A stretch of 64,000 nt of DNA, taken from NCBI RefSeq assembly GCF_030409835.1, contig NZ_JAUFQO010000004.1, positions 248,001-312,000 on the forward strand, written 5' to 3'. Position 1 is the first letter of the stretch. Each line of letters starts with the position of its first letter. The DNA comes from Lutimonas halocynthiae (GTDB lineage: Bacteria; Bacteroidota; Bacteroidia; Flavobacteriales; Flavobacteriaceae). A program made the position numbers and the translations under genes. Positions 1-64,000 of this stretch are shown piece by piece. Below the pieces are notes generated by a model. It was not told where the DNA came from. It did not search any database and was given only the letters and a program-made list of their open reading frames with translations.

Positions 1-90
1 TTCAATGACCTGCTGAGCTGACAACTGTGTCACTAGCAGTAATATCAACCAGAGAGGTAAATAGGTTTTCATTTTTTTTAATGTTTTCAT
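1..90 (-). CDS. Exported protein, 5' end only (runs off the left edge)
   Basis: The minus strand opens with an ATG at 90 or, 18 bases further in frame, at 72. It then encodes a typical Sec signal peptide: a short basic start, the hydrophobic run PLWLILLLVTQ, and LSAQ as a likely signal peptidase I site. The frame stays open to base 1, so only about 30 residues are visible and the mature protein cannot be identified. It lies 66 bases downstream of the AraC-type regulator gene on the same strand, so the two could be co-transcribed. The choice between the two starts is open because neither has a clear ribosome binding site. Confidence 0.6.
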   Translation of the reverse strand, partial: MKTLKKMKTYLPLWLILLLVTQLSAQQVIE

Positions 91-155
91 CGTTTCATAT
101 TTAGGGGGTATCATGAAACAAATTTCTTGTTTTATTCACTAGACACTTTTGATAA

Positions 156-1019
156 TTAGGTCAATTCCTTGACCGATTGGTTCATTCTATATTCTGATGG
201 GGAAATCCCGTATTTATTTTTAAAACTTCTTGAAAAATGGGCCAAATCATTAAAACCAGAGTCATATGCGATTTTACTCACATTCTTCGAAGAGCCAAGC
301 AACAAACCTGCAGCTTTTTCTAATTTTTTCTTTTTCAAATAACTTGCCGTACTTTCTTTATATATCTCTTTAAACTTTCTCTTAAAACTCGACAAGCTAT
401 GATTACTTAAAAGTGCAAGATCTGTTACACTAATGTCATCATATAAATGTGCATCGACTACTTCACGAATAGAATAGGTCTGCGGGGAGAACAATTGAGA
501 TAAGATTCTCTTGACATCGGGTGCATTCTTTGTATGCATTAGCAACATAAAAAGTTCCTTGATCTTTAATACCAATAACTCTTCAGTAGCAAGAGATGGG
601 TTTTCGAAATAAAACAAAATACTGTCAATATACTTTATAAGCAGTGTATTGCCTTTGATCAATGGCAGTTCAGTTGTAACTTTTTCATTCTCTTCAACTT
701 TTAAAAACGAAGGAATCTCATTTTGATAAATTTGTTTTAAAACTTCGGGTAGTAAATGAATCACCATAGTGTGATAATTCGAATCCTGTTCGGTCACATG
801 TATTTTTCCCAGATAGTTACCGCATTTTAACAAAACGGCTTCCTGAGAATTCAATTTTACCATTTCAGTAGATGATAGTACAGAACCAGAGCCTTCAATT
901 ACAAAAATGAAGCAGGCTTCATTCTCCATCGGATTCGGCAATCTTAAAGGTGGCCTTACAACCGCTTTTTCAAACAAGTGCTTGCCAAATAATTCAAGGG
1001 ATTTGTGTTCTAGGATCAT
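156..1019 (-). CDS. AraC-family transcriptional regulator
   Basis: A 287-residue one-component regulator. The last 100 residues form the AraC/XylS DNA-binding domain with two helix-turn-helix units: the first around DISVTDLALLSNHSLSSFKR, the second around NVSKIAYDSGFNDLAHFSRS, ending in the usual FKNKYGISPSEYR signature. The first 150 residues resemble the ExsA-like cupin input domain (FIFVIEGSGSVL followed by a beta-rich stretch), which usually senses a small ligand or partner protein. No receiver domain or membrane segment is present, so it is cytoplasmic. It lies between a truncated exported-protein gene and a sulfatase gene, all on the minus strand. A role in controlling one of these is a guess from position only. 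Confidence 0.9.
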   Translation of the reverse strand: MILEHKSLELFGKHLFEKAVVRPPLRLPNPMENEACFIFVIEGSGSVLSSTEMVKLNSQEAVLLKCGNYLGKIHVTEQDSNYHTMVIHLLPEVLKQIYQNEIPSFLKVEENEKVTTELPLIKGNTLLIKYIDSILFYFENPSLATEELLVLKIKELFMLLMHTKNAPDVKRILSQLFSPQTYSIREVVDAHLYDDISVTDLALLSNHSLSSFKRKFKEIYKESTASYLKKKKLEKAAGLLLGSSKNVSKIAYDSGFNDLAHFSRSFKNKYGISPSEYRMNQSVKELT

Positions 1020-1135
1020 GTAATAAGATGGTTTACTTAGTCTCTATACTAAAAAGACGTAATAATCCAGCTTTGGTTACAGTCTGAAGTCCTAAAATTA
1101 TTAAAATTAACAATTATTTAATCTTTGACCCTATT

Positions 1136-1165
1136 CGAATAATTCCTCGTTTTCGTTATTATTCG
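1136..1165. repeat. 8-bp inverted repeat downstream of the sulfatase gene
   Basis: CGAATAAT at 1136-1143 is matched by ATTATTCG at 1158-1165, with a 14-base loop. It overlaps a second small palindrome, ATTCGAAT, at 1133-1140. It lies in the 161-base gap between the sulfatase stop and the AraC start. It could be a weak transcript-end hairpin for the sulfatase, although no T-tract follows, or an operator upstream of the AraC gene. The rest of the gap is AT-rich with nothing else I recognise. Confidence 0.3.
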
Positions 1166-1180
1166 CATTGAAATGACCTG

Positions 1181-2779
1181 TCAATTTTGATACATATCAA
1201 TAAATTTCTGATCCAGTTCCGGAGAGTCTTTATAATGAATTCTTAATTCATCCAGTTTTACATGAAGATCAGCTACAACATCAGCATAAGCAGGATCTGT
1301 ATAAACATTGTTCATTTCCTGAGGATCCTTAAGCCTGTCATATAATTCCCATTCATCCACATCATAGTAAAAATGTACCAACTTAAATTCTTTGGTTACG
1401 ATGGCATAATGTCTTTTGACCATATGAACCGAAGGATATTCATAATAATGATAATAAACCGCCTCTCGAGACCATGAAGCAGTATCTCCTTTCATAAGTG
1501 GCACCAAACTTTCTCCTTGCATGTCTTGCGGTGCAGTAATGCCGGCAGCGTCTAAAAAAGTTTGTGCAAAATCAAGATTTTGAACCATTTCATCATTCGT
1601 TGTGCCTGGTTTTATTTCATTGGGCCATCTGATTAACAAGGGTGTTTTAAAGGATTCATCATAGACAAATCGCTTGTCAAACCATCCGTGTTCTCCCAAA
1701 TAAAAGCCTTGATCTGAGGTATACACCACAATGGTATTTTCAGCAAGGCCGCTTTCGTCAAGATAATCAAGTACCCTGCCTACATTATCATCTACAGATG
1801 AAATTGTTCCGAGGTAATCCTGCATATAGCGCTGGTATTTCCATCGCATTTTTTCTTTGGCGTTCATCAATGGCCAATGATTTTTAAAATCTTCATTAAT
1901 ACTGTCAAGGACAACATCATATTTCGCCTTTTGTGCTGCATTAGCTCGATCATAAGGCCCATAAAAACCATTATTATATTCAACTACCTGGGGCACTACC
2001 CCATTCATCGAAGCTATAGTCTCTGGTCTGACCTTACTATCATGATTGTACATCATATGATTGTAAAGATTCATTTCTGCTGTTTTTGCAGCGGTTCCCC
2101 GATTCTTATAATCATCAAATAAAGACTCAGGTTCAGGAAAAGTTTTTTTACTGAATTCTGCAAACTTATCAGGACTTGGCCACCATGGTCTGTGAGGCGC
2201 TTTATGAAGGTACATCATCATAAAAGGTTTTTCCTTGTCTCTTTTTTCTTTGAGCCAACCCAAGGTTAAATCTGTGATGATGTCTGTCACATAACCCGTA
2301 ATAGTTGTATCGCCTCGTGGGGTTATAAAATCCGGATTGATATAATGTCCTTGGCCCGGAAGAATCATATATTCATCCACCCCCTTCGGGCTGTTTCCAA
2401 AATGTAATTTTCCGAACATAGCAGTTTGATACCCGGCTTGTTGAAACAATTGAGGAAAGGTTACCTGTGTGGTATCAAAAGGCATTTTATTATCAATTTT
2501 TCCGTTGAGATGGGTATGCTTCCCTGTCAGGATTGTTGCTCTGGCAGGAGCACAAATAGAATTGGACACACAGGCATTACTAAAAAGCAACCCTTCATCT
2601 GCGATTCTATCAATATTTGGCGTCTCAATCAATTTGTCGCTATAAGCGCTGATAGCCTGATAGGCATGATCATCAGACATGATGAATAAAATATTTGGTC
2701 TTTTCGCCACTTCCTTCTGTTTTTCAGAACAGGAATTCAATAATAGTATGGCCAACAGGAATGTGATTGTACCCCTCAT
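1181..2779 (-). CDS. Lipoprotein sulfatase, formylglycine type (family S1)
   Basis: A 532-residue arylsulfatase-superfamily enzyme that hydrolyses a sulfate ester, probably on a glycan. The N-terminus is a lipoprotein signal ending in LLNSC with Cys17, so the protein should be membrane-anchored outside the cytoplasm. The metal-binding start FIMSDDHAYQ (residues 32-41) and the sulfatase signature C76-A-P-A-R80 are intact, so Cys76 should be converted to formylglycine. Further active-site motifs are GKLHFG, the APHRPWWP segment and YTSDQGFYLGEHGWFDKR. Length and C-terminal region fit Bacteroidota S1 sulfatases that act on amino sugars or uronates, but I cannot assign the subfamily. No sulfatase-maturing enzyme is visible in the window. 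A GH20 hexosaminidase lies about 60 kb away at the right edge. Confidence 0.93.
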   Translation of the reverse strand: MRGTITFLLAILLLNSCSEKQKEVAKRPNILFIMSDDHAYQAISAYSDKLIETPNIDRIADEGLLFSNACVSNSICAPARATILTGKHTHLNGKIDNKMPFDTTQVTFPQLFQQAGYQTAMFGKLHFGNSPKGVDEYMILPGQGHYINPDFITPRGDTTITGYVTDIITDLTLGWLKEKRDKEKPFMMMYLHKAPHRPWWPSPDKFAEFSKKTFPEPESLFDDYKNRGTAAKTAEMNLYNHMMYNHDSKVRPETIASMNGVVPQVVEYNNGFYGPYDRANAAQKAKYDVVLDSINEDFKNHWPLMNAKEKMRWKYQRYMQDYLGTISSVDDNVGRVLDYLDESGLAENTIVVYTSDQGFYLGEHGWFDKRFVYDESFKTPLLIRWPNEIKPGTTNDEMVQNLDFAQTFLDAAGITAPQDMQGESLVPLMKGDTASWSREAVYYHYYEYPSVHMVKRHYAIVTKEFKLVHFYYDVDEWELYDRLKDPQEMNNVYTDPAYADVVADLHVKLDELRIHYKDSPELDQKFIDMYQN

Positions 2780-2851
2780 AAGGATCGAATTAAATTAATT
2801 TTCAGGTTGAAGAAGTGATGCATTTGTAAAGGCAACATGATCTGATTGAAT

Positions 2852-2859
2852 CAAAGATA
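2852..2859 (-). promoter_or_regulatory. Candidate -7 element for the sulfatase gene
   Basis: The minus strand reads TATCTTTG here, a perfect match to the Bacteroidota -7 consensus TAnnTTTG, about 73 bases before the sulfatase ATG. I cannot see a convincing TTTG -33 element at the expected spacing, so this is a half-supported promoter. Confidence 0.45.
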
Positions 2860-2977
2860 TAGAAATCTAATTGTCACATAATAAAAAAGCATCTTTAGTT
2901 TTAACATAATTTTAAAGTTTGCCGTTTAAACCTATTTCTATTGTTCATGTCTTATAAGTATAGAAAATTATAAAATC

Positions 2978-3412
2978 ATGAAAAAATTATTATTAGTATT
3001 CCTATTGGCTACAACAGTAATCGCTGTGGGTCAAAATGAAAAAAGAAAAATGAAATTTGATACAGATTTCACTCCTGAGCAACAAGCTATTCTTAAAACA
3101 AAAAAAATGGCACTCGCTCTTGACCTCAACGAATCACAGCAAAGTCAGATTCTTACTTTAAATAAAACATGGATTCAGGAGAAAATGACTACTAGGGAGG
3201 CGCATAAATCACTTAACAAAGAGGAAATGACCTCTGATCAAAAGTTTGATTTGATGAATAAAGCCCTGGATACCAAAATAGCACATCAGGCGGAAATTAA
3301 AAAGATCTTGAATAAGGAACAATATGAGACATGGAAGGAATCATCCAGAAGAATGAATTATAGATCAAAAAATAAAGGGACCCAAGGGCAAAAGAAAGGC
3401 CAAAAGGGTTAA
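2978..3412 (+). CDS. Small exported Spy/CpxP-like helical protein
   Basis: A 144-residue protein with a clear signal peptide (KKLLLVFLLATTVIAVGQ). The mature part is highly charged and predicted helical. It contains two LTxxQ-like segments, FTPEQQAILKTKKMA and LDLNESQQSQILTLNKTW, and a third near ILNKEQYETWKE. This arrangement recalls Spy/CpxP-type periplasmic chaperones and the many Bacteroidota relatives annotated only as hypothetical. The C-terminal 20 residues are a basic, low-complexity GQKKGQKG tail. The gene stands alone, divergent from the sulfatase and ending at its own terminator before the convergent glucosaminidase gene. The role (envelope stress or metal binding) is inferred from fold resemblance only. 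Confidence 0.75.
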   Translation: MKKLLLVFLLATTVIAVGQNEKRKMKFDTDFTPEQQAILKTKKMALALDLNESQQSQILTLNKTWIQEKMTTREAHKSLNKEEMTSDQKFDLMNKALDTKIAHQAEIKKILNKEQYETWKESSRRMNYRSKNKGTQGQKKGQKG

Positions 3413-3456
3413 AAAAATTGAGTTTAGATTAGTAGATTAATTTTGAGTTGAATGAG

Positions 3457-3480
3457 AACCGCCCTTTTAGGGTGGTTTTC
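3457..3480 (+). terminator. Intrinsic terminator after the Spy-like gene
   Basis: AACCGCCC (3457-3464) pairs with GGGTGGTT (3470-3477) around a short TTTTA loop. The plus-strand RNA pairs fully with one G-U wobble, whereas the minus-strand RNA would carry an A-C mismatch, so the hairpin is tuned for plus-strand transcription. A short T-rich tail follows. Confidence 0.7.
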
Positions 3481-4379
3481 TATTTGGTAACTAACAACTT
3501 CATACCTATGCTCAGCTCGTTTGAATCCAAGCCATTGATCCGCTTCAGATCATCCACAGATAAATTATTACTTCTGGCAATTGAATAAAGGGTATCACCT
3601 TTAACAACGGTAATAAATACATCGTCATCCGTAATGTCATTATCCGCAATAGAACGATCATCGACATTCTCATTCTTAGCTATGCTACGGTCATCGTCTT
3701 TATATTCATACTGCTCATCCTTTAGGGATCTTTTATACCCCTTTTCATCCAAAACCAAATCATCGTATTTATACAATTCAAAAGTCTCTATAAACGAAAT
3801 TAATTTCTTTGGGTACTTTCGGTCTGTAGCGTATCCAGCTTTCTTTAAACCTTTCGCCCACGCCTTATAATCATCTGGTTTTAAGTCAAATAAAAACTCA
3901 TACCTCCCCCTACCTGTCAAAAATTTGGAGTGATCATTAAAAGAGCCCTCCGGTGTTGGGTATTTTCTAAAACATTCTCCCTTCTTGTCGTCATCATGAT
4001 AAACCTTTTTACCTTTCCAACCTGAATGACATTTAATACCGAAATGATTATTCGACTTCTTTGCCAAGGTACTCAGTCCATTTCCAGATTCCAAGATACC
4101 CTGCGCTAGCGTAATACTAGCAGGAATCTTGTACTTCTCCATTTTATCAATAGCAATATTCTTATAGGTACCTATATAAGTAATCGTAAAATCATTCACC
4201 TTTCCTTTATGCTCTTTCTTATACGAATCAAATATCTGATCACTTTTAGCATACAAATACGATTCTCTCGTATTAATTTCTTTCTTTTTGGATTTGCCAG
4301 ATGTTGCCTGTTTGCTGCCACATGACACCAAAAACAACAAAACAACGATAAGAATTGGGAGTTTACTCAAATGCTTCAT
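3480..4379 (-). CDS. Peptidoglycan N-acetylglucosaminidase lipoprotein with LysM domain
   Basis: A 299-residue lipoprotein (lipobox LVSC, Cys20). Residues about 65-205 form a FlgJ/LytG-type glucosaminidase domain: the motif LAQGILESGNG supplies the likely catalytic Glu97, followed by NNHFGIKCHSGWKGK and the family block FRKYPTPEGSFNDHSKFL. After a charged, repeat-like linker rich in DDRSIA, the last 43 residues are one LysM peptidoglycan-binding module (GDTLYSIARSNNLSVDDLK). The enzyme should cleave glycan strands of the cell wall during growth or division while tethered to a membrane. Its ATG overlaps the stop of the upstream PLP-enzyme gene by four bases, so the two are co-transcribed and probably translationally coupled. 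Confidence 0.92.
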   Translation of the reverse strand: MKHLSKLPILIVVLLFLVSCGSKQATSGKSKKKEINTRESYLYAKSDQIFDSYKKEHKGKVNDFTITYIGTYKNIAIDKMEKYKIPASITLAQGILESGNGLSTLAKKSNNHFGIKCHSGWKGKKVYHDDDKKGECFRKYPTPEGSFNDHSKFLTGRGRYEFLFDLKPDDYKAWAKGLKKAGYATDRKYPKKLISFIETFELYKYDDLVLDEKGYKRSLKDEQYEYKDDDRSIAKNENVDDRSIADNDITDDDVFITVVKGDTLYSIARSNNLSVDDLKRINGLDSNELSIGMKLLVTK

Positions 4380-5299
4380 ACGTCTAATAATGGTAATTTC
4401 TTTTTTAATAATCGTTGATTCATTCCTTCAACTCCTTGAAGACCTCCGGTATGAACCATCAATATGGAACTATTTCTATTAAAAAAATCCTTTTGGACAA
4501 GGTCCATGATACCGAACATCATTTTTCCGGTATAGACAGGATCTAAGGGTATGGCAGTTTGTTGATAAAAATCGTTGATAAAACTAATCAAATTTTTGTT
4601 GATTTTAGCATATCCTCCAAAATGATATGCATGGATCAATTTCCATTGCTTACCTGGCATTGTTTTTTCTTTGATAATGGCTTCTAAAAATTCTCCCTTT
4701 AAGCTAGGAAACCCCAATACAGTTTGCTGATCGCTTGCCTTGTTGATTATACCCGAAATAGTCCCTCCGGTACCAACTGCGACACAAATAAAGTCAAACT
4801 TTTTATCATTATCTGTCAATATTTCTTCGCATCCCTTAATAGCTAAATCATTGGTTCCGCCTTCTGGTATCCAATAAAATTCACCCAATTCAGACTGGAG
4901 TGCCTTTTTAAAATCAGGATTGTCCTTTTCTCTATATGCTTCTCTAGAAACAAACTTGAACTTCATACCGTTTTCATGCGCAAAACGCAGTGTAGGATTT
5001 TGAGCCAGGGTCTTTTCCAAGTCATCTCCTAATTCATCTCCTCGGATAATGCCAAGGGTTTCAAAACCATATTTTTTACCGGCATATGATAAGGCACTGA
5101 TATGATTTGAATAGGCACCGCCGAAGGAGACAAGGTTTTTCAGACCCTGTTTTTTGGCCTCCTCGAGATTGTACTTCAGTTTTCTGTACTTGTTACCAGA
5201 TATATAGGGATGTATCTCATCTTCTCTCTTTATAACCAGCGTTACACCCTTTTCATCAAGAAGTTTATTATTAATGATTTGATTTCTACTACTTTCCAT
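4376..5299 (-). CDS. PLP-dependent D-cysteine desulfhydrase / ACC deaminase family protein
   Basis: A 307-residue fold-type II PLP enzyme. The motif SGNKYRK places the Schiff-base lysine at Lys37; SFGGAYSNHISALS and the phosphate-binding loop AVGTGGTISG follow as in D-cysteine desulfhydrase and 1-aminocyclopropane-1-carboxylate deaminase. Family knowledge makes D-cysteine desulfhydrase activity (to pyruvate, ammonia and sulfide) more likely than true ACC deaminase in this phylum, but the sequence alone does not decide it. It is the first gene of a two-gene unit with the glucosaminidase, overlapping it by four bases. The link between a D-amino-acid enzyme and a wall hydrolase is suggestive only. 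Confidence 0.85.
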   Translation of the reverse strand: MESSRNQIINNKLLDEKGVTLVIKREDEIHPYISGNKYRKLKYNLEEAKKQGLKNLVSFGGAYSNHISALSYAGKKYGFETLGIIRGDELGDDLEKTLAQNPTLRFAHENGMKFKFVSREAYREKDNPDFKKALQSELGEFYWIPEGGTNDLAIKGCEEILTDNDKKFDFICVAVGTGGTISGIINKASDQQTVLGFPSLKGEFLEAIIKEKTMPGKQWKLIHAYHFGGYAKINKNLISFINDFYQQTAIPLDPVYTGKMMFGIMDLVQKDFFNRNSSILMVHTGGLQGVEGMNQRLLKKKLPLLDV

Positions 5300-5404
5300 T
5301 TAATCAAAATTATAGATTGATCTCCTATATTTCACTATTTTAGCCAAGTGAGAAAAAGAAAGAATAGATATGCTGTAGATCTGCATAAACAATAAAGAAA
5401 ATGA

Positions 5405-5569
<165 letters not shown>

Positions 5570-5709
5570 GCTCCATTATACACATTAAACACTTGATTTT
5601 CATGATTTTAATGTAAATAACTTATGTATTCTTGTTTACGCTAATCATTTGTTTGGTATGATTATTGCTACTAAAGTCTTAGTTGTGCTATATATATAAA
5701 TACACCCAT

Positions 5710-6282
5710 ATGAAGAATATTTACGCTTTAGCTTCTCTGATTTTATTAATGGTCGTTGTTTCCTGTTCTTCAGTAAGCGTTTATTCCGACTATGATAAAG
5801 CAACAGATTTTACCGGTTTTAAAACCTATGCGTTTTATAAAAAAGGAATTGACAAAGTAGAGATATCTGATCTTGATAAAAAAAGGATACTGAGAGCCAT
5901 TGAAAGAGAACTTAAAGCCAAAGGAATGGTTGCTTCTGACAATCCGGATCTTCTTGTAAATATTTTTACAAAATCACGAGAAAAAATTGATATCTACAAT
6001 AATAACAGCTATTATGGCTGGTACCCATGGTATTATGGTTATGGTGGTTATTATGGTGGTGGTGGCTATGGATTTGGCTACTCTAACGTTTCCAGTTCGA
6101 CTGAAGGAACCCTATTTATTGACCTAATAGATGCCCGTAAGAAGGAATTAGCATGGCAAGGTATAGGCGTTGGCATTCTTTCATATTATAAAAATGTAGA
6201 TAAAAAGGAGGCCAAAATTAACGAATTTGTGACCAATATCATGACACAGTATCCTCCTCAGATTGAAGTCTCATCAAACTAA
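5710..6282 (+). CDS. DUF4136 lipoprotein
   Basis: A 190-residue lipoprotein. The frame is open from an ATG at 5683, but the ATG at 5710 gives a proper lipoprotein signal (KNIYALASLILLMVVVSC, Cys19), so I place the start there. The DUF4136 domain covers most of the mature protein: YSDYDKATDFTGFKTYAFY at the start, RAIERELKAKGM in the middle and GTLFIDLIDARKKELAWQG near the end. In between lies a low-complexity loop of Tyr, Gly and Trp (about residues 92-118). The family is an outer-envelope lipoprotein of unknown function. No operon partner: the next gene is convergent. Confidence 0.88.
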   Translation: MKNIYALASLILLMVVVSCSSVSVYSDYDKATDFTGFKTYAFYKKGIDKVEISDLDKKRILRAIERELKAKGMVASDNPDLLVNIFTKSREKIDIYNNNSYYGWYPWYYGYGGYYGGGGYGFGYSNVSSSTEGTLFIDLIDARKKELAWQGIGVGILSYYKNVDKKEAKINEFVTNIMTQYPPQIEVSSN

Positions 6283-6313
6283 CTGATACTTATATCTTAC
6301 AACATTAAACAGG

Positions 6314-8227
6314 TCATATTTGATCTATTTGTTCCTGAATCTCTTCCCATGATGCCATTAATTCTTCGACACGAGATTTTTTCTGTTGGTACGCTTTAAA
6401 GAATTGTTCATTTTCCTGAAGAATTTCAAAATTCTGGCCGATTTCAATATCATCACCACTGATCTTCTTCTCCAGTTCTGATATTTCACTTTCAATCTTA
6501 CTCAGCTTGTTTTGTAATTTTTTCTTTTGCTTTTGATCAGCATGTCCTTGTTTACCACTTTTCACTGAACCTGCAGACTCCTTCTCTTTTTTAGACTTCA
6601 TTTCAACTGCCCTCATATCCTCTAATTCATGTTGATCAAGGAAATAGTTGATGTCACCTAAATATTGTTTGATACCACCTTCTCTGAACGAAAAAACCGT
6701 TGACGCCAGATCTTGTAAAAAGTCCCTGTCATGAGAAACAAGAATCAATGTTCCATCAAATTCTTTTAAGGCCTTTTTAAGTACGTTTTTAGAAGCTATA
6801 TCCAAGTGATTGGTAGGCTCATCCATAATCAAGACATTAAACGGATGTAAAAGCATCTTACACAAGGCAAGACGATTCCTTTCTCCTCCCGACAGCACTT
6901 TCACTTTCTTCTCCACCTCATCTCCTCTAAAAAGAAAAGAGCCCAACATATCACGAACCCTTATTCTATTACCATCAGTAGCTTCATTCTCCATCGTTTC
7001 TAGTATGGTCAATTCGCCATCCAAATATTCTGATTGGTTCTGAGCAAAATATCCGATTTGCACATTGTGACCTAATTTTAGTTGACCATCATAGTCAATC
7101 TCTCCTACCATAATCTTAGCCAGTGTCGACTTTCCCTGTCCGTTCTGGCCTACAAAAGCAATCTTACTTCCGCGTTCTATAAGCATATCCACTCCTTGCA
7201 GTACCTGGTTATCACCATAATTCTTGGCAACCCCTTCTGCCTCTACAACTACCTTACCTGGTGTTACAGAAATTGGAAAACGAACGTTCATCACCGCATT
7301 ATCATCTACATCAACTTCTATTCGTTGCACTTTATTCAGTTTTTTGATCAATGACTGCGCCATAGAAGCCTTACTGGCTTTGGCTCGAAATTTTTCAATC
7401 AACTGTTCTGTCTGTTTGATTTCTTTTTCCTGATTTTTCTGAGATTGTAACTGTTTTTCTTTGATCTCGTTTCTCAATAACAAATACTGAGAATAAGGTT
7501 TTTTATAATCATAAATCTGACCCAGTGAGATCTCAATAGTTCTATTTGTAACATTATCGAGGAACATCTTATCGTGAGAAACCATCATAATCGCCCCGCT
7601 AAATCCTTTTAGAAAATTCTCAAACCAAATAATCGATTCAATATCCAGGTGATTCGTAGGTTCATCCAGCAAGAGAATATCGTGCTTTTGCAATAATAAT
7701 TTTGCCAATTCTATCCTCATTCTCCATCCCCCTGAAAAGGTGTCTGTCATTTGATGAAAATTCTCTTGTTTGAATCCAAGCCCTACAAGTATCTTTTCTG
7801 TCTCCCCCTGATAATTATAACCTCCAATCAGTTCATAACGATGAGATAATTCATCAAGATCATGCATCAAATTATGATAATATTCACTTTCATAATCAGT
7901 TCTTTCAGCCAATTGAGTATTGACATCTTCCAGCTTTTTCTCTATAGTCTTGATTTCCTGAAAAGCCTGATACGCTTCTTCAAGCACAGTCCTTCCTTCT
8001 TCAAAATCTATGTCTTGTTTTAAAAAGCCTAAACTAATTTCCTTATCAAAGGCCATTGAGCCTCGATCATATTCCTGTTCACCAGCAACTATTTTTAATA
8101 AAGTTGATTTTCCGGCCCCGTTTTTTCCAACCAGTCCTATTCGATCTCCTGCATTTAACTTAAAAGTAATTCCCGAAAACAATTCTTCTCCTGAAAATGA
8201 AACGGTAATATCGTGGGCATTCAGCAT
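6314..8227 (-). CDS. ABC-F family ATPase (ribosome-associated)
   Basis: A 637-residue soluble protein with two complete nucleotide-binding domains and no membrane part. Walker A motifs are GLVGKNGAGKST and AFVGQNGQGKST; signatures are SGGWRMR and LSGGERNR; Walker B motifs are ILLLDEPTNHLD and VLIMDEPTNHLD. The linker between the domains (about residues 240-320, rich in Lys, Gln and Glu) is the P-site tRNA interaction motif region, and the last 100 residues form a charged coiled coil as in Uup-like members. ABC-F proteins act on the ribosome, resolving stalls or giving antibiotic protection; which applies here cannot be told. It is divergent from the DUF983 gene with touching -7 elements. Confidence 0.93.
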   Translation of the reverse strand: MLNAHDITVSFSGEELFSGITFKLNAGDRIGLVGKNGAGKSTLLKIVAGEQEYDRGSMAFDKEISLGFLKQDIDFEEGRTVLEEAYQAFQEIKTIEKKLEDVNTQLAERTDYESEYYHNLMHDLDELSHRYELIGGYNYQGETEKILVGLGFKQENFHQMTDTFSGGWRMRIELAKLLLQKHDILLLDEPTNHLDIESIIWFENFLKGFSGAIMMVSHDKMFLDNVTNRTIEISLGQIYDYKKPYSQYLLLRNEIKEKQLQSQKNQEKEIKQTEQLIEKFRAKASKASMAQSLIKKLNKVQRIEVDVDDNAVMNVRFPISVTPGKVVVEAEGVAKNYGDNQVLQGVDMLIERGSKIAFVGQNGQGKSTLAKIMVGEIDYDGQLKLGHNVQIGYFAQNQSEYLDGELTILETMENEATDGNRIRVRDMLGSFLFRGDEVEKKVKVLSGGERNRLALCKMLLHPFNVLIMDEPTNHLDIASKNVLKKALKEFDGTLILVSHDRDFLQDLASTVFSFREGGIKQYLGDINYFLDQHELEDMRAVEMKSKKEKESAGSVKSGKQGHADQKQKKKLQNKLSKIESEISELEKKISGDDIEIGQNFEILQENEQFFKAYQQKKSRVEELMASWEEIQEQIDQI

Positions 8228-8245
8228 TATTCTATCTTAAAAATT

Positions 8246-8253
8246 TATCTTTG
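8246..8253 (+). promoter_or_regulatory. Candidate -7 element for the DUF983 gene
   Basis: TATCTTTG is a perfect match to the Bacteroidota -7 consensus, 29 bases before the DUF983 ATG at 8283. No clear -33 element is visible upstream. It abuts the oppositely oriented -7 of the ABC-F gene. Confidence 0.45.
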
Positions 8254-8283
8254 CAAAAGTAATTGAATATAGTTAATCCGCAA
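8254..8283 (-). promoter_or_regulatory. Candidate promoter for the ABC-F gene
   Basis: On the minus strand TACTTTTG (8261-8254) matches the -7 consensus and a TTG (8283-8281) lies exactly 19 bases upstream, as expected for the Bacteroidota housekeeping sigma factor. The predicted start is a few bases further on, about 20 bases from the ABC-F ATG. The -33 triplet overlaps the DUF983 start codon. Confidence 0.55.
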
Positions 8284-8657
8284 TGCTCAAAAAAGGCTCT
8301 AAATTATACAGTGTTTTTAACAACAAATGCCCTCAATGTCAGGAAGGTAAATTCTTTAAACACGCCTGTACATTGAATTTTAAAAAGAATTTGAGCACCC
8401 ATAAGACCTGCGAATCATGCGGATTAAGATACATGATTGAGCCATCTTTTTTTTATGGCGCCATGTATGTTTCCTATGCAATAACCGTAGCGCTTGCAGT
8501 GGCTATTTTTATTATTGGATATTTTTTAGGCTTAGGTTTGATCGGTTCTTTTGCCGCAATCGTCTTAATTCTTCTATCATTAACTCCGTTAACGATGAGG
8601 ATATCCAGACTTTTGTATATCAATATGTTTGTCCACTATAAAAAAGAAACAAGCTAA
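8283..8657 (+). CDS. DUF983 family membrane protein
   Basis: A 124-residue protein. The N-terminal half holds two Cys-x2-Cys knuckles, KCPQCQEG and CESCG, spaced like a small zinc ribbon. The second half holds two hydrophobic segments, AITVALAVAIFIIGYFLGL and IGSFAAIVLILLSLTPLT. This is the DUF983 layout, a family with no settled function that is often found near respiratory or envelope genes. Its last bases overlap the convergent FAD oxidoreductase gene by four. I would call it an inner-membrane protein with a cytoplasmic zinc ribbon. Confidence 0.88.
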   Translation: MLKKGSKLYSVFNNKCPQCQEGKFFKHACTLNFKKNLSTHKTCESCGLRYMIEPSFFYGAMYVSYAITVALAVAIFIIGYFLGLGLIGSFAAIVLILLSLTPLTMRISRLLYINMFVHYKKETS

Positions 8658-9712
8658 CCCTTCTGTTTAAACCTTCTTATATCCACCTCTTTATCTAAGG
8701 GAATATCATTCTCAAGAAATTGATATAATTTTTTAGCCATTAATGGCGCAATCATAACACCTCTTGTTCCTAAGCCATTCAAAATAGCAAGTCTGGAATT
8801 ATCTTTATGGCATCCCAGCAAAGGCCTTCGGTCACCAGTAGTGGGTCTTACTCCGGCTTCATGACCAACAACCTCATATTTACAATTGATAACTGTTCGT
8901 AGCTTTTCTTCCAATTCTTTGCGACCTTCTATTGTTGGTGTGTTCGTTTGATCTGACCAGTTAAACGTTGCGCCTACTTTATAATGATCCTCCCCTAAGG
9001 GTAAAATAAAAATAGCTGACTTTACAACATCATTCAATTTTAAATCAGGAGCATAAATAGTTAGTAATTCTCCCTTTGTTCCGTTCAATGGCAATTTATT
9101 AAAAAAACGATTCTTTTCAATACCATTCCCTTCACAGAACACAATCTTGTCAGCTCTTAAATTCTTATAGTCAATGTGGGTTTCCCAAGTAATGATATTA
9201 TCGTGCCTGAATGTCTCCTCAATCAGACTTCCACTTTGTTTCAGATCATCTCGATAGGCATTCACTAATTCTTTTACTTTGATCCTTCCGGTATGTTTTA
9301 GCCTTCCAGCTCTAAACGGAGCGACAATACTATCTGATGCTACATCTACAATTTCAGGATGCATATACTCTTGTAAAGCAGGTTTGTCGCAAGCGATGAA
9401 CCAGTTGTTCTGTTCTTCAACACTTTTAAAAGTTCGGTAAATAGAAAAAACCTGATCAAATGAAGCTGACAGTTTATTTTCAAGCATTTTATAAAAAGGT
9501 ATGGCAACATCCAATTGTTCCTTTGCATTCCAAACGGGAGTAAATCGTTTCAGAATAACAGGATTATACATACCTCCGGCTACAAGAGATGAAGTTTGGG
9601 AAACATCTTCGAAAACAACGAATGACTTCTGTTGTTTCTTGAGCTCTTCCGCAAAAGCAATTCCCGCCAACCCTAAGCCTACTATAATATAATCTACTGT
9701 TTTCTCTGACAT
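8654..9712 (-). CDS. FAD-dependent oxidoreductase, DAO family
   Basis: A 352-residue flavoprotein of the D-amino-acid oxidase/glycine oxidase superfamily. The FAD-binding Rossmann start is YIIVGLGLAGIAFAEEL (GxGxxG), and the C-terminal FAD contact is seen in NGLGTRGVMIAPLMAKKL. The segment HEAGVRPTTGDRRPLLG is typical of DAO-fold enzymes that include glycine oxidase (ThiO) and the oxidase half of MnmC. No thiamine or MnmC partner gene adjoins it, so the substrate is open; an amine or amino acid is likely. It is a single-gene unit, preceded by a -7 element and by the palindromic repeat at 9775-9848. Confidence 0.85.
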   Translation of the reverse strand: MSEKTVDYIIVGLGLAGIAFAEELKKQQKSFVVFEDVSQTSSLVAGGMYNPVILKRFTPVWNAKEQLDVAIPFYKMLENKLSASFDQVFSIYRTFKSVEEQNNWFIACDKPALQEYMHPEIVDVASDSIVAPFRAGRLKHTGRIKVKELVNAYRDDLKQSGSLIEETFRHDNIITWETHIDYKNLRADKIVFCEGNGIEKNRFFNKLPLNGTKGELLTIYAPDLKLNDVVKSAIFILPLGEDHYKVGATFNWSDQTNTPTIEGRKELEEKLRTVINCKYEVVGHEAGVRPTTGDRRPLLGCHKDNSRLAILNGLGTRGVMIAPLMAKKLYQFLENDIPLDKEVDIRRFKQKG

Positions 9713-9741
9713 GATTAATGCTTTATCAAACCATCTGGGGG

Positions 9742-9749
9742 CAAAGATA
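9742..9749 (-). promoter_or_regulatory. Candidate -7 element for the FAD oxidoreductase gene
   Basis: The minus strand reads TATCTTTG, a perfect -7 match, 29 bases before the ATG at 9712. No TTTG is visible at the expected upstream spacing; that position falls just before the palindromic repeat. Confidence 0.45.
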
Positions 9750-9774
9750 CTACTTCAAGTCGAAAAAAGACTAT

Positions 9775-9848
9775 CCGAAGGGTTCGGAGGTGAAGGGTTC
9801 ACCTCCGATCACCTCACCTCCCATCACCTCACCTCCCATCACCTCGAG
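9775..9848. repeat. GC-rich modular palindromic repeat, copy A
   Basis: The element has three parts. First, a small palindrome CCGAA-GGG-TTCGG at 9775-9787. Second, overlapping it, a perfect 11-bp inverted repeat TCGGAGGTGAA (9784-9794), GGG, TTCACCTCCGA (9798-9808). Third, three tandem copies of a 15-bp unit, CCTCCNATCACCTCN, at 9802-9816, 9817-9831 and 9832-9846, ending in CTCGAG. It is far richer in G+C than its surroundings and lies between the gldN terminator and the oxidoreductase promoter. The same parts, in the same order, recur at 63032-63135. Confidence 0.85.
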
Positions 9849-9858
9849 AACAAGGCAT

Positions 9859-9888
9859 AAAAAAAACCCCTACTTTTCAGTAGAGGTT
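9859..9888 (-). terminator. Intrinsic terminator after gldN
   Basis: On the minus strand AACCTCTACT pairs with AGTAGGGGTT around a four-base loop and runs into eight T residues (9866-9859). The one imperfect pair is a U-G wobble in the minus-strand RNA but a mismatch in the other direction, which supports use by gldN. Confidence 0.85.
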
Positions 9889-9910
9889 ATTTCACTTATT
9901 AACTCAGTAA

Positions 9911-10807
9911 TTAGTAATTCCACATGTCGAGCTCCCTATCTCGAATGTCTTCTTTAAGTTTATCTGATTCTAAAACTTGAAAAAGTGAATTTCCCTTTAT
10001 ATATTCAGCAACATCTCTGTTACCATAAATATTCTCTTCTCTATAGATGATTGCGTTGAATCTTCTGGCATTCAGTAAATGATCATACGACAATGGATAA
10101 GCAGAATTCTTTTGATTGAATACCTTCATATCATGTGTATTATATCTTGCGCCTGGATACCAAACCCAAAATAATTCGATCAACTCATCATGAGAACCTT
10201 CACTATCAATGAAGTTCACATCTGGAGCAACAGGAGCAACTCCTAATAATCTGTACTTTAACTCACCTTGACGTTTGTCAAAATACCACACTCCTTTAAT
10301 TCTGAATCCTTCGATATCACCTGCAGTGATGTCTCTTCTGTCAACATACTCGTCAGTAAGAATTTCACCTGCATTCAATCTTTCTATACCTGCATCTGAA
10401 GTATCAATTCTAGCCAATCTACCTGATATATCCTTAAGTGTTAACTTGTCTTCGAAATACGAATCATCGTAAACATCTATGATCTCACCGCTCTTGATTC
10501 CTCTTAACAAAGTATCATACAATGACCTTCTTGATGAGCTGATATTACTCGTATCTACCGGATAGTAAAATGGCATGTTGATCTTTTCATTTAAATCAAC
10601 GTATTCCCATACTACTTTTGACCATAAGATATCTCTGTCATCAATATATCCATAAGGCAGAGGCATATCATTATCAGCAGCTAACTGCTCTGGTGTTTTC
10701 ATACCTACCTGTTCTGGAATCTTAGAGTTCAGCAAATTTGCCTGAGCACTTACAGATCCTACAGAAAGCAGACCGATTACTGCTATTATTAAACTTCTCA
10801 ATTTCAT
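9911..10807 (-). CDS. gldN: Gliding motility / type IX secretion protein GldN
   Basis: A 298-residue exported protein (signal MKLRSLIIAVIGLLSVGSVSAQ). It matches GldN/PorN: an early YGYIDDRDILWSKVVWEYVDLNEKINMPFYYP block, the DRRDITAGDIEGFRIKGVWYFDKRQGELKYRLLGVAP core, and a C-terminal half with HDELIELFWVWYPGAR and YGNRDVAEYIKGN. GldN forms, with the lipoprotein GldK, the periplasmic ring of the type IX secretion system beneath the outer membrane. It is the last gene of gldKLMN, 13 bases after gldM, followed by a good terminator. Confidence 0.97.
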   Translation of the reverse strand: MKLRSLIIAVIGLLSVGSVSAQANLLNSKIPEQVGMKTPEQLAADNDMPLPYGYIDDRDILWSKVVWEYVDLNEKINMPFYYPVDTSNISSSRRSLYDTLLRGIKSGEIIDVYDDSYFEDKLTLKDISGRLARIDTSDAGIERLNAGEILTDEYVDRRDITAGDIEGFRIKGVWYFDKRQGELKYRLLGVAPVAPDVNFIDSEGSHDELIELFWVWYPGARYNTHDMKVFNQKNSAYPLSYDHLLNARRFNAIIYREENIYGNRDVAEYIKGNSLFQVLESDKLKEDIRDRELDMWNY

Positions 10808-10820
10808 AATTCTATATGGA

Positions 10821-12365
10821 TTAATTTGTTATTTCAACATTTACTGGAGAAGCATTCTTCAAGTAATAACCTGAATTCCCCACTAATTTTTGTTTGACAT
10901 CAAAAATGATCACAACATCTCCTTTTCTAGCCTTGTTCAATACTCTGATTGCAGAAGCATCAAATTTACTTCCTTTTACGATCACAGTCGGTTGGCCTGG
11001 CACTTTGACACTAAAACCGTTTGTACTGATCTTAAGATCGAACACGAAGTCTGGAAGCATTGAGCTAATCGTAGCCTTTTGCAAGGTACTCTTTGGCATT
11101 TTGATCATTCCGAACTCACCTCTTACAGCTGCAACAGGGGCTGGGATATCTTTAATTCTAAACATCTGGCTTGAAGTAATTGGTGTTCCATCAGGTAATT
11201 TTGCACTTACAGTGATTTTTACCTCTCTACCTTTACCAGGAGCCATTTCATATTTTCCAATTCCTTTTACTTTTTTCAAACCTGGAGCGCTTGCTTTTAC
11301 AGCATTATCAGCAACACCTGGCACAGATACAGTAATTGGATTCTGTACACCTCTATATACTACATTCATCTTATCTGCTGAAATTACAGCACTGTTTGGT
11401 TTTGCAACAACAGCGTAAGAAGTTTCAACTGGTATCTCAACTGGTTTTCCATTTTCCATGAAAATGAATTTCCCTTTGATCGCATTCTCTCCCACATTTC
11501 CTGCTGGAAAGTCAAGAATTGCGCCACCATCTTTTATATTGGTGATTTCTTTACCGTTGATGACTACTTTCTCTGGCTTTAATGATCCGTCATATCTACC
11601 TAATACAATCTTACCTTGGAAATTTTCACCTTGTAAAGTTGCTGGTGTATTTGGAATCAAAATAGCCTGATAGTTATTCATACTAACATCACTTGCCATC
11701 TGACCTTGTAACATGTTTCCAAGAACTTCAGATTCAGTGGTTTTAATATCCGCCTGAATTTGCGTCATTTTAGTAATTGAAGCAACTAAAGGAAATCCTT
11801 TGTAATTATAATCCAACCAGAAGATTTCTTTACCTTCTCTATTGGTTACTTTATCTGTAGAAAATCTAGTTGCAACATCGTTCTTGATGTTCTCACTTCC
11901 TTCGCCCATGGCTGCAGAAAGATCGTTACGGTATTTATCCATTCTATCGATAAATTCCTGTCCTGCTTCGTTATAAACTCCGTCGTTTCCTTTAAAGAAC
12001 TTAGTGTCAAGAAATTTACCAGAATCCATAGTTTCATAATCCGTAGGATCATCAACAGTTCCTTTCATTTCTTCCTTAAGACCTTCAAGATAAGTATTAT
12101 ACTCATCAGAGACTTCCTGAATTTTTTTTGCTTTAGCATTCTCGTCGCTATATTTTTCACTTTGTTCTATAGCTTTCATCGCTAAATCCTCATAGGATCT
12201 GCTATTTCTGGTTGTTGCAGCATCGTTTGCGGCTACCAGCTTGTTGTCCATTAATCCAAAGGCTTGTAAAACTTCTTTCGACATATTCATTGCCAACATA
12301 GCGATGAAAATCAAATACATCAAGTTAATCATCTTTTGCCTTGGTGATTGCGTACCTCCTGCCAT
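10821..12365 (-). CDS. gldM: Type IX secretion / gliding motor protein GldM
   Basis: A 514-residue protein with one N-terminal membrane helix (residues about 12-31, INLMYLIFIAMLAMNMSKEV) and a long periplasmic part of four stacked domains that reaches the GldK/N ring. The family's N-terminal block SPRQKMINLMYL is intact, including Arg9 and Glu31, residues at positions known to be conserved in the motor's membrane core. With GldL it forms the proton-driven rotary motor that powers secretion and gliding. It follows gldL by 52 bases and precedes gldN by 13. Confidence 0.97.
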   Translation of the reverse strand: MAGGTQSPRQKMINLMYLIFIAMLAMNMSKEVLQAFGLMDNKLVAANDAATTRNSRSYEDLAMKAIEQSEKYSDENAKAKKIQEVSDEYNTYLEGLKEEMKGTVDDPTDYETMDSGKFLDTKFFKGNDGVYNEAGQEFIDRMDKYRNDLSAAMGEGSENIKNDVATRFSTDKVTNREGKEIFWLDYNYKGFPLVASITKMTQIQADIKTTESEVLGNMLQGQMASDVSMNNYQAILIPNTPATLQGENFQGKIVLGRYDGSLKPEKVVINGKEITNIKDGGAILDFPAGNVGENAIKGKFIFMENGKPVEIPVETSYAVVAKPNSAVISADKMNVVYRGVQNPITVSVPGVADNAVKASAPGLKKVKGIGKYEMAPGKGREVKITVSAKLPDGTPITSSQMFRIKDIPAPVAAVRGEFGMIKMPKSTLQKATISSMLPDFVFDLKISTNGFSVKVPGQPTVIVKGSKFDASAIRVLNKARKGDVVIIFDVKQKLVGNSGYYLKNASPVNVEITN

Positions 12366-12417
12366 TTTAAATAGTTTTTATAGGGTTAATAATTGAGTTG
12401 TTAAAAGAATTATAACT

Positions 12418-13050
12418 CTATGATTCTCTATTTGACATAGCAGATAACATACCTCCATATACTCCATTCAATGAAGATAGGTTTGTGGCTAAGGACTCCA
12501 TTTGTTCCTTTAATCGTTCAGCATTATCCAAAGTTTCCTGGTTTAAGGAAGCTTGACGCTCAGCGTTTTCTTTCTGAATAATGTACATACTGTTCAATGA
12601 TTCTAATTCAATAGCGGCAACTGATAATTGTTCTGCATATCTGTTTGACGCGGCGATAGAATCTGTAGCTGGTTTCATACCTTCTGCTGCACCTGCAAAA
12701 TTGCTGATACTTTCAGATAATCTTCCTATTTTTTCTGAATCTAAATTAGCTTCTTGTAAAAGATCGTCTAACTTTTGTGATAATAATCCTTGAGCATCGT
12801 CAGCCTCTTGTTTATCTAGTGCTGTTCCTCCAGCTAATTCTGGATATACATTTGTCCAATCTAAATCTTCTTCTACCGGTTCAAATGCTGATAATGCGAA
12901 TACCGCTGCTTCTACTATCATCCCTATTGTTAACATTTCTGTTCCTCCAGGAAAGTGAGCAATCTTAAAAAGTGCTCCTAAAATTACTACTGCGGCTCCA
13001 AGACCATAGGCCATGTTAAACGCTTTCTTTTTTGCTTTTGATTGTGCCAT
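12418..13050 (-). CDS. gldL: Type IX secretion / gliding motor protein GldL
   Basis: A 210-residue inner-membrane protein with two adjacent transmembrane helices (residues about 12-30 and 39-56), then a cytoplasmic, coiled-coil-rich tail (LDDLLQEANLDSEKIGRLSE and onwards). The helices hold Lys29, His32 and, in the second helix, Glu47 in MIVEAAVFAL, which corresponds to the conserved protonatable glutamate of the GldL5-GldM2 motor. It should be the stator-like ring around the GldM dimer. It follows gldK by 52 bases. The start MAQSKAKKKAFNMAYG matches other GldL proteins. Confidence 0.96.
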   Translation of the reverse strand: MAQSKAKKKAFNMAYGLGAAVVILGALFKIAHFPGGTEMLTIGMIVEAAVFALSAFEPVEEDLDWTNVYPELAGGTALDKQEADDAQGLLSQKLDDLLQEANLDSEKIGRLSESISNFAGAAEGMKPATDSIAASNRYAEQLSVAAIELESLNSMYIIQKENAERQASLNQETLDNAERLKEQMESLATNLSSLNGVYGGMLSAMSNRES

Positions 13051-13102
13051 AATTTAAATTTTTTGATTTTTATTGATTAAGCTATTTTATTGATTATTCT
13101 GA

Positions 13103-14506
13103 TTATTTATTTTTATCACTCATTTGAGTTCCCATATAGTCTTGTACAGTTCTAAAACCAATGTAACTTCTTGCTGAATCACCATATTCATAATCTCTGG
13201 TTCCAACTTCTAAGAAATAAGCTACATCCTTCCAAGAACCTCCTCTAATTACTTTTCTTTGATTCGCATCATCAACAACATTCGGGTTGATGGTAGATCC
13301 TAAGTAATATGATGATGGGTTATAAGCTGTATTTGTCCATTCAGATACGTTTCCTGACATGTTATACAAACCGTAGTCATTCGCATTATAAGATCTTGCT
13401 TCAACTGTATAAAGGGCTCCATCAGCTGCGTAATTTCCTCTTTCAGGTTTAAAATTCGCAAGGAAACATCCTCTGTCAGTTGTGGTATAAGGTCCACCCC
13501 ATGGGTATTTTGCATATTCCAATCCACCTCTTGCAGCATATTCCCATTCTGCCTCAGTTGGTAATCTGAAACTAGGTTCTCTACCTGTACCTTTCTTTTT
13601 ACCGGCTAAGAAATCATTTCTCTTTTGACTTCTAAAGTTACAAAATGCTTTTGCCTGGTTCCACGATACACCTACTACAGGGTATTCGTTATAAGCTTGA
13701 TGCCAGAAGTAATCCTGGTGCATTGGATCATTATATGAATAATTGAAATCCTTAACCCATACTGCTGTGTCTGGATATACTTCGACTTCAACTTTATTTA
13801 AGAAATCTTTTTTACCTCCACTATTCTTTGCAGCAGCTGCTCCATCGAAAGTAACGTAAACATATTTCAATTTTTTAGTGTCAATTTTTCTTTTTCTCTC
13901 CATGGCCTCATCAATTGGAAGGAATAAACTATCCATTGCTTCAGCATAGTATTGGTCAGGAAACTCACTTGTATTCCATACCAATTCAACATCCCAATTC
14001 AAATAACGTCCTTCAGTAGGTGAGTTGATATCTCCCAAACTACCATAATTGTCCATCATATACTTATAATAAGCATTGTCAACACTATCTTGTTCTTTGA
14101 ATTTATATTTTGAAATCCCGCTTACATCTCCTTTGTTTTGTTCTACTGGAGCTCCACCACCTATATCAGCCTCTTCAGCCAAAATAGCAAGTTTTGTTCT
14201 TAGGATAGAATCTCTAACTCTAAAAACAAATTCTCTGTATTCACTATTGGTAATCTCTGTATCATCCATATAATATGGTCTTACAGTAACTGTTCTAGAG
14301 GGAGCACTAAATGATCCTGCTACATCCTCTTGGCCTTTACCCATCGTAAATGCGCCACCAGGAATTAATACCATTCCGAAGGGCTTTTCAGGAAAAAACT
14401 TCTTATTTGCCGAAACTCCTACCAATTGGCCTCTGTCATTTCCAGATTTACAACTGCTAAGGAAAGCAAGGACAAATAAGGTTAGGATTAGGGATAACTT
14501 TTTCAT
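13103..14506 (-). CDS. gldK: Gliding motility / T9SS lipoprotein GldK (FGE-like fold)
   Basis: A 467-residue lipoprotein. The frame is open from 14551, but the ATG at 14506 gives the proper lipoprotein signal KKLSLILTLFVLAFLSSC (Cys19), so I use that start. The body has the formylglycine-generating-enzyme (SUMF1) fold: GMVLIPGGAFTMG, FRLPTEAEWEYAARGG, YNMSGNVSEW and VIRGGSW. The cysteines that do catalysis in true FGE are absent from the C-terminal block (RGGSWKDVAYFLEVGTRDYE), so it is a structural pseudoenzyme, as known for GldK. It builds the periplasmic ring with GldN and is the first gene of gldKLMN. Confidence 0.96.
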   Translation of the reverse strand: MKKLSLILTLFVLAFLSSCKSGNDRGQLVGVSANKKFFPEKPFGMVLIPGGAFTMGKGQEDVAGSFSAPSRTVTVRPYYMDDTEITNSEYREFVFRVRDSILRTKLAILAEEADIGGGAPVEQNKGDVSGISKYKFKEQDSVDNAYYKYMMDNYGSLGDINSPTEGRYLNWDVELVWNTSEFPDQYYAEAMDSLFLPIDEAMERKRKIDTKKLKYVYVTFDGAAAAKNSGGKKDFLNKVEVEVYPDTAVWVKDFNYSYNDPMHQDYFWHQAYNEYPVVGVSWNQAKAFCNFRSQKRNDFLAGKKKGTGREPSFRLPTEAEWEYAARGGLEYAKYPWGGPYTTTDRGCFLANFKPERGNYAADGALYTVEARSYNANDYGLYNMSGNVSEWTNTAYNPSSYYLGSTINPNVVDDANQRKVIRGGSWKDVAYFLEVGTRDYEYGDSARSYIGFRTVQDYMGTQMSDKNK

Positions 14507-14657
14507 AATTTTTACTTTTCTAACAAGTGTTATTGTTAATTTAAAACTCATTGTTACTATTTAATCGGTCATTTATTTTAAAAAAAACAAATAAAATTCC
14601 ACACAAAATGTATTCTTTTGTTCCCTAAGAACGCTAAAAAACCGAGTTTAGTGTGTA

Positions 14658-15815
14658 TTAATTTAATTTTCTAAAGGTTTTTAACCATCTTTCTGGTAAT
14701 ATCTGATTATTCGCTGTTAAATAATCCTGATAGGTACATGGTATTAACGTAGATTTATCTAAATTATTATGGCTAAAGTCAATCTCCATCCACCATCTCT
14801 CGCTCTTATCGCTCTTATAAAAGTTTATCGTTTCATTATCAACCAGAACGATATACTTTTTATAGTCCTTTTTAGATTCAAAAGGGTATTCATCAATTCT
14901 CAGATTAAAACCTTCAATGAAGTACCAAATCATTTGGGCTATTAAATGTGCCGTGTTCTCTCTTTGATCAAATTTCGAATTGTACTCGTAGATACCAAAG
15001 GATGACAATTTTCTGCTGATTCCTGCATACCTGGCAATCGCACAAATTTGATCTCCATAAAAACCATTTGGAACTGCATTATTATTTGCGGGGGCATCAC
15101 TAACCCTAACAGCGCCTAAATCGATGCTTACAATATCGGCATCTCTAAGTATGGGTTCTACTGAAGTAATGTCTTTAGTTATACCTCCTAACCTATAGGC
15201 CTCAAAAAACAATTTATCCATGAGGTCTATTTCCTCCTGTGAATTAAAAAAAGTTTGAAACCCTACATTGCTATAATTAAATAGGTTGTTCGGCTTGTCC
15301 ATAACAATATAATGAAGATAGTTATGAGAATTTAATCTTGGATCCATTTCTCCAATATCAAACCTATTATCAACAGAAACAATATTAACAGGTTTCCCTA
15401 TTCTATCATAAGCCCTGTAATTTGCATAAGTTATGTCTTGACTACCACCTATTATGATAGGAGTAATTTTTTGTTCTATAAGCTGACCCAAAATTTCCTG
15501 CACTAAAAAATAGGTGTCGCCCGTTTCACTTCCGGTTGGAACATTACCCAGATCAGCAACATTTACATGCCAATTGCCAGGAAACATTTGATATAGGTAT
15601 TTCCTAATAATCTCCAGACCCTTTCCAGTGCCGACATTATCAACGGCTCCCCTACTTTCGGTAACCCCAATAATGGCAATCTGAATATTCTCTAGATCTG
15701 GTAAACCATCCTTTTTGCTGTGTAATTTAATTTTATTTCCTAAGGATAGATCTGATTGCAAGGCAGTATGTGCTACTGCGATTTCCTCTACAGGTAAAAG
15801 AAGCTCTAGGCTCAT
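14658..15815 (-). CDS. Arginase/formiminoglutamase-fold protein with degraded metal site
   Basis: A 385-residue ureohydrolase-fold protein, the kind usually labelled formimidoylglutamase in flavobacteria. The three metal-binding motifs can be aligned by position but are altered: GGxH is GGSQ (Gln126 for His), DAHxD is D149-N-R151-F-D153 (Arg for the middle His) and SxDxD is S230-I-D232-L-G234 (Gly for the second Asp). Three of the six usual Mn ligands are therefore missing, so hydrolase activity is unlikely. It lies between topA and gldK on the same strand, 151 bases upstream of the gldK start and with no terminator between, so read-through into the motility operon is possible. The real function is unknown. 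Confidence 0.8.
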   Translation of the reverse strand: MSLELLLPVEEIAVAHTALQSDLSLGNKIKLHSKKDGLPDLENIQIAIIGVTESRGAVDNVGTGKGLEIIRKYLYQMFPGNWHVNVADLGNVPTGSETGDTYFLVQEILGQLIEQKITPIIIGGSQDITYANYRAYDRIGKPVNIVSVDNRFDIGEMDPRLNSHNYLHYIVMDKPNNLFNYSNVGFQTFFNSQEEIDLMDKLFFEAYRLGGITKDITSVEPILRDADIVSIDLGAVRVSDAPANNNAVPNGFYGDQICAIARYAGISRKLSSFGIYEYNSKFDQRENTAHLIAQMIWYFIEGFNLRIDEYPFESKKDYKKYIVLVDNETINFYKSDKSERWWMEIDFSHNNLDKSTLIPCTYQDYLTANNQILPERWLKTFRKLN

Positions 15816-15945
15816 ATGTAATTGTTAAAGATAAAAAACGCCGCAATGTAATTAAATTTCCTATCGAAAGAAATTAGTGTTTACAAAAAATAAAAAGTCC
15901 TTTCAGTAATTCAACTGAAAGGACTCCTTTAAAATTTAAAAAATC

Positions 15946-18435
15946 TTATTTTTTCTTTGTAACGCGTTTCTTTTTAGCTGCCTTTTTAGGTGCGTTTTTT
16001 TCGAGTATACCCTTCACCTCATCAAGACTAAGCGCTTGAGCGTCAACAGTTTTTGGTAATTCAATTTTTGTTTTCCCTTTTAAGATATTATGACGACCCC
16101 ATCTGGCCTTTTCAACTCTGATTCCTTCGTCTTCCCAATTGTGAACAACCTTTTCAATTTCCTTCTGCTTTTTCGCCTCAATCAATTCTACGATATCCTC
16201 ATAAGTTAAATTGTCATAATCGTATTTCCTGTTGACATTTATAAACATGTTGTTCCACTTAATAAAAGGACCGAATCTTCCAACTCCTTTTTGAACCGGT
16301 AATTCCTCATATTCAGCAATAGGAGCATCTGCTTTTCGCTTCTCTTCAATCAATTCAATCGCTCTGTCTAAAGACACAGACATCGGGTTTTCATCTTTTG
16401 AAAGTGAAACAAATGACTTTCCAAACCTCACATAAGGCCCGAACCTACCATTGGCCACAATTACCTCTTCCTCTTCGTATTCACCAAGTGTCTTAGGTAA
16501 CTTAAAAAGATCCATTGCCTCTTCATAAGTGATATTCCCTAAAGTTTGCTCGCCTTGTAGGCTGGCAAATTTCGGTTTCTCTTCATCAGTTGCCTCTCCT
16601 ATTTGAACCATAGCACCAAATCTTCCCAAACGCGCATACACATTTTTCCCAGACTCTGGATCTACTCCTAACAAACGTTCCCCTTTAGCTCTCTCGGCAT
16701 TTTCAGATACATGTTCAACAGATTCATGAAAAGATCCGTAAAATTCTTTAATCATTTCTGTCCAATTTCCCTTTCCTTCAGCAATATCATCAAATTCTTT
16801 TTCAACATTGGCAGTAAAACTCAGGTCCATGATTCCGGCAAAATGATCGACTAAAAAGTCGTTAACAATTTTACCAATATCCGTGGGTACCATTTTTCCT
16901 TTATCCGCTCCAACTTTTTCGGTTAAGGTTTTTGTTTCAACCTGATCATTGGCAAGCGTTAGTTCAGTATAGGTTCTTTCTTTTCCTTCAATAGTGCCTT
17001 TCACTGCATATTCTCTTCTTTGTATAGTAGAGATGGTTGGTGCATATGTAGAGGGACGTCCGATTCCTAATTCTTCAAGTTTTCTTACCAAAGAAGCTTC
17101 AGTATAACGATATGGCGCCTTGGTATATCTTTCCGTTGCATTGATAAAACTATTATCTAGCATCTCATTCACAGAAAGTTTAGGCAACATCCCGTCCTGC
17201 TCGTCATCTTCTTGGTCATCTCCTCCTTCAAGGTATACTTTCAAGAAACCATCAAAAGTAATTACTTCACCATTTGATGTAAAAACCTCCTGATTCTTAT
17301 CGTTAATTATCCTAACATTAGTTCTTTCCAATTGTGCATCACTCATTTGTGAAGCAAGCGTTCTCTTCCAGATTAATTCATATAATCTTGCCTGATCACT
17401 TTCCGCCTGAACACTTCTTGTACTCATATTAGTTGGTCGGATCGCCTCATGCGCCTCTTGTGCACCTTTTGACTTATTCGTAAAATTTCTTGGTGTACTG
17501 TAAGCTTCTCCATAGGAAGAAGTTATTTCTTCCTGCGCTGCTGTTTTAGCATCCTCAGAAAGATTCACACTATCTGTTCTCATATAAGTAATGAGTCCGG
17601 CTTCATATAATCTTTGTGCAACAACCATTGTTTTTGCCACAGGAAAATATAACTTCCTGGAAGCCTCTTGTTGTAAAGTCGAAGTTGTAAACGGTCCTGT
17701 TGGTGATTTCTTTGCAGGTTTGGTTGTAAGGTCATCGACATTAAAAATCGCTCCTGCACAGGAATTTAAAAATTGTTCTGCTTCTTCCCTGGTTTTAAAA
17801 TTCTTAGGTAGTTTCGCTTTAAATTTTCTTCCGTCTGCATTACTGAACTCCCCAACAACTCTGTATGAAGCTTCAGGAGTGAAGTTCTCCACTTCACGCT
17901 CTCTTTCAACTATAAGTCTTACAGCTACCGATTGTACCCTTCCGGCAGATAAGCCTCCTTTTACTTTTTTCCAAAGTACCGGAGATAGCTCATATCCTAC
18001 CAATCTATCCAAAACCCTTCTTGCCTGCTGAGCATTGACCAAATCATAATTAATACTCCTTGGGTTTTCAATTGCTTTTAGAATTGCTTTTTTAGTAATT
18101 TCATGAAAAACAATCCGTTTTGTATTCTCATCAGTTAAGTTTAACTGCTCGTATAAATGCCAGGCAATGGCCTCTCCTTCTCGATCCTCATCACTTGCTA
18201 ACCAGACCGTATCTGCTTTTTTCGCTAGTGATTTTAATTTCTTCACCACCGCTTTTTTATCGGTTGAAACGGTATAGTTAGGTTTAAAATCGCTTTCTAC
18301 ATTCACCCCTAACTCTTTAGAAGGCAGGTCAGCAATGTGCCCGTAGCTTGACTCTACCACATAATCTTTTCCTAAAAATTTTTCAATGGTTTTAGCTTTG
18401 GCTGGTGACTCTACTATTACTAAATTCTTCGACAT
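15946..18435 (-). CDS. topA: DNA topoisomerase I
   Basis: An 829-residue type IA topoisomerase that relaxes negative supercoils. It begins with the Toprim domain (KNLVIVESPAKAKTIEKFLG, and DTVWLASDEDREGEAIAWHL with the acidic metal residues). The catalytic tyrosine lies in GLITYMRTDSVNLS. Zinc ribbons of the E. coli type are missing: the C-terminal repeats (RLGRFGAMVQIG, NGRFGPYVRFGK, GVGRFGPFIKW) lack cysteines, and the protein ends in a lysine-rich tail (KKAAKKKRVTKKK), both common in this phylum. It is transcribed divergently from miaB. The arginase-fold gene follows after 130 bases. Confidence 0.97.
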   Translation of the reverse strand: MSKNLVIVESPAKAKTIEKFLGKDYVVESSYGHIADLPSKELGVNVESDFKPNYTVSTDKKAVVKKLKSLAKKADTVWLASDEDREGEAIAWHLYEQLNLTDENTKRIVFHEITKKAILKAIENPRSINYDLVNAQQARRVLDRLVGYELSPVLWKKVKGGLSAGRVQSVAVRLIVEREREVENFTPEASYRVVGEFSNADGRKFKAKLPKNFKTREEAEQFLNSCAGAIFNVDDLTTKPAKKSPTGPFTTSTLQQEASRKLYFPVAKTMVVAQRLYEAGLITYMRTDSVNLSEDAKTAAQEEITSSYGEAYSTPRNFTNKSKGAQEAHEAIRPTNMSTRSVQAESDQARLYELIWKRTLASQMSDAQLERTNVRIINDKNQEVFTSNGEVITFDGFLKVYLEGGDDQEDDEQDGMLPKLSVNEMLDNSFINATERYTKAPYRYTEASLVRKLEELGIGRPSTYAPTISTIQRREYAVKGTIEGKERTYTELTLANDQVETKTLTEKVGADKGKMVPTDIGKIVNDFLVDHFAGIMDLSFTANVEKEFDDIAEGKGNWTEMIKEFYGSFHESVEHVSENAERAKGERLLGVDPESGKNVYARLGRFGAMVQIGEATDEEKPKFASLQGEQTLGNITYEEAMDLFKLPKTLGEYEEEEVIVANGRFGPYVRFGKSFVSLSKDENPMSVSLDRAIELIEEKRKADAPIAEYEELPVQKGVGRFGPFIKWNNMFINVNRKYDYDNLTYEDIVELIEAKKQKEIEKVVHNWEDEGIRVEKARWGRHNILKGKTKIELPKTVDAQALSLDEVKGILEKNAPKKAAKKKRVTKKK

Positions 18436-18513
18436 TCTTATCTGTTTTTATACGGGACGCAACATAAGAAAGATTTTCTAAACTACATGACGTGATTCCT
18501 TATTTTGAGATTG

Positions 18514-18543
18514 CAAAAGTATATAGAAATTTTTAAAACAAAA
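18514..18543 (-). promoter_or_regulatory. Promoter for topA
   Basis: On the minus strand TTTTG (18543-18539), a 17-base spacer and TACTTTTG (18521-18514) match the Bacteroidota promoter pattern. The expected start lies about 70 bases before the topA ATG. Confidence 0.6.
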
Positions 18544-18637
18544 TTTTCAAAGCCAAAAATCGTCCGTTTTAGGGATATTTTAACGTTAAACGCAATGCAT
18601 TTTTTATGTCAAAATGTCATAAAAACAAATTTTGATT

Positions 18638-18646
18638 GTATCTTTG
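18638..18646 (+). promoter_or_regulatory. Candidate -7 element for miaB
   Basis: TATCTTTG followed by C matches the -7 consensus and lies about 20 bases before the ATG at 18666. The -33 box is not clear. Its position is one reason to reject the upstream in-frame ATG at 18636, which would fall before the transcript start. Confidence 0.45.
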
Positions 18647-18665
18647 CAAACCGAAAAATTTGAGA

Positions 18666-20102
18666 ATGGCAAGTGAAAATATCATAGAAGAGAAAAAGCA
18701 AGGTCAGGCCTTAGTCACTGATAAAGTTAATGGTAACAGCAAGAAACTTTTTATAGAAAGTTACGGATGTCAGATGAACCTTAACGACAGTGAGATCGTA
18801 GCATCAATACTAGCTAAGGAAGGATTTAACACAACTCATTTACTCGAAGAAGCAGATCTTGTATTGGTAAATACCTGCTCAATAAGAGAGAAAGCGGAAC
18901 AGACTATTAGAAAAAGACTACAAAAATATAACCGTGTCAGACGCATTAATCCAGGAATGAAAATCGGTGTTCTTGGATGCATGGCAGAAAGGTTAAAAAC
19001 TAAATTTTTAGAAGAAGAAAAAATGGTTGACTTGGTAGTTGGTCCTGATGCTTATCGAGATCTGCCAAATTTGGTCAGGGAAATTGAAAGCGGGAAGGAT
19101 GCCATTAATGTTATCTTATCAAAAGAAGAAACATATGGTGATGTTACGCCGGTAAGACTCAATAGCAATGGCGTATCAGCCTTTATTTCTATTACCCGGG
19201 GTTGTGACAACATGTGCACCTTTTGCGTAGTTCCGTTTACGCGAGGAAGAGAAAGAAGTCGTGATCCTCAAAGCATTGTAAAAGAAGCGCAAGACCTTTG
19301 GGAAAAAGGATACAAAGAAATTACCTTGTTAGGTCAAAATGTTGATTCCTATTTATGGTACGGTGGTGGTTTGAAAAAAGACTTTAAAAATGCTTCGGAA
19401 ATTGCAAAGGCCACAGCTACTGACTTCTCAAAATTATTAGAAATGGTGGCACTTGCTGTTCCTAAGATGAGAATTCGATTTGCCACGTCAAATCCTCAAG
19501 ACATGAGTGTTGATGTATTACATAGCATGGCTAAATTTGATAATATTTGTAATTATATCCATTTACCTGTTCAAACAGGTAGTACAAGAATGCTCGAGAG
19601 GATGAACAGGCAGCATACACGTGAAGAATATATGGAGTTGGTTGACAACGTTAAAAGAATTATACCGGATTGTGCTATTTCTCAAGACATGATAACAGGT
19701 TTTTGTGGGGAGACAGAAGAAGATCATCAAGACACCTTATCTTTAATGGAATATGTGGAATATGATTTTGGATTCATGTTTGCTTATTCTGAAAGACCTG
19801 GAACGCTTGCAGCAAAAAAAATGGAGGATGATGTGCCTCATGAAATTAAAAAGAGAAGACTATCAGAAATTATTAACTTACAACAGCGTCTTAGCTTATC
19901 GAAAATGCAACAAGCAGTTGGCAAGACTGTTGAGATCCTTATTGAAGGTGATTCAAAAAAATCTTCAGAACACTGGATGGGTAGAAATTCTCAAAACGCA
20001 GTAGCCGTTTTCCCAAAAACAGATGAGAAAATTGGAGATTTGGTTATGGTGCGCGTTGATGATTGCACATCAGCTACACTAATCGGAACAAGAGTAGCTT
20101 AA
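18666..20102 (+). CDS. miaB: tRNA-2-methylthio-N6-isopentenyladenosine synthase MiaB
   Basis: A 478-residue radical SAM methylthiotransferase that adds the 2-methylthio group at tRNA position A37. The N-terminal UPF0004 domain carries three cysteines in YGCQMN, NTCSIRE and LGCMAE that hold the auxiliary cluster. The radical SAM motif is RGCDNMCTFC. A C-terminal TRAM domain ends the protein. I start at 18666 (MASENIIEEKK) rather than at the ATG at 18636 because a -7 element overlaps the latter. It is the first of a plus-strand run: miaB, sigma-54 activator, lptE, unknown gene, secG. Confidence 0.95.
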   Translation: MASENIIEEKKQGQALVTDKVNGNSKKLFIESYGCQMNLNDSEIVASILAKEGFNTTHLLEEADLVLVNTCSIREKAEQTIRKRLQKYNRVRRINPGMKIGVLGCMAERLKTKFLEEEKMVDLVVGPDAYRDLPNLVREIESGKDAINVILSKEETYGDVTPVRLNSNGVSAFISITRGCDNMCTFCVVPFTRGRERSRDPQSIVKEAQDLWEKGYKEITLLGQNVDSYLWYGGGLKKDFKNASEIAKATATDFSKLLEMVALAVPKMRIRFATSNPQDMSVDVLHSMAKFDNICNYIHLPVQTGSTRMLERMNRQHTREEYMELVDNVKRIIPDCAISQDMITGFCGETEEDHQDTLSLMEYVEYDFGFMFAYSERPGTLAAKKMEDDVPHEIKKRRLSEIINLQQRLSLSKMQQAVGKTVEILIEGDSKKSSEHWMGRNSQNAVAVFPKTDEKIGDLVMVRVDDCTSATLIGTRVA

Positions 20103-20156
20103 TCTAGATAAATTGATAACAAAACCTGATTTGATCAGGAATAAAAATAGTTCAGC

Positions 20157-21398
20157 TTGGATTCATTACAGACTATAAAACAGCGATTCGGTATTATTGG
20201 AAATAACAACCAACTTAATCTGGCTCTTCAAAAAGCCATGCGGGTAGCGCCCACTGATATTTCTGTACTCGTAACCGGTGAAAGTGGTGTTGGGAAAGAA
20301 GTTATTCCTAAAATAATTCATAATCTATCTCATAGAAAACATGCCAAGTATATAGCTGTAAATTGTGGAGCTATTCCTGAAGGAACAATAGATAGTGAAT
20401 TGTTTGGACATGAGAAAGGATCCTTTACAGGAGCATCTCAAACAAGAAACGGCTACTTTGAGGTAGCTGATGGAGGTACGATATTCCTGGATGAAGTTGG
20501 AGAACTTCCACTTACTACTCAGGTAAGGTTATTGAGGGTTCTTGAAAATGGAGAATTTTTCAAAGTTGGTTCATCTAAAGTGCAGAAAACGAATGTTAGA
20601 ATAGTTGCTGCTACCAATTTAAATATGCCTGAAGCCATCCAAAAAGGCAAATTCAGAGAAGATCTTTACTACCGTCTTAGTACTGTTGAAATCTATTTAC
20701 CCGCTCTAAGAAACAGACCTGATGACATCCATTTATTGTTCAGAAAGTTTGCCGCTGATTTTGCTCAAAAATACAATATGCCCACAATTAGACTTGATGA
20801 TGAAGCCATTGAGGCATTGGTTTCGAATCAATGGAAAGGAAATATAAGGCAATTGAGAAATCTGACCGAGCAAATTTCGGTGATTGAACAAAACAGAAAT
20901 ATTACTGGTGCCTTATTGCGCACTTACCTGCCAGATTATAATCAAAATTTACCAGCTCTCATTTCAGATAAAAAGCCTGAAAGCGATTTTGCCAATGAAA
21001 GAGAAATTCTATACAAAATCCTTTTTGATATGAGAAACGATATCACAGATCTTAAGAAATTAACAAAAGAATTACTAAGTGAAGAGGCACCGAATAAAAG
21101 TGAGAAGAACACGCAGTTATTGATAGATAAGATCTACGGGGAAAACGAAGAATCAGACGAAGGACATACACTGGAGATTATATCGCAAGATGAGAGAGAG
21201 AGTTTTGAGCCTCATCCCAATATTGTTTCTTTTGATGATGCTGAAACCATAGAAGAAACGGTTTCGCTGCAAGAAAAAGAGGTTGAAATGATCAAACAAG
21301 CGCTTGACAGAAACAAAGGAAAAAGGAAACTTGCCGCTAAAGAATTAGGCATTTCTGAAAGGACTTTATACAGAAAAATAAACCAATATAATTTGTGA
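20157..21398 (+). CDS. Sigma-54-dependent transcriptional activator without receiver domain
   Basis: A 413-residue AAA+ activator. It begins directly with the AAA+ domain: Walker A GESGVGKE (residues 41-48), the sigma-54 contact loop GSFTGA (88-93, Ser replacing the usual first Ala) and Walker B GGTIFLDEVGELP. An acidic linker and a Fis-type helix-turn-helix end it (NKGKRKLAAKELGISERTLYRKI). There is no phosphoacceptor or GAF domain, so activity is probably set by level or by a partner. The start codon is TTG at 20157; it is supported because this start gives the family's usual N-terminus just before FGIIGNN and no in-frame ATG fits. Targets are unknown. Confidence 0.92.
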   Translation: MDSLQTIKQRFGIIGNNNQLNLALQKAMRVAPTDISVLVTGESGVGKEVIPKIIHNLSHRKHAKYIAVNCGAIPEGTIDSELFGHEKGSFTGASQTRNGYFEVADGGTIFLDEVGELPLTTQVRLLRVLENGEFFKVGSSKVQKTNVRIVAATNLNMPEAIQKGKFREDLYYRLSTVEIYLPALRNRPDDIHLLFRKFAADFAQKYNMPTIRLDDEAIEALVSNQWKGNIRQLRNLTEQISVIEQNRNITGALLRTYLPDYNQNLPALISDKKPESDFANEREILYKILFDMRNDITDLKKLTKELLSEEAPNKSEKNTQLLIDKIYGENEESDEGHTLEIISQDERESFEPHPNIVSFDDAETIEETVSLQEKEVEMIKQALDRNKGKRKLAAKELGISERTLYRKINQYNL

Positions 21399-21501
21399 TT
21401 TCAATCCTTTAATTGTTTATTTGTTCATCTTAATTTGACTTTGACATCCTTAAGTCGAACTACGAATTTATCACCATTTGGTTTTGCACATATAGTATAT
21501 C

Positions 21502-22005
21502 ATGAAAAACACATTATTTGGATTAGCTTGCATCTTACTTCTTATCCCGGTTGGCTGCGGAGTGTATTCATTTACTGGAGGAAGTACAGGAGATGCAAAG
21601 ACCATACAAATAGATTATTTTCCGAATACGGCGATACTTGTTGAGCCCACTTTAAGTCAAAGCTTTACGGTGGCCCTTCAGGATCTCTTTTTAAGACAAA
21701 CCAATCTAAAATTAACTGATGCAGGCGGTGACTTGCATTTCGAAGGTGAAATCACTCAATACAGGATTACTCCTATTGCGGCCACTGCTGAACAGACTGC
21801 TGCTCAAAACAGACTTACTGTAAGTGTAAGAGTGAGGTATTACAATAGATTAAATGAAGAGGATAATTTTGAACAAACCTTTTCCTTCTATAGTGATTAT
21901 GACGGAAGTTTACAGTTAACTGGTTCTGTACTAGAAGCTGCCTATGACGATATCTTTGAAAGAATAACCCAAGATGTATTTAATGCGGCTGTTGCTAAAT
22001 GGTAG
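21502..22005 (+). CDS. lptE: LPS assembly lipoprotein LptE
   Basis: A 167-residue outer-membrane lipoprotein (signal NTLFGLACILLLIPVGC, Cys19, immediately followed by GVYSFTGGS). This is the Bacteroidota LptE type, which plugs the LptD barrel and helps insert lipopolysaccharide. The pattern TIQIDYFPNTAILVEPTLSQ, LTDAGGDLHFEGEITQYRI and the C-terminal DIFERITQDVFNAAVAKW is typical. It lies between the sigma-54 activator and an unknown gene that begins three bases after its stop, a neighbourhood widely kept in flavobacteria. Confidence 0.92.
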   Translation: MKNTLFGLACILLLIPVGCGVYSFTGGSTGDAKTIQIDYFPNTAILVEPTLSQSFTVALQDLFLRQTNLKLTDAGGDLHFEGEITQYRITPIAATAEQTAAQNRLTVSVRVRYYNRLNEEDNFEQTFSFYSDYDGSLQLTGSVLEAAYDDIFERITQDVFNAAVAKW

Positions 22006-22008
22006 ATT

Positions 22009-22818
22009 ATGAACTTAATTGAATTTAATGAAATATTGTCCGGACCTGACCAGATCAAAAAAAGTCAGCTAGCGGGATTACAGCAAATCACCGAACAATA
22101 CCCTTATTTTCAAGTTGCCCATTATCTTCATTTAAAAGGATTAAAAAAGCGTCGCAGTTTTAAATACAATGATCATTTAAAAAAAACAGCTGCCTATACC
22201 ACAGACCGTTCTTTGCTATTTGACAATATTACTTCCGATGATCTTGATATCCACCCTGCACCCAGTGATCTGATCGTTGAAAAAAATGACACATCTGTGA
22301 AGGAGGAAGCTGACATCGCTGAAGTCGATAAGCTATCAGATGAGGTCATACCTACAGATGTGCATCCGGAAGAAACGACACCTGAAGAAACCCTGAAGGT
22401 TGGACAACCCTTAGATTTTAAAAGTGATGAAACTTTTTCATTTAGAGAATGGTTGCAATTGAGCAGTTTTGAACCAATAAACAGGTCAGTCACTGCCCCA
22501 ATAGAAGAAAAAATACCATCTCAAAAGCGACCTGATACTGCAGATAAAGGAGTTGGGAATATGGACCTTATTGACAAATTCATTGCCGCAAGTCCTAAAA
22601 TAAACCCCTCTCTATATGATAGTTACACCGACGTCGGCATGGACAGTGTACAAGAAAACGAGAGCTTAATGACCGAAACTTTAGCACATGTTTATGTGGA
22701 ACAAAAAAAGTATAAAAAAGCGATTACAGCTTTTACTATTTTAAGTTTGAAATATCCGGAAAAAAGTAGTTTCTTTGCACACCAAATTCAGGCAGTCAAA
22801 AAATTACAAGAAAAATAA
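22009..22818 (+). CDS. Unknown protein between lptE and secG, tetratricopeptide-like C-terminus
   Basis: A 269-residue cytoplasmic protein with no signal peptide or membrane segment. Residues 1-60 form a helical block (MNLIEFNEILSGPDQIKKSQ, YFQVAHYLHLKGLKKRRSF). The middle is acidic and variable (many Glu, Asp, Pro and Thr). The last 45 residues look like one tetratricopeptide hairpin: ETLAHVYVEQKKYKKAITAF then SLKYPEKSSFFAHQI. Such proteins occur at this locus across flavobacteria without a known role. It is tightly packed, three bases after lptE and eight before secG, so it is surely co-transcribed; a link to envelope biogenesis is inferred from that only. Confidence 0.8.
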   Translation: MNLIEFNEILSGPDQIKKSQLAGLQQITEQYPYFQVAHYLHLKGLKKRRSFKYNDHLKKTAAYTTDRSLLFDNITSDDLDIHPAPSDLIVEKNDTSVKEEADIAEVDKLSDEVIPTDVHPEETTPEETLKVGQPLDFKSDETFSFREWLQLSSFEPINRSVTAPIEEKIPSQKRPDTADKGVGNMDLIDKFIAASPKINPSLYDSYTDVGMDSVQENESLMTETLAHVYVEQKKYKKAITAFTILSLKYPEKSSFFAHQIQAVKKLQEK

Positions 22819-22826
22819 AATAAGTT

Positions 22827-23168
22827 ATGTCATATCTTTTATTCTTAATTTTGATAATTATTGTTTCAGTATTATTAATACTTGTTATCATGGTACAAAA
22901 CCCTAAAGGTGGTGGTCTTTCTTCTTCTTTTGGAGGTGGTGGATCTCAAAACCTTGGTGGTGTGCAGAATACTACGAATTTCCTTGATAAAAGTACTTGG
23001 GGATTAGCTATTGCCTTGTTCGCTTTGATTTTATTATCAAATTTTGCGATTCCAAGGAACAATGTAGTTGACCTAAAATCTGAAACAGAAGGTATCATCA
23101 ACAGTAGAGAAGTGTTAGATACACCTCAAACCTTAGACACTGACAAAGTGATAGACAGCAGTAACTAA
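22827..23168 (+). CDS. secG: Preprotein translocase subunit SecG
   Basis: A 113-residue membrane protein with two hydrophobic segments (LFLILIIIVSVLLILVIMVQ and STWGLAIALFALILLSNFAI) around the conserved cytoplasmic loop NPKGGGLSSSFGGGGSQNLGG. This is the SecG pattern; the protein assists SecYE in protein export. It is the last gene of the miaB-to-secG run and ends at a strong terminator. SecE, its partner, is encoded at 45056-45247 on the other strand. Confidence 0.95.
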   Translation: MSYLLFLILIIIVSVLLILVIMVQNPKGGGLSSSFGGGGSQNLGGVQNTTNFLDKSTWGLAIALFALILLSNFAIPRNNVVDLKSETEGIINSREVLDTPQTLDTDKVIDSSN

Positions 23169-23187
23169 GCTATTCAAAAAATCAAAT

Positions 23188-23225
23188 AAAAATGCCAACG
23201 TAATGACACGTTGGCATTTTTTTTT
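23188..23225 (+). terminator. Intrinsic terminator after secG
   Basis: AAATGCCAACG pairs with CGTTGGCATTT around an eight-base loop, followed by a run of nine T residues. It separates secG from groES. Confidence 0.93.
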
Positions 23226-23228
23226 AAC

Positions 23229-23266
23229 ATTTGTCAGTTTTTGAACAATGGCAATGTTTTTGCATC
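23229..23266 (+). promoter_or_regulatory. Candidate promoter for groESL
   Basis: TTTG (about 23229-23232), a 21-base spacer and TGTTTTTG resemble the Bacteroidota promoter with one mismatch in the -7 box, about 45 bases before the groES ATG. There is no CIRCE inverted repeat (TTAGCACTC with GAGTGCTAA), so HrcA control is not indicated. Confidence 0.35.
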
Positions 23267-23302
23267 ATTCAAGAAAACATTAATAACCTTAAAATTTATA
23301 TA

Positions 23303-23581
23303 ATGAGTAAATTAACAATTAAGCCTCTAGCAGACAGAGTTCTTATTGAGCCTTTAGCGGCTGAAACCAAAACTGCATCCGGAATATACATTCCTGATTC
23401 AGCTAAAGAGAAACCACAACAAGGTAAAGTTGTAGCAGTTGGAAATGGTAGCAAAGATGAGCCAATGACTGTTCAAATTGGAGATACAGTTTTATATGGC
23501 AAATTTGCAGGTACAGAATTAAAATTGGATGGAAATGATTATTTGATCATGAGAGAAAGTGACATTTTCGCTATCGTTTAA
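23303..23581 (+). CDS. groS: Co-chaperonin GroES
   Basis: A 92-residue co-chaperonin that caps the GroEL chamber. The sequence [19 protein letters not shown], the mobile loop [20 protein letters not shown], and [26 protein letters not shown] match the family over its full length. The frame is open upstream from 23231, but only the ATG at 23303 gives the normal GroES start. The groEL gene follows 31 bases later in the same transcript, as usual. Confidence 0.97.
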
Positions 23582-23591
23582 TCCTAACTAA

Positions 23592-25247
<1,656 letters not shown>

Positions 25248-25283
25248 AACATCAATATTCTATAGAGAATAAATATAGTAGAG

Positions 25284-25317
25284 CACCTGTTTGAGTCATC
25301 AAACAGGTGTTTTTTTT
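25284..25317 (+). terminator. Intrinsic terminator after groEL
   Basis: CACCTGTTTGA (25284-25294) and TCAAACAGGTG (25299-25309) form an 11-bp perfect stem with a four-base loop, followed by eight T residues. The T-tract runs into the stop codon of the convergent DUF962 gene. Confidence 0.93.
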
Positions 25318-25636
25318 ATGCGTCCTTACTTGCATCAAATGAAATCTTACCCAACAAAATATCAAAAAACATTTTAAAATCAGATAATAAACTCCATAAA
25401 GGATAAGAAAAAGTAGCTGGCTTATTTTTTTCAAAAAAGAAATGCCCAACCCAGGCAAAACCGTAACCTAAAACCGGAACAAAAAACCATAGCACTGACT
25501 CACTTAAATAAACCGCCAAGAATGCCAAGACAAAAACCAAAAATGTACCGATAAAGTGTAAAACTCTACATGTCTTATTTTTATGCTCTGTCAGATAAAA
25601 TTGATAAAACTCAGTATATGTTTTAATTCTATTCAT
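25316..25636 (-). CDS. DUF962 (Mpo1-like) membrane protein
   Basis: A 106-residue protein with the DUF962 layout: an N-terminal YQFYLTEHKNKTCRVLHFIGT block with the conserved histidines, three hydrophobic segments (VFVLAFLAVYL, VLWFFVPVLGYGFAWVGHFFF, and one near the end) and the motif FEKNKPATFSYPLWSLLSDFKMF. The yeast homologue Mpo1 is an iron-dependent dioxygenase that alpha-oxidises 2-hydroxy fatty acids, and the conserved histidines (HxxxxC, HFIG, GH) are consistent with iron binding. Its ATG overlaps the upstream DUF2461 stop by four bases, so the two form a unit. Substrate in bacteria is unknown. Confidence 0.88.
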   Translation of the reverse strand: MNRIKTYTEFYQFYLTEHKNKTCRVLHFIGTFLVFVLAFLAVYLSESVLWFFVPVLGYGFAWVGHFFFEKNKPATFSYPLWSLLSDFKMFFDILLGKISFDASKDA

Positions 25637-26307
25637 ATCGTATTGTATAAAGCTTTCGTTAAAAATATTTTCATTGATCTTGCTTTTTGTTCAAGTTCCA
25701 AAATCGTTTCCATTAAATTATTAGCTGTTATAATCTCAGGAGGCAGATGCGTAAAATAATACCATTGCTTGTTCATTAACAAAGGTTGCCCTTCTGCACT
25801 TTCTTTAAATTCGCCAGGAATTCGCTTGCTTTTTTCTCCATGCAAATCCCCAAAAACATTTTTAAAATTAGCGTCTTCCAATAAATTATTTAATTTACTG
25901 CTATGTTGTTTAAAATAAGATCTCAATTTTTGAACTTGTTTTGTGTTGGGCATATAGATGCCACCATAAAAGGCTAGTTTTTCTGGTCCAAGTTCTATAT
26001 AAATGCCTGGATGATTTTTGTCCTTACGCCCCTCGCTGCTAATAATGGCTGAATTATTTAATTTATAGGGTGTTTTATCCTTAGAAAAGCGAATATCTCT
26101 ATTGATCCTAAAAATAGCATCCTTGGGTTCAATAGCCAATGATGTATCATCTCTCGACAGTGCCTTAATCAAATCACCAATAAAAACTTTAAATGGTTCA
26201 CGTACTTCAGTCTCGTAACGCTTTCTATTTAGATCAAACCAGTCTTTATGGTTATTTGCTGCCAATTCTTTAAAGAACTCCAGATAATCTTGACTAAAAT
26301 ATTGCAT
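25633..26307 (-). CDS. DUF2461 domain protein
   Basis: A 224-residue cytoplasmic protein of the DUF2461 family (TIGR02453). The usual opening YLEFFKELAANNHKDWFDLNRKRYE is present, followed by FRINRDIRFSKDKTPYK and GIYIELGPEKLAFYGGIYMP. The family is widespread in bacteria and fungi and has no proven function; it belongs to proteins annotated only by domain. It is the first gene of a two-gene unit with the DUF962 protein, translationally coupled by a four-base overlap. Confidence 0.88.
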   Translation of the reverse strand: MQYFSQDYLEFFKELAANNHKDWFDLNRKRYETEVREPFKVFIGDLIKALSRDDTSLAIEPKDAIFRINRDIRFSKDKTPYKLNNSAIISSEGRKDKNHPGIYIELGPEKLAFYGGIYMPNTKQVQKLRSYFKQHSSKLNNLLEDANFKNVFGDLHGEKSKRIPGEFKESAEGQPLLMNKQWYYFTHLPPEIITANNLMETILELEQKARSMKIFLTKALYNTI

Positions 26308-26442
26308 AATTAGCTAATTATTAAAGATTTTGAAAAATACAAAAAATCATTGAAACACAATAAATGGATTAATTTCGGCAGGATTATACTTAATTCAGAA
26401 AAAATTCTAACTTAGAACATCCTTACAATCAACTAACTTTCT

Positions 26443-28305
26443 ATGAGATACCTATTGTTACTAATTCTATTTTTTGTCATAAACACCGCTGGTTTTGCAC
26501 AAAACTGCAGTGTTCAAAATATGGCGACAACCAAAGAATTCAAGTACGAACCAAAGTTTGGACAAATAGAAATTGACTGGTACCCAGAATGGCTGGAACA
26601 CACTAATGGCGTAAAAAAAATCCCTGAGCCTCTTAAAGCGCAACCAAAATGGGATCACCCTTATATGAAATACGGCTATACGGCTGCAATGCATGAAGGG
26701 CCAAGATCTTCAGATGTTTCCAATAGACCTGGACCTACCCAAAATAATCCTATAGTGCAATATTTTCATGTAAAACAAAAAGGGGGTGATTTTTCTGGGA
26801 TGTGCCCCACTTTCGCTTTTATCAATGATAGTACCATGGCAACCCTATCGTTTGGAAGAGCTAACACTACCCTATTACTTTTAGACATAAAAGATACTAT
26901 ACGGGTTTTAGATCACCTGCCCATTCCTGGAAGGGGAAGTTCTGCCTTTGAATTAGCAGGAAAAAAAGGAAGAGGGAAAATTTTTAGTAATACCGCAGGA
27001 GGCGCCTATTCCTATATTTCTAACAAAAATAGAATTTACATCCCAGGAGCCAATAATAATATTTTGCGGGTAACTGTAAAAGACAGAAAATTTATTAAAG
27101 ATGTTGAATCGGTAAATCTTAAGGCCCAAATTGAGGCTGGTAATTTAGTAGAACCCCATTTGTCTGAAAAAGACAAATTGAACCAATTGACTGCCTTAAT
27201 GCCTGATGTCAACGGTAATATCTGGTTCACATCGAGACAAGGCGTGGTTGGTTTGATACATCGTGAAGACAAAACAAAAGACGGCTGTCCAAAAGTTTAT
27301 TCAACGTTTATAGGATATTTTCAAATAAAGGAAAAAATTAAGGAGCATTATCCTGAGTCCCTTTCGGAAATTGAAAAAGTGCTTCCTTATATTCACAAAG
27401 ACAGTATCAACCCTGAGGCTCGCAGAATTGCGAGAACCGCTTTAAAAATTGATAAGGATACACACGAAGAAATTCAAAATTCGTTTTCAGTGGGTAAAGA
27501 TGGCGTTTATATTGTGTCTAATATTGCCCTCTATAAACTCCGGTTCAATGAGGAAACCAAAGATATTGAGTTAGATCCTAAATGGGCTGAATCGTTTAAA
27601 AAAGGTGAATTGGTCTATGATAATAATATGGAAAACAAACCCGGACATTTAAATGCTGGCAGTGGTACAACACCTACATTAATGGACGATAGGTTTGTTG
27701 CTATTTGTGACAATGATGAAGGAAAAATTAATTTATGTATTTTCAGGCAAGACGATGGTGAACTCGTTAGTAAGTTACCTTTATTTGGAAATAACGGAAG
27801 CGCCGTAGAAAACTCAGCGGTTGCATATGAAAATACATACATAGTAGCCAATACATTTGGCTACTCCGACCCTTTTAAGGTCAATGCCACACCTGGAGGG
27901 ATTATGCGATTTGATCTAAGTGAGGAATCCGGGAATTTTGAACCTGTTGAAGGTTGGCCAGCAAGCGGTGTATATGACTGTAAAACTGCTACACCAAAGT
28001 TATCAACCCGCACAGGAATGCTATATGTCTATAATCGAGATGAAGACACCACCACAGGGCATAGAGATTGGCAAGTTACGGGTATTGATTTTAGAACAGG
28101 TGTCAGAGTTGTTTATTCCAAGCTCTTTTTTGAAAAAGGTGACTTTAAGGACAATATCAATATTTTTATGAAAGCCGGATCGCTAGGCAACAAGCATTAC
28201 GATCGAAAAGTATTCAACAATATTTGGGGCACTTTTACATTTGGTCCTAATAACAGTTTCTACCTTGGCACTTACAGAGGGTTTATCAAAGTGTCTTCTG
28301 ATTAA
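26443..28305 (+). CDS. Large exported protein of unknown function, beta-propeller-like
   Basis: A 620-residue protein with a signal peptide cut near NTAGFA-Q, so periplasmic or exported. I do not recognise a named family. Repeating short strands such as DVNGNIWFTSRQGVVGLIH, GKDGVYIVSNIALYKLRF and DDRFVAICDNDEGKINLCIF, spaced about 60-80 residues apart, suggest a PQQ- or SMP-30-like beta-propeller. The region GRGSSAFELAGKKGRG and PTQNNPIVQYFHV are also distinctive. There is no T9SS C-terminal sorting domain and no CxxCH haem motif. The gene stands alone between the divergent DUF2461 gene and the convergent bioB. A sugar- or alcohol-handling role would be speculation. Confidence 0.7.
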   Translation: MRYLLLLILFFVINTAGFAQNCSVQNMATTKEFKYEPKFGQIEIDWYPEWLEHTNGVKKIPEPLKAQPKWDHPYMKYGYTAAMHEGPRSSDVSNRPGPTQNNPIVQYFHVKQKGGDFSGMCPTFAFINDSTMATLSFGRANTTLLLLDIKDTIRVLDHLPIPGRGSSAFELAGKKGRGKIFSNTAGGAYSYISNKNRIYIPGANNNILRVTVKDRKFIKDVESVNLKAQIEAGNLVEPHLSEKDKLNQLTALMPDVNGNIWFTSRQGVVGLIHREDKTKDGCPKVYSTFIGYFQIKEKIKEHYPESLSEIEKVLPYIHKDSINPEARRIARTALKIDKDTHEEIQNSFSVGKDGVYIVSNIALYKLRFNEETKDIELDPKWAESFKKGELVYDNNMENKPGHLNAGSGTTPTLMDDRFVAICDNDEGKINLCIFRQDDGELVSKLPLFGNNGSAVENSAVAYENTYIVANTFGYSDPFKVNATPGGIMRFDLSEESGNFEPVEGWPASGVYDCKTATPKLSTRTGMLYVYNRDEDTTTGHRDWQVTGIDFRTGVRVVYSKLFFEKGDFKDNINIFMKAGSLGNKHYDRKVFNNIWGTFTFGPNNSFYLGTYRGFIKVSSD

Positions 28306-28315
28306 TAGAATTGGA

Positions 28316-29407
28316 TTAACTCTCTTTAAGAGATTTTCTTATTTCTTTTGCCTTTTCGGTTGCCACGACATTTCTTTCAATCTTATGACCTGGTCTGCTC
28401 CATTTTTGACCTGCTTCAGCTTCCATGAGAGATTTTCTAATTTTGAATTTCCCAGTATCATCCTTTTTCTTTTCAGTAGGAATCAATCCTAAAAGAGAAA
28501 ACATTTCTGAATCTTTATCTTCACCTGGATTTGGCGTCGTCAATAATTTTTCTCCTGCAAAAATTGAAGAGGCTCCGGCCATAAAACACAAAGCCTGGCC
28601 TTCAGTACTCATCTCCGTTCTACCGGCAGATAATCTTACTGTAGTCTTAGGCATAACGATACGGGTTGTTGCAATCATTCTGATCACGTCCCAAACAGGA
28701 ACTATATTTTGTTCTTCAAGTGGCGTCCCTTCTACCGCAACTAAGGCATTAATAGGTACTGATTCTGGTTGAGGATCTAATTTAGAAAGACTTAATAACA
28801 TGCCTGCTCTATCCTCTATTTTTTCACCCATTCCAATGATGCCACCAGAACAAACTTTTAAAGCACTCTTTCTGACATTATTCAACGTTTCCAATCGATC
28901 TTCATAACCCCTGGTTGAGATTACTTCCTTATAGTACTCTTCTGATGTATCTAAATTATGATTATAATAATGTAAGCCCGCTTCAGCAAGACGTGTTGCC
29001 TGACTTTCAGTAACCATACCTAAAGTACAACAGACTTCCATGTTTAGCTCGCTGATTCCGCTTACCATTTTTAAGACGCTCTCAAAATCTTCTCCTTCTT
29101 TTACATTTCTCCAGGCAGCACCCATACAAACACGAGAAGATCCATTATCCTTTGCTCTTTTAGCCAAATTTAGAACCGTTTCGTAAGGCAATAGGTCATT
29201 TTTATCAATCTGAGTATGATATCTGGCAGCTTGAGGACAATAACCGCAATCTTCAGGACATCCACCCGTTTTGATTGAAATCAAGGTGCTCACCTGTACT
29301 TTCGAAGGATCGTGAAACTCACGATGTACCTGAGCCGCCTCAAAGATGAGTTCCATCAATGGCTTATTATATATATCTATTATTTCTTGTTTGGAATAGC
29401 TTCTCAT
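28316..29407 (-). CDS. bioB: Biotin synthase BioB
   Basis: A 363-residue radical SAM enzyme that inserts sulfur into dethiobiotin. The SAM cluster motif is C-P-E-D-C-G-Y-C in KTGGCPEDCGYCPQAARYHT; the second-cluster region includes CMGAAWRN, CCTLGM and the conserved Arg in TVRLSAGRTEM. The C-terminal 40 residues (IRKSLMEAEAGQKW onwards) are an extension common in flavobacterial BioB. It is the last gene of the biotin operon, 52 bases after the ketoacyl synthase gene. Confidence 0.97.
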   Translation of the reverse strand: MRSYSKQEIIDIYNKPLMELIFEAAQVHREFHDPSKVQVSTLISIKTGGCPEDCGYCPQAARYHTQIDKNDLLPYETVLNLAKRAKDNGSSRVCMGAAWRNVKEGEDFESVLKMVSGISELNMEVCCTLGMVTESQATRLAEAGLHYYNHNLDTSEEYYKEVISTRGYEDRLETLNNVRKSALKVCSGGIIGMGEKIEDRAGMLLSLSKLDPQPESVPINALVAVEGTPLEEQNIVPVWDVIRMIATTRIVMPKTTVRLSAGRTEMSTEGQALCFMAGASSIFAGEKLLTTPNPGEDKDSEMFSLLGLIPTEKKKDDTGKFKIRKSLMEAEAGQKWSRPGHKIERNVVATEKAKEIRKSLKES

Positions 29408-29459
29408 CTCGTTTATTTAAAAATTCAAAAATACGGAAACCTTATCTATTAACCTCAGC

Positions 29460-30617
29460 TCAATCTAAAGAAAGTAATACACTTACTGCATTTCCGCCAA
29501 AACCAACCGCATTCACCAAGACCTTCCTGATCTGCTTCGGCTTCTTCTTAAAACTGCCAAAAGGCACTTCTATAAATTGCTGGTGCTTCATCATCAAAAT
29601 TGCCAGTTCTAAACTCATCCCTCCTGATGCACCAAGAGAATGGCCTATCATCCATTTATTGGAAGTAAGCGCCGGATGATCATTACCAAAGACAATTTTT
29701 ATAGCATTGCATTCAGAACTATCCCCTTTGATAGTCCCGGGTGCGTGTGTAACAATGACATCAACTTGTTCTAATTCAATATCTTTTGTGGCCATCTTCA
29801 TCGATTTCTGGAAACAATCCGCATTTGTTGAAATCGAGATATTGTGTTTTAATGGTTCTGTAGCATAGCCTATCCCCTCGATCATCGCCAAAGCATTTTT
29901 ATGGCTGCCTTTTTCCAGGCAAAATACAGCCGCTGCTTCCCCAAGTACAAATGTATTTATGGTTTTTTCCATATCAAGACTAAGACAAGGGTATTCTGAA
30001 TTCTGTCTTGCATAAATTTTTAGGGCTTTCATTTGGGCTATAGTAAAGGGCGTGTTTGATGCCTCGCTTCCGCCGGCCAGAAAACGATCACTCATGCCGC
30101 TCCCTATCCAGGCAATCCCGTTTAATATACCATGCAAAGCAGTTGAACAAGCTATAGAATGGCTAATTACCGGACCGTTACTTTGCAGGTCATGCCCAAC
30201 CCAAGACGAAATATTTCCAAGGGTTGTGGTGGGTGAACTCAAGGTATTCACCAAACCTTTTTCATTGTCATTAAACTCTTTAAAGTATTTTTCAAATAAA
30301 TGAGTGGCCCCTCTGGAGGAGCCAATATTTACACCAAACTCCTTTTGATGCCAGTCTGTATGAGCAAGCGCTTTCCTAGAAATATAAATCGCCATTAAGA
30401 CTGAAGGGTCTAAATCTTTATAATTTTTAACAGCCTTCAACTGTTCAATCTCAGTCAGACAGGTTTCTGGAACGCCACTGACTAGGGCAGAGAATTTATC
30501 AAAAACGCTACAGCCAATCAAAGACTTCCCTTCGATATAACGCTTCCAGATTTGAGCTTCTGAGTCACCTAAAGCAGATACCGAAGCCATTGAAACTATG
30601 GAAATTCTTTCGTTCAT
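29460..30617 (-). CDS. Beta-ketoacyl synthase in the biotin operon
   Basis: A 385-residue thiolase-fold condensing enzyme of the KAS I/II (FabB/FabF) type. The Cys-His-His triad is complete: Cys157 in SHSIACSTALHG, His291 in VTHAPGTIKGDS and His326 in KWMIGHSLGASGG. It lacks some FabF hallmark residues (the second motif is HAPGT instead of HGTGT), so it is a diverged specialist. It lies one base after bioA and 52 bases before bioB. The operon has no bioC, bioH, bioG, bioI or bioW, so the enzyme is a candidate for making the pimeloyl chain, by analogy with the KAS III-type BioZ. That role is inference. Confidence 0.85.
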   Translation of the reverse strand: MNERISIVSMASVSALGDSEAQIWKRYIEGKSLIGCSVFDKFSALVSGVPETCLTEIEQLKAVKNYKDLDPSVLMAIYISRKALAHTDWHQKEFGVNIGSSRGATHLFEKYFKEFNDNEKGLVNTLSSPTTTLGNISSWVGHDLQSNGPVISHSIACSTALHGILNGIAWIGSGMSDRFLAGGSEASNTPFTIAQMKALKIYARQNSEYPCLSLDMEKTINTFVLGEAAAVFCLEKGSHKNALAMIEGIGYATEPLKHNISISTNADCFQKSMKMATKDIELEQVDVIVTHAPGTIKGDSSECNAIKIVFGNDHPALTSNKWMIGHSLGASGGMSLELAILMMKHQQFIEVPFGSFKKKPKQIRKVLVNAVGFGGNAVSVLLSLD

Positions 30618-30618
30618 A

Positions 30619-31884
30619 TCAAATTATGTCTAAACATTTTTCAATCACCTCATATATCTTGTCAAGTTCACTATCAGTGATCACATAGGGAGGAAGCGTA
30701 TAAACTGTATTACCAAGCGGCCTTAATACAACCCCTTCCTTCATAAAAAAAGCATATAATTGATCTCTTAATTTTCCGTACCTATCCATCTGAACATTGA
30801 GGTCTAAGGCAAATATAACGCCTCGTACACGGGTTGATTTTACTTTAGGGTTATTGCTAATATGGCGCTCAAATTTAAGATGGCGTTTGTTTATCCTTTG
30901 AATATTATTCTGAATTTCCTCTGAACACAAAAGATCTATTCCGGCTATAGCCGCCGTACAAGCCAATGGGTTTGCTGAATAGGTATGTCCATGAAAAAAT
31001 CCCTTGCTGATCTCATCATCGTAAAAGGCATCATATACTTTTTGACTGCAGCATGTGAGCGCCATTGGAGCAACTCCTGCCGTTAGCGATTTGGATAAAC
31101 AAATTAAATCAGGTTTTGCTTCCATGTATTCAGAAGCGAAATTCAGACCCGTTTTACCAAATCCTGTCATGACTTCATCTGCTATGGTTAGCACCTGTGC
31201 TTTTTGAGCTATACTTATGAGCTGATCTAAATGTTCCGGAGCGAACATGTGCATGGATGCTGCTCCTTGCACCAAAGGCTCATAAATGAAAGCTGCAACC
31301 TCACCCGTATCCAGTAAATTCTTAAATTCCTTGACAACTGATTCCCAATTCTGCTCATCTGGAACAGCTATTCTTTCAATACGCAGTAAAAAATCTTCAA
31401 AAGGACCATTATAAACTGACAGTCCTGATACTGACATAGCACCAAAAGTATCGCCGTGAAACGCATTGTGTAATGCAATTACTTTGTTGCGTTTTTCACC
31501 CTTGTTAAAATAATATTGTAAAGCTATTTTAATGGCAACATCTACTGAAGTAGAACCGTTGTCTGAAAAGAAAATTTTAGCCATATTGTCTGGTAAAATA
31601 TCCATCAACTTTTCAGAAAGTTCAATTGCAGGAGGATGTGTAAATCCGCTGAACACAACCTGATCAAGTACTCCTAATTGTTGCTTTACTGCTGATATGA
31701 TTTTTGGATTGCTATGCCCATACATACAGGTATACCAACTTGCAATTCCGTCTATATATTTATTTCCTTCATCATCAAATAACCAAACTCCTTCAGCTCT
31801 GACAATTGGCAAATGTTCGGGATGTAATTTATGCTGCGTCAATGGATGCCATAAATGCTTCCGGTCTCTTTGTTTCAGGTTCAT
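30619..31884 (-). CDS. bioA: DAPA aminotransferase BioA
   Basis: A 421-residue class III aminotransferase (adenosylmethionine-8-amino-7-oxononanoate aminotransferase). It opens with the BioA hallmark HLWHPLTQHK; later come DGIASWYTCMYGHSNP, NAFHGDTFGAMSVSGLS and the PLP-lysine segment LICLSKSLTAGVAPM. It converts KAPA to DAPA in the biotin pathway, using SAM as amino donor in most bacteria. The bioD stop and bioA start overlap as TAATG; the ketoacyl synthase gene begins one base after its stop. Confidence 0.96.
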   Translation of the reverse strand: MNLKQRDRKHLWHPLTQHKLHPEHLPIVRAEGVWLFDDEGNKYIDGIASWYTCMYGHSNPKIISAVKQQLGVLDQVVFSGFTHPPAIELSEKLMDILPDNMAKIFFSDNGSTSVDVAIKIALQYYFNKGEKRNKVIALHNAFHGDTFGAMSVSGLSVYNGPFEDFLLRIERIAVPDEQNWESVVKEFKNLLDTGEVAAFIYEPLVQGAASMHMFAPEHLDQLISIAQKAQVLTIADEVMTGFGKTGLNFASEYMEAKPDLICLSKSLTAGVAPMALTCCSQKVYDAFYDDEISKGFFHGHTYSANPLACTAAIAGIDLLCSEEIQNNIQRINKRHLKFERHISNNPKVKSTRVRGVIFALDLNVQMDRYGKLRDQLYAFFMKEGVVLRPLGNTVYTLPPYVITDSELDKIYEVIEKCLDII

Positions 31885-32504
31885 TATAATGCCTCCAATC
31901 TTGGTTTAAACAACTTTGCGTACTTTTTGATTACAGTTTTATCAACAAGCGCTTCCTCATCAATTCTGCCAATTTCTTTTACCTTTCCCATCTTTTTTAT
32001 AATGTCTTCAGTACTTGCATGGACTGCACCATTAAAAATAATACCGGCTACTTCAAGACCTTCAGCCCTTAATTGACTCAAGGTAAGCAGGGTATGATTG
32101 ATACTCCCTAAATAATGTCTGGATACAACAATGACCTTATAATCATCCTTGATCATATCAAGTATGGTTTCTCTGTCATTCAACGGAACCAATAGGCCAC
32201 CTGCTCCTTCAATTACAAGGTTATTATCTGTTTTCGGCTCTATAATTTGCTTAAGGTCTATTTTTACCCCATCAATTTCAGCTGAGGCATGAGGGCTCAT
32301 TGGCGTCTTTAATGCATAGCTATGGCCGTGCATCACTGACCTTGAATTAGAGATTAACTCCTCTATAGAATGGGTATCACTATGCGATAGTTCTCCAGCC
32401 TGAACCGGCTTCCAGTAATCAGCTTGCAAAGCCTCCACAACTATTGCCGACACAACTGTTTTCCCTACGTCAGTACCTATTCCAGTAATGAAATATTTAT
32501 TCAT
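31884..32504 (-). CDS. bioD: Dethiobiotin synthetase BioD
   Basis: A 206-residue P-loop ligase that closes the ureido ring of dethiobiotin. The ATP-binding motif is ITGIGTDVGKTVVSAI at the N-terminus, followed by YWKPVQAG and the switch region VIEGAGGLLVPL, all characteristic of BioD. Its stop overlaps the bioA start as TAATG, and it follows bioF by 17 bases, so the three are one transcriptional unit. Confidence 0.96.
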   Translation of the reverse strand: MNKYFITGIGTDVGKTVVSAIVVEALQADYWKPVQAGELSHSDTHSIEELISNSRSVMHGHSYALKTPMSPHASAEIDGVKIDLKQIIEPKTDNNLVIEGAGGLLVPLNDRETILDMIKDDYKVIVVSRHYLGSINHTLLTLSQLRAEGLEVAGIIFNGAVHASTEDIIKKMGKVKEIGRIDEEALVDKTVIKKYAKLFKPRLEAL

Positions 32505-32521
32505 AAAACACTTAAAAAAAT

Positions 32522-33652
32522 CTAGACAAAAGTACTCAATAAAAAAAGAATTTCTTGAATGTCTGCTGAAGTATTATGACTGTGAACACAAAATCTTATG
32601 CGTTCCTGACCTGCTGGAACTGTTGGGCTCAATATAGGTTTTACGTCAAAATTGTGTGCATTGAGTTGATGTGATATGCGCTTCACTTCTTCATTCGATG
32701 CAATTATTGCACTCTGGATAGGGCTGTTACTCTTTATAAAGAAATTTTCTAATTTATTCTTGACAATCATTGCTCTGAAATGCGCGACTTTCTCGGAAAG
32801 AACTGTTCTGTCTTTCGTAGATTTCAAAAACAACAGCGCATTTTTAATTGCCAACACATTGTGAACGGGCATAGCTGTTGTATAAATAAAAGATCTGGCA
32901 AAATTTATGAGAAACTGAATGAGTAAAGCATCACCAACTATGGCAGCACCATGGCAGCCAAGCGCTTTTCCGAATGTATAAATTCTGGCAAAGACAAAGG
33001 CTGATAAACCTAAATCATTAACCATTCCTTGCCCCTCTGATCCACAAACGCCTGTTGAATGTGCCTCATCTACAATCAGATTTAGATCATAAGCTTTTGA
33101 GATTTCAACTAATCCGTTTAAAGGTGCTGCATCCCCATCCATAGAATAAACGGATTCAACAACCAGATACCCTTGGGTACCTGTTCCCATTTTTTCAAGT
33201 TTTTGCCTTAAGTCATCAAGATCATTATGCTTAAACCTATAGGATTTCGCATTAGACAATCTGATTCCATCGCGTATGGAAGCATGTGAGCTTTCATCAT
33301 AAAAAATACAATCACCTCTTTGGGGTACTGAAGAGAGCAATCCGATATTGGCATCATAACCTGAATTAAATAAGAGTGCTGCTTCTCCATTAAAAAATGA
33401 GGCCAGTTGCTTCTCTAAAGCTTCATGGAAATTAAAATTACCAGACAACAATCGAGATCCCGTACTGCCATTATTTGGAAAATATGAATCTAAATCTTCT
33501 TGTACCTGCTTAAAAATGATAGGATTCCTGGCAAAACCAAGGTAGTCATTCGACGAAAAATCGATCAGATCATTTTGGGGTGAGAGACTTCTTAAACTTC
33601 CATTCTCTTGGCGAGTGTCTAATTTGAATAACAAATTTGAAGGAAACTTCAT
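32522..33652 (-). CDS. bioF: 8-amino-7-oxononanoate synthase BioF
   Basis: A 376-residue alpha-oxoamine synthase that joins alanine to pimeloyl-ACP or -CoA. The PLP enzyme motifs are present: FSSNDYLGFA, GSTGSRLLSGN, IVDEAHSTGVCG and the lysine segment TFGKALGCHGAAI. It is shorter at the C-terminus than some relatives but complete. It is the first gene of the biotin operon. A terminator hairpin ends only about 12 bases before its ATG, so its promoter must overlap or lie upstream of that hairpin, in the DUF3467 gene. Confidence 0.95.
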   Translation of the reverse strand: MKFPSNLLFKLDTRQENGSLRSLSPQNDLIDFSSNDYLGFARNPIIFKQVQEDLDSYFPNNGSTGSRLLSGNFNFHEALEKQLASFFNGEAALLFNSGYDANIGLLSSVPQRGDCIFYDESSHASIRDGIRLSNAKSYRFKHNDLDDLRQKLEKMGTGTQGYLVVESVYSMDGDAAPLNGLVEISKAYDLNLIVDEAHSTGVCGSEGQGMVNDLGLSAFVFARIYTFGKALGCHGAAIVGDALLIQFLINFARSFIYTTAMPVHNVLAIKNALLFLKSTKDRTVLSEKVAHFRAMIVKNKLENFFIKSNSPIQSAIIASNEEVKRISHQLNAHNFDVKPILSPTVPAGQERIRFCVHSHNTSADIQEILFLLSTFV

Positions 33653-33663
33653 AAGGCTAAAAT

Positions 33664-33690
33664 AAAAAAAAACGGGTAATAACCCGTTTT
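33664..33690 (-). terminator. Terminator-like hairpin between the DUF3467 gene and bioF
   Basis: On the minus strand AAAACGGGT (33690-33682) pairs with ACCCGTTTT (33677-33669) over 9 bp with a four-base loop, running into a tract of nine T residues. It ends the DUF3467 transcript. The bioF ATG is just 12 bases downstream, so the hairpin also sits in the bioF leader. Confidence 0.85.
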
Positions 33691-33699
33691 AATCTTCTT

Positions 33700-34008
33700 T
33701 TAAGCTTGCCCCGTAGGCCCAAAATTCATGGGAATAGGCGGTTGCTCATAATCTTTAATCTCACCATTCTTAGCTTCGAAACGATTAATGTTTTCCGCTA
33801 AGGCCTTAGATAGCCTTTTTGCATGCTGAGGCGTTAATATAATTCTTGACTTTACCTTTGATTTAGGCGAGCCAGGCATTACGTTTATAAAATCTACTAC
33901 AAATTCTGAAATAGAATGATTGATAATCGCAAGATTGGCATAAGTACCATCTGCTGTTTTCTCATCTATCTCAATATTTAACTGATTCTGTTTTGTTTCT
34001 TCTGACAT
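33700..34008 (-). CDS. DUF3467 family protein
   Basis: A 102-residue acidic protein of the DUF3467 family. The core INHSISEFVVDFINVMPGS, KSRIILTPQHAKRLSKALAENINRFE matches over its length, and it ends in PPIPMNFGPTGQA. The family is found downstream of rpoC throughout Bacteroidota. No function has been shown; its steady position suggests a part in RNA polymerase or transcription, as inference. Only about 15 bases separate the rpoC terminator from its ATG, so it depends on read-through or on a promoter inside the end of rpoC. Confidence 0.9.
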   Translation of the reverse strand: MSEETKQNQLNIEIDEKTADGTYANLAIINHSISEFVVDFINVMPGSPKSKVKSRIILTPQHAKRLSKALAENINRFEAKNGEIKDYEQPPIPMNFGPTGQA

Positions 34009-34023
34009 TAGCTAAAAATTTAT

Positions 34024-34051
34024 AAAAAAAGGCACGGTAAATCGTGCCTTT
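34024..34051 (-). terminator. Intrinsic terminator after rpoC
   Basis: On the minus strand AAAGGCACG (34051-34043) pairs with CGTGCCTTT (34036-34028) around a six-base loop and runs into seven T residues. It ends the long tuf-to-rpoC block, yet the DUF3467 start is only 15 bases beyond it. Confidence 0.88.
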
Positions 34052-34057
34052 TAAATA

Positions 34058-37000
34058 TTAACCTTCTATTTCATCTTTAGATCCAACGATTAGGTGATCG
34101 TATTCTCTCATTCCTGTACCTGCAGGGATTCTTTTACCTACGATTACATTTTCCTTCAATCCTTCTAAATAATCTTCTTTACCACTTACAGCAGCTTCAT
34201 TCAATACTTTGGTTGTTTCCTGGAAGGACGCAGCCGAAATAAATGATTTCGTTTGAAGCGAAGCACGTGTGATACCTTGTAAAATAGGTTCTGCTGTTGC
34301 AGGGGTAGCATCACGAGCAACCATTAGATTTTTATCGTTTCTTCTTAAAATTGAATTTTCATCTCTTAATGCTCTGGCGGTAACAATTTGTCCTGCCTTC
34401 ATATTTGTAGAATCACCTTCGTCTTCAACTACTTTAAGACCGTAAATGTTGTCATTCACACTCATAAAGTCATTTTTATGAACCAATTGGTTTTCTAAGA
34501 AAATTGTATCTCCAGAATCAATAACTTTAACTTTACGCATCATTTGTCTTACAACAACTTCAAAGTGCTTGTCATTAATTTTCACCCCTTGTAATCGGTA
34601 AACTTCCTGAATCTCATTTACCAAATATTCCTGAACCTTACCAGGTCCCATAATATTTAATATATCAGTTGGAGTTGTTGCACCGTCTGATAAAGACATT
34701 CCTGCTTTAACAAAGTCATTTTCCTGAACAAGGATCTGGTTAGATAATTTAACCAAGTATTTTTTAACATCGCCTAATTTAGACTCTACAATAATCTCTC
34801 TATTTCCTCTCTTGATTTTTCCAAAAGAAATTACACCATCGATCTCAGAAACAACTGCAGGGTTTGATGGATTTCTCGCTTCAAACAATTCAGTCACCCT
34901 TGGAAGACCACCTGTAATATCACCAGCTTTACCTGACTTACGTGGAATCTTCACTAAGATTTGACCCGGCTCAATTTTCTGTCCTTCTTCAATCAATAAG
35001 TGAGCACCTACTGGTAAAGAGTAAGAACGCTGTGTTTCTCCTTTTTTCGTTTGTACCATTAAAGTAGGAATCACTCGCTGCTTTTTGGCTTCAGAAATTA
35101 CTTTTTCCTTAAATCCAGTTTGCTCATCCATCTCAACTTGGTAAGTAATCCCTTCAACTACATCCTCAAATACAGCTTTACCTCCAAACTCAGAAACAAT
35201 CACCCCATTATATGGATCCCATTGACAAATCACATCACCTTTCTTGATTTTGGATTTAGCATCCACAAAAATGTGAGAACCGTAAGGAATATTATTTGTA
35301 CTTAAAACAATACCTGTATTCTTATCAAAAATTTTGAATTCACTTGTTCTTGAAATTACAATTTTTACAGGATTCCCTTCATTATCTTTTCCATCAACAG
35401 TTTTAAGGTCATCAATCACCATATTTCCTCCATAGTTTGCAACCAAACGAGAATCTTCAGAAATGTTTCCTGCAATACCACCTACGTGGAAGGTTCTCAA
35501 TGTTAACTGAGTACCAGGCTCTCCAATTGACTGAGCGGCTACAACACCTACAGCCTCACCTCTTTGAACCATATTATTAGTTGAAAGACTAACTCCGTAA
35601 CATTTTGTACAGATTCCTTTCTTCGCTTCACAAGTAAGTGCTGAACGAACTTCAATAGCATCTAATTCAGCCACTTCAACTCTCTTTACAGCTTCTTCAG
35701 TAAATAAATCACCTGCATGAACTATAATCTCATCTGTCTTAGGGCTGTATACATCATGTAAAGAAACCCTACCGAAAATTCTTTCAGATAGCGATTCAAC
35801 AATCTCATCATTATTCTTTAATGGAGTAACTTCTAAACCTCTAAGCGTTCCACAGTCTTCAATATTTATAATCACATCTTGTGCAACATCAACAAGTCTT
35901 CTAGTAAGATAACCCGCATCCGCCGTTTTCAAAGCCGTATCCGCCAAACCTTTTCTCGCACCGTGAGTAGAGATAAAGTATTCAAGAATTGATAAACCTT
36001 CCTTAAAGTTAGAAAGAATCGGATTCTCAATAATTTCACCACCACCTGCAGTAGATTTTTTCGGTTTCGCCATTAATCCACGCATACCTGTTAACTGTCT
36101 GATCTGCTCCTTAGAACCCCTTGCACCTGAATCAAGCATCATGTACACAGAGTTGAATCCTTGTTGGTCTTCTCTAAGACGTTTCATAGATAATTCAGTC
36201 AACCTGTTATTAGTAGAACCCCAGATATCAATTACCTGATTGTATCTTTCTTTATTGGTCAACATACCCATGTTATAACTAGACATGATTGAATCTACCT
36301 GCTTGTTAGCAGCATCAATCATACCCCATTTTTCCTCAGGAATAATGATATCACCCAAACTGAATGACAACCCACCCTGGAATGCAAACTTATATCCCAT
36401 GTTCTTGATATCATCAAGAAATCTTCCTGTTGTAGGAACGTCGGTAACTTTTAATATATCTCCAATAATATCTCTTAAAGAACGCTTGGTCAATACATCA
36501 TTGATATAACCTGCTTTTTCTGGCACAACTTCATTGAATAAAACCCTTCCAACAGTTGTTTTTATGATTTGTGTAGTTAATTCGCCATCCTCATTAAAAT
36601 CTCTACCTCTCACCTTGATACCGGCGTTCAAATCAACTTTCTTTTCATTAAAAGCAATTTTCACTTCCTCTAAAGAGTAAAAAGTTGTCCCTTCACCTTT
36701 TACCTTAAAATCAGGTGTAGAAATACGTTCTTTGGTCATATAGTACAGACCTAAAACCATATCCTGTGATGGAACCGTAATAGGAGATCCATTTGCAGGG
36801 TTCAGAATGTTGTGAGAAGCAAGCATCAATAATTGTGCTTCTAAAATAGCTTCCTGACCTAAAGGAAGGTGAACCGCCATCTGGTCACCATCAAAATCCG
36901 CATTAAATGCAGTACAAACCAATGGGTGCAGTTGAATCGCTTTTCCTTCAATTAATTTAGGTTGGAAAGCCTGTATACCTAGTCTGTGCAAGGTAGGGGC

Positions 37001-38326
37001 CCTGTTCAATAATACAGGATGTCCTTTAAGAACATTTTCTAATATATCCCAAACTACAGGTTCTCTTTTATCTATAATTTTCTTTGCAGATTTTACTGTC
37101 TTTACAATCCCTCTTTCTATCAGTTTTCTGATGATAAAAGGCTTATAAAGCTCAGCTGCCATATCTTTTGGCAATCCACATTCGTATAATCTTAATTCAG
37201 GACCAACAACAATTACCGAACGTGCTGAATAATCCACACGCTTACCTAATAGGTTCTGACGGAATCGTCCTTGCTTTCCTTTAAGTGAATCTGAAAGTGA
37301 TTTTAATGGTCTGTTAGATTCAGTTTTAACAGCAGACGATTTACGTGTGTTGTCAAACAATGAATCAACAGATTCCTGTAACATTCGCTTTTCATTTCTT
37401 AAGATCACCTCAGGTGCCTTAATTTCCATTAATCTTTTCAGACGATTGTTTCTGATAATTACCCTTCTGTAAAGGTCATTTAAATCAGATGTTGCAAACC
37501 TACCTCCATCTAAAGGAACTAAAGGTCTAAGTTCTGGCGGAATTACCGGAACAACCTTCATGATCATCCATTCTGGTTTGTTTTCTTTACGCGTATTTGC
37601 ATCTCTGAAAGCTTCAACGACATTCAATCGTTTTAAGGCTTCCATTTTACGTTGTTTAGACGTTTCTGTATTTGCTTTATGTCTTAATTCATAAGATAAG
37701 GCATCAAGGTCAATTCTTGCTAGTAATTCAATCAAACACTCAGCACCCATTTTGGCGATGAATTTGTCAGGATCATTATCATCAAGATATTGATTTTCTT
37801 GAGGAAGCGTTTCTAATATGTTTAGATACTCTTCTTCAGTTAAGAAATCCATTTTTTGTAATGGTTCTCCTTCTTCACTCTTTGCAATACCTGGTTGGAT
37901 CACTACGTATCTTTCGTAGTATATGATCATATCTAATTTCTTAGAAGGCAAACCTAACAGGTAACCCATTTTGTTTGGTAGTGATCTAAAATACCAGATA
38001 TGTGCTACAGGAACAACAAGGTTGATATGACCAACTCTGTCTCTACGCACTTTTTTCTCTGTCACTTCAACACCACAACGGTCACAAATGATTCCCTTAT
38101 ATCTTATTCTTTTGTATTTTCCACATGCACACTCATAATCTTTGATAGGGCCAAAAATTCTTTCACAAAACAATCCATCTCTCTCTGGTTTGTGCGTACG
38201 GTAATTAATGGTTTCTGGCTTCAAAACTTCTCCTTTTGATTTCTCAAGGATGATTTCTGGAGAAGCCAAACCAATAGTAATTTTATTGAATTTTTTTACA
38301 GTGTATTTTTCTCTTTGTCTTGCCAT
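34058..38326 (-). CDS. rpoC: RNA polymerase beta' subunit
   Basis: A 1422-residue subunit. The N-terminal zinc site is [20 protein letters not shown]; the catalytic Mg loop is [12 protein letters not shown]. The second zinc site is formed by CGTLRG and [13 protein letters not shown]. The bridge/trigger helix region includes [20 protein letters not shown] and [16 protein letters not shown]. Length is typical of Bacteroidota. It follows rpoB by 73 bases that contain a hairpin, and ends at a terminator. Confidence 0.99.
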
Positions 38327-38364
38327 GGTAATGGATAGAATTAAAATGTAAAAATTATATTGTA

Positions 38365-38387
38365 GTCCCGCCTAATAAAGGCGGGAC
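38365..38387 (-). other. Hairpin in the rpoB-rpoC gap
   Basis: GTCCCGCC (38365-38372) and GGCGGGAC (38380-38387) form a perfect 8-bp GC-rich stem with a seven-base loop. On the transcribed strand no run of T follows (TACAATATAATTTTT), so it is a poor terminator. It could be a partial attenuator, a processing site or a stability element that sets the ratio of beta to beta' mRNA. Confidence 0.6.
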
Positions 38388-38399
38388 ATGGATTGCTAT

Positions 38400-41300
38400 T
38401 TATTCTTCTAACTTAAGATCTAGACCTAGTCCTTTCAATTCGTGCATAAGTACGTTGAAAGATTCTGGTAATCCTGGTTCAGGCATTTTATCTCCTTTAA
38501 CGATCGCTTCATAGGTCTTAGCCCTACCAAGTACGTCATCAGATTTAACCGTCAGGATCTCTCTTAAAGTAGATGAAGCTCCATAGGCCTCAAGAGCCCA
38601 AACTTCCATCTCACCAAATCTTTGTCCACCAAACTGAGCTTTACCACCTAATGGTTGCTGTGTGATCAATGAGTAAGGTCCGATAGAACGAGCATGCATC
38701 TTATCTTCAATCATGTGACCAAGCTTGATGATATAGATCACACCAACTGTTGCCGGTTGATCAAATCTTTCACCTGTTCCACCATCATATAAATAAGTAT
38801 GACCGAAATCTGGAATACCTGCTTTTCTGGTAAGTGCAGTAATCTCATCAATATGAGCACCATCAAAAATTGGAGTTGCATATTTCTCGCCAAGATTTTG
38901 ACCTGCCCATCCAAGAACAGTTTCATAAATCTGACCAATGTTCATCCTAGAAGGTACACCTAATGGATTCAATACAATATCAACTGGAGTTCCGTCTTCA
39001 AGGAAAGGCATATCTTCTTGTCTTACGATACGGGCAACAATACCCTTATTACCGTGACGACCCGCCATTTTATCACCAACTTTTAATTTACGCTTTTTAG
39101 CTATGTAAATTTTAGCTAATTTGATAATACCTTTAGGCAATTCATCCCCTACAGTAACCGCAAATTTCTTTCTTCTCAATGATCCTTGAAGATCACTTAA
39201 TTTAATCTTGTAATTATGTATAAGTCTATTTACAAGATCGTTAAGTTCTTTATCTGTTGTCCAAACTCCTTTTGTTAAATGTTCAAAGTCAGCAACTGAA
39301 TTCAACATTTTTAAAGTGAATTTTTTACCTTTAGGTAAAATTTCCTCACCAAGGTCATTCTGAACACCTTGAGATGTTTTACCATTGATCAAACCAAATA
39401 GTTTGTCAAGTAATACATTTCTTAGTTTATCATATTCTACAGAGAATTCAATTTCAAGACTACTTACTTCTTCTTTATCCTTAACTCTCTTCGCCTTATC
39501 CTTGATCGCTCTTTGGAACAATTTCTTATCAATCACAACACCTCTAAGTGACGGAGAAGCTTTTAATGAAGCATCTTTTACATCACCAGCATTATCACCG
39601 AAAATCGCTCTTAACAACTTCTCTTCAGGAGTTGGGTCTGATTCACCTTTTGGCGTAATCTTACCAATAAGAATATCTCCAGGTTTGATCTCAGCACCAA
39701 TTCTGATCATACCATTTTCATCAAGATCTTTTGTTGCTTCTTCACTAACATTTGGAATGTCAGCAGTCAACTCTTCAGCTCCTAATTTGGTATCTCTTAC
39801 ATCTAGTGCATATTCATCAATATGAATAGAGGTGAAAATATCTTCACGTACTACTCTCTCAGATATTACAATTGCATCCTCAAAATTATATCCTTTCCAA
39901 GGCATGAAGGCAACCTTCATGTTTCTTCCTAAGGCAAGTTCTCCTTTTTCAGTTGCATATCCTTCAGAAAGAACCTGTCCTTTAACCACTTTATCTCCCT
40001 TACTTACGATTGGGTGAAGGTTAATTGAGGTTCCTTGATTCGTTTTTCTAAACTTGATCAATTCATAAATTCTAATATCACTATCAAAACTTACAATTCT
40101 ATCATTTTCTGAACGTTCGTATTGAATTTCAATCTTGTCAGAATCTACGTAGATTACTTCTCCGTTTCCTTCAGCATTGATCAAAATTCTCGAATCTTTA
40201 GCGACTCTTCTCTCAAGACCAGTTCCAACGATAGGAGATTCAGGACGCATCAAAGGTACTGCCTGACGCATCATGTTAGATCCCATCAAAGCCCTGTTCG
40301 CATCATCGTGTTCCAAGAATGGAATTAATGACGCAGATATAGACGAAATCTGGTTAGGAGATACATCCATATAGTTGATCTCACTTACAGGTACAACCGG
40401 GAAATCTCCATCTTCTCTTGCTACTAACTTCTCAAGAACGATATTACCTTTATCATCTAAATCAAGATTCGATTGAGCAATTTTTCTTCCTTCTTCTTCC
40501 TCAGCACTCAAATAAATTGGTTCCTCAGTAGTATCAACATAACCATCCTTAACCTTACGGTAAGGTGTTTCAATAAATCCTAAATTATTCACTTTGGCAT
40601 AAACTGCAAGTGAAGAAATCAAACCAATATTCGGTCCTTCAGGAGTTTCAATCGGACATAATCTACCATAGTGGGTAAAGTGAACATCACGAACCTCGAA
40701 TCCTGCTCTTTCACGTGAAAGACCACCTGGCCCTAGGGCTGATAATCTACGTTTATGTGTAATCTCGGCAAGTGGATTCGTTTGATCCATAAACTGAGAC
40801 AATTGATTCGTACCAAAGAAAGAATTAATCACTGATGATAAAGTCTTAGCATTGATCAAATCAATAGGTGTAAACACCTCATTATCACGCACATTCATTC
40901 TTTCACGAATGGTACGCGCCATTCTTGATAATCCTACCCCAAACTGACCTGCAAGCTGCTCTCCAACAGTTCTTACACGACGGTTTGACAAGTGATCAAT
41001 ATCATCTACTTCTGCTTTTGAATTCACCAAATTAATCAGATTCTTCACAATTGTGATGATATCCATTTTGGTCAATACCTTTTGTTCGATATCTACATCA
41101 AGACCTAATTTCTTATTCATTCTGTAACGACCTACTTCTCCAAGATTGTATCGTTGTTCAGAAAAGAACAGTTTATTGATAATACCTTTAGCCGTTTCAT
41201 AATCTGGCGGCTCAGCATTACGCAATTGACGGTATATATGTTCAACAGCTTCTTTTTCAGAATTTGTTGGATCTTTTTGCAACGTGTTATGAATAATAGC

Positions 41301-42215
41301 ATAATCACCTGCATCATTATCTAATTTGTGTAAAAGAATAGTTTTTGCACCTGACTCAATAATTTCATCAATATGCTCTTTTTCAAGGATAGTATCCCTG
41401 TCAAGTACGATTTCATTACGCTCAATAGATACAACCTCTCCGGTATCCTCATCAACGAAATCCTCAAACCAAGTCTTTAGAACTCTAGCTGCTAGTTTTC
41501 TTTCAAGCACCTTTTTCAGTCCACTTTTTGATACTTTAACCTCTTCTGCAAGGTCAAATATCTCCAGAATATCTTTATCTCTTTCAAAGCCAATTGCTCT
41601 AAATAAAGTAGTTACTGGTAATTTTTTCTTTCTATCAATATAGGCGAACATCACCTGATTGATATCTGTAGCAAATTCAATCCAAGAACCTTTAAAAGGA
41701 ATTACTCTTGCTGAATATAGTTTTGTTCCGTTAGCGTGAAAAGATTGACCGAAAAATACACCCGGTGATCTATGTAATTGAGAAACAACTACTCTTTCTG
41801 CACCATTGATAACAAAAGTACCACTATGTGTCATGTAAGGAATAACCCCTAAATAAACATCTTGTACAATAGTTTCAAAATCTTCATGCTCAGGATCAGT
41901 ACAATACAACTTTAAACGTGCTTTAAGAGGTACACTATAAGTTAGCCCTCTTTCTATACACTCTTGAATAGAATATCTTGGTGGATCAACAAAGTAATCT
42001 AGGAATTCTAAAACAAAATTATTTCTTGTATCGGTAATAGGAAAGTTTTCCATGAAGGTTTTATATAGACCTTCGTCACTTCTTTCATCAGATTTAGTTT
42101 CTAATTGAAAAAAGTCCTGGAATGATTTTATTTGAATATCAAGGAAATCTGGATATTCGGTTAACAATTTAGCTGATGCAAAGTTTACTCTTTGGGTTTT
42201 TTGTTTCGTTGCCAA
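38400..42215 (-). CDS. rpoB: RNA polymerase beta subunit
   Basis: A 1271-residue subunit. The rifampicin-binding region is visible as [47 protein letters not shown] (checked in pieces): it has the wild-type Gln, Asp, His and Ser residues, so no resistance mutation is obvious. The C-terminal part contains the [16 protein letters not shown] and [18 protein letters not shown] motifs. It lies between rplL (111 bases upstream, with an inverted repeat) and rpoC. Confidence 0.99.
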
Positions 42216-42263
42216 TGGAGATAAATTTAAATTAAATTATAAGAACGAATATATATGCAAAAT

Positions 42264-42302
42264 GGTTTAGGTCTAAGCGGTATTACCCCAAAGACCTAAA
42301 CC
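42264..42302 (-). other. Inverted repeat in the rplL-rpoB gap
   Basis: GGTTTAGGTC (42264-42273) and GACCTAAACC (42293-42302) are perfect 10-base complements with a 19-base loop. No T-tract follows on the transcribed strand. The place matches the rplL-rpoB intercistronic region of other bacteria, where attenuation or RNase III cleavage sets ribosomal protein versus polymerase output; that such a mechanism operates here is inference. Confidence 0.65.
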
Positions 42303-42326
42303 TCAATTGTTTAGTAGTTAAACTAC

Positions 42327-42701
42327 TTATTTAAGCTCAACTTCTGCTCCTGCTTCTTCTAAAGATTTTTTAAGACCTTCTGCCTCATCTTTAGAGATAC
42401 CTTCTTTGATTGGTGCTGGTGCACTATCAACGATACCTTTAGCTTCTTTTAAACCTAAACCAGTTAATTCTTTAACCAATTTAACTACTGCTAATTTAGA
42501 ACCACCTGCGGCTTTAAGGATAACATCAAATTCTGTTTTTTCCTCAGCAGCGGCTTCTCCACCACCTGCAGGTCCTGCTGCTGCAACTGCAGCTGCTGCA
42601 GGCTCAATACCATACTCATCTTTCAAAATATTAGCCAATTCATTAACCTCTTTTACAGTTAAGTTAACTAATTGTTCTGCGAAATCTTTCAACTCTGCCA
42701 T
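42327..42701 (-). CDS. rplL: Ribosomal protein bL12 (L7/L12)
   Basis: A 124-residue acidic stalk protein. It has the N-terminal dimerisation part ([21 protein letters not shown]), an Ala/Gly-rich hinge ([20 protein letters not shown]) and the C-terminal domain that binds translation factors ([35 protein letters not shown]). It follows rplJ by 45 bases. In bacteria it is made at higher levels than the other operon products; the inverted repeat downstream may help separate it from rpoB. Confidence 0.99.
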
Positions 42702-42746
42702 TTTTCTACTGTTTAAATTTTATTATTTAGTTTATTAGTGTGTTTA

Positions 42747-43265
42747 TTATTTTTCTGATAAAGTTTGAAGGATACCGTGAATTTTTCCTCCACCTGATTG
42801 AAGTGCTGAAATAACATTCTTCGCTGGTGATTGTAACAATCCAATAATATCTCCAATTACCTCCTCTTTAGACTTGATGTTAACCAAGTTATCTAGTTGG
42901 TCATCTCCAACATAAACTTCTTGTTCAACATAAGCTCCTTTAAGAATTGGCTTCTCTTGCTTTCCTTTACGGAAAGCTTTGATAACCTTAGCTGGAGCAT
43001 TTCCAGTATCAGCCATCATCAATGAAGTGTTTCCTTTAAGAACATTTGGTAATTCACCAAAATCTTTATCACTACTATCCATTGCTTTTGCAAGCAAGGT
43101 ATTTTTCACAACTGCCAATTTAACATTTGCCTTAAAACAGGCTCTTCTTAAATTAGAGGTATCAGAAGCATTCAATCCTGAGATATCTGCTAAATAGATC
43201 ACTGGGTTATCAGCTAACTTGCCAGTCAAATCTTGTATTACTTGCGATTTTTCTTCTCTTGTCAT
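42747..43265 (-). CDS. rplJ: Ribosomal protein uL10
   Basis: A 172-residue protein that anchors the L7/L12 stalk to 23S rRNA. The N-terminal part (TREEKSQVIQDLTGKLADNPV and YLADISGLNASDTSNLRR) and the central VVKNTLLAKAMD match. The C-terminal helix that binds L12 dimers follows (LLQSPAKNVISALQSGGGKIHGIL). Only 19 bases lie between rplA and rplJ, too little for the structured L10 leader present in E. coli and Bacillus, so autoregulation must work elsewhere or not in that way. Confidence 0.98.
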   Translation of the reverse strand: MTREEKSQVIQDLTGKLADNPVIYLADISGLNASDTSNLRRACFKANVKLAVVKNTLLAKAMDSSDKDFGELPNVLKGNTSLMMADTGNAPAKVIKAFRKGKQEKPILKGAYVEQEVYVGDDQLDNLVNIKSKEEVIGDIIGLLQSPAKNVISALQSGGGKIHGILQTLSEK

Positions 43266-43284
43266 AATTTCAAAATTTTACAGC

Positions 43285-43974
43285 TTAAACTGTTTTAGCA
43301 TCTATTGCAATTCCAGGGCTCATTGTACTAGACAAGAAAATACTCTTGATATACACTCCTTTTACAGTTGAAGGCTTTAACTTTACAATTGTATTGATCA
43401 ATTCATTTGCATTTTCAGCAATTTTATCAGCTTCAAATGAAACTTTTCCAATTGATGCATGAACAATACCAGTTTTATCAACTTTAAAGTCAATTTTACC
43501 ACCTTTAACTTCTTTGACTGCCTTAGCAACGTCCATAGTAACGGTACCAGTCTTTGGGTTAGGCATTAAACCACGTGGGCCTAATACTCTACCTAAAGGA
43601 CCTAATTTTCCCATTACACTTGGCATAGTCACAATTACGTCAACATCTGTCCATCCTCCTTTAATTTTTTGAAGGTATTCATCCAATCCTACGTAGTCAG
43701 CTCCTGCTTCTTTAGCTTCTGCTTCTTTATCAGGAGTAACCAATGCCAATACTTTAACATCTTTACCTGTACCATTTGGAAGGGTTACAACACCTCTTAC
43801 CATTTGGTTAGCTTTACGCGGATCTACACCTAAACGTATTGCAAGATCAACACTTGCATCAAATTTTACGGTGGTTACTTCCTTTACTAGAGTTGAAGCC
43901 GCTAAGACATCATGAGATGCTTTAGGGTCTACTTTAGATCTAGATTCTTTTTGCTTCTTTGTTAGTTTTGCCAT
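43285..43974 (-). CDS. rplA: Ribosomal protein uL1
   Basis: A 229-residue L1-stalk protein. The signature RNA-binding segments are [23 protein letters not shown] and the motif [26 protein letters not shown]; the C-terminal [22 protein letters not shown] is standard. In many bacteria L1 also represses its own operon by binding the rplK leader. It follows rplK by four bases and precedes rplJ by 19. Confidence 0.98.
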
Positions 43975-43978
43975 CTTA

Positions 43979-44425
43979 TTATGCTGTTTTAACTGGAGCT
44001 GTTCCTTTTACACGAATTCCCATAGATCTAGCTGTTCCTGCAATCATTAACATAGCCGATTCAACTTGAAATGCATTTAAATCCTGCATTTTGTCCTCTG
44101 CAATGGTACGTACTTGATCCCAAGTAACTGATGCTACTCTTTTACGGTTAGGCTCTCCAGAACCTTTTTTAACTTTAGCTGCTTCTAACAATTGAACTGC
44201 TGCTGGTGGAGTTTTAACTACAAAATCGAATGATTTATCCTTGTAAACATTAATTACAACTGGTAAAACCTTTCCGGGTTTGTCTTGAGTTCTAGCATTA
44301 AACTGCTTACAGAACTCCATAATATTAACTCCGGCAGCACCTAATGCTGGTCCTACTGGTGGTGACGGATTTGCCGCGCCTCCTCGAACTTGCAATTTTA
44401 CTACCTTACTAATCTCTTTTGCCAT
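43979..44425 (-). CDS. rplK: Ribosomal protein uL11
   Basis: A 148-residue protein of the GTPase-associated centre. The N-terminal part [37 protein letters not shown] contains the proline-rich loop that touches 23S rRNA and thiostrepton. The C-terminal RNA-binding domain ends in [18 protein letters not shown]. It begins 66 bases after nusG; any L1 operator would be in that gap, but I cannot identify one by eye. Confidence 0.98.
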
Positions 44426-44491
44426 CGTTTTAACTTTAATTAATAAAACACATTAAGTGGAAGCTAATGCATTTACATAATATCGTAACAT

Positions 44492-45046
44492 TTATGATAT
44501 TTTCTCAACCTGCATATAGTTCAGTTCCAAAGGAGTTTTTCTCCCAAAGATCTTCACCATAACCTCAAGCTTACGCTTTTCTTCATTAATTTTTTCAATA
44601 GTTCCGTCAAATCCATTGAACGGACCATCAATAACTTTTACTGTTTCACCAGAAATAAATGGTATTGCAACATTTTCATTTTGAACTGCCAGATCATCAA
44701 CTGTACCCAACATTCTATTCACCTCAGACTTTCTCAACGGAACAGGATCTCCTCCTTTTGTTTCTCCAAGAAAACCAATTACACCAGTAACTGATTTGAT
44801 TACGTGAGGAACCTCACCACTCAAATTAGCTTCGACCATAATATATCCTGGGAAATAAACCTTCTCCTTATGGTATTTCTTACCATTTCGAATCTGGATC
44901 ACTTTCTCAGTTGGCACCAACACTTGGCTTACAAAATCAGACAAACCTAATCGAGCTATTTCATTCTCAATATAAGTTTTTACCTTATTTTCTTGACCAC
45001 CAATTGCCCTTACGGCATACCATTTCATTACAGAAGAATCCGACAT
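44492..45046 (-). CDS. nusG: Transcription antitermination protein NusG
   Basis: A 184-residue NusG. The N-terminal NGN domain starts KWYAVRAIGGQENKVKTYIE and contains YFPGYIMVEANLSGEVPHVIKS; it binds RNA polymerase. The C-terminal KOW domain is GETVKVIDGPFNGFDGTIEKIN, which contacts S10 or Rho. It lies nine bases after secE in the standard secE-nusG-rplK order. Confidence 0.98.
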   Translation of the reverse strand: MSDSSVMKWYAVRAIGGQENKVKTYIENEIARLGLSDFVSQVLVPTEKVIQIRNGKKYHKEKVYFPGYIMVEANLSGEVPHVIKSVTGVIGFLGETKGGDPVPLRKSEVNRMLGTVDDLAVQNENVAIPFISGETVKVIDGPFNGFDGTIEKINEEKRKLEVMVKIFGRKTPLELNYMQVEKIS

Positions 45047-45055
45047 ATTGATATA

Positions 45056-45247
45056 TTAATTAAAAATATTGAAATATTTTTCTAAGCCCATTTGAAAGAA
45101 CTTGTCAACTAAAAAAACAGCGATTGCAAAAATCACAGTAAATACTGCTACCAATACTGTATTCTTTTGAGCTTCCTCCCTTGGCATCCAAGAAACGTTA
45201 TGCTGTAACTCTCCAAATGATTCCTTAATGTAATTCACTATACCCAT
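45056..45247 (-). CDS. secE: Preprotein translocase subunit SecE
   Basis: A 63-residue single-span SecE, the short form typical of most bacteria: an amphipathic helix (VNYIKESFGELQHNVSWMPREEAQ) followed by one membrane helix (TVLVAVFTVIFAIAVFLVDKFF). It stabilises SecY. It directly follows tRNA-Trp (17 bases) and precedes nusG (nine bases). Confidence 0.96.
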   Translation of the reverse strand: MGIVNYIKESFGELQHNVSWMPREEAQKNTVLVAVFTVIFAIAVFLVDKFFQMGLEKYFNIFN

Positions 45248-45263
45248 TTATTATCTTTTTACG

Positions 45264-45336
45264 CACGGGTGGAGAGGCTCGAACTCCCGACACCTGGTTT
45301 TGGAGACCAGTGCTCTACCAACTGAGCTACACCCGT
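45264..45336 (-). tRNA. tRNA-Trp (anticodon CCA)
   Basis: Read on the minus strand it has a 7-bp acceptor stem (ACGGGTG with CACCCGT), a D-arm with AGCTCAGTTGGTAGAGC, the anticodon loop CTCCAAA with CCA, and the T-arm GGGAGTTCGAGCCTCTC pattern. The discriminator is G, as expected for tRNA-Trp; the CCA end is not encoded. It lies between tuf and secE in the same operon. Confidence 0.97.
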
Positions 45337-45425
45337 ATGGTCAGAAAATGCACTTTTACAAGTTCATTTGTCTCCCAATTAATCAGCATATTTCAATAAA
45401 AAACATACTTTTTAAAAAGAACATT

Positions 45426-45449
45426 AGGCGCTTCCGAAAGGAAGCACCT
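45426..45449 (-). terminator. Hairpin after tuf
   Basis: On the minus strand AGGTGCTTCC pairs with GGAAGCGCCT around a four-base loop; the one odd pair is a U-G wobble only in the minus-strand RNA, which supports use in that direction. The T-rich stretch after it (TTCTTTTT) starts five bases later, so it is likely a partial terminator that lets some transcription pass into tRNA-Trp and secE-nusG. Confidence 0.6.
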
Positions 45450-45489
45450 GATATTCAAATTTTATTATTTCTACTGAAATCGATTATAA

Positions 45490-46677
45490 CTAATCAATGA
45501 TTTCAGTTACCTGTCCAGCTCCAACTGTTCTACCACCTTCACGGATTGCAAAACGTAAACCTAAGTTCAAGGCAATTGGTTGAATTAAATCAACAGTAAT
45601 TGTCAAGTTATCTCCAGGCATTACCATTTCAACACCATCTGGCAAGTTAATTGTTCCTGTAACATCAGTTGTTCTTACGTAAAACTGAGGACGGTAATTT
45701 TTATGGAATGGAGTGTGACGTCCACCTTCTTCTTTTTTCAAGATATAAACCTCAGCTTTGAATTTTGCATGAGGAGTAATTGAACCTGGCTTACAGATTA
45801 CCATACCTCTTGAGATTGATTCTTTATCAACACCTCTTAATAAGATACCAACGTTATCACCAGCTTCACCTCTATCTAAAATCTTACGGAACATCTCTAC
45901 TCCAGTAACTGTAGAAGTTAATTTTTCAGCACCCATACCAATAATATCAACAGAATCACCAGTATTAGCAACACCTAATTCGATACGACCAGTAGCAACA
46001 GTACCACGACCAGTAATTGAGAATACATCTTCAACAGGCATTAAGAAATCTTTTTCAATATCTCTCTTTGGAATTTCAATCCAAGAATCAACAGCATCCA
46101 TCAATTCTAAAACTGTATTCACCCATTTTTCTTCACCGTTCAATGCACCTAAAGCTGAACCTTGAATAACAGGACCGTTATCACCGTCATACTCATAGAA
46201 AGAAAGAAGATCTCTTACTTCCATCTCAACTAATTCAAGTAATTCCTCGTCATCAACCATGTCTACTTTATTCATAAACACAACCATTCTAGGAATACCA
46301 ACCTGGCGTCCTAATAAGATGTGCTCACGAGTTTGTGGCATTGGACCATCAGTAGCCGCAACTACTAAGATAGCACCGTCCATTTGTGCAGCACCAGTTA
46401 CCATGTTCTTCACATAATCCGCGTGACCTGGACAGTCAACGTGTGCATAATGACGGTTTGCAGTTGAATATTCAACGTGCGCCGTATTAATAGTTATACC
46501 TCTTTCTTTTTCCTCAGGAGCATTATCGATCTGGTCGAAATTCTTTACTTCAGAAAGTCCTTTATCTGCCAACACTTTCGTAATGGCAGCAGTCAAAGTA
46601 GTTTTACCGTGATCAACGTGTCCAATAGTACCAATGTTTAAATGGGGCTTTGAACGATCAAAAGTTTCTTTTGCCAT
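45490..46677 (-). CDS. tuf: Elongation factor Tu
   Basis: A 395-residue GTPase that delivers aminoacyl-tRNA to the ribosome. The G motifs are GHVDHGKTT, the switch I effector region [20 protein letters not shown] and NKVD. Domains 2 and 3 follow with [13 protein letters not shown] and the C-terminal [19 protein letters not shown]. Only one tuf copy is in the window. It is preceded by four tRNA genes and followed by a hairpin and tRNA-Trp. Confidence 0.99.
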
Positions 46678-46746
46678 GATTGTTAAATTTTAATCTTAGT
46701 TATATATATATTCGTGTTTATTCTATTTTTGAAGCATCTATAATAG

Positions 46747-46818
46747 AGCCAATGACGGGATTTGAACCCGTGACCTCTTCCTTACCAAGGAAACGCTCTA
46801 CCCCTGAGCTACACCGGC
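46747..46818 (-). tRNA. tRNA-Thr (anticodon GGT)
   Basis: On the minus strand the acceptor stem GCCGGTG pairs with CATTGGC (two G-U pairs). The D-arm AGCTCAGGGGTAGAGC, anticodon loop TTGGTAA with GGT, and T-loop GGTTCAAATCC are all present, and the discriminator is T. It lies immediately before tuf, about 70 bases upstream of its ATG. Confidence 0.96.
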
Positions 46819-46932
46819 TTAAGTGTTTGTAAAAACCGGATCCTTTTCATTGTCTTCAGGGCTTAAGTACAATATCACCTGGAATAGGTTTTATTCATTC
46901 CAATATATTCGTTAAAACATATTGAAAATTAG

Positions 46933-47005
46933 AGCGGGAGACCGGGCTCGAACCGGCGACAATCAGCTTGGAAGGCTGAAGCTCTACCAACTGAGCTACT
47001 CCCGC
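46933..47005 (-). tRNA. tRNA-Gly (anticodon TCC)
   Basis: The minus strand shows the acceptor stem GCGGGAG with CTCCCGC, the D-arm AGCTCAGTTGGTAGAGC, the anticodon loop CTTCCAA with TCC, and the T-arm loop GGTTCGAGCC. The discriminator is T. The 114-base gap to the next tRNA-Thr holds nothing recognisable and is presumably a processed spacer. Confidence 0.97.
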
Positions 47006-47037
47006 TTAAATAATTTTTTTTACCTTAAACAAACTTG

Positions 47038-47118
47038 TGGGGAGAGCAGGATTCGAACCTGCGAAGGTTTCCCAACAGAGTTACAGTCTGTCCTCGTTGG
47101 CCGCTTGAGTATCTCCCC
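47038..47118 (-). tRNA. tRNA-Tyr (anticodon GTA)
   Basis: An 81-base tRNA with a long variable arm, as expected for bacterial tRNA-Tyr. On the minus strand the acceptor stem GGGGAGA pairs with TCTCCCC, the anticodon loop CTGTAAC holds GTA, and the T-loop is GGTTCGAATCC. The discriminator is A. It lies 32 bases from tRNA-Gly in the same transcript. Confidence 0.97.
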
Positions 47119-47147
47119 TCAATTTTACTATTTTTTTCAAAGATCTG

Positions 47148-47221
47148 AGCCGATGGAGGGACTCGAACCCACGACCTGCTGATTACAAATCAGCTGCTCT
47201 AGCCAGCTGAGCTACATCGGC
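47148..47221 (-). tRNA. tRNA-Thr (anticodon TGT)
   Basis: On the minus strand the acceptor stem GCCGATG pairs with CATCGGC, the D-arm is AGCTCAGCTGGCTAGAGC, the anticodon loop TTTGTAA holds TGT, and the T-loop is GGTTCGAGTCC. The discriminator is T. It is the first gene of the tRNA-tuf-secE-nusG operon, about 90 bases after the promoter. Confidence 0.97.
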
Positions 47222-47287
47222 TTTTTTACTTTATGATTTCCTAAAAAAACGCATCGTTTTTAATTTGTCTTTATAGGATCCCTATAT

Positions 47288-47318
47288 AAAAAAACAAACC
47301 GCTTTTTCTAACGGTTTG
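47288..47318 (-). terminator. Intrinsic terminator after the hibernation factor gene
   Basis: On the minus strand CAAACCG (47318-47312) pairs with CGGTTTG (47301-47295) and runs directly into seven T residues (47294-47288). It ends the xer-hpf transcript. The -7 box of the tRNA-tuf promoter sits immediately against the 5' side of the hairpin. Confidence 0.8.
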
Positions 47319-47350
47319 CAAATGTAAAAAGTTTTATCAGTTCTACAAAA
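47319..47350 (-). promoter_or_regulatory. Promoter of the tRNA-tuf-rpl-rpo block
   Basis: On the minus strand TTTTG (47350-47346), exactly 19 bases, then TACATTTG (47326-47319): a textbook Bacteroidota housekeeping promoter. Transcription should start near 47312-47314, inside the hairpin of the adjoining terminator, so transcripts from this promoter would lack most of the 5' arm of that hairpin and escape it. Confidence 0.8.
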
Positions 47351-47376
47351 CTTTTTGACTATATTTTTAAAAAATT

Positions 47377-47673
47377 TTATGCTCTTAATTTTTCTTTTCG
47401 TTTAACCAATTGTCTTTTTACTGAATCGATAGCAAGACTGGCCGCTTCTTCAAATGTCTTCGACTGTTTTTTGGCAACTATATCAACACCGGGAAGATTC
47501 ATTTTTACATCAACTAATTTGTTCTCTTTCTCGCTAGTACTCTGAACCTTTAAATACACTTCAGCACCAATAATATGATCGTGAAATTTCTCTAGGTTAT
47601 TAACTTTTTTTTCGATGTAATCGACTAAATCATTACTAATGTTGAAATTAACAGACTGAACAGATATTTTCAT
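47377..47673 (-). CDS. hpf: Ribosome hibernation / stationary-phase factor (HPF/RaiA, short form)
   Basis: A 98-residue protein of the ribosome-associated inhibitor family: a single domain (ISVQSVNFNISNDLVDYIEKKV, EVYLKV, EAASLAIDSVKRQLVKRK). It lacks the C-terminal dimerisation domain of long HPF, so it resembles HPF short or RaiA/YfiA. Such proteins bind the small subunit at the mRNA channel when growth stops. It follows the recombinase gene by three bases and ends at a terminator. Its closeness to rpsU puts two small-subunit factors side by side. Confidence 0.93.
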   Translation of the reverse strand: MKISVQSVNFNISNDLVDYIEKKVNNLEKFHDHIIGAEVYLKVQSTSEKENKLVDVKMNLPGVDIVAKKQSKTFEEAASLAIDSVKRQLVKRKEKLRA

Positions 47674-47676
47674 AAG

Positions 47677-48567
47677 TTAATAGTTTTTATTGCCCCTTGG
47701 ATGAGCTTGGTTATACATTATTTTTAAATCCTTCAAATTACTATGTGTGTATACCTGAGTTGAAGCCAAACTGGAATGTCCAAGCAATTCTTTTACCGAA
47801 TTCAAATCAGCTCCTTCACTTAATAAATGTGTCGCGAAAGAATGCCTTACAATATGAGGGCTCTTTTTAACTTTTACTGACACCTTACTAAAGTACTCAT
47901 TAATGATTCTATACACTAACGTTGGATAAATTTCATCTCCCTTTTTTGTAATTAAAAATGAGTCCGTTTCGGAGACGATATCCTTCCTTAATAATTTGTA
48001 TTTTTCAACTGTCCCTACTACAGACAAAAGTAAGGGTAGTTGTCTTTCTTTATTTCTTTTACCTAACACTTTAACAATACTTTGTGAAAGGTCAATCGAT
48101 GTGTTTTTTAAACCTATTAATTCGGCCCTTCTCATCCCCGTGGTATACAATAATTCGATAATCAACTTATCCCTTATTTGCTCAAAGCCATCAGCCTGAT
48201 CAAAAAAATCCAACACCTCATTAATTTCTTTTTCAGAAAATGGTACATTGATTCTTTTCTCAACTTTCAATGCTTTGTGTTTTCTTAGAGGATGGTCCTC
48301 TATTTGTTTCGATTTTAATAAAAAATTAAAATAAGACCTCAAAGAACTAATTTTCCTATTGATCGACCGATTAGAAATACCGTCTTCCACTAATTTAACA
48401 ACCCAACTTCTTATAACTGGATAGGAAACACCTGAGATCTCTTCTATCTCGAATTCGCTTTCACAAAATTCCTCGAAAGAGCTAAGGTCTTTCCTATAAG
48501 CCGTAAGAGTGTATGGTGAATATTTTTTTTCGCAATCCAGATAGGTTATAAAATGAGATATACTCAA
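47677..48567 (-). CDS. Tyrosine recombinase of the XerC/XerD type
   Basis: A 296-residue site-specific recombinase. It has the N-terminal core-binding domain (residues 1-85) and the catalytic domain with all key residues in place: Arg146 in TGMRRAEL, Lys170, His238 and Arg241 in HIVRHSFATHLL, His264 in LLGHSSLASTQ and Tyr273 in VYTH. Length, and the place between rpsU and the hibernation factor, mark it as the chromosomal Xer type that resolves dimers rather than an integrase of a mobile element. Whether it is the XerC or XerD partner is not clear from the sequence alone. Confidence 0.93.
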   Translation of the reverse strand: MSISHFITYLDCEKKYSPYTLTAYRKDLSSFEEFCESEFEIEEISGVSYPVIRSWVVKLVEDGISNRSINRKISSLRSYFNFLLKSKQIEDHPLRKHKALKVEKRINVPFSEKEINEVLDFFDQADGFEQIRDKLIIELLYTTGMRRAELIGLKNTSIDLSQSIVKVLGKRNKERQLPLLLSVVGTVEKYKLLRKDIVSETDSFLITKKGDEIYPTLVYRIINEYFSKVSVKVKKSPHIVRHSFATHLLSEGADLNSVKELLGHSSLASTQVYTHSNLKDLKIMYNQAHPRGNKNY

Positions 48568-48682
48568 AATCGATCTTTAGTTATCTATAAGTAATTAAAT
48601 AGTTTTAGCGCTTCCGAACCTATGCCGCTTCTTTCAAAAATACAAAAAATACAGCATAAACTTAAATAATTAACAAAAAAAA

Positions 48683-48704
48683 AGTCCCGCAAAAGCGGGA
48701 CTTA
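48683..48704 (-). terminator. Intrinsic terminator after rpsU
   Basis: AGTCCCGC and GCGGGACT form an 8-bp stem with a four-base loop; on the minus strand it is followed by seven or more T residues (toward 48676). It ends the rpsU transcript. Confidence 0.9.
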
Positions 48705-48722
48705 ATTTATTTTAAAAAGGTA

Positions 48723-48920
48723 TTAACCTTTCTCTTCTGAAGTTCTAATAGCTTGAACATACTGGGCTTTCTGAATCTGCTTTCGCCTTACAACTGAAGG
48801 TTTCGTAAATTCCTTTCTTTCGCGCAACGTCCTCATTGTCTTCGTTCTATCAAACTTTCTTTTAAAACGTTTTAACGCTCTGTCTATATTTTCACCATCC
48901 TTTACTGGAATAATTAACAT
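48723..48920 (-). CDS. rpsU: Ribosomal protein bS21
   Basis: A 65-residue basic protein (LIIPVKDGENIDRALKRFKR, KTMRTLRERKEFTKPSVVRR) matching bS21. In Bacteroidota ribosomes, bS21 together with bS18 and bS6 covers the 3' tail of 16S rRNA, hiding the anti-Shine-Dalgarno. Its own gene has a near-perfect Shine-Dalgarno, the only one I saw in the window. It is a one-gene unit with its own -7 element and terminator. Confidence 0.97.
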   Translation of the reverse strand: MLIIPVKDGENIDRALKRFKRKFDRTKTMRTLRERKEFTKPSVVRRKQIQKAQYVQAIRTSEEKG

Positions 48921-48928
48921 AGTTGGGC

Positions 48929-48938
48929 ACCTCCTTTC
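48929..48938 (-). promoter_or_regulatory. Strong Shine-Dalgarno of rpsU
   Basis: On the minus strand AAAGGAGGTG precedes the rpsU ATG with eight bases between. It can pair with the 16S 3' tail over about ten positions. Other genes here lack such a site. This fits a feedback scheme known from flavobacteria in which ribosomes lacking bS21 regain Shine-Dalgarno recognition and favour rpsU. Confidence 0.85.
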
Positions 48939-48968
48939 ATATGTACTTTAAGTTTATTTTTTGGGCTG

Positions 48969-48976
48969 CAAATATA
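48969..48976 (-). promoter_or_regulatory. Candidate -7 element for rpsU
   Basis: The minus strand reads TATATTTG, a perfect -7 match, 49 bases before the ATG. No clear TTTG -33 box is seen; the upstream stretch is T-rich. The expected leader of about 40 bases includes the strong Shine-Dalgarno. Confidence 0.5.
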
Positions 48977-49031
48977 CAAAGAAAATGTTTTAAAAAAATG
49001 TATTATATTTAATTTTTATTCCACCCCTCGA

Positions 49032-50048
49032 ATGAAGCGAATTCTAAAAGTTATTTTCAACGTTGTTGCTGCCCTGTTCTTTGTAATTGTAGGGTTTTAT
49101 TTTTGGGCTTCATCGCCTAATCTGAGCCCTAAGGATTATAATCTGACAGGTCAATACGAAGTCGCTTCTACCACATCAAATGACAGTATTCACAGTATTG
49201 TAAGTTATAACATTGGCTATCTCAGTGGCATGACCAATAACCTGCCACTCGAAAGACCAAAATCTCTTTTTGACAAAAATTTAAACAAAGTGATTTATGA
49301 ATTAAAGAAAGTTGATCCTGATTTCATTGCTTTTCAGGAAATAGATTACAATTCAAGCAGGTCACACAGAGTCAATCAGCAAAATGAGCTATCAAGACTA
49401 GGATATCCCTATTATGGGCAAAATATCAATTGGGATAAAAAATATGTACCCTTTCCTTATTATCCTATATCAAGACAATTTGGCCAGGTATTATCCGGCC
49501 AATCTCTATTGAGTAAATACCCCATTATAGATCAGGAAAGAATTGAATTGAAAAGAAATGCCGATAACCCCTTTTACTATGATAGTTTTTATATTGATCG
49601 CCTGGCACAAGTGACTAAAATTAAAATTCTAGAACAAACCTTAATACTGATCAATGTACACCTTGAAGCATATGATGTAAAAACAAGAAAATTGCAAATG
49701 CAACAAGTAAAAAACATTTATTTAAAGTACTACAAGAAACACCCCGTAATTCTTTTAGGTGATTTTAATAGTGACATTAATTATGATGAGGCTGGAATTC
49801 AAATCTTCCTCAAATTACCAAATACTGGATGTGCTGCATTTGATCCTAATACAGCACAAAACACATTCAGCTCCGCCTCACCAACTGAACGTCTAGATTA
49901 TATTTTCTACAATAAGAAATTCATAAATGAAATTGATGCGGAAATTTTGACACAATTTGATTTAGCTTCAGATCACTTACCTTTACTAATGAAATTTAAA
50001 CTTAAAGACCAATTATATGCAACTAGTAGACAACAACCGACCCCTTGA
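49032..50048 (+). CDS. Membrane-anchored endonuclease/exonuclease/phosphatase-family hydrolase
   Basis: A 338-residue EEP-fold enzyme with one N-terminal membrane helix (VIFNVVAALFFVIVGFYFW), so the catalytic part faces the periplasm. The fold's metal and catalytic residues are seen in SYNIGYL, FQEIDYN (Glu), NVHLEAYD, LLGDFNSDINYD (Asp and Asn) and the final SDHLPLL (Asp-His). EEP enzymes cleave phosphodiesters of nucleic acids, sphingomyelin or phosphoinositides; the membrane anchor favours a lipid or extracellular substrate, but this is open. Its last 32 bases overlap the start of the next small gene. Confidence 0.87.
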   Translation: MKRILKVIFNVVAALFFVIVGFYFWASSPNLSPKDYNLTGQYEVASTTSNDSIHSIVSYNIGYLSGMTNNLPLERPKSLFDKNLNKVIYELKKVDPDFIAFQEIDYNSSRSHRVNQQNELSRLGYPYYGQNINWDKKYVPFPYYPISRQFGQVLSGQSLLSKYPIIDQERIELKRNADNPFYYDSFYIDRLAQVTKIKILEQTLILINVHLEAYDVKTRKLQMQQVKNIYLKYYKKHPVILLGDFNSDINYDEAGIQIFLKLPNTGCAAFDPNTAQNTFSSASPTERLDYIFYNKKFINEIDAEILTQFDLASDHLPLLMKFKLKDQLYATSRQQPTP

Positions 50049-50262
50049 TCCCAAAGAATGGGCCATAACAATCTTTATTTCTTCCTTACCACTTATTGGA
50101 ATTATTATGTTGTTGATCTGGGCCTTTACTGAAGATGCTAATATTCATAAAAAAAACTGGGCGAAGGGCACCTTAATATTATGGATAATCGGATTTATTT
50201 TAGCTTTTGCATTCCTTTTCCTTTTTGGTGGAATAGCAATTATGAGCCAAATGTTCAATTAA
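50017..50262 (+). CDS. Small two-helix membrane protein
   Basis: An 81-residue protein with two hydrophobic helices (AITIFISSLPLIGIIMLLIWAF and TLILWIIGFILAFAFLFLFGGIA) joined by a short charged loop TEDANIHKKNWAKG. I do not recognise a named family; similar small proteins are common in flavobacteria. It begins inside the 3' end of the EEP gene, a 32-base overlap in another frame, which suggests translational coupling. A real gene is likely because the frame has strong membrane character and continues well past the overlap. Confidence 0.7.
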   Translation: MQLVDNNRPLDPKEWAITIFISSLPLIGIIMLLIWAFTEDANIHKKNWAKGTLILWIIGFILAFAFLFLFGGIAIMSQMFN

Positions 50263-50279
50263 ATCTATAGGCTGAAAGT

Positions 50280-52529
50280 TTAATCTTTTTTACCAAAAAC
50301 ACGTTTAAACCACGATTGTTTCTTTTCCTTCTTGGCTTGACGTTTGGCTTTCTTGGATGCTTTTTCAAAGGTTGTATTTTTATCTTTAAAAATATCATCA
50401 AAAAACTTCTCGAATTCTGAATCGTCAATGTGATCAGGGCATGACAAGGCGTCGGTATAATATTGAGAATTTGACGTTCTTAAGTACTTGCGTTTCATTC
50501 CTGTGTTTTTTTGCACTTTTTGAAGCGTTTTTGCCACGATAGGAAGTGCCAAGGTACTTCCTGCCCCATTTGACCCATTGTTAAAATGTATCATTGGAAA
50601 ACTAGCACCGACTCTTGTGGCCATTACCAGATTAGAAGTGTACCCAACAAACCAGGCATCTCCGTAATCTTGTGAGGTTCCTGTTTTACCAGCAATCGGG
50701 ACTGAAACACCATATACAGAATTCAAAGATCGCCCGGTCCCCTCTTTTACAGCCTTTCGAAGTATTGCGCTTAACATACCGCTGGTTGATTGAGTAAGAA
50801 CCGCTTCACCAGATTGAATGCCAGATCTACTATACAATTCTTCACCTTTAGCAGTTTTGATTGATCTGATCATAACTGGTTCAATTCGTTTCCCGGAATT
50901 TGCAAAAGCTGAATATGCGATGGCCATTTCATAAAGACTGGCCGTTGCTGTACCCAAGGCTATAGACGGATTATAAATAAGTGGCTGAGAGAACCCTAAA
51001 TTATCCCAGGTATGCTGCAAAACATTAAAATCTTGTTGAAAAAATAAATTTACGGTTGGAATATTCATAGATCGAGCCAGGGAGGCAGCCAATGAATACT
51101 TTCCTCCAAGGGAGCGATCATAATTCTGAGGTTCCCAGTTTTCAAAATCCTTTAACACAATAGGGTCATTGTCTAAATATTGACAGGGCATTGCTCCTTG
51201 CTCAAGTGCCGAGGCATATAAAATAGGCTTAAATGCAGAAGCTGTTTGACGCTGTGCAAAAATCTGATCATAGGGCTGGGTTCTGAAATCAATACCCCCT
51301 ACCCAGGCTTTTATAGCCCCATCAAGAGGATTGATAGCAATAAAGCCCGCATGAAGTAGCGTTAAATTCTTAGCGATGCTGTCACGAATACTAATAGAGT
51401 CTGAATAGAATCCTTCCCAAGAAAACATTTCTCGAACTTTGGTTTCATCAGCGTATTTTTCAAGTTTCAGTCTTTTTATTTCCCTTGACACCAATGAATT
51501 TAACTCCTTTTTGTCTTGACCTCTGCTATATTGTTTATTTAAACGTTGCTGCATCTTGGATAGATGAGATTTAAAGGCTTGTAATGCATATTGCTGCAAT
51601 CGATAATCCAAAGTAGTTTCAATGATTAATCCACTTTTATTAAGATCGTAAATCGTATTTGATCTGCGGTTGATTTCTTTTATAATATCGGCAGCCTCCT
51701 TCTTAATTTCTACAAGAAAATAATTAGCCGTTCCTTCAGATTGAAGATTGGCATAGTCTAATTCTAAAGGTAATTTTTGAAGTTCATCAGCCCCATCCGA
51801 GCCTATATAACCGTATTTTTCCATTTGGTCCAAAACAACATTTCTTCTTTCTAAAGCATGATCTGGGTAAAGTCTGGGATTGTAATAAGTATTTGCCTTT
51901 AACATTCCAATTAAGACAGCTGATTCTTCCGTTTTCAGGGAGGAAACACCTTTATTAAAGAACCTGTGAGATGCCGCTTCTATACCCAATACATTTTCCC
52001 CAAAAGGCACGGTGTTAAGATATAATGTAAGTATACCCTCTTTTGAATAAATACGCTCAAGCCGAGACGCTAAAATAATTTCCTTTGTCTTATTCACAGG
52101 CATCGAAAGAAAACCATAGCGTTGTCTTCCAAACATGTTTTTAGCAAGCTGCTGCGTGATGGTACTTCCTCCACCAGCACTTTTTTGTTGAAGAATTATT
52201 GACTTTACCAAGACCCTTAACAAACTTCTTGAATCAACACCCTCATGTTCAAAATAGCGTGCATCTTCTGTGGCCACAAGGGCATTAATCAAGTCTTTGG
52301 GGATTTGTTGAAATTCAACATTGGTTCTGTTATCCGCGAAAAATTTACCAATAATTTTCCCATTATCCGAAACAACTAAAGATGCTGTTTCATTCTTGAA
52401 TTCTTTGAGTTCTTTTTCTGAAAAAACATGCCCAAAAACACCCAGGTACACGAAACCAATGAAGAGCCCGATTAACATCGTGGCTAACAATAGAAGCTTT
52501 CCAATAAATATAAGCAGCTTTTTTTTCAT
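50280..52529 (-). CDS. Class A penicillin-binding protein (PBP1A type)
   Basis: A 749-residue bifunctional peptidoglycan synthase. After an N-terminal membrane helix comes the GT51 glycosyltransferase: EDARYFEHEGVD with the catalytic Glu, GGGSTITQQLAKNMF, and EIILASRLERIYSKEGIL. The transpeptidase domain has the serine in TASAFKPILYA (SxxK), SMN in LARSMNIPTV, and the KTG triad AGKTGTSQDYGDAWF. The C-terminal 40 residues are Lys-rich (KKAKRQAKKEKKQ). It is probably the main elongation synthase. An exported unknown protein gene lies upstream, 54 bases apart. Confidence 0.95.
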   Translation of the reverse strand: MKKKLLIFIGKLLLLATMLIGLFIGFVYLGVFGHVFSEKELKEFKNETASLVVSDNGKIIGKFFADNRTNVEFQQIPKDLINALVATEDARYFEHEGVDSRSLLRVLVKSIILQQKSAGGGSTITQQLAKNMFGRQRYGFLSMPVNKTKEIILASRLERIYSKEGILTLYLNTVPFGENVLGIEAASHRFFNKGVSSLKTEESAVLIGMLKANTYYNPRLYPDHALERRNVVLDQMEKYGYIGSDGADELQKLPLELDYANLQSEGTANYFLVEIKKEAADIIKEINRRSNTIYDLNKSGLIIETTLDYRLQQYALQAFKSHLSKMQQRLNKQYSRGQDKKELNSLVSREIKRLKLEKYADETKVREMFSWEGFYSDSISIRDSIAKNLTLLHAGFIAINPLDGAIKAWVGGIDFRTQPYDQIFAQRQTASAFKPILYASALEQGAMPCQYLDNDPIVLKDFENWEPQNYDRSLGGKYSLAASLARSMNIPTVNLFFQQDFNVLQHTWDNLGFSQPLIYNPSIALGTATASLYEMAIAYSAFANSGKRIEPVMIRSIKTAKGEELYSRSGIQSGEAVLTQSTSGMLSAILRKAVKEGTGRSLNSVYGVSVPIAGKTGTSQDYGDAWFVGYTSNLVMATRVGASFPMIHFNNGSNGAGSTLALPIVAKTLQKVQKNTGMKRKYLRTSNSQYYTDALSCPDHIDDSEFEKFFDDIFKDKNTTFEKASKKAKRQAKKEKKQSWFKRVFGKKD

Positions 52530-52583
52530 AACGTTTTGTAGCAGATCTCTGATGTTTCCCTAAAAAGATCCTGTAGGAAGTTC

Positions 52584-53255
52584 TTATTTTCTCATTACAA
52601 CCAAGGTAGCAATATAACCTGTTAGAATATTCCATTCTTTATCTGCCAATACTACGCCAAACTCATCCAATACTTTAAATTCAGCCGTATTTGGCCCTGA
52701 AGAGCCTTGGTTTAAAGCTTCAATATCAATTCTATTGAACCCCTCTTTCAAATTTATATCAATACTATAATACCCCCCCTCAAGTGTAATGCTTCTCCGA
52801 ATAACCTCTTCATTGACATATAACTTGACTCTATCTCCGTCAACATAACTATGATCTCGACAAATGATTCGAATTGATTTTGACTCCGTTTCTATTTTCC
52901 CAAGTTCCAATGAAGTTCGGAATTTTTTGACACTGACATTTTTACCATTCCAATATTTCGATACGAGCACATCCTTGTCCGCCTGACTAAGGTCTCTCAT
53001 ACTCCTTTTCTTCTTTTGAGGGATAACACTATACTGAGGAAATTTATCGGCAATATCTTTGAGGTCTCCAAAAAGTGTAACGGTTTCGGCCTTAATATCT
53101 TCTTTATCGGAATTTTGAGGTGCCATTTCAATGACATTACTGTTGTCAGGCTGATACTGAAACGCATCAGTTTCTTCTATTGTATTCTGGTCTATCTGAG
53201 CCAAAAGACCTGAAGTAAAGCATAAAAACAAAGAAATAAATAAGATCCTTTTCAA
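52584..53255 (-). CDS. Exported protein of unknown function upstream of the PBP gene
   Basis: A 223-residue protein with a signal peptide (KRILFISLFLCFTSGLLAQ). The first half of the mature chain is low-complexity and charged; the second half (from about residue 108, NVSVKKFRTSLELG) looks like a beta-sandwich: SKSIRIICRDHSYVDGDRVKLYVN, GYYSIDINLKEGFNRIDIEALNQGSSGPNTAEF. That pattern, asking for small forces at strands and a final EFKVLDEFGVVLADKEWNI, is found in secreted flavobacterial proteins with no known role. It lies 54 bases before the PBP1A gene on the same strand, so a part in wall synthesis or envelope is possible. Confidence 0.75.
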   Translation of the reverse strand: MKRILFISLFLCFTSGLLAQIDQNTIEETDAFQYQPDNSNVIEMAPQNSDKEDIKAETVTLFGDLKDIADKFPQYSVIPQKKKRSMRDLSQADKDVLVSKYWNGKNVSVKKFRTSLELGKIETESKSIRIICRDHSYVDGDRVKLYVNEEVIRRSITLEGGYYSIDINLKEGFNRIDIEALNQGSSGPNTAEFKVLDEFGVVLADKEWNILTGYIATLVVMRK

Positions 53256-53358
53256 AAGCTAATAAATCGTTTAATAAAACATTTTTACGGCGGGCAAATT
53301 ACAAATTAATGCCTACCTTTTTATTAAAACTTTATTAAAACTTAGGGTCTTGGTTTAG

Positions 53359-54642
53359 CTAAGACTGTTCTTTCTGATAATTTTTTTGAATTTTTTTAAT
53401 CGCATTATCAATAGACTTGTCTGGTTCTATTACGTTTAATTCTCCCCAGAACTCTGGATCAGTAAAACCAGAAGTCTGCTCTGTAAGAATAACACTCCTT
53501 CTCATACGATCCCTATTTTTAATACTTTCACCCTGGGCGTTATCTTTCCAATCAGTTATAGCCATCTCTATAGCGACATTATAAATTGAATTAAACAACT
53601 TTTTATCCCATTTGATTTTGAAAACCAGCTCAATTCGACTATAACTAAAATGCCACTTCCCATCGGTTTCCTTATAATCTACTATGTACTTAGTGTCCAT
53701 GGGAATTACGTCTGCATTATTAGGTTTCTTTTTTACAAAGAACTTTTTCGCCTTGGCGAGGTTCTCGAGATTCAAACCAAAAACAGCTTTCACAAGTGCA
53801 TAGGTGTCCATGTCAACATATAACTTCCCTTTGTAGAATGGCTCCACCATGGAAGGCCTTTGAACAAAATCGATGACATAAACATTTCTATCGTCTAAAG
53901 TCATCATTTTGTCAAAGCTAAACCGATAAATATCAAACATGTCTGGAGAGAAAAACAGCTCTTCATTTCTGATCATATCCATGCTCATATTATTATAAGG
54001 GCCTCCTTGAAGCTTGATAACTAAAGTATCTATTTTTCTATAATCTGTACTCTTCCTTGCTTTTTCAAGCATCACATAATCGCTTTGCGTCCCTCTTGGT
54101 TGTTTATAAATATCGACCACCGCTTCCGAAAGTGAGGCATAGGTTCTTCTTTTCTTGATAGATTCTCTATAAAATGCCTTCACGATAGTCGACTCATTAT
54201 AGGAATTCATCTTTCTTTTCTCTATAACTTTTCTAATTACACTTAACGGATTGGCTTCTACAAGATTAACGTCGGGTAATTTTTCAAAGGACTCTTCCAT
54301 TTCTACTTTATATTCAGCATCACTAAACGTGCTCAATGGAATTGTTTTATTCTGATATCCCAAATAACTTATAACCACATTTTCACCTTTCAAAGAATTT
54401 GGAACTTTAACCAAGAACACTCCTTCTAAGTTTGAAATTGTAGCAATATTCGAATTCGTCACAGAAATAGAAGCATATTCTAATGATTTTTGAGTTTTTG
54501 CATTCACAACAACTCCTTTGTATTCCTTAAAATCTGAAGATCCTACCTCTTGAGCTATAATTGAAGGATGCATGACCAAAAAGGCAACAACATAAATACA
54601 ACTTGTGATTAGAATGCCAAGACGATTATTTAACTTATTCAT
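53359..54642 (-). CDS. Exported protein with carboxypeptidase-regulatory-like domain
   Basis: A 427-residue exported protein. The frame is open from 54681; the ATG at 54642 gives the best signal peptide (NNRLGILITSCIYVVAFLVM, then PSIIAQ), with 54654 an alternative. The first 85 mature residues form a CarboxypepD_reg-like beta-sandwich (YKGVVVNAKTQKSLEYASIS, ISYLGYQNKTIPL), the domain also found at the N-terminus of SusC/TonB-type proteins. The rest (KVIEKRKMNSYNESTIVKAFYRE, DMDTYALVKAVFGLN) is of a conserved but unnamed type, perhaps an outer-membrane or periplasmic scaffold. It is a one-gene unit. Confidence 0.8.
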   Translation of the reverse strand: MNKLNNRLGILITSCIYVVAFLVMHPSIIAQEVGSSDFKEYKGVVVNAKTQKSLEYASISVTNSNIATISNLEGVFLVKVPNSLKGENVVISYLGYQNKTIPLSTFSDAEYKVEMEESFEKLPDVNLVEANPLSVIRKVIEKRKMNSYNESTIVKAFYRESIKKRRTYASLSEAVVDIYKQPRGTQSDYVMLEKARKSTDYRKIDTLVIKLQGGPYNNMSMDMIRNEELFFSPDMFDIYRFSFDKMMTLDDRNVYVIDFVQRPSMVEPFYKGKLYVDMDTYALVKAVFGLNLENLAKAKKFFVKKKPNNADVIPMDTKYIVDYKETDGKWHFSYSRIELVFKIKWDKKLFNSIYNVAIEMAITDWKDNAQGESIKNRDRMRRSVILTEQTSGFTDPEFWGELNVIEPDKSIDNAIKKIQKNYQKEQS

Positions 54643-54761
54643 ATTCAGTCTCATGATAACTTTATTTAAAGTGAATTTCACCCATTGAAATTAAAAAATA
54701 ATGTGCAATTAGAAAAGGATTTTAACTTAAAATACGCCTTAGTTAATAATCCATAATATCA

Positions 54762-55637
54762 TCAACTGATTTTATGAATGATTGGATTAAAGGCTTTGGA
54801 AGCAATTAAAACACGATCTCCGATTTGCAATGTTTCGGCCTCCTTATCATTAGAAATAACTTTGACGAGATCCTTGCCAATCAAGACCGTAACAATTACA
54901 ATAAAATCCTGTTTCACCATTTTAATGACTTCACCGGTAAATTGAAATTTTGCATTCACCCTGTCATTTGTAAACATTGAAGCTGGGTCTCCTTTGCGAA
55001 TGATTTCTCCATGATCCATCTCGATCATAAAATCTGACAACCTGATGATTTCAGAAACATCATGACTTATTAAAATAGTAGTTAGCTTAAACTCCTGATG
55101 AACTTCAAGAATATACGATTGAAGTTTCACTCTCATCTCATGATCCAATGCTGATAAGGGCTCATCTAAAAGTAACAACTTTGGTTTGCTTACCAATGCC
55201 CTGGCCAAGGCCACCCTTTGTTTCTGACCTCCCGAAAGGGTTAGTGGCATGCGGTCTTGCAATTGCCCAAGATCAATAATTTCAACAAGCTTATCAATTA
55301 TTGATTTTGGTTGTTTCTTAGCCAACGCAAAAAGAAGGTTCTCTCTTACCGTCATATTAGGGAAGAGCGCGTATTCCTGAAAAACATAGCCGATATTTCT
55401 TTTTTGAGGCGGAAGGTGAATTCTTTTACTTGTATCCGTCCAAGTTTGCCCGGCTACACTCAAGAAACCTTCATCCGGCTTTAAAAGCCCAGCCAAAAGC
55501 ATCAGCAATGTGCTTTTACCAGCGCCTGATTTACCATACACAGTCGTAAATTTCCCTTCCTCAAGACTCGTTTGAACATTGAGCAGCATCTCTCCTGAAG
55601 ATGATTTTAATATTTTCTTTAGTTGTATATCAATCAT
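54762..55637 (-). CDS. modC: Molybdate ABC transporter ATP-binding protein ModC
   Basis: A 291-residue ATPase. I start at the ATG at 55637, which overlaps the modB stop by eight bases; the longer open frame (from 55667) lies wholly inside modB. Motifs are Walker A VYGKSGAGKST, signature LSGGQKQRVALARAL, Walker B LLLDEPLSALD and the switch ISHDVSE. The C-terminal TOBE domain (VNAKFQFTGEVIKMVKQD and later) binds oxyanion and is typical of ModC. It is the last gene of the modA-mop-modB-modC operon. Confidence 0.93.
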   Translation of the reverse strand: MIDIQLKKILKSSSGEMLLNVQTSLEEGKFTTVYGKSGAGKSTLLMLLAGLLKPDEGFLSVAGQTWTDTSKRIHLPPQKRNIGYVFQEYALFPNMTVRENLLFALAKKQPKSIIDKLVEIIDLGQLQDRMPLTLSGGQKQRVALARALVSKPKLLLLDEPLSALDHEMRVKLQSYILEVHQEFKLTTILISHDVSEIIRLSDFMIEMDHGEIIRKGDPASMFTNDRVNAKFQFTGEVIKMVKQDFIVIVTVLIGKDLVKVISNDKEAETLQIGDRVLIASKAFNPIIHKIS

Positions 55638-56310
55638 TTCCATTCCATTTTTTGAAATATCCCCCATTGATAAGGTATACCATCATGAGAATTAAAAAAG
55701 TAATGCCAAATAAAATCATAGAATACGTATTAGCCGCCCCATAATTTAAACTTTCCACCTCGTCATAAATCGCTATCGAAGCTACTCTAGTTTTACCTGA
55801 AAGGTTTCCTCCTATCATTAAGACTACACCAAACTCTCCAATGGTATGGGCAAAAGCCAGAATAATTCCAGTAATCAGAGAAGGTTTCATATTGGGCAGC
55901 AGCACCTTTGTCAAGGTCAAAAATTTGCTCTTCCCCATTACATAAGATGCGTGTTTTAATGAGGGTGATAAATTTGCAAAACCTGCTTGAATGGGATGCA
56001 CCATAAATGGCAAACTGTAAATCAAAGAACCAAGTACGAGTCCTTCAAATGAAAACACAAGACGAAGTCCTAGCCACTCATCTAACCAGCTTCCAAAAGC
56101 ATTGGACGGGCTCAAAGCAAGCAACATATAGAATCCAATTACAGTTGGTGGAAGTACTAATGGCATACTCACTAAAGTCTCTGCAACAGGTTTAATTTTT
56201 GATCGGGTATTGGCCAACCAATACGCCAAAGGAATTGAAATCACCAGCAATAGAATCGTAGTTATAGATGCTAATTTAAAGGTTATTAAAAGTGGATTCC
56301 AATCTATCAT
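55630..56310 (-). CDS. modB: Molybdate ABC transporter permease ModB
   Basis: A 226-residue inner-membrane permease with five or six predicted helices. The permease signature for coupling to the ATPase is seen near GKSKFLTLTKVLLPNMKPSLITG with the EAA-like motif, and the ModB-type block LVSMPLVLPPTVIGFYMLLAL is present early. Its 3' end overlaps the modC start. Upstream it overlaps the TOBE gene by four bases. Confidence 0.95.
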   Translation of the reverse strand: MIDWNPLLITFKLASITTILLLVISIPLAYWLANTRSKIKPVAETLVSMPLVLPPTVIGFYMLLALSPSNAFGSWLDEWLGLRLVFSFEGLVLGSLIYSLPFMVHPIQAGFANLSPSLKHASYVMGKSKFLTLTKVLLPNMKPSLITGIILAFAHTIGEFGVVLMIGGNLSGKTRVASIAIYDEVESLNYGAANTYSMILFGITFLILMMVYLINGGYFKKWNGND

Positions 56311-56705
56311 TTTGATAACATCAATTCGTTGGTTTTAATCATGGCACTAACTTCAAGTCCTACAACAATTTTCAACTGTGTTACGGCATTCGAAGTGATA
56401 ATCGAAGTAATAGGCCCTAGGTCAGTATTTATCGTTACTTTGCTCAACAGTCTGTCTGATTCTATAGAAATGACCTTGCCAACTAGTTTATTTCTCAGGC
56501 TTATTCCACTCATATCTCCCACACCTAGAATCACTTCGGTTTCCTTAAAAATAACACTGACCTCATTCTCCAGTCTCAAATAAGATGCCGTATCAGGTGT
56601 ATCTATTAATATGGTTGAAAAGATAGTTTTCCCAATATCCACTTTAACAATAGATAGATCTCCATTAACTTTAATACTCGATATTTTTCCCTTTAGAATA
56701 TTCAT
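56307..56705 (-). CDS. Double-TOBE molybdate-binding protein (Mop family)
   Basis: A 132-residue cytoplasmic protein made of two tandem TOBE/Mop domains: residues 1-65 (ILKGKISSIKVNGDLSIVKV) and 66-132 (LRNKLVGKVISIESDRLLSK, TSIITSNAVTQL). Such proteins store or sense molybdate or tungstate; with no helix-turn-helix it is not ModE. It sits between modA (one base upstream) and modB (four-base overlap), so it is an integral part of the operon. Confidence 0.88.
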   Translation of the reverse strand: MNILKGKISSIKVNGDLSIVKVDIGKTIFSTILIDTPDTASYLRLENEVSVIFKETEVILGVGDMSGISLRNKLVGKVISIESDRLLSKVTINTDLGPITSIITSNAVTQLKIVVGLEVSAMIKTNELMLSK

Positions 56706-57470
56706 TTATTCTTTTACATTATAGCCAAACTTATGCAAAATTTTCTTGCCGTCAGCAGAAAGAATAAATTCCTTGAATTGAAGTGCTTTTGACTTAAAGG
56801 CCGTTCTGTTCTTTAGCACCACCATTGCCTGTGCCATGGGTTCGTATAGGGTGTCTTCAATTTCTATCCAAGAACCCCTGTTCATCATTTTAGATGATAA
56901 AACAACAGATTTAGAAGTAAAGCCCAGGTCTGCCGCCTGAGAAATAATGAATTGGTTGGTTTGCGAAACACTTTCTCCAAGCACTATTTTATCACTTACA
57001 CTATCATAAATCTCTGTATTCTTTAATACTTGCATCGCAGCCACTCCATAAGGTGCCGTTCTGGGATTCCCCACTGCTATATGCTTTATTCGCCTTGACA
57101 CCAATGAATCTAAATTTGGCTTTAATCCTTCTCTAACTGTCCATAATATCAAGTTGCCATAAGCGTATATCTTGGGTTGATCTATTGTAAATCCATTATC
57201 ATACAATTCATTAGGATATTTAACATCTGCCGATAGCAAGAGATCAAATGGCGCGCCCTCTACAATCTGAGCCGTAAGTTTACCGGAAGAGCCAATAATT
57301 ACTTCGCAGTCAATCCCTGTTTTTTCTGAAAAATCTGCTACAAGTTCCCCAATAACAAATTGTAGATTAGATGCAACAGCTATCCGCAATGAATTCTCTT
57401 TTTCCGCTTTACAAGAAGAAAAGAAACCTAAACAGATAAAAAAAACGAATGCAAGAGTTTTACGACACAT
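56706..57470 (-). CDS. modA: Molybdate-binding lipoprotein ModA
   Basis: A 254-residue substrate-binding protein with a lipoprotein signal (LAFVFFICLGFFSSC, Cys20), which anchors it in the membrane. The ModA features are VASNLQFVIGELVADF near the start, IIGSSGKLTAQIVEGAPFDLLLSADVKYP, IAVGNPRTAPYGVAAMQVL and DLGFTSKSVV. It captures molybdate (or tungstate) for the ModBC transporter. It is the first gene of the operon; I see no molybdenum-cofactor riboswitch or ModE box upstream. Confidence 0.93.
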   Translation of the reverse strand: MCRKTLAFVFFICLGFFSSCKAEKENSLRIAVASNLQFVIGELVADFSEKTGIDCEVIIGSSGKLTAQIVEGAPFDLLLSADVKYPNELYDNGFTIDQPKIYAYGNLILWTVREGLKPNLDSLVSRRIKHIAVGNPRTAPYGVAAMQVLKNTEIYDSVSDKIVLGESVSQTNQFIISQAADLGFTSKSVVLSSKMMNRGSWIEIEDTLYEPMAQAMVVLKNRTAFKSKALQFKEFILSADGKKILHKFGYNVKE

Positions 57471-57579
57471 GTTTTTATCAATATAATAAAGGGTAAAAAT
57501 AAGGGTATTGATTAATTTAAATTCAAAAATAATGAAAACAAATCAGCTTAGTTTCGACTGATCAAACCATTTTTTTAAA

Positions 57580-58143
57580 TTAGGACGAAGTCAAGTCATC
57601 TGTAAAATGCTGGTTTTCGGTGTTTTTTGAAAACTTAACTTTATTGAAGTCTTTTGAAGCCCCTTTGGGAATGGATAAACTTTGCCATTTTTCTTTACTG
57701 ATCATCTTCGATAAAAATATAATCTGGCCAATATGCGCTGCATAATGCGCCAATTGTCTATTAAGCGCCTCTGACACAGAATGACCTGTATTTCTAATGT
57801 AAATTATTTTTTGGAGATCGGATGGCTGAAGACTATCCAAAGCGTCAAACAAACAATCCCAGCCTTTATTCCAGACTCCCATAAGTTCTTTCTGAGAACC
57901 CAAGTCATAATCAAATTCGCTATCTCGATCTCTCCACTTCTTTTCTCCGTCTGAGCTGAGAAAATTAGTCCAGCGTGAAAGCATATTCCCTGAGATGTGT
58001 TTTACTATAATGGCGATACTATTTGAATTCGAATCATATTGCCAGAATAGGTCTTTCTCTGAAACTTGCTGCATAGCACCTTCACCCAGGGCTTTATAGT
58101 ATGCAAATAGCTTTCTGATATCCATTAAATAATTCTCTTCCAT
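57580..58143 (-). CDS. DUF1572 (DinB-like) protein
   Basis: A 187-residue four-helix-bundle protein of the DUF1572/DinB superfamily. I choose the ATG at 58143 (MEENYLMDIRKLFAYYKALG), since the longer frame from 58197 adds an unusual tail. Likely metal-binding histidines are in IVKHISGNMLSRW and QLAHYAAHIGQIIF, spaced as in DinB-type proteins. Members of the superfamily include thiol S-transferases (bacillithiol or mycothiol), but function here is unknown. It follows aqpZ by 77 bases, and a short hairpin sits between. Confidence 0.82.
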   Translation of the reverse strand: MEENYLMDIRKLFAYYKALGEGAMQQVSEKDLFWQYDSNSNSIAIIVKHISGNMLSRWTNFLSSDGEKKWRDRDSEFDYDLGSQKELMGVWNKGWDCLFDALDSLQPSDLQKIIYIRNTGHSVSEALNRQLAHYAAHIGQIIFLSKMISKEKWQSLSIPKGASKDFNKVKFSKNTENQHFTDDLTSS

Positions 58144-58220
58144 ACGTTTTAAATAAAAAATGAGGCCCAAGGTCTTTTTGACCTTTACTGACCCCATTTA
58201 TAAAATGTAAAAAATAATTC

Positions 58221-58925
58221 CTAAGCTTCTTGAGGAGATAAATATTTGTAAACAATGCCCGCTAGAATAGCTCCTATAATAGGTGCTGCCCAAAACAACC
58301 ATAACTGCCCCATTGCATCACCTCCAACAAACAGTGCACTTGCAGTACTTCTTGCAGGGTTTACTGATGTGTTAGTCACGGGTATACTAATCAGATGAAT
58401 TAATGTTAAAGCCAACCCTATGGCCATCCCACCAAATCCCGGAGAAGCATTTTTATGAGTCGCACCTAATATCACGATTAGAAACATAAAAGTCATTACT
58501 ATTTCAGTAATTAGTGCTCCCATTAATCCAAAATTAACACCATATACATTTGCATCATAAAAATTACTCGCAAATGAACCTGGATCAGATCCTACCCCGG
58601 TAAAATCAGCAGAACTGCTTACAATTAAATACAAAATAGCTGCACCAACTGCTCCACCTAATACTTGTGCTCCTATATAAGGTAAAAGATCTTTTTTATC
58701 AAATCTACCTCCCATCCATAACCCTATGGATACCGCAGGGTTGAAGTGACCTCCAGAAATATGTCCTAATGCATAAGCACCTGTCAGCACCGTTAAACCA
58801 AAAGCCAGTGAGACTCCAACTAAACCAATCCCAACATTTTCCACTCCTGCGGCAAGAACTGCGCTTCCACAACCTCCAAGTACGAGCCAAAGCGTACCAA
58901 TAAATTCAGCTACTAATTTTTTCAT
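58221..58925 (-). CDS. aqpZ: Aquaporin Z (water channel)
   Basis: A 234-residue membrane protein of six helices. The two channel motifs are NPA in [14 protein letters not shown] and NPA in [15 protein letters not shown]. The aromatic/arginine filter looks like AqpZ: the conserved Arg after the second NPA and a histidine in helix 5 ([13 protein letters not shown]). It lacks the larger pore residues of glycerol facilitators. Its gene is followed by the DUF1572 gene on the same strand and preceded by the 391-base divergent gap. Confidence 0.94.
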
Positions 58926-59316
58926 TCAAATAAAGTTTAGTTAATAAAATCTCTAAGATCTATTTCTTTAAGATCGGAGAGTTTAAGTTGATGACTAATT
59001 TAAACATTTTTTTTAAACCATTGGTTTCTATATTACTTAGCCACTAATTAAAGAGTGATTCACCTTAAATGATATCCATAAAATCACAAATCAATTATGC
59101 GTTTAAAAAAGTTAAAAATACGTCTCCTGTGCAGTATGATGTCAATAGTATGTAGAAACAGGTTATTAGCAGAATAAGCTTGTTCTGAACGTTATAATTA
59201 ATTAATATTACCATGGTTTATTTGTTTCAAACCAGATTTGCATCGCTGTTCTGGCATATCTATTTATGATGTGAAACTGTAGACCTTAATAACCTGAATT
59301 CTTTAAAATTATTACT
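58926..59316. other. 391-base intergenic gap with no gene
   Basis: This is the only gap over 300 bases. It separates the divergent aqpZ and NagX-like genes and has no open frame with codon support in either direction. It holds an imperfect inverted repeat at 58951-58981 (CTCT-AA-GATCT and AGATC-GG-AGAG around a nine-base loop) that would fall in the aqpZ leader. I see no clear TAnnTTTG element or riboswitch. It presumably carries the two divergent promoters and their operators. Confidence 0.6.
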
Positions 59317-60408
59317 ATGAGCACATTTGATTCAAGCAAGAGATTAATTTCTTTAGATATGTTAAGAGGTTTGACCATTGCCTTAATGATTGTTGTAAAT
59401 GACCCCGGGTCATGGGAGCATTTGTATTGGCCTCTTGCGCATGCTTCATGGCATGGCATTACCATTACAGATTTTGTTTATCCCTTCTTTATTTTTATCG
59501 TTGGTGTTTCAGTAGTTCTTTCTTCTTCAAAACAACTCGATGCCGGAGCAGATAAGGGGAAAATGAGAAAAAAAATATGGATCAGGTCATTAAAAATATT
59601 TGGATTGGGTATTTTTTTGAATTTATTTCCTGACTTTAATTTTATGGAATTAAGAATTCCAGGCGTATTACAACGTATTGCTATTGTTTATTTAGTTTGT
59701 GCTCTTATAGGACTATCCACTGGTTGGAAAGGGCAATTGAAAATTGCTGTTTTCTTATTGGTTGGCTATTGGTTAGCAATGATGCTAATTCCTGTTCCGG
59801 GTATTGGAGCTGGTGTCTTAGAACCAGGAAAGAATCTTGCTGCCTGGATAGATAGTGTTGTTATCCCGTTAAGGCTTTATCAAGGAACCTGGGACCCTGA
59901 AGGCTTATTAAGCACACTTCCTGCCATTGCCACTGGTATTACAGGAATGTTGGCGGGTCAGCTATTGAAACAGGATATGGATATAGAAAAGAAATTAAAT
60001 TACCTGTTTTTTATTGGCTTTGTATGTGTACTAGGAGGTTATGCATGGGATTTGGTATTTCCTTTTAACAAAAACCTTTGGAGTAGCTCTTTCGTCTTAT
60101 TCACGTCGGGTTGGGCCTTTATGTCTTTTGCTGCTTGTATTCTTATTGTTGATGTTCACGGATACAATAAAGTCGCCAAGTTTGGTGTAATCTATGGCAG
60201 TAATGCCATCACTATATATGTCCTTGCGGGCATGTTACCGGTACTTCTAAATGGTGTTCTAGGCGTCAAAGGACTATTTTTTAATGGCTTGGTAGACGTT
60301 GGTATGGCTCCAAAATTAGCCTCCGCTTTATGGGCTTTTCTTTATATGTTTATCTGCTTTATTCCAGCCTATATTATGTACAAGAAAAAGATCTTTATAA
60401 AGGTCTAA
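59317..60408 (+). CDS. NagX-like membrane acyltransferase (HGSNAT / DUF5009 family)
   Basis: A 363-residue polytopic inner-membrane protein with about ten helices. The start RLISLDMLRGLTIALMIVVNDPGSW and the HASWHGITITDFVYPFFIFIVG block, with its conserved histidines and aspartates, mark the heparan-alpha-glucosaminide N-acetyltransferase family. In bacteria such genes often lie with N-acetylglucosamine catabolism (NagX). Here the GH20 hexosaminidase gene is nearby (about 3 kb), supporting a link to amino sugars, although slipin and CrtI-like genes come between. It ends at a good terminator. Confidence 0.88.
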   Translation: MSTFDSSKRLISLDMLRGLTIALMIVVNDPGSWEHLYWPLAHASWHGITITDFVYPFFIFIVGVSVVLSSSKQLDAGADKGKMRKKIWIRSLKIFGLGIFLNLFPDFNFMELRIPGVLQRIAIVYLVCALIGLSTGWKGQLKIAVFLLVGYWLAMMLIPVPGIGAGVLEPGKNLAAWIDSVVIPLRLYQGTWDPEGLLSTLPAIATGITGMLAGQLLKQDMDIEKKLNYLFFIGFVCVLGGYAWDLVFPFNKNLWSSSFVLFTSGWAFMSFAACILIVDVHGYNKVAKFGVIYGSNAITIYVLAGMLPVLLNGVLGVKGLFFNGLVDVGMAPKLASALWAFLYMFICFIPAYIMYKKKIFIKV

Positions 60409-60440
60409 AAGTTTCTTAGCCAATACAGTTCCCTTATCCA

Positions 60441-60466
60441 AAACGCCAACCATTAGGTTGGCGTTT
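60441..60466 (+). terminator. Intrinsic terminator after the NagX-like gene
   Basis: AAACGCCAACC (60441-60451) and GGTTGGCGTTT (60456-60466) form a perfect 11-bp stem with a four-base loop, followed by a short T-rich stretch (CGCTTTAGTT). The T-tract is weak; the stem is strong. Confidence 0.75.
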
Positions 60467-60609
60467 CGCTTTAGTTATTAACAAGGATAAGTCCTTGTAA
60501 TACAAAAGAATGGTTGATAATTTTACTGAGAAAGGTTTTGAAAAAACGCAATGATTTTGTAACTTATAGGGTTGCATAAATATCTAGTTTTCATTTAAAA
60601 CCACTCATT

Positions 60610-61341
60610 ATGAATCCAATCAATTTTTTTCTAATTATTGTCGTTGTTTTTCTTCTATCCGGTATTCGAATTGTATATGAATACAAGCGAGCTGTTAAAT
60701 TCAGGTTTGGTAAATACATTTCCCTTCTTCAACCAGGATTCAGATGGATCATTCCGGTGGTTGACAGAATTCAACTTGTCGATATAAGGGTTATTACAAT
60801 AAACATCCAGAAACAGGAAGTCATGACAAAAGATAATGTGCCTTGTCATATCAATGGTGTTCTTTTTTTCAGGATTGAGGATGCTACCAAAGCGATACTT
60901 CAGGTAGAAGATTTTGTGTTTGCCATTTCTCAAATGGCTCAGGCAACCCTCCGAGATGTATGCGGAAAAGTAGAGTTGGATACGATACTTTCAGAAAGAG
61001 AGGAAATAGGAAGAAATATCAAAGAAATTGTTGAACTGGAGACTAAAATATGGGGTATCTCCATTCAGGATGTCAAGATCAAAGACATTGAACTGCCCGA
61101 AAACATGAAACGCTCTATGGCCAATCAGGCAGAGGCTGAACGCTCAAGAAGGGCTCGAATCATTTTAGCAGAAGCAGAAGAGCAGGCTGCCGGTAAATTG
61201 CTTCAAGCTGGCCAGATCATTGATCAATCTCCATCTGCTATAAAGCTAAGATTGTATCAAACGTTGTCCAACATAGCCAGTGAGAAAAACTCAACCATTG
61301 TATTTCCGTTTCCCGAAGAGGCACTTTCTCGAAAAAAATAG
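60610..61341 (+). CDS. Slipin (SPFH/stomatin-family membrane protein)
   Basis: A 243-residue protein with one N-terminal hydrophobic anchor (NFFLIIVVVFLLSGIRIVYEY) and a complete SPFH domain: EYKRAVKFRFGKYISLLQPGFRWIIPVVDRIQLVDIR and the block AQATLRDVCGKVELDTILSERE. A coiled-coil region (RSMANQAEAERSRRARIILAEAEEQAAG) ends it. Stomatin-like proteins form oligomers that organise membrane patches, often with a NfeD partner; no NfeD gene adjoins. It stands as a single-gene unit. Confidence 0.9.
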   Translation: MNPINFFLIIVVVFLLSGIRIVYEYKRAVKFRFGKYISLLQPGFRWIIPVVDRIQLVDIRVITINIQKQEVMTKDNVPCHINGVLFFRIEDATKAILQVEDFVFAISQMAQATLRDVCGKVELDTILSEREEIGRNIKEIVELETKIWGISIQDVKIKDIELPENMKRSMANQAEAERSRRARIILAEAEEQAAGKLLQAGQIIDQSPSAIKLRLYQTLSNIASEKNSTIVFPFPEEALSRKK

Positions 61342-61445
61342 CTCCCTAGCCCTATAGATTAGAGAAGCAAATGTAAAATCACAAAGGCAGAAATATCCTT
61401 TTAGAACAGCGCTCATTTTGTATCTTGTTGCTTTAATTCAAGAAA

Positions 61446-63035
61446 ATGATCCAGACTTATAAAAGAAACCCAAAATTACACGATCACTATCACACTATTT
61501 TTATAGGATCAGGCATGGGATGCCTGTCGGCGGCAGCCATCTTAGCGAAAGAAGGGCATAAAGTACTTATATTAGAACGACACTATACTGCTGGAGGCTT
61601 TACCCATGTTTTTAAAAGAAAAGGATTTGAGTGGGATGTGGGCATTCATTATATAGGTGATATGCAGCGCGAAAAAAGTGCCATGAAGAAACTCTTTGAC
61701 TATGTCACTGATAAAAAATTGAAGTGGGCAGATATGGGTCCTGTTTATGATAAGATCATTATTGGCGATCGTTCATACAACCTTGTGAAAGGATTGAAAA
61801 ATTTCAAGCAACAGCTTATCGATTATTTCCCTGATGAAGAAGATGCTATCAACAAATATATTGACCTCATCTTCGCAGCAAATAGAACAGCGGGTAAATT
61901 CTATATGAATAAAGCCTTACCTCCTCTATTGAGTAAACTTCTGTATAATTGGATGTCTAATCCTTTTTTCAAATTCTCTGACCAGACAACGGATGAAGTG
62001 ATTAGAAAATTGACTAAAAATGAAGAACTGATCAAGGTATTATGCGGTCAGTATGGTGATTATGGTCTATCCCCAAAGCAAAGTAGTTTTTTTATGCACA
62101 GTACGGTTGTGAAACATTATTTTGACGGTGGTAGCTTTCCTGTTGGAGGTTCTTCCCAAATAGTAAAAACCATAGACCCAATTATTGAAAATGCCGGTGG
62201 AACAATTGTGATCAATGCTGATGTGGATAAGGTTTTAGTTGAAAAGAATAAGGCCATTGGTGTAATGATGAAAGATGGCAAAACGATTAAGGCCTCAAAT
62301 ATTGTCAGCGGTGCAGGACTGATTACCACTTATGAAAGTTTAATTCCAAGTGAATTGGTTAAAAAACATGACTTAAAATCTCAATTGCAAAAGATTAACC
62401 CATCCGTTTCTCATGCCTGTTTATATATCGGTCTTGAAGGAGAGCCTGATGCCTTAGATTTGCCCAAAACAAATTTATGGATATACCCAGAAGGAGAAAA
62501 TCACGATGAAATAGTAGCCCGCTACCTTGAGGATATTGAACAAGACTTCCCGGTGATCTACGTATCTTTCCCGGCAGCTAAAGATCCGGATTGGACCAAC
62601 AGATATCCTGGAAAAAGCACAATCGATATCATAACCTTACTACCCTATGACATTTTCACATCCTGGGAAGATTCCAAATGGATGAAAAGAGGAATTGATT
62701 ATGAAACTTTTAAAGAAACAATCTCACAAAGATTACTTGAAAAATTATATGAACAGTTGCCTCAAGTCAAAGGAAAAATAACGCATTACGAGCTGGGCAC
62801 ACCACTTTCTACAAAGCACTTTATGAATTATTCAAAAGGTGAGATTTATGGACTAGACCACAGTCCAAAAAGATTTCGTCAAAAGTTTCTGGTTCCCAGA
62901 ACACCCATTAAAAACTTCTACCTTACCGGACAAGATATCGTCACTGCAGGCGTAGGGGGTGCCTTATTTTCTGGTCTCCTCACAGCTTCCGCCATGACAG
63001 GTAAAAACTTTATGAAGAAAATAGTTGGCTCGTGA
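61446..63035 (+). CDS. CrtI/RetSat-like FAD-dependent oxidoreductase
   Basis: A 529-residue flavoprotein of the phytoene desaturase / retinol saturase (carotenoid isomerase) family. The N-terminal dinucleotide fold is FIGSGMGCLSAAAILAKEGHKVLILER, followed by GGFTHVFKRKGFEWDVGIHYIGD. The C-terminal FAD motif is NFYLTGQDIVTAGVGGALFSGLL. No carotenoid-synthesis genes adjoin, so the substrate (carotenoid, retinol-like or other isoprenoid) is open. Its stop codon TGA (63033-63035) lies within the first stem of the palindromic repeat, copy B. Confidence 0.88.
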   Translation: MIQTYKRNPKLHDHYHTIFIGSGMGCLSAAAILAKEGHKVLILERHYTAGGFTHVFKRKGFEWDVGIHYIGDMQREKSAMKKLFDYVTDKKLKWADMGPVYDKIIIGDRSYNLVKGLKNFKQQLIDYFPDEEDAINKYIDLIFAANRTAGKFYMNKALPPLLSKLLYNWMSNPFFKFSDQTTDEVIRKLTKNEELIKVLCGQYGDYGLSPKQSSFFMHSTVVKHYFDGGSFPVGGSSQIVKTIDPIIENAGGTIVINADVDKVLVEKNKAIGVMMKDGKTIKASNIVSGAGLITTYESLIPSELVKKHDLKSQLQKINPSVSHACLYIGLEGEPDALDLPKTNLWIYPEGENHDEIVARYLEDIEQDFPVIYVSFPAAKDPDWTNRYPGKSTIDIITLLPYDIFTSWEDSKWMKRGIDYETFKETISQRLLEKLYEQLPQVKGKITHYELGTPLSTKHFMNYSKGEIYGLDHSPKRFRQKFLVPRTPIKNFYLTGQDIVTAGVGGALFSGLLTASAMTGKNFMKKIVGS

Positions 63036-63135
63036 AGCCTTCGGAGGTGAACCCTTCACCTCCGAAGGCTTCACTTGCGAGGTGATCGGAGGTGAGGTGC
63101 TCACTTCCGATCACCTCACCTCCGATCACCTCGAG
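63032..63135. repeat. GC-rich modular palindromic repeat, copy B
   Basis: It fills the gap between two convergent genes. First, a perfect 20-bp inverted repeat with a three-base loop: 63032-63051 with 63055-63074, starting inside the stop codon of the CrtI-like gene. Second, an 18-bp inverted repeat with one mismatch: 63079-63096 with 63100-63117. Third, two copies of the 15-bp unit found in copy A (63104-63118 and 63119-63133), the last ending in CTCGAG (63130-63135). The core TTCGGAGGTGAA-NNN-TTCACCTCCGA is shared with copy A; only the loop differs (CCC against GGG). Confidence 0.88.
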
Positions 63136-63136
63136 A

Positions 63137-64000
63137 TTATTTAACTCTTGCTTCCAAATCCTTACGACTAATATGCAACAATCTTCCGATTGAATTTCCG
63201 TCTCTGAAAGATTGGGCTCTTAAACTAAGGTCACCAGCCGGAATTTCGAAAGGTCCCTCATATTTAATTCCAGTAGCTATTGGATAGGCATTGTCAATAG
63301 CGTAATACATTTCAATATCTTCAAACGGATTCTTTAACTCACACATGAGTTTTCTACCTTCATTATAAACCCGAACTTCAGGTTCATAAATTGTTTTCGC
63401 CACATTGATACCCTTCTGGTCAAATCTACTAAAATGAGATTCTGTTCTTCTAACAAAGCCTTCCCAATCCTTACTTTCTTTAGTACTCCATAATGCTTCA
63501 GATATGGCGAATGCTCTTGGGTAGGTCATGTAAAATGCATACGAAATACTCGGAACTGCTTCAGTCCAAAGATTCCCTTGCCCGCCTAAAATCAATTCAG
63601 GGTCTAAAACGAAATCTGGTACCGGTTCAAAACTGTAGGCTTTTTTAAGCGATAAATCAGAATAAATTTTATTCTCAACGCTATAATCTCCTTGCGTAAA
63701 GTCAAGGTATGTAAATTCATTTGGCGTCATGACTACCTTATGGCCAAGCCCCACGGCTTCAATTCCGCCTTTAGTTCCTCTCCAACTCATAACAGCTGCT
63801 CCATCGGCCAGCCCCCCGTCAAGGATTTCATCCCATCCGATCATTTTCTTTCCTTTGCTACTAATAATTTTTTCGACGCGTTTTACGAAATAACTTTGCA
63901 ATGCTTTGCCATCTTCTATGCCATTCTTTGCCATGAATTCCTGCACCTTTGCATCTTCTTCCCAATACCCATGATACGCTTCATCTCCACCCATGTGGAT
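63137..64000 (-). CDS. GH20 beta-N-acetylhexosaminidase, 3' part (runs off the right edge)
   Basis: The frame is open to base 64000, beginning ...IHMGGDEAYHGYW, so the 5' part of the gene is missing. The HxGGDE motif holds the catalytic Asp-Glu pair of family GH20. Later motifs are KKMIGWDEILDGGLADGAAVMSWRG, the active-site Trp and Tyr region NLWTEAVPSISYAFYMTYPRAFAISEALWS, and a C-terminal beta-rich tail (YAIDNAYPIATGIKYEGPFE) like the chitobiase C-terminal or Fn3-associated domain. It should release terminal GlcNAc or GalNAc from glycans or chitin oligomers. Its stop lies two bases from repeat copy B. Confidence 0.93.
   Translation of the reverse strand: MHMGGDEAYHGYWEEDAKVQEFMAKNGIEDGKALQSYFVKRVEKIISSKGKKMIGWDEILDGGLADGAAVMSWRGTKGGIEAVGLGHKVVMTPNEFTYLDFTQGDYSVENKIYSDLSLKKAYSFEPVPDFVLDPELILGGQGNLWTEAVPSISYAFYMTYPRAFAISEALWSTKESKDWEGFVRRTESHFSRFDQKGINVAKTIYEPEVRVYNEGRKLMCELKNPFEDIEMYYAIDNAYPIATGIKYEGPFEIPAGDLSLRAQSFRDGNSIGRLLHISRKDLEARVK

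Follow-up and report, generated by a model that had tools for sequence, protein, structure and literature searches.

How does a bacterium whose biotin operon encodes every late step of the pathway, with none of the familiar early enzymes beside them, come by its pimeloyl precursor? The question is raised by a stretch of 64,000 nucleotides from Lutimonas halocynthiae (hereafter the window), on the minus strand of which an earlier note had read the operon bioF-bioD-bioA-KAS-bioB and had proposed that its ketoacyl synthase (KAS) of the FabB/FabF type supplies the pimelate. Pfam and NCBIfam matches bear out this gene order, with bioF (32522..33652, 376 aa) followed on the minus strand by bioD (31884..32504, 206 aa), bioA (30619..31884, 421 aa), the KAS gene (29460..30617, 385 aa) and bioB (28316..29407, 363 aa). 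The NCBIfam cut-offs are passed by bioA (TIGR00508, 530.2 bits, cut-off 405), bioB (TIGR00433, 388.6 bits, cut-off 225), and bioD (TIGR00347, 129.5 bits, cut-off 83.3); bioF, named from its operon position and its best NCBIfam match (TIGR00858, 347.5 bits), falls short of its own cut-off of 426.45. The bioD and bioA genes overlap by one base, the KAS ATG stands one base past the bioA stop, as had been claimed and as the sequence confirms, and 52 bases lie between the KAS stop and the bioB start.

A nine-pair stem with a T run at 33669-33690 of the window lies between bioF and a DUF3467 ORF (33700-34008), itself downstream of a 1422-aa rpoC-like ORF, and may separate the rpoC-like/DUF3467 transcript from that of bioF; a promoter and terminator scan of the window returned sites no more numerous than in shuffled sequences. 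The same order of a 1422-aa gene, a 102-aa gene, and bioF is seen at three other loci (L114-L116). On the far side of the operon, a 620-aa ORF (26443-28305), convergent with bioB, has no Pfam or NCBIfam match.

Both domain halves of a KAS I/II enzyme are present in the product of the KAS gene, which is termed here bio-KAS and is proposed from its sequence to be a pimeloyl-precursor synthase: ketoacyl-synt (PF00109) is matched at 73.3 bits and Ketoacyl-synt_C (PF02801) at 67 bits, with no match to a KAS III model in Pfam. Eighteen NCBIfam families are matched and the cut-off is reached for none, the FabF equivalog TIGR03150 scoring 154.6 bits against a required 493.75. The catalytic residues described in the earlier note, Cys157-His291-His326 with a diverged HAPGT motif, are upheld by the alignments; their codons lie on the minus strand at 30147..30149 (Cys157, TGT), 29745..29747 (His291, within HAPGT), and 29640..29642 (His326). 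The triad and the P-G-T of the motif are invariant across a 28-row alignment, and Cys157, His291, His326, and Lys321 are found in all 115 rows of the bio-KAS family, on account of which the enzyme should be active.

An AlphaFold2 model built on 51 sequences (mean pLDDT 88, pTM 0.90; weakest at residues 128-134 and 154-156) has a complete FabF fold, and the 50 top-ranked solved structures listed against it are chains of FabF, FabB, and other related KAS enzymes, with Z of 48-50 and an rmsd of 2.3-2.5 over 368-379 residues at 21-27% identity. With its Cys-His-His triad and its thiolase-like KAS fold, the protein belongs to the KAS I/II (FabB/FabF) superfamily; it falls outside FabF (KAS II) itself, being below the cut-off of TIGR03150 and having Arg102 in place of Ile at position 108.

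This Arg (codon AGA, 30312..30314, minus strand) is the most telling change in the predicted acyl pocket, the residues of which were mapped through the alignment. In an ungapped stretch, Arg102 aligns with the Ile of GSGIGG in Vibrio FabF, and in each of the two proteins the active-site Cys follows 55 residues later; from this spacing, we take that Ile to be Ile108 of E. coli FabF. Arg occupies the position in 115 of 115 bio-KAS rows (108 of them distinct) and in 0 of 25 FabF-like KAS rows (two encoded in the window's genome and 23 elsewhere in the class), which carry Val (14), Ile (8), Gln (2), or Asn (1). F202 and I108 are given, in an excerpt of PMC7138838, as the residues that gate the acyl pocket of FabF, and the Phe202 position is likewise altered, being Met in 105 of the 115 bio-KAS rows. 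Among the other pocket positions, the sole clear change from hydrophobic to polar is Ser128, invariant in bio-KAS and Ile in 19 of the 25 FabF-like rows. Thr132 is also invariant and Thr131 nearly so (Thr in 114 of 115, Ser in one); since the FabF-like rows are mixed at these two positions and often polar (at 131, His in 13 and Met in 9; at 132, Ile in 9 and Asp in 8), the two Thr residues are to be regarded as specific rather than as simply more polar.

The family so defined forms a separate clade on a long branch, its 43 rows being divided from 25 FabF-like rows with an SH-aLRT of 100 in a quick tree that carries long-branch warnings for L201, L200, L060, L061, and L063, with L061 joining next to the FabF-like rows. 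The division of members from FabF-like proteins was set at 195 bits, a threshold chosen after a gap had been seen between 207.9 (L201) and 192.6 (L203), and it agrees with the tree.

Linkage of the family to biotin genes recurs within the class. Close KAS homologues occur in 27 of 395 genomes of the class, the window's included, as counted with one query at E <= 1e-40, and a profile run on 57 genomes added three further members (in G274, G028, and G082). All 27 of these KAS-positive genomes hold bioB, which is present in 213 of the 395, and all 27 hold bioA over its cut-off. Among 14 genomes of the window's own family, Flavobacteriaceae, the KAS is present in nine of nine with bioA and in none of five lacking it, a pattern with a probability of 1/2002 when the margins are fixed and kinship is ignored; one of the five, G101, retains bioB. 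Two loci of this family, L039 and L040, coincide with contig stretches recorded under Flavobacterium profundi (L147) and Flavobacterium limi (L181). According to an excerpt of PMC9561691, the vast majority of the Flavobacteriia surveyed have bioF, bioA, bioD, and bioB.

Of 26 class loci other than the window, with genes named after their best blastp match among the window's proteins, 23 have one or more bio genes in the fetched flanks, and 11 show the full set of bioB, bioF, bioD, bioA, and the KAS under a crude ORF caller. Among the best 80 named loci from a search by a single peptide pattern (family membership was sampled inside the class only), at least one bio gene is near the KAS in 79 and all four are in 48; the genera represented include Flavobacterium, Tenacibaculum, Zobellia, Maribacter, Arenibacter, Cellulophaga, and Aquimarina. 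Residence in a bio cluster, a trait of the type known from BioZ, is hence a property of this KAS as well. Three of the 26 class loci (L050, L058, and L059) have a KAS with the Arg retained and no bio gene in the flanks read, and in L201, the locus of G082, a KAS with the Arg retained lies far from that genome's bioA and bioB; both genes are present in each of these four genomes.

The proposal of a KAS I/II-type enzyme as the source of the pimelate gains support from the conservation of the operon over many families and the presence of the KAS together with bioA, from the intact triad and the invariant pocket Arg, and from searches of the 27 KAS-positive genomes, none of which holds BioC over its cut-off, BioE (by profile), or BioW. 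On this evidence bio-KAS is probably a condensing enzyme dedicated to biotin synthesis, one that takes chains whose omega-carboxylate is free and forms the pimeloyl precursor with no masking by BioC and BioH; the substrate, the product, the number of rounds, the control of chain length, and the facing of the Arg towards the chain are what we infer from the sequence comparisons. A short dicarboxylyl chain (malonyl and/or glutaryl) would be held as a thioester on Cys157, its omega-carboxylate would be neutralised by Arg102 in the acyl pocket, and its condensation with malonyl-ACP would give 3-oxopimeloyl-ACP, to be reduced by the ordinary enzymes of fatty acid synthesis to pimeloyl-ACP, on which BioF acts. 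To hold the free omega-carboxylate of a short chain, just such an Arg at the gating position would be needed. As stated in an excerpt of PMC7645780, BioC masks the carboxyl because a free one was thought not to be tolerated by the hydrophobic active sites of the fatty acid enzymes; with bio-KAS, the methyl mask (BioC) and the esterase (BioH, BioG) would be unneeded under either primer.

As to the primer, a tentative preference is given to malonyl-ACP and two rounds of elongation (C3 to C5 to C7), a version that would require nothing beyond fatty acid synthesis. In such a three-malonate route, which may be entertained with similar reserve, malonyl-ACP would serve as both primer and extender, the acid would stay unmasked, and extension would end at C7, the pocket having room for no diacids but those of C3 and C5. 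A glutaryl thioester would require one round only, together with a source of glutaryl, and a rather unlikely variant nested in the same proposal envisages a single round on glutaryl-CoA or glutaryl-ACP derived from lysine breakdown, the reaction of BioZ being carried out by a KAS I/II body. A C5 diacid would pair well with the Arg at position 108, and a CoA_transf_3 protein was found in 12 of the 27 KAS-positive genomes; BioZ joins glutaryl-CoA and malonyl-ACP, and glutaryl-CoA is made in Agrobacterium by the type III CoA-transferase CaiB (both from excerpts of PMC7645780), but the window's genome holds no CoA_transf_3 (CaiB-type CoA-transferase) protein. The usual substrate of KAS I/II enzymes is, moreover, acyl-ACP, a preference that counts against glutaryl-CoA as the primer.

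For the preferred reading of an enzyme that handles the unmasked acid, the early enzymes of the window's genome, which is 99.9% complete, are of direct concern. No BioC over the cut-off was found there, the best of 13 weak matches to the BioC model reaching 74.5-74.9 bits against 184.95. That best match (L001) is better taken as a trans-aconitate methyltransferase, at 87.5 bits (the cut-off of 297 for that family is also unmet), and it adjoins an argininosuccinate-lyase-like gene (PF00206) with no bio genes beside it. Neither BioW nor a P450 (BioI) was found in the genome by searches that matched a Bacillus subtilis control, and BioE was not found with a profile that is positive in other members of the class. 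BioG was also without a match in the genome; no control genome was matched in that search, and the model does recognise a BioG in L097. The absence of early enzymes stated in the earlier note accordingly stands for BioC over the cut-off, BioW, the P450 BioI, and, with no control match, BioG, and its alternative of a bioC elsewhere in the genome loses ground. BioH, being a generic alpha/beta hydrolase, is not recognisable by a family search. A hidden, diverged BioC could in principle act with such a BioH to mask and unmask the carboxylate, the KAS then serving as a specialised methyl-ester elongase, and the 13 weak BioC-model matches leave some material for this. It is nevertheless improbable: the top match reads better as another methyltransferase and lies away from the bio genes, the invariant pocket Arg would not be needed for a methyl ester, and elsewhere in the class six genomes have a BioC that passes the cut-off of the model.

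These six BioC-positive genomes (of the 395) are all without the KAS, and in L097 the BioC has a BioG neighbour. In two BioC-type genomes a single open frame carries the matches to both bioB and bioA (L097:7999-10215 and L101:8317-10728), which suggests a fused BioB-BioA protein.

The BioE route, which was outside the options of the earlier note, is also represented within the class. Proteins of about 210 residues stand beside late bio genes, bioF or bioA, in three loci (L076:6382-7002, L090:5224-5880, and L091:6817-7449); they have no Pfam match (three tested) and no NCBIfam match (two tested). Residues L22, E26, Y117, I124, and L131 of Elizabethkingia BioE are found under identical numbering in the L091 protein, and the six diiron ligands of Chlamydia BioE show a constant offset of 15 in comparison with it; from these residue numbers and the constant offset, the proteins are taken as putative BioE-like diiron proteins.

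In a panel of 80 genomes, chosen by hand so that its proportions are not class frequencies, the BioE profile was positive in six. The 71 panel genomes with bioA over the cut-off comprise 30 with the KAS (the 27 and the three added by profile), six with BioE, six with BioC, and 29 with none of these. With 29 of 71 in this position, missing genes alone are weak proof of a new route. Mutual exclusion is similarly uninformative, since that of KAS and BioC (27 and six of the 213 bioB-positive genomes) and that of KAS and BioE (27 and six of the panel) are both compatible with chance. A P450 occurs in 12 of the 27 KAS-positive genomes, and the exclusion of BioI thus applies to the window's genome alone.

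The 29 panel genomes with neither KAS, BioE, nor BioC include G003, G005, G006, G007, and G011, with loci L082, L083, L085, and L099. An ORF of 244-253 aa lies between bioB and bioF in L083, L085, and L099, with no Pfam match in all three, and a Vut_1 transporter (PF02592) follows bioA in L083, a similar ORF being seen by eye in L082 and L085.

Other genes recur within the KAS clusters themselves. Among the best 80 named loci, an ORF of 115-160 aa separates bioF from bioD in 35 of 69 loci (DUF2007 in two tested), one of 280-295 aa follows bioB in 24 of 44 (Cupin_8 in one tested), and one of about 470 aa lies between the KAS and bioB in 15 of 46 (Band_7 in one tested). Recurrence was judged by size and place; the insertions of L178, L040, and L041 were read by eye and five of the ORFs were compared with Pfam (four from L178, one from L041), the DUF2007/Cupin_8 ORFs being those at L178:3984-4364, L041:5514-5924, and L178:12572-13429. 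Neither the DUF2007-type nor the Cupin_8-type ORF is at the corresponding place in the window's operon.

It is on these recurring DUF2007- and Cupin_8-type ORFs that another reading could draw, by which the KAS chain is cut to pimeloyl by some other, unrecognised enzyme, or the KAS serves another product made with biotin; a cutting enzyme has its precedent in BioE, which cuts long acyl chains to pimeloyl (as described in an excerpt of PMC12915131) and is present in the panel. Such a reading is decidedly improbable, because BioE is missing from every KAS-positive genome and a P450 from the window's, the recurring ORFs are not so placed in the window and are each lacking in roughly half of the loci counted, and the pocket Arg would be ill-suited to a plain acyl chain. 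Least of all can one credit an ordinary fatty acid elongase that entered the operon by chance, for, full as its FabF fold and intact as its triad may be, the KAS sits in a separate long-branch clade and reaches no NCBIfam cut-off, appears only with bioA in the Flavobacteriaceae sample, and has exchanged the Ile108 position for Arg throughout bio-KAS.

A dedicated condensing enzyme for unmasked chains is the reading to be set against the known systems, early biotin synthesis having so far been solved route by route. Within a partial coverage of the open-access literature, no description was found of a flavobacterial bio operon that contains a KAS. If true, the proposal of a KAS dedicated to this task, its Arg binding the carboxylate, would explain the pimelate source of the KAS-positive genomes, in which no BioC, BioE, or BioW was found; in the tentatively preferred malonyl version, Bacteroidetes would be using the long-dismissed three-malonate route to pimelate. 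In many of their biotin operons, a remodelled synthase of the fatty acid synthesis type probably builds the seven-carbon starting piece directly.

With the BioC-BioH and BioC-BioG systems, bio-KAS would share the building of pimeloyl-ACP via the fatty acid cycle, whereas those systems require a methyl mask and an esterase. With BioE, the diiron oxygenase of Elizabethkingia and Chlamydia (excerpt of PMC12915131), it has in common that a gene for the pimelate route is placed in bio clusters of the class (as in L076, L090, and L091); BioE is, however, an unrelated protein that cuts long-chain acyl thioesters, as the same excerpt has it, and is found in 0 of 27 KAS-positive genomes. With FabF and FabB the whole fold and the triad with its Lys (C157, H291, H326, and K321) are shared, and the differences lie in the Arg at 108, the Met at 202 in 105 of 115 rows, the change of HGT to HAP in the window, the separate clade, and scores far below every FabF cut-off.

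BioZ, the KAS III-type enzyme of Agrobacterium and relatives, is likewise a ketoacyl synthase encoded in a bio cluster, and it replaces BioC and BioH (excerpts of PMC7645780 and PMC8024396). At the bottom of its tunnel, S84, R147, and S287 are proposed to neutralise the glutaryl carboxylate, and mutants S84A and S287A failed whereas R147A was partly active (excerpt of PMC8024396); in view of this partial activity, the Arg of BioZ is not a clean precedent for Arg102. BioZ is a homologue of FabH with a Cys-His-Asn triad, whereas bio-KAS is a homologue of FabF with Cys-His-His, of separate origin; since triad and domains differ, bio-KAS is not a BioZ. BioZ also uses glutaryl-CoA once, where bio-KAS may use malonyl-ACP twice. 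The closest relatives of bio-KAS are hence BioZ in proposed function and FabF in descent, and it is probably a ketoacyl synthase that was drawn into pimelate synthesis from a KAS class different from that of BioZ.
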